Positions 1 to 9,505 of a stretch of 9,505 nucleotides of DNA are shown here, piece after piece. Under the pieces are notes generated by a model. It did no database searches. It worked only from the letters and a program-made list of their open reading frames with translations, and was not told where the DNA came from. Numbering within the stretch: the first letter of the stretch is position 1; the number at the start of each line of letters is the position of its first letter. The DNA is from Rickettsia typhi (lineage in GTDB: Bacteria > Pseudomonadota > Alphaproteobacteria > Rickettsiales > Rickettsiaceae): contig CAMCMD010000031.1 of the NCBI GenBank assembly GCA_945875975.1, forward strand, positions 1-9,505, given 5' to 3'. The position numbers and the translations under genes are program-made.

Positions 1-1
1 T

Positions 2-91
2 TACAGGGTAGTGTTAGAAGGGGATTCTTATAGAAAAAACTTTATACCTAAATTTAAAATGGAGGATGACAAAGTGCAGCAAAAAAGTTAG
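2..91 (+). CDS. C-terminal fragment of an IstB-like ATP-binding transposition protein
   Basis: A frame open from the window edge encodes 29 residues and stops with TAG at 89-91. It contains the stretch VVLEGDSYRK, which resembles the end of IstB, the AAA+ helper ATPase of IS21-family elements; IstB proteins commonly finish with a short strand followed by a G-[DE]-S-[YMF]-R motif and a basic tail. The ATPase core (Walker motifs) lies upstream of the window, so the assignment rests on this short tail and on the repeat-bearing DNA that follows it. An unrelated basic C-terminus cannot be excluded. Confidence 0.45.
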   Translation, partial: YRVVLEGDSYRKNFIPKFKMEDDKVQQKS

Positions 92-97
92 TATGAA

Positions 98-143
98 GTG
101 GACTTCTCTTCTGGCGCAGGGGTGGACTAAAATACCTGGCGCA
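98..143 (+). repeat. Two imperfect direct repeats in the insertion-sequence end
   Basis: GTGGACT followed by six bases and CTGGCGCA occupies 98-118. GTGGACT followed by seven bases and CTGGCGCA occupies 122-143. The two copies are therefore about 24-25 bases apart. They are much more GC-rich than the surroundings. Tandem transposase-binding repeats like these are typical of IS21-family ends. Confidence 0.65.
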
Positions 144-150
144 CAACACT

Positions 151-1425
151 GTGGGTTTAGGAACTGTAAATATTTTAAATGAAAACTATGATGATATTGT
201 TCGGAAAACAGGATTTAATATCATCATTAAAAAAGCGGCAGTACATAACTTAGAAAAGCCTAGAACTTGTTTAGCGGAAGGAATATCAATCACAAACAAT
301 GCATATGATGTCATCAATGATCCTGAAATAGATATAATTGTTGAATTGATTGGAGGCATAGAACTACCTAAACAATATATATTGGCAGCAATTTCTCAAG
401 GTAAGCATATTATTACAGCGAATAAAGCATTAATTGCTACACATGGAAATGAAATTTTTTCTTATGCTCAAGATAAAAATGTTATAATGGCCTTTGAAGC
501 TGCAGTTGGAGGGGGCATCCCGATAATTAAAATATTACGTGAGAGTTTAGTTGGTAATCAAATTAAAACTGTAATGGGAATATTAAATGGTACTGGAAAT
601 TTCATTCTGACTAAAATGTACAATGATGGTATTACTTTTGTTGATGCATTAAATTTAGCACAACAGTTGGGATATGCTGAAGCCGATCCCAGTGCTGATA
701 TTGGCGGTATAGATACAGCTCACAAATTAACTATATTATCTTCCATAGCTTTTGGCATGCCACTTCGTTATTCAGATATATATATTGAGGGAATTTCTGA
801 GATAAAACATTTTGATCTTTTGTGTGCAAAAGAAATGGGTTATACCATAAAGCATATAGCATATGCAGAAAAAAATGATATTAATATTGAATTATTTGTA
901 TATCCAATGCTTATTAATAATACCCACCCATTAGCTAAAATTGATGGAGTAACTAATGCTGTTGCAATCAATGCGAATGCTATAGGAGATGCAGTTTATT
1001 ATGGAGCTGGTGCTGGGGGCGCTGCTACAGCCTCATCAGTTATAGCAGATCTTGTAGATGTCATTAGAGGAATGCATATCACTCCACAATATAGGCTCCC
1101 TTCGCTCTCTTTTCAGCCAATGTCATTAAAAAATTATGATCTCAATTTGATAGAAAACTCTCAATTCTCATATTATGTAAGCTTTTCAATAAAAGATACT
1201 TCATTAGACCTTACTAAAAATATAGAAGATGTTGCTATAAAGCTCTCCATTAAGATATTCAAAATAATAAAAATGCAGGATTTAATTGATATCAAGAACT
1301 CTTCATTTGTTATTGTCACTCATAAAACATCAAAAAAAATGATAGAGTCATTAATGTCAGAATTACAAAGTGGATATGCAAATGATAAAATAGTCAAACT
1401 ACGAATATGGGATGGTAATATCTAA
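151..1425 (+). CDS. hom: Homoserine dehydrogenase, 5'-truncated by an insertion sequence (probable pseudogene)
   Basis: This would reduce aspartate semialdehyde to homoserine with NAD(P)H, the branch towards threonine and methionine. Numbered from GTG 151, the landmarks are VELIGG (64-69), TANKAL (89-94), GILNGTGN (143-150), the family signature from A170 to K192 including D183, D188 and K192, and GAGAGG (285-290). A weak ACT-like domain covers about 340-424. The N-terminus is wrong: family members begin with a short strand and GxGTVGxG. Here TVGLGTVNILNEN aligns with the part from TVG onward, so the first roughly 10-14 residues, including the leading Gly-x-Gly, are missing. The in-frame sequence upstream (97-147) is insertion-sequence DNA with no ATG, and there is no Shine-Dalgarno sequence before GTG 151. 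The rest is full length without internal stops, so the damage looks recent. The family call is secure; function is doubtful. Confidence 0.85.
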   Translation: MGLGTVNILNENYDDIVRKTGFNIIIKKAAVHNLEKPRTCLAEGISITNNAYDVINDPEIDIIVELIGGIELPKQYILAAISQGKHIITANKALIATHGNEIFSYAQDKNVIMAFEAAVGGGIPIIKILRESLVGNQIKTVMGILNGTGNFILTKMYNDGITFVDALNLAQQLGYAEADPSADIGGIDTAHKLTILSSIAFGMPLRYSDIYIEGISEIKHFDLLCAKEMGYTIKHIAYAEKNDINIELFVYPMLINNTHPLAKIDGVTNAVAINANAIGDAVYYGAGAGGAATASSVIADLVDVIRGMHITPQYRLPSLSFQPMSLKNYDLNLIENSQFSYYVSFSIKDTSLDLTKNIEDVAIKLSIKIFKIIKMQDLIDIKNSSFVIVTHKTSKKMIESLMSELQSGYANDKIVKLRIWDGNI

Positions 1426-1444
1426 AAAGCTGCTTAGCTTTTAG
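1422..1444 (+). terminator. Hairpin over the hom stop codon, possible terminator
   Basis: CTAAAAAGCT, a GCTT loop and AGCTTTTAG can form a 9-base-pair stem with one bulged A. It overlaps the hom stop codon. No U-run follows the stem beyond the T residues inside its right arm, so it is a weak intrinsic terminator or simply a 3'-end hairpin. It would separate hom from asd, which starts 89 bases further on. Confidence 0.4.
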
Positions 1445-1514
1445 TAACTTGTATGATTCTTCACAAAGCATTCGCTTCTAAAAGGCTAATAAACATTCAT
1501 TATGAGGTATTTTG

Positions 1515-2516
1515 ATGAAAGAAAAGTTTAATATTGCTATAATTGGCGCAACAGGAAATGTAGGGCTAAAAGTTTTAGAGATTCTTAACGAGAGAAATTT
1601 CCCTGTCAATAATATTTATGCAGTTGCTTCGCAATCTTCTTTAGGTAAGGAAATAAAATTTGGCGAAAACAAAACTCTAAAATCTCAAATGATAGATGAA
1701 TTAGACTTTAAAAATATTGATATTGCTTTTTTTGCCGCAGGTAGCGATATTTCAGAAAAATATGCTAAAAAAATTGCCTCCCAAGGATGTATTGTAATTG
1801 ATAAAAGCTCATATTTTCGTATGCACAATACTGTGCCATTGATAGTACCAGAGGTAAATCCTGAAGCAATTAGTAAACACAATAACATAATATGTAGCCC
1901 AAATTGTTCCGTTATTCCACTAGTTATTGCTTTAAAACCTTTTCATGAAGAGGCAAGAATTAAAAGGATCATAGTGTCAACATACCAGTCAGTTTCTGGA
2001 GCAGGGATAAGAGCTATGAAAGAACTAGCTAGACAATCTCAAGAAAAGTTTTTTGATGATGAGCCTACCTCAAGCGTATTTCCCAAAAGGATTGCATTTA
2101 ATATTATACCACAAATAGATGAATTTATGGACTCTGGTGCAACTAAAGAGGAAGGGAAAATAGTAGAAGAAACTCAGAAAATTTTGGGGAAACATATTAA
2201 TATTACTGTAACTTGTGTAAGAGTCCCTGTTATGATAGGACATAGCTCTTCTGTTAACGTAGAGTTTGAGAAGAATATTGCAGTTAATAGGGCACAAGAA
2301 CTTCTTGAATTAACCAAAGGAGTAGTAATAAGTAGTGCTCCAGGAAGCTATACAACCCCACTTGATGCTGCAGGTATGGATGAAGTGTTTATTTCCCGTC
2401 TGCGTAAAGACCTAACAGTTTATTCTGGTCTGAATTTATGGATAGTATCAGATAATCTTCGTAAAGGAGCAGCCCTCAACGCAGTGCAAATTGCAGAATT
2501 ATTAATTGGCAGATAA
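1515..2516 (+). CDS. asd: Aspartate-semialdehyde dehydrogenase
   Basis: This NADPH-dependent enzyme converts aspartyl-4-phosphate to aspartate semialdehyde, the branch point between diaminopimelate/lysine (cell wall) and homoserine. Numbered from ATG 1515, residues 11-17 are the Rossmann GATGNVG, C131 in SPNCS is the catalytic cysteine, YQSVSGAG lies at 157-164, and RVPVMIGHS (236-244) carries the conserved catalytic-region histidine (H243). At 333 residues it is a normal length for the family and has no visible lesions. A TTG lies one codon upstream, but ATG 1515 is preferred because GAGG at 1504-1507 sits seven bases before it. The 89-base gap and the hairpin after hom suggest its own promoter, but no convincing one is seen. 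The gene makes sense for any bacterium that needs diaminopimelate, even with hom broken. Confidence 0.95.
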   Translation: MKEKFNIAIIGATGNVGLKVLEILNERNFPVNNIYAVASQSSLGKEIKFGENKTLKSQMIDELDFKNIDIAFFAAGSDISEKYAKKIASQGCIVIDKSSYFRMHNTVPLIVPEVNPEAISKHNNIICSPNCSVIPLVIALKPFHEEARIKRIIVSTYQSVSGAGIRAMKELARQSQEKFFDDEPTSSVFPKRIAFNIIPQIDEFMDSGATKEEGKIVEETQKILGKHINITVTCVRVPVMIGHSSSVNVEFEKNIAVNRAQELLELTKGVVISSAPGSYTTPLDAAGMDEVFISRLRKDLTVYSGLNLWIVSDNLRKGAALNAVQIAELLIGR

Positions 2517-2606
2517 TTAATCAAGCATCATTAATATCACAATTTAAGTTATTTTCTACATGCATTTCCTAAGAAGAATTTACTAAATTAATAATTAAAT
2601 TTTTTG

Positions 2607-2615
2607 TGCTATGAT
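2607..2615 (+). promoter_or_regulatory. Extended -10 promoter for the ABC exporter gene
   Basis: TGC followed by TATGAT (2610-2615) is a good extended -10 element. The -35 position (about 2587-2592, ATTAAT) is poor, as is common for extended -10 promoters. Transcription would start near 2622, giving a leader of about 65 bases that includes the palindrome at 2630-2649. Confidence 0.4.
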
Positions 2616-2629
2616 AAACAAGTATTTAG

Positions 2630-2649
2630 TCTGGGTATCAATACCTAGA
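2630..2649. promoter_or_regulatory. Imperfect palindrome in the ABC exporter leader, operator-like
   Basis: TCT-G-GGTAT-CA-ATACC-T-AGA is a 20-base two-fold symmetric sequence in which eight of nine positions pair. It lies just downstream of the putative -10 (2610-2615) and 36 bases before the ATG at 2686. That position suits a dimeric repressor site or a small leader hairpin. No regulator gene is present in the window. Confidence 0.4.
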
Positions 2650-2685
2650 TTTGGACACTAAAATACTTAAATCTTGGTAAGAATT

Positions 2686-4452
2686 ATGACTAATGAAAAG
2701 CTGAAGACACCTTCTACATTTTTTTTTATAAAAGAATCCTTAAAGCCATATAAATGGTATTTTCTTGTTATATTTATATGCTATTTTCTAAGTGGGTTTC
2801 ATGGAACAATTCAGTCCTTGATTACCAAAATAATTGTAGACAATGTAGCTTTTGCAGGGATAAATGGTGTTGAGTCTAATGTAGTAATTCCATCAGTGCT
2901 TTTTATATTAGAGTTTCAATTATTTCTACTATTACGTAGAATAACTAATTATATGACCTGGAAAGTTTATCCAAAACTTAATAATAATATTATAAGCCAT
3001 GCCTTTGAATATATACATCGTCACCCTGCAGCATATTTTAATAACAAATTATCAGGTACTATTGCTAGCGATATCAACATATTAAATGAAAATATTATTG
3101 TTATTCAGGAAAATGTCCTCTCAATAATTAGCGCTCTTGTTCTAATAGTCTCATCCTTAGTATGTATGTATGTTATACACCCTCTTTTTTCACTGGGACT
3201 CCTCTGTTTTATGATCTATTTTGTATCTATCAATATATTTTTCTCAAAGAAAATTAATTTCCTCACAGATAGCTATGTACAATGTAAATCTAGTCTACAA
3301 GGCAATATTGTAGATAGTATTTCAAATTCTCAAAGCGTGAGATTATTTGCACAAAAACAATATGAGATATCTCATGTGAATATATTACTACATAAACTAG
3401 GACATGCCTTTCAGAAACGATGGAAATGTTTGATGAATATGTGGTTTATTCAAATGTTGTTTATCCTCTTCTTTTTTTCTTTCACTCTATATATTTTAAA
3501 TACTCTTAGTAACCAAGGACTACTTAAAGCTGGAGACTTTGCTCTTATTTTAGGCTTAACTTTATTTATGAATGATAGTTTAGGGGGCTTAACCAGCCAA
3601 ATTGAGACAATAAACAGCGCTTATGGATCATGCAGCCATAGCCTAAAAAATATCTATGAACCAGTAACACTACTAGATATTCCTAATGCTTCTGAATTAG
3701 TGATAGCGAGAGGTAGAATAATTTTTGATAAGGTAAATTTTTGCTATCCAGATTCTAATATCAAATTTGATTATGGTTCCTTAATTATTGAACCAGGTAC
3801 CAAAGTTGGATTAGTAGGATATTCTGGTTCTGGCAAATCAACTTTTATTAATCTTTTATTACGATTTTACGCTTTGGATCAAGGCAAAATCTTAATTGAT
3901 AATCATGATATAAGTGCAGTAACTAAATCTTCTCTTTATAATAATTTTGCTTTAATTCCTCAAGATCCTTCTTTATTTCATCGTTCAATTTTTGAAAACA
4001 TTAAATATGGAAATAGTAATGCAGACAAGCATATGATTATTGAGGCAGCAAAAAAAGCAGGCGCTCATGAATTCATCATGAATCTGCCACAAGAATATGA
4101 CACTCTTGTAGGTGAACGTGGGATTAAACTATCGGGCGGACAAAGGCAGAGAATTGCAATTGCAAGGGCCCTAGTAAGAAATCCCATGATTATAATAATG
4201 GATGAGGCAACTTCTCAACTTGATTCCATTACGGAAACTGACATTCAATATAATCTTAGTAATATTACCAAAAATAAAACTGCTATAATAATCTCACATA
4301 GATTATCTACTTTACTTAAAATGGACAGAATTCTAGTATTTGATCAAGGAAAAATTGTTCAAGATGGAAAGCACGAGGAACTTGTAAAAAAACCAGGGTT
4401 ATATAAAACTCTCTGGAAAACACAAGTAGGCAGTTTTTTTGTTGAGAATTAA
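2686..4452 (+). CDS. ABC exporter, fused membrane and ATPase domains (type I, MsbA-like)
   Basis: This is a half-transporter of 588 residues expected to work as a homodimer in the inner membrane, exporting a lipid, peptide or drug-like substrate. Six hydrophobic segments lie at roughly 18-38, 66-86, 141-164, 166-186, 248-272 and 280-296. The nucleotide-binding domain starts near 343. It has Walker A GYSGSGKST (378-386), Q-loop glutamine at 426 in PQDPSLF, signature LSGGQRQR (482-489), Walker B IIIMDEA (502-508) and H-loop His538 in SHRL. All catalytic elements are present. ATG 2686 is preferred to a TTG 12 bases upstream, although the ribosome-binding sequence (GGTAAG) is weak. Position next to a SyrP-like dioxygenase and MbtH suggests export of a peptide metabolite, but sequence alone cannot separate this from a general lipid or multidrug exporter. 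Confidence 0.9.
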   Translation: MTNEKLKTPSTFFFIKESLKPYKWYFLVIFICYFLSGFHGTIQSLITKIIVDNVAFAGINGVESNVVIPSVLFILEFQLFLLLRRITNYMTWKVYPKLNNNIISHAFEYIHRHPAAYFNNKLSGTIASDINILNENIIVIQENVLSIISALVLIVSSLVCMYVIHPLFSLGLLCFMIYFVSINIFFSKKINFLTDSYVQCKSSLQGNIVDSISNSQSVRLFAQKQYEISHVNILLHKLGHAFQKRWKCLMNMWFIQMLFILFFFSFTLYILNTLSNQGLLKAGDFALILGLTLFMNDSLGGLTSQIETINSAYGSCSHSLKNIYEPVTLLDIPNASELVIARGRIIFDKVNFCYPDSNIKFDYGSLIIEPGTKVGLVGYSGSGKSTFINLLLRFYALDQGKILIDNHDISAVTKSSLYNNFALIPQDPSLFHRSIFENIKYGNSNADKHMIIEAAKKAGAHEFIMNLPQEYDTLVGERGIKLSGGQRQRIAIARALVRNPMIIIMDEATSQLDSITETDIQYNLSNITKNKTAIIISHRLSTLLKMDRILVFDQGKIVQDGKHEELVKKPGLYKTLWKTQVGSFFVEN

Positions 4453-4541
4453 AGAATAAAAAAGAATAAAATATTTCTATTATCCTAGCATTTAACCATT
4501 AGCTAAATTGCAAATTAGTATTACAACTTAAAACAAACTAC

Positions 4542-4570
4542 TTGACATGGGCCTATCACATAGTTACCAT
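4542..4570 (+). promoter_or_regulatory. Sigma-70-type promoter upstream of the dioxygenase gene
   Basis: A perfect -35 TTGACA (4542-4547) is followed after 17 bases by TACCAT (4565-4570, four of six matches to the consensus -10). It would give a leader of about 120 bases before the ATG at 4698. Confidence 0.45.
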
Positions 4571-4601
4571 ACTTTTTATAACCGTATAGCATTCAAAACT
4601 C

Positions 4602-4630
4602 TTGACCTATAAACTCTTATATTATATCAA
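4602..4630 (+). promoter_or_regulatory. Possible second promoter upstream of the dioxygenase gene
   Basis: TTGACC (4602-4607) lies exactly 60 bases after the first TTGACA. TATCAA (4625-4630, four of six) follows at 17-base spacing within an AT-rich run. It is weaker than the first candidate, and the two could act as tandem promoters. Confidence 0.3.
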
Positions 4631-4697
4631 AGGATTCTGAAGATTATACAATTGCAAACTTAACTTTTAGTCCAGCGAAAATATTCAGGAGTAAGTA

Positions 4698-5675
4698 ATG
4701 CAACTTATAGAAGGCAATATTCAAACAAATTTTGTTATAACCACAGATAATAAAGTTTCTAAAACTCTAATAGTTATTACTCCCGATGAATGTTCAGGAT
4801 TTCAATATCTTGAATGGCTTCAACATAATAAGGAAGCCATAGAGCATTGTATACATCTTCATGGTGGTATTTTACTAAGAAATTTTGGCATTAACTCAGT
4901 TTCTGAATTTAACAAATCAGTATTAAGTTTATACCCAGATCTTTTAGATTATGTTTATCGTTCAACTCCACGCACTAAAATTGGAGGAAAAATTTATACC
5001 GCTACTGAATATCCATCCGATAGATCAATTCCTTTCCATAATGAAAATTCATACTCTAGCTCATGGCCTGCAAGAATTTGCTTTTTTTGTGCTGTATCGC
5101 CTAAAAATGGTGGGGAAACCCCAATCGCAGATAGTAGAGCAATATATAAAAAAATAGATGAATCAATCAAATTAAAATTTGAAGAAAAGGGCGTTTTATA
5201 TGTTAGAAATTATACTCCAGGCATAGATTTGAGTTGGCAAGAGGTTTTCCAAACTGAAAATAAAGACGATGTAAATAAGTTTTGTGCAGAAAACGATATT
5301 GAAGCCATTTGGAATAAACAAGGCCCAGAGTTAACAACTAAACAAATATGCCAAGCCTCATATATTCACCCTATCACCCTGGAAAAAGTTTGGTTCAATC
5401 AGGCGCATTTATTTCATGCTTCAGCTTTATCTAGCAATGATATAGATACTTTACAGAAAGAATTAGGAGAACAATACCTTCCAAGGAACACTTTTTATGG
5501 AGATGGTGAACTTATTGAGCTTGAAGTGCTTGAACATATTCGCAATATTTATGAAGAGGAAAAAGTTAAATTTAAATGGCAAAAAGGAGACTTAATGATC
5601 CTAGATAATGTACTTACTGCACATAGTAGAGAGCCTTTTGAGGGAGAAAGAAAAATAGTCGTGGCTATGGCATAA
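4698..5675 (+). CDS. SyrP-like TauD/TfdA-family Fe(II)/2-oxoglutarate dioxygenase
   Basis: The fold is that of TauD/clavaminate-synthase-like oxygenases, which couple decarboxylation of 2-oxoglutarate to hydroxylation of a substrate. The iron ligands are visible as H114-x-E116 in PFHNENSY and H309 in LTAHSREPF; R318 in GERK is the expected 2-oxoglutarate-binding arginine. PFHNE, WPARICFFC (123-131), GGETPIADSR (138-147) and LSWQEVFQT (178-186) are the hallmarks of the SyrP branch, whose characterised members hydroxylate an amino acid, often carrier-bound aspartate, in non-ribosomal peptide pathways. The facial triad uses Glu rather than Asp, which is common in this subgroup. At 325 residues it is a full-length protein. 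AGGAG ends six bases before ATG 4698. The MbtH gene downstream supports a role in peptide tailoring. The true substrate is unknown. Confidence 0.85.
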   Translation: MQLIEGNIQTNFVITTDNKVSKTLIVITPDECSGFQYLEWLQHNKEAIEHCIHLHGGILLRNFGINSVSEFNKSVLSLYPDLLDYVYRSTPRTKIGGKIYTATEYPSDRSIPFHNENSYSSSWPARICFFCAVSPKNGGETPIADSRAIYKKIDESIKLKFEEKGVLYVRNYTPGIDLSWQEVFQTENKDDVNKFCAENDIEAIWNKQGPELTTKQICQASYIHPITLEKVWFNQAHLFHASALSSNDIDTLQKELGEQYLPRNTFYGDGELIELEVLEHIRNIYEEEKVKFKWQKGDLMILDNVLTAHSREPFEGERKIVVAMA

Positions 5676-5998
5676 CCTATACTTAGAAATTTTATAATTG
5701 TAGCAAGATTCCGTAATAACTTTGATATTGGAGCTCCATTTTAACCTTTAATCCATGGTATGTGCTAAAAGCTAACCTATAACATACTCAACAAAAATTG
5801 TGTTACTGATTTATAGTTTATATTTAGCTATCTCCTGCCTATAATATTTATGAGAATTAAATGCCTCTACGAATAATTTATAAAAATAATTGTTTTAATT
5901 TTTGACTTTACTATACTTAAAGACTACAGTTTTCTTACAGTAATTTATAAAATTTAAGAAGAGACAATTTTAGATATAATATGCAAAAGGATATATAT
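5676..5998 (+). other. Intergenic control region before the small-protein/MbtH pair
   Basis: About 320 AT-rich bases contain no open frame worth calling and no RNA gene that I recognise. Several promoter-like elements occur: TATAAT at 5840-5845 with no good -35; TTGTTT (5890-5895) with TATACT (5912-5917) at 16-base spacing; TTGACT (5902-5907) with TACAGT (5925-5930) at 17-base spacing; and TATAAT at 5975-5980. A loose inverted repeat, GTATGT with ACATAC about 20 bases later, lies around 5759-5786. The region separates the dioxygenase from the next genes, so they are probably transcribed independently. Confidence 0.45.
5890..5930 (+). promoter_or_regulatory. Overlapping promoter candidates for the small-protein/MbtH unit
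   Basis: Two overlapping sigma-70-like arrangements are present. One is TTGTTT, 16 bases, then TATACT (5912-5917, five of six). The other is TTGACT (5902-5907), 17 bases, then TACAGT (5925-5930, four of six). Either would give a leader of about 60-80 bases before ATG 5999. Confidence 0.35.
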
Positions 5999-6328
5999 AT
6001 GATTAATGAATTAGTAAAAAGATTAAGTGAGGATAAACATGAAGTAATTATAGGTTATAAGGAGGAAGATGGTGCTGAATTAAAGCAGCGTATTGAAGAT
6101 GGATATATATTTATTAAATTTACTCAGACAAAAGGGGGTACAGAATTAGGAATAAATGTAGATTTAAAAAAAACTAATTTAGAAGAAATAGATTTTAATA
6201 AAGGCAATGGAATATTGCATTTAGAGGGTACTACAAATCTTAATTATAATTCAGTAAGATGTATAGCTGATATTGACATATCATCAAGGCAAGGTTTTGG
6301 ATACCTCCAAGTATTATCGGAAGAATAG
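5999..6328 (+). CDS. Unrecognised 109-residue protein encoded next to MbtH
   Basis: I do not recognise a family. The protein is acidic and soluble, with no signal peptide or membrane segment. It begins with a short amphipathic helix (INELVKRLSED) and then looks rich in beta strands: EVIIGYK, GYIFIKFTQTKGGTELGINVDL, GILHLEGTTNLNYNSVRCIADIDIS. The alternating pattern and the glycine turns suggest a small beta-sheet or barrel. ATG 5999 is chosen because AAAAGG (5985-5990) sits eight bases before it. An in-frame ATG at 5981 would add six residues, but it lies directly after a TATAAT and has no ribosome-binding site at normal spacing. It ends 43 bases before the MbtH gene with no obvious terminator between, so the two are probably cotranscribed and may act together. 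Function is unknown. Confidence 0.7.
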   Translation: MINELVKRLSEDKHEVIIGYKEEDGAELKQRIEDGYIFIKFTQTKGGTELGINVDLKKTNLEEIDFNKGNGILHLEGTTNLNYNSVRCIADIDISSRQGFGYLQVLSEE

Positions 6329-6371
6329 AAGTAGAGTGCAGCATAAATTATAATAAATAAATGAGAAAATA

Positions 6372-6581
6372 ATGAATGACAATGAAGAATACATATGCCT
6401 AATTAATGATGAGGAACAATACTCTATTTGGTTTTCATGGAAAGAAATACCATTAGGATGGAAAAGAGTGGGCCCAAAAAGCTGCAAAGAAGAGGTTTTG
6501 AAATATATTGAGGAAGTGTGGCAAGACATGCGCCCTAAAAGCTTAAGGGATAAGGCATTGGCTGAAAACTCTTCAGTGTAA
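6372..6581 (+). CDS. MbtH-family protein (NRPS adenylation-domain partner)
   Basis: MbtH-like proteins are about 70 residues long; they bind adenylation domains of non-ribosomal peptide synthetases and are often needed for their solubility or amino-acid activation. This 69-residue protein matches the family core: INDEEQYSIW (11-20), PLGW (27-30), VGPKS (33-37), and YIEEVWQDMRPKSL (45-58). The three conserved tryptophans (W20, W30, W50) and the MRP motif are present. Two deviations stand out: F21 where Pro normally follows the first Trp, and Val where Cys is usual in the CLxYIE helix. A weak GAG (6363-6365) precedes ATG 6372. No NRPS lies in the window, so its partner must be encoded elsewhere, or the protein is an orphan. 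The family call is very secure; activity is inferred. Confidence 0.93.
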   Translation: MNDNEEYICLINDEEQYSIWFSWKEIPLGWKRVGPKSCKEEVLKYIEEVWQDMRPKSLRDKALAENSSV

Positions 6582-6600
6582 ATAATGATTAAGCATTATT
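6581..6600 (+). terminator. AT-rich hairpin after the MbtH gene
   Basis: AATAATG (6581-6587) and CATTATT (6594-6600) form a perfect seven-pair stem with a six-base loop, and an AT-rich stretch with TATTTTT follows. The stem has only one G-C pair, so termination would be weak and partial read-through into the glycosyltransferase gene is likely. Confidence 0.3.
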
Positions 6601-6631
6601 GTAATATTATTTTTAAAACTATGGAGTTTAT

Positions 6632-7774
6632 ATGATAAAAAAATCTTTTATTATTTTATTTTCAGCAGCGATTATATATCTAGTAGTGCCTACTGCTGTC
6701 GTACTTTACAATTTTCAGTATTCACCAGATATATGGGAGGCCAAACGTCATGGAAAGCGTATAATAGGCTTTTACAGTGTGCAAAATGGAGGTGGAGAGT
6801 ATGTTATATATAAGCGTACACTTGAAGCATGTAAAAAAATGGGTATTGCCTATCTTGGTGCTGCTTTTAATGAAAGATATTCAACTTCTCCATTACTAAA
6901 ATGGCCTATTATTCTTGCTTCAGAAATTTTGTATTATATTTTTAAGCCATCTTTTAATCTTGTTTTGACTCATTTAGGAGAGCTTCTACCCAAGGGATAT
7001 AATGTATTATATATTAATCTTCCAACCACATATCTGATGTCAGATCCCTACACCTTTTATCCTCAATTTAAACATGTGACTTTATTTAATGCTTATGCCG
7101 ATATACGTAGCATATCTATGGGAGAAAATCCTGAATTTCTTACGGCTTTGAGGTTAGTTAGAAATGATGAACCTCCATTTATTCCATTATATATAGCAAT
7201 GAATGATGTTAAGCTCATTCTGAATGATAAACTGAATGTTGCACTTATTACTGGCACATTATGGGGAGGCTGGAGGTCTAGCAATAAATTTAAGCGTGTT
7301 TTGGCAAGTTTAGCAGAAGATGGGTTACTTGAAGCGTACGGCGCCAGTGAATATTTTGGTTTTTTGAAAAAGAAATATCATGGGCCTTTCAACGAGGAAA
7401 CGCCTGAAACTGAACTATTAGATATTGGTAGAAAATATGCTATATCTTTAATTGCTCACACAGCTGAACACATATCTGAAGAAATACCAACTTCACGCAT
7501 ATCAGAGGGTATATGCTCTGGGGCTATCGTTATAAGTGATATGCAACCTTTTATTATGCGCTATTTTGGTGATAGTGTTTTATATTTTGATCAAACTAAA
7601 TCGGAAGCTTCTATATATTCCCAAATACGCGAACATATACTTTGGGTTAGAAATAATCCAGCGCTAGCTCATGAAAAAATTCAAAAATCATATGATATAT
7701 GGCAAAAGAATTTCACGATAGAGAAGCAATTACAAAATTTGATACATAAATTAGATCATATAATTAAGAATTGA
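6632..7774 (+). CDS. Membrane-anchored glycosyltransferase-like protein (GT-B C-terminal domain)
   Basis: The 380-residue protein starts with MIKK and a single hydrophobic segment (about 5-27), which reads as an uncleaved signal anchor. The C-terminal half resembles a group 1 GT-B nucleotide-sugar-binding domain. TSRISEGICSGAIVISD (287-303) followed by FGDSVLYFD (312-320) fits the pattern [RK]xxEaxxxGxxvIxD...G.xxlyfd found in CgeB-like and related transferases, with E292 in the position of the usual sugar-nucleotide-contacting glutamate. The N-terminal half has no motif I can name; LNVALITGTLWGGWRSSNKFKR (201-222) probably opens the second Rossmann domain. GGAG (6623-6626) sits five bases before the ATG. 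It follows the MbtH gene by 50 bases and may be in the same transcript. It could glycosylate a secondary metabolite, or build lipopolysaccharide and be there by chance. Confidence 0.6.
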   Translation: MIKKSFIILFSAAIIYLVVPTAVVLYNFQYSPDIWEAKRHGKRIIGFYSVQNGGGEYVIYKRTLEACKKMGIAYLGAAFNERYSTSPLLKWPIILASEILYYIFKPSFNLVLTHLGELLPKGYNVLYINLPTTYLMSDPYTFYPQFKHVTLFNAYADIRSISMGENPEFLTALRLVRNDEPPFIPLYIAMNDVKLILNDKLNVALITGTLWGGWRSSNKFKRVLASLAEDGLLEAYGASEYFGFLKKKYHGPFNEETPETELLDIGRKYAISLIAHTAEHISEEIPTSRISEGICSGAIVISDMQPFIMRYFGDSVLYFDQTKSEASIYSQIREHILWVRNNPALAHEKIQKSYDIWQKNFTIEKQLQNLIHKLDHIIKN

Positions 7775-7903
7775 TCTTAAATTTAGCTGACTTTTTAGTA
7801 AAAATTTTATTTTATTTAGCAAAATTAATACCTTATTGAGTCTCTCCGTCAAAACTCTCCACTCCTGAATTAACAAGGGTTTTCATGTTATAAACTCCTT
7901 ACG

Positions 7904-7950
7904 AAATCCATAAGAAAATGCTATAATTAGCAGATAAAGCTTATGGATTT
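7904..7950 (+). promoter_or_regulatory. Inverted repeat enclosing the transposase promoter
   Basis: AAATCCATAAG (7904-7914) and CTTATGGATTT (7940-7950) are perfect 11-base inverted repeats 25 bases apart. A nearly concentric smaller palindrome, TGCTA-TAAT-TAGCA (7919-7932), lies between them. The right arm holds GGA (7945-7947), the only ribosome-binding-like bases before ATG 7959. Transcripts entering from upstream would contain both arms and hide this site, whereas transcripts from the internal promoter would start between the arms. Confidence 0.6.
7919..7927 (+). promoter_or_regulatory. Extended -10 promoter of the IS5-like transposase gene
   Basis: TGC plus a perfect TATAAT (7922-7927) forms an extended -10. 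TTACGA (7899-7904) at 17-base spacing is a poor -35. The predicted start near 7934 lies between the arms of the inverted repeat. Confidence 0.55.
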
Positions 7951-7958
7951 TAAAATAT

Positions 7959-8450
7959 ATGCCTATAGACAATATTACTTTTTCCCAAAAACAAGAAAGG
8001 TTATTTGACGAGAGATTATCTACAAAACTAAATCCTAAAAACAAATTATATAAACTAAGGGATTTAGTAAATTGGTCTGAACTTGAAGCTCTGGCATTGC
8101 CTAACATTGAAATCAAGCAATTTGGTAGAAATAAGAAAGATCATAGAGTAATGCTAGCACTAACAATGCTTCAAGCTATGTATAACGGTTCGGATTCATT
8201 TACAGAAGAAGAGCTAAAGGAAAATGTTTATTGGCAATATTTTTGTGGTTATGAATATTTGCAAGCCAATCTTGATGTGTCTGAAGCAACTATACGTAGA
8301 TTTCGTAATGATCTGGGAGAAGAAGGGTATAATGAGATTCTAAAAGAGCTTTTGCGTATAGGTCTCAAAGTTGGTGCACTCAAAAAAAAAGACTTGGGGT
8401 TCTTTGCAGGAAGGTACGGATTTTCTCGGCATGGGTGTCTAGCCCTTTAG
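7959..8450 (+). pseudogene. IS5-family transposase, N-terminal fragment
   Basis: The first roughly 146 residues (to KKKDL) form the N-terminal DUF772-type domain of an IS5-family transposase: DLVNWSELEALALP (37-50), FGRNKKDHRVMLALTMLQAMYNGSDSFTEEEL with its helical pattern, then SEATIRRFRNDLGEEGYNEILKELLRIGLKVGAL. The DDE catalytic domain should follow, but from 8396 the frame reads into the Tn3-type inverted repeat. It adds an unrelated 17-residue tail (GFFAGRYGFSRHGCLAL) before the stop. Family members are usually around 300 residues or more, so this product lacks all catalytic residues. The fragment could still bind DNA ends, but transposition activity is lost unless a complete copy exists elsewhere. 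The remaining half should lie beyond the far end of the transposon. Confidence 0.82.
8396..8433 (+). repeat. Left terminal inverted repeat of the Tn3-type transposon
   Basis: Tn3-family ends are about 38 bases long and begin GGGG. This stretch begins GGGGTTC exactly where the IS5-like coding frame breaks. Its middle (CAGGAAGGTACGGATTT, 8407-8423) resembles, from memory, the Tn1546 end. The matching right repeat is outside the window, so the exact inner limit is uncertain. Confidence 0.6.
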
Positions 8451-8578
8451 TTATAAGCCATACAGAGGACGAGTTGATTTTAAAATGATGAGGTGGTGGT
8501 GCCTTGAAACCCTTTCAGATTAAGGGGGGCAGCTTTTGGATGTTTTTCATGGCTTTTTGAAAAGTAGATTTGTGCCTA
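8451..8578. other. Non-coding stretch between transposon end and resolvase
   Basis: These 128 bases contain no complete gene. Two short open stretches on the plus strand, about 8443-8523 and 8527-8606, encode peptides rich in aromatic and hydrophobic residues. They could be remains of a broken passenger gene, but I recognise neither. A run of six Gs lies at 8524-8529. Confidence 0.3.
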
Positions 8579-9139
8579 TTATTTTGCTAGTCCTGCTGCG
8601 ATAGCTCGGTAATATACAGAGCGGCTAATCCCGACCATAATACAAATCTTAGTCACAGAAAATTCTTCTGACTGCATTAGTGATTTTAATGTTTTTAGTT
8701 TATCTGTCGTAAGAGCTTTAGGTCTTCCGCCTTTCCTTCCTTTACTATGGGCTGCATCTAAACCTGCTTTAACTCGCTCCTTTATTAGTTCTCGTTCCAT
8801 CTCAGAAAATGCTGCACACATACTAAAGAGCAGCATTTCCATTGGAGTTGTAGTATCGATGTTATTTTCTAAAGAGATAAACTCAATACCTTTAACTTTA
8901 AAACCATTTATAAGATCAATAAGCTTTATCATCCTTCGTCCTAAACGGTCAAGACGGACAACACAAATAGTGTCGCCTTTTCTTAGTTTGCCCATTAGAA
9001 GATTTAATTGTACCCTATTGTCTTTAGCGCCGGAAATTTTCTCTTGAAAAATTTCGTTACAACCAGCCGCAGTTAATTTTTGTATTTGCACATCTAAGCT
9101 TTGATCATTTTTTGAGACCCTTGCATAACCAAATTTCAT
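8579..9139 (-). CDS. tnpR: Serine resolvase of the Tn3-type transposon
   Basis: This 186-residue small serine recombinase resolves cointegrates formed during replicative transposition by recombining two res sites. It opens with KFGYARVSKNDQ, with the nucleophile at S9 and a catalytic arginine at R7. VVRLDRLGRR (60-69) carries the other active-site arginines R65 and R68 with D64. SEMERELIKERVKAGL (112-127) is the long dimer-interface helix. The C-terminus (about 140-183) has GRPKAL followed by a helix-turn-helix, EEFSVTKICIMVGISRSVYYRAI, for DNA binding. The length and all key residues are normal, so it looks active. An AAGGA ribosome-binding sequence lies about seven bases before the ATG. It diverges from the transposase gene across the res region. 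An invertase role is less likely given this context. Confidence 0.93.
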   Translation of the reverse strand: MKFGYARVSKNDQSLDVQIQKLTAAGCNEIFQEKISGAKDNRVQLNLLMGKLRKGDTICVVRLDRLGRRMIKLIDLINGFKVKGIEFISLENNIDTTTPMEMLLFSMCAAFSEMERELIKERVKAGLDAAHSKGRKGGRPKALTTDKLKTLKSLMQSEEFSVTKICIMVGISRSVYYRAIAAGLAK

Positions 9140-9307
9140 TTTTATCCTTAGTTTATTAAAATTTCTGTTTCAAAAACCTAAATGATAGGGTATTTTGCTA
9201 TGAAGTCAATTGGTAGTAGTTTTGAAGCGGATTGTTTTAGTTAATAGTTAGGAAAATAGAATTTTGTTTTGGGATGCCAAAACCCTGCGTTTTTGGAATG
9301 GTAAATT
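9140..9307. promoter_or_regulatory. Divergent resolvase/transposase control region, probable res site
   Basis: In Tn3-type elements the space between divergent tnpR and tnpA holds the res recombination site and both promoters, and resolvase binding there represses both genes. The 168 bases here include a short symmetric motif ATAG-9-CTAT (about 9184-9200). A cluster of alternating repeats follows: GTTTTGG (9266-9272), CCAAAAC (9277-9283) and GTTTTTGG (9289-9296). The first two form a perfect seven-pair inverted repeat with a four-base spacer. Exact resolvase subsites cannot be delimited by eye. Confidence 0.5.
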
Positions 9308-9505
9308 ATGGCAAGACTAAGAATTTTATCAGATGATGATTTTGATAAATTATATAAAATACCTAAACTTAATAATGAGGAACGTCAATTTGTTTTTGAA
9401 TTAGATAAGATTGATAAAAACTACTTAAATACAATTAATAGCATTCCTGTAAAAATCAATTATATTTTGAATTTAGGTTATTTTCGTACATCTCAATATT
9501 TCTTT
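9308..9505 (+). CDS. tnpA: Tn3-family transposase, N-terminal part (runs off the window)
   Basis: The frame is open from ATG 9308 to the window end, giving 66 codons without a stop. The sequence matches the start of DUF4158-type Tn3 transposases: ILSDDDFDKLYKIPKLNNEERQFVFELD, then a variable linker, then INYILNLGYFRTSQYFF (about 50-66). In the family this is the N-terminal region that recognises the 38-base ends; the DDE catalytic core lies several hundred residues downstream, and full proteins are near 1000 residues. Translation signals are weak, with GGAATGG about ten bases upstream. The divergent arrangement with the resolvase and the terminal repeat at 8396 confirm the Tn3 context. Whether the full gene is intact cannot be seen. 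Confidence 0.85.
   Translation, partial: MARLRILSDDDFDKLYKIPKLNNEERQFVFELDKIDKNYLNTINSIPVKINYILNLGYFRTSQYFF

Follow-up and report, generated by a model that had tools for sequence, protein, structure and literature searches.

Genes at the locus

The window, i.e. the whole stretch of DNA that was analyzed (9,505 nucleotides), has a GC content of 31.8%. The following genes are relevant here:

2674..4452, + strand: MsbA-like ABC exporter, a permease-ATPase fusion of 592 aa (PF00005, PF00664)
4698..5675, + strand: SyrP/TauD-type Fe(II)/2-oxoglutarate dioxygenase, 325 aa (PF02668, triad present)
5999..6328, + strand: p115, predicted CBF-beta-fold protein, 109 aa (proposed MbtH partner)
6372..6581, + strand: MbtH-like NRPS accessory protein, 69 aa (PF03621)
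6632..7774, + strand: glycosyltransferase-like protein, 380 aa (PF13524, below cut-off)

An earlier note had described the dioxygenase and MbtH genes as lying side by side. They are separated by the gene for p115, which is located directly 5' of the MbtH gene. Its reading frame ends at 6328 and may start at ATG 5981 (115 aa) or at ATG 5999 (109 aa), the latter being likelier. The p115 stop codon and the MbtH start are 43 nt apart, and another 50 nt separate MbtH from the glycosyltransferase-like gene. This middle gene, which the earlier note missed, is the unusual one of the locus.

The ABC exporter is intact (PF00005, 7.9e-31; PF00664, 8.7e-19). It matches the MsbA_rel model at 5.1e-101, yet stays under that model's cut-off. 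By its domains, it probably provides the export function of the locus. While the exporter named in the earlier note is thus confirmed, the glycosyltransferase assignment is weak: the match to PF13524 reaches 19.4 bits (E 0.0011) with a cut-off of 25. This protein has 11 homologs at E<=1e-5, itself included, and no relative was found among the 112 loci compared. It is uncertain whether its gene belongs to the peptide locus.

As the earlier note had stated, no synthetase is seen in the window: condensation (C), adenylation (A) and thiolation (T) domains were not found by profile search in any of the ten ORFs searched. At most, the window is a fragment of an NRPS cluster. Neither tRNA genes nor Rfam families were found in the window. 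A promoter scan was uninformative (13 sites, with 20.7 expected).

The dioxygenase and MbtH

Both assignments made by the earlier note are correct. The dioxygenase matches the TauD family (PF02668) with an E-value of 9.8e-41 over residues 34-323. H114, E116, H309 and R318 are invariant in all 17 rows when the protein is aligned with 16 relatives, so the proposed HxE...H...R motif is real. The MbtH protein matches PF03621 (E 2.4e-15; 56.1 bits, cut-off 27) and contains the signature of the family (NDEEQYSIW, PLGW, DMRPKSL).

The 14 closest TauD loci (L001-L014) encode proteins with 54-65% sequence identity to the window dioxygenase. Thirteen of them are titled Alphaproteobacteria, Holosporales or Paracaedibacteraceae, and one (L006) is titled 'bacterium'. 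The genome of the latter (G004) is gammaproteobacterial, as two members of the same order (G433, G441) occur in the gammaproteobacterial class sample. An MbtH gene is found within the same retrieved stretch in 13 of the 14 loci, and condensation domains in 9 of the 10 genomes behind them. The dioxygenase relatives occur in NRPS-bearing genomes, beside NRPS accessory genes. This comparison supports the assignment of the window dioxygenase and MbtH genes to NRPS biology, in agreement with the tie that had been proposed.

SyrP is a carrier-protein-dependent aspartate hydroxylase of the TauD family. The window dioxygenase shares with it the family, the HxE...H...R triad and, through its relatives, the NRPS company, but no synthetase is encoded among the ten window ORFs searched. 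At E<=1e-5, the solved relatives are At3g21360 (1y0z) and 9yut; SyrP is not among them.

Host assignment and NRPS in related bacteria

The best alphaproteobacterial match of asd (56%, 407 bits) exceeds the best gammaproteobacterial one (52%, 352 bits). In asd trees, the window is placed outside the sampled Gammaproteobacteria (support 0.999 in FastTree, 100 in IQ-TREE). It is also placed outside all 20 Alphaproteobacteria in FastTree (0.652), but not in IQ-TREE. By asd, the host is likely alphaproteobacterial, an assignment at the level of class and not of order. In addition, two mobile-element remnants in the window have 86-88% DNA identity to Ca. Megaera plasmids. The bacterium probably lives inside cells. 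When the whole window was compared to plasmids in a search for near matches, an IS5 copy was the single match.

Two other genes failed as host markers. For hom, among the 7999 candidates sharing most words, the closest named match is a Gammaproteobacteria MAG with 52% identity (the closest overall has 81%). The ABC exporter has about 41% identity to proteins from Legionella plasmids and 38% to Megaera.

An NRPS locus had been considered unexpected in such bacteria. This view is not supported, given the condensation domains in the relatives' genomes and a Ca. Bandiella plasmid that carries NRPS, MbtH and p115 genes together. Moreover, NRPS genes within Rickettsiales are described for Ca. Megaira, Ca. 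Tisiphia RiCimp and R. buchneri, in the latter on a mobile element (excerpts of PMC10132079 and PMC9098888). Those clusters have NRPS, whereas the window is devoid of a synthetase among the ten ORFs searched. MbtH is mentioned in neither paper, and PMC9098888 does not mention core binding factor either.

The predicted fold of p115

The structure predicted for p115 (AlphaFold) has a CBF-beta fold over the whole length. This agrees with Pfam (CBF_beta, PF02312) and with a profile comparison (probability 78%). The alignment to CBF-beta is collinear, with 24-27% sequence identity. With a cut-off of 25, the window protein scores 25.6 bits when started at 5981 and 22.4 bits when started at 5999. Among other family members, the cut-off is passed in six loci (L171, L172, L175, L176, L178 and L180), while two score below it (L113, L179) and one has no match (L126). 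Pfam scans of seven stand-alone p115 proteins resulted in CBF_beta alone for six and in no match for one; none of the seven has an MbtH domain. NCBI lists WP_105218327.1 and WP_041919517.1 as 'MbtH domain protein', a name that these domain scans of the family do not uphold.

CBF-beta was absent from p115 profile searches of PDB sequences at E<=10 and from a single-sequence PDB search at E<=1. The PDB sequence matches that were obtained (ankyrin proteins, R.SwaI, a thioesterase) all have E >= 0.26 and are taken as chance. PsbU is a weak Pfam candidate for the p115 family, matched by 11 of 36 members in one set (best 5.5e-4) and by 3 of 25 in another (best 0.0022), and was rejected.

CBF-beta and p115 also share a conserved glycine-threonine loop and an asparagine position (Asn104/Asn82). 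Both are small, and p115, like CBF-beta, would serve a larger system. In contrast to CBF-beta, p115 is bacterial, has about 109 aa and lacks the C-terminal extension, and its link is with MbtH and NRPS, not with RUNX. We refer to p115 as a CBF-beta-fold protein and not as CBF-beta; the name covers the predicted fold, not Runt-domain binding.

The polar T48 is among the invariant residues of p115, as might be expected if the protein were a barrel that binds a ligand or has catalytic activity (lipocalin-, thioesterase- or cyclase-like) and acts on the peptide or a precursor instead of on a protein partner. The p115 profile matches the thioesterase SP_1851 at E 0.33, and lipocalins are found by Foldseek (E 0.099), where they rank below CBF-beta. 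We consider such a function quite improbable.

Linkage of p115 and MbtH

The distinct p115 loci, 21 in total, come from four bacterial groups; in 18 of them, p115 is encoded 5' of MbtH or is fused C-terminally to it. There are two such fusions, and both domains pass their Pfam cut-offs. A structure model of the fusion has a pTM of 0.59, too low to place the two domains relative to each other. As to the exceptions, L130 and L184 have no MbtH gene in the retrieved stretch, and in L178 the contig ends too early. One genome (G412), which may be incomplete, codes for p115 and MbtH, and no condensation domain was found in it. Among six whole genomes behind the closest TauD loci that were searched for both genes, MbtH is present in all, while p115 is missing in three (G005, G007, G010). 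Therefore, p115 is not generally required. There is also a distance correlation, which is due in part to common ancestry.

Twelve of the p115 loci are from beyond the symbiont groups (seven cyanobacterial, three acidobacterial, one from Aliikangiella and one from an Alteromonadaceae MAG), and MbtH is linked in all of them but L184 and L178, i.e. in ten. CBF-beta is otherwise known from animals (excerpt of PMC2527000), and a p115 gene acquired from animal hosts might code for a symbiont effector that acts on RUNX-type regulators of the host. By their names, several carriers (Ca. Tisiphia, Ca. Bandiella, Holosporales-order MAGs) are intracellular. However, members of the bacterial family vary widely (34-75% identity to p115 of the window), and because bacteria beyond the symbiont groups share the p115-MbtH linkage, this highly improbable origin was set aside.

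Alternatively, the locus could be no more than a fragment of an NRPS cluster, stray or in decay, and its host a Rickettsiales-like symbiont, a group from which NRPS are already known, with p115 as a passenger that has no role in peptide synthesis. The ten ORFs without synthetase domains would fit, as would the mobile elements: an IS21-type remnant seems to have truncated the 5' end of hom, and then come an IS5 fragment, a resolvase and a Tn3-type gene. However, the p115, MbtH and TauD genes are open over their full length. In comparisons to relatives, differences are rarest at codon position 2 and most frequent at position 3 (positions 1/2/3: p115 0.38/0.20/0.48 and MbtH 0.32/0.14/0.64, both compared to L113; TauD 0.36/0.20/0.52, compared to L009). 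A link to MbtH that recurs across phyla and as fusions is hardly expected of a passenger, which makes this reading unlikely.

In the open-licence PMC literature, no work was found that mentions MbtH together with core-binding factor, that treats bacterial CBF beta, horizontal gene transfer and Rickettsia together, or that describes the p115 protein, and nothing on-topic was found for nonribosomal peptide synthesis in Holosporales.

Proposed role of p115

We predict, with a probability of about 0.6, that p115 is a second NRPS accessory protein with a CBF-beta fold, which acts with MbtH on adenylation domains. It would grip a protein partner by the conserved loop G46-G47-T48-E/D49-L50 and N82, as CBF-beta does on the RUNX Runt domain. 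The most likely partner would be the complex of MbtH and the adenylation domain, which may be kept active and soluble by p115 binding. The synthetase would be encoded elsewhere in the same genome, the dioxygenase may beta-hydroxylate an amino acid bound to it, and the ABC exporter would carry the product out. MbtH-like proteins are chaperones of A domains (excerpt of PMC7593251). They are small and clustered with NRPS genes, and their chaperoning is the role also proposed for p115, which, however, lacks an MbtH domain.

We further speculate, against the odds, that animal CBF-beta, which RUNX transcription factors need as their obligatory partner, descends from a bacterial NRPS accessory protein that was an MbtH partner and whose gene is still found next to, or fused with, that of MbtH in bacteria. 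The gene would have been passed on by bacteria living with an early animal ancestor, with the protein-gripping face (glycine-threonine loop, Asn104/Asn82) being kept.

If p115 has the predicted role, MbtH is not the only small accessory protein of NRPS systems, and the second one is ready to be tested in heterologous peptide production. It would place a CBF-beta-fold family in bacteria, in a defined pathway, and the origin of CBF-beta, which is of key importance in animal development and is related to leukaemia, would become testable. With respect to symbiont biology, Rickettsiales, Holosporales-type MAGs and bacteria beyond these symbiont groups have this pair of NRPS accessory genes in common, partly on plasmids.

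Genes of the window

A SyrP-like dioxygenase with HxE...H...R motifs, beside MbtH, had been read by the earlier note as part of a locus for non-ribosomal peptide synthesis (NRPS). The window carries the following features.

2-148, IS21-type remnant (istB region), 86% DNA identity to Ca. Megaera plasmids
151-1425, hom (homoserine dehydrogenase)
2674-4452, ABC exporter, 5' of the dioxygenase and MbtH genes
4698-5675 (+), TauD-family dioxygenase (PF02668, 9.8e-41)
5999-6328 (+), p115, small protein with a predicted CBF-beta fold
6372-6581, MbtH (PF03621, 2.4e-15)
6632-7774, glycosyltransferase-like gene, on the 3' side
7959-8450, IS5 transposase fragment, 87.7% to a Megaera plasmid
8579-9139, resolvase, 76% protein identity to a Legionella antarctica plasmid
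9308-9505, ORF beginning with DUF4158 (Tn3-type transposase)

Both the MbtH gene and the dioxygenase gene are confirmed at their stated positions. H114, E116, H309 and R318 are invariant in all 17 rows of an alignment (the window protein and its 16 closest relatives, at loci L001-L016), which shows an intact HxE...H...R triad. The exporter noted alongside them is confirmed, while the glycosyltransferase is a weak assignment (19.4 bits, cut-off 25; 11 homologues, itself counted). No synthetase was seen in the window: a scan of ten of its ORFs gave no match to a condensation, adenylation or carrier domain.

The true surprise of the locus is the p115 gene, which had been passed over. Its ORF codes for 115 aa (ATG at 5981) or 109 aa (ATG at 5999). 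The latter start agrees with the p115 family and has an AAGGA separated from the ATG by seven bases. Against Pfam CBF_beta (PF02312), the protein scores 25.6 bits from the first start and 22.4 bits from the second, which falls short of the 25-bit cut-off. A search of 5.8 billion proteins yielded 167 relatives out of 170 candidates. Most of the 120 matches listed carry a precomputed PF02312 assignment, and one among those listed is named from "unclassified Candidatus Tisiphia". CBF_beta matches at E<=0.1 were obtained for 35/36 and 22/25 aligned members (best 1.6e-8).

Linkage of p115 to MbtH

The linkage map has 31 rows. These reduce to 21 distinct loci upon removal of ten re-fetched copies (L097, L098, L103, L124, L125, L127, L128, L174, L177 and L181, the last being, by its coordinates, the Nostoc locus L173). 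The loci are alphaproteobacterial (n=6: window, L012, L013, L113, L123, L126), gammaproteobacterial (n=5: L006, L129, L130, L176, L179), acidobacterial (n=3: L175, L178, L180) and cyanobacterial (n=7: L171-L173, L182-L185). At 15 of the 21, a same-strand MbtH gene lies at most 332 nt 3' of p115 (window, L006, L012, L013, L113, L123, L126, L129, L171, L172, L173, L176, L179, L182, L183). The distance is 624 nt in L185, and the two are fused in L175 and L180. In total, p115 is MbtH-linked at 18/21 distinct loci (17/20 without the window). MbtH was not seen in L130, L184 and L178, the contig of L178 ending 81 nt past p115. L130 has an adenylation-domain-like ORF on the opposite strand (1-588; motifs read by eye).

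Both fusions (L175, 1495-2094; L180, 1477-2088) are natural ones from one acidobacterial genome, Ca. Angelobacter. MbtH is N-terminal and p115 C-terminal, with 4/4 domain matches above the Pfam cut-offs. The gene order is p115-MbtH-thioesterase in Aliikangiella marina and likewise in an Alteromonadaceae MAG. In Gloeocapsa PCC 7428, two NRPS genes, a thioester reductase gene and the p115-MbtH pair form a single gene run. Distances for p115 and MbtH correlate (rho 0.63, 18 pairs, 0/2000 permutations as high), which partly reflects common descent. The p115 homologues L171 12001-12324 and L172 12001-12321 are named "MbtH domain protein" by NCBI but have no MbtH domain according to Pfam; this name may stem from the natural MbtH-p115 fusions or from the neighbor gene.

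A small family (about 112 aa, "GKYCKAY"; e.g., L184 1849-2196) is encoded directly 5' of p115 at seven cyanobacterial loci (L171, L172, L173, L182, L183, L184, L185) and also nearby, on the 3' side, at one acidobacterial locus (L175). It is not found in the window, and two members scanned had no Pfam match.

Possible function of p115

MbtH proteins are described as chaperones of adenylation domains (PMC7593251). CBF-beta is reported to stabilize RUNX, to shield it from degradation and to raise its DNA affinity 40-fold (PMC9953914). We infer that p115 binds a partner and affects it. It would be a second noncatalytic partner alongside MbtH, and may use the equivalent of the RUNX-binding face of CBF-beta to grip MbtH, either alone or in complex with the adenylation domain. 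A model of the MbtH-p115 fusion has a pTM of 0.59, too low to settle how the domains dock.

Given that the bacterial family extends across four groups, the animal CBF-beta gene may be derived from bacteria. A 2008 search reported Runx and CBF-beta from sponges and cnidarians and not from the unicellular protozoans that it covered (PMC2527000); according to a later report, Runx is now known in Capsaspora (PMC10317990).

The counts for p115, which overlap as some genomes were counted more than once, are 1/385 genomes in the class of genome G005 (single-sequence search), 3/42, 3/11 and 1/4 in three orders (profile A3), 4/386 in the phylum of a Kamptonema genome and 8/37 chosen genomes, four of them chosen as known carriers (both profile A4). 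Three genomes (G005, G007, G010) have MbtH, but p115 was not found in them, which makes p115 an optional MbtH companion. Within the order of G006, condensation domains occur in 2/3 p115 genomes versus 11/42 overall. Genome G412 (L126) has the p115-MbtH pair, yet no condensation domain was detected.

NRPS genes in the company of the dioxygenase relatives

The best 80 of 132 TauD relatives (genome_contigs) were kept. By title, 13 of the first 14 loci are from Alphaproteobacteria, Holosporales or Paracaedibacteraceae; L006 (genome G004) is merely titled "bacterium". G004 is a gammaproteobacterial genome because two members of its order occur in the gammaproteobacterial class sample. Within the fetched stretches of these 14 closest loci, MbtH is present at 13 and an ABC-transporter homologue at eight. 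L001-L016 represent 12 genomes, nine titled alphaproteobacterial and three gammaproteobacterial (G004, G011, G012). Condensation domains occur in 11/12 (8/9 and 3/3, respectively), none being found in the alphaproteobacterial G010. MbtH occurs in 10/12 (9/9 alphaproteobacterial, and G004) and was not found in G011 and G012.

Surrounding genes include those for PPTases, a thioesterase, aminotransferases, HPPD/hydroxymandelate-synthase-like proteins and an FMN dehydrogenase. In alphaproteobacterial MAGs (L004, L009), a hydroxymandelate-synthase-like gene and an aminotransferase gene accompany the dioxygenase, with the FMN dehydrogenase also in L004; this set is of the 4-hydroxyphenylglycine type. 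L013 has a CmlA-type hydroxylase, an asparagine synthase, a racemase, a PPTase and a 2OG oxygenase, the latter also present in L006. The company of their relatives thus places the window genes in NRPS biology, and the inference of an NRPS fragment was right.

The surprise expressed at NRPS in such a host is not warranted. This biology is common among these relatives and is published for Rickettsiales: five NRPS/PKS systems are reported in 4/8 Megaira genomes (PMC10132079), NRPS is described for MegNEIS296, RiCimp and R. buchneri (PMC9098888), and expression of NRPS-domain proteins is reported in Megaera (PMC13134042). The closest annotated case is a Rickettsiales plasmid of Ca. Bandiella numerosa (NZ_CP104165.1; L113, L121, L122), with a PPTase gene, sbnA, sbnB, an hppD-like gene and p115-MbtH, the DNA of the latter pair being 66.9% identical to the window. 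Its synthetase genes lie among Tn3-family transposases, and F-type transfer genes are found elsewhere on the record.

Close to their NRPS accessory genes, two small genomes encode TIR-domain and Fic-domain proteins (L012 2310-3671; L006 11608-13152).

Host and mobile DNA

The host is likely an intracellular alphaproteobacterium, an assignment at the level of class, not order. The best asd match is 407 bits (56%) in Alphaproteobacteria (matches in 344/372 sampled genomes) versus 352 bits (52%) in Gammaproteobacteria (338/355). Trees were computed from the window and the 20 best rows per class, picked by score, with the window being a long branch. The window is excluded from the gammaproteobacterial rows (support 0.999 in FastTree, 100 in IQ-TREE). 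In FastTree, it is outside all 20 alphaproteobacterial rows (alpha-only support 0.652); in IQ-TREE, the alpha-only split is absent. The hom gene was of no help for host placement. The window holds three mobile-element remnants (IS21-type, IS5 and resolvase). The IS21-type one seems to truncate hom at its start, the product having 424 aa versus 446 aa in the nearest relative. The 3' end of the window (7959-9505) is a mosaic of mobile DNA.
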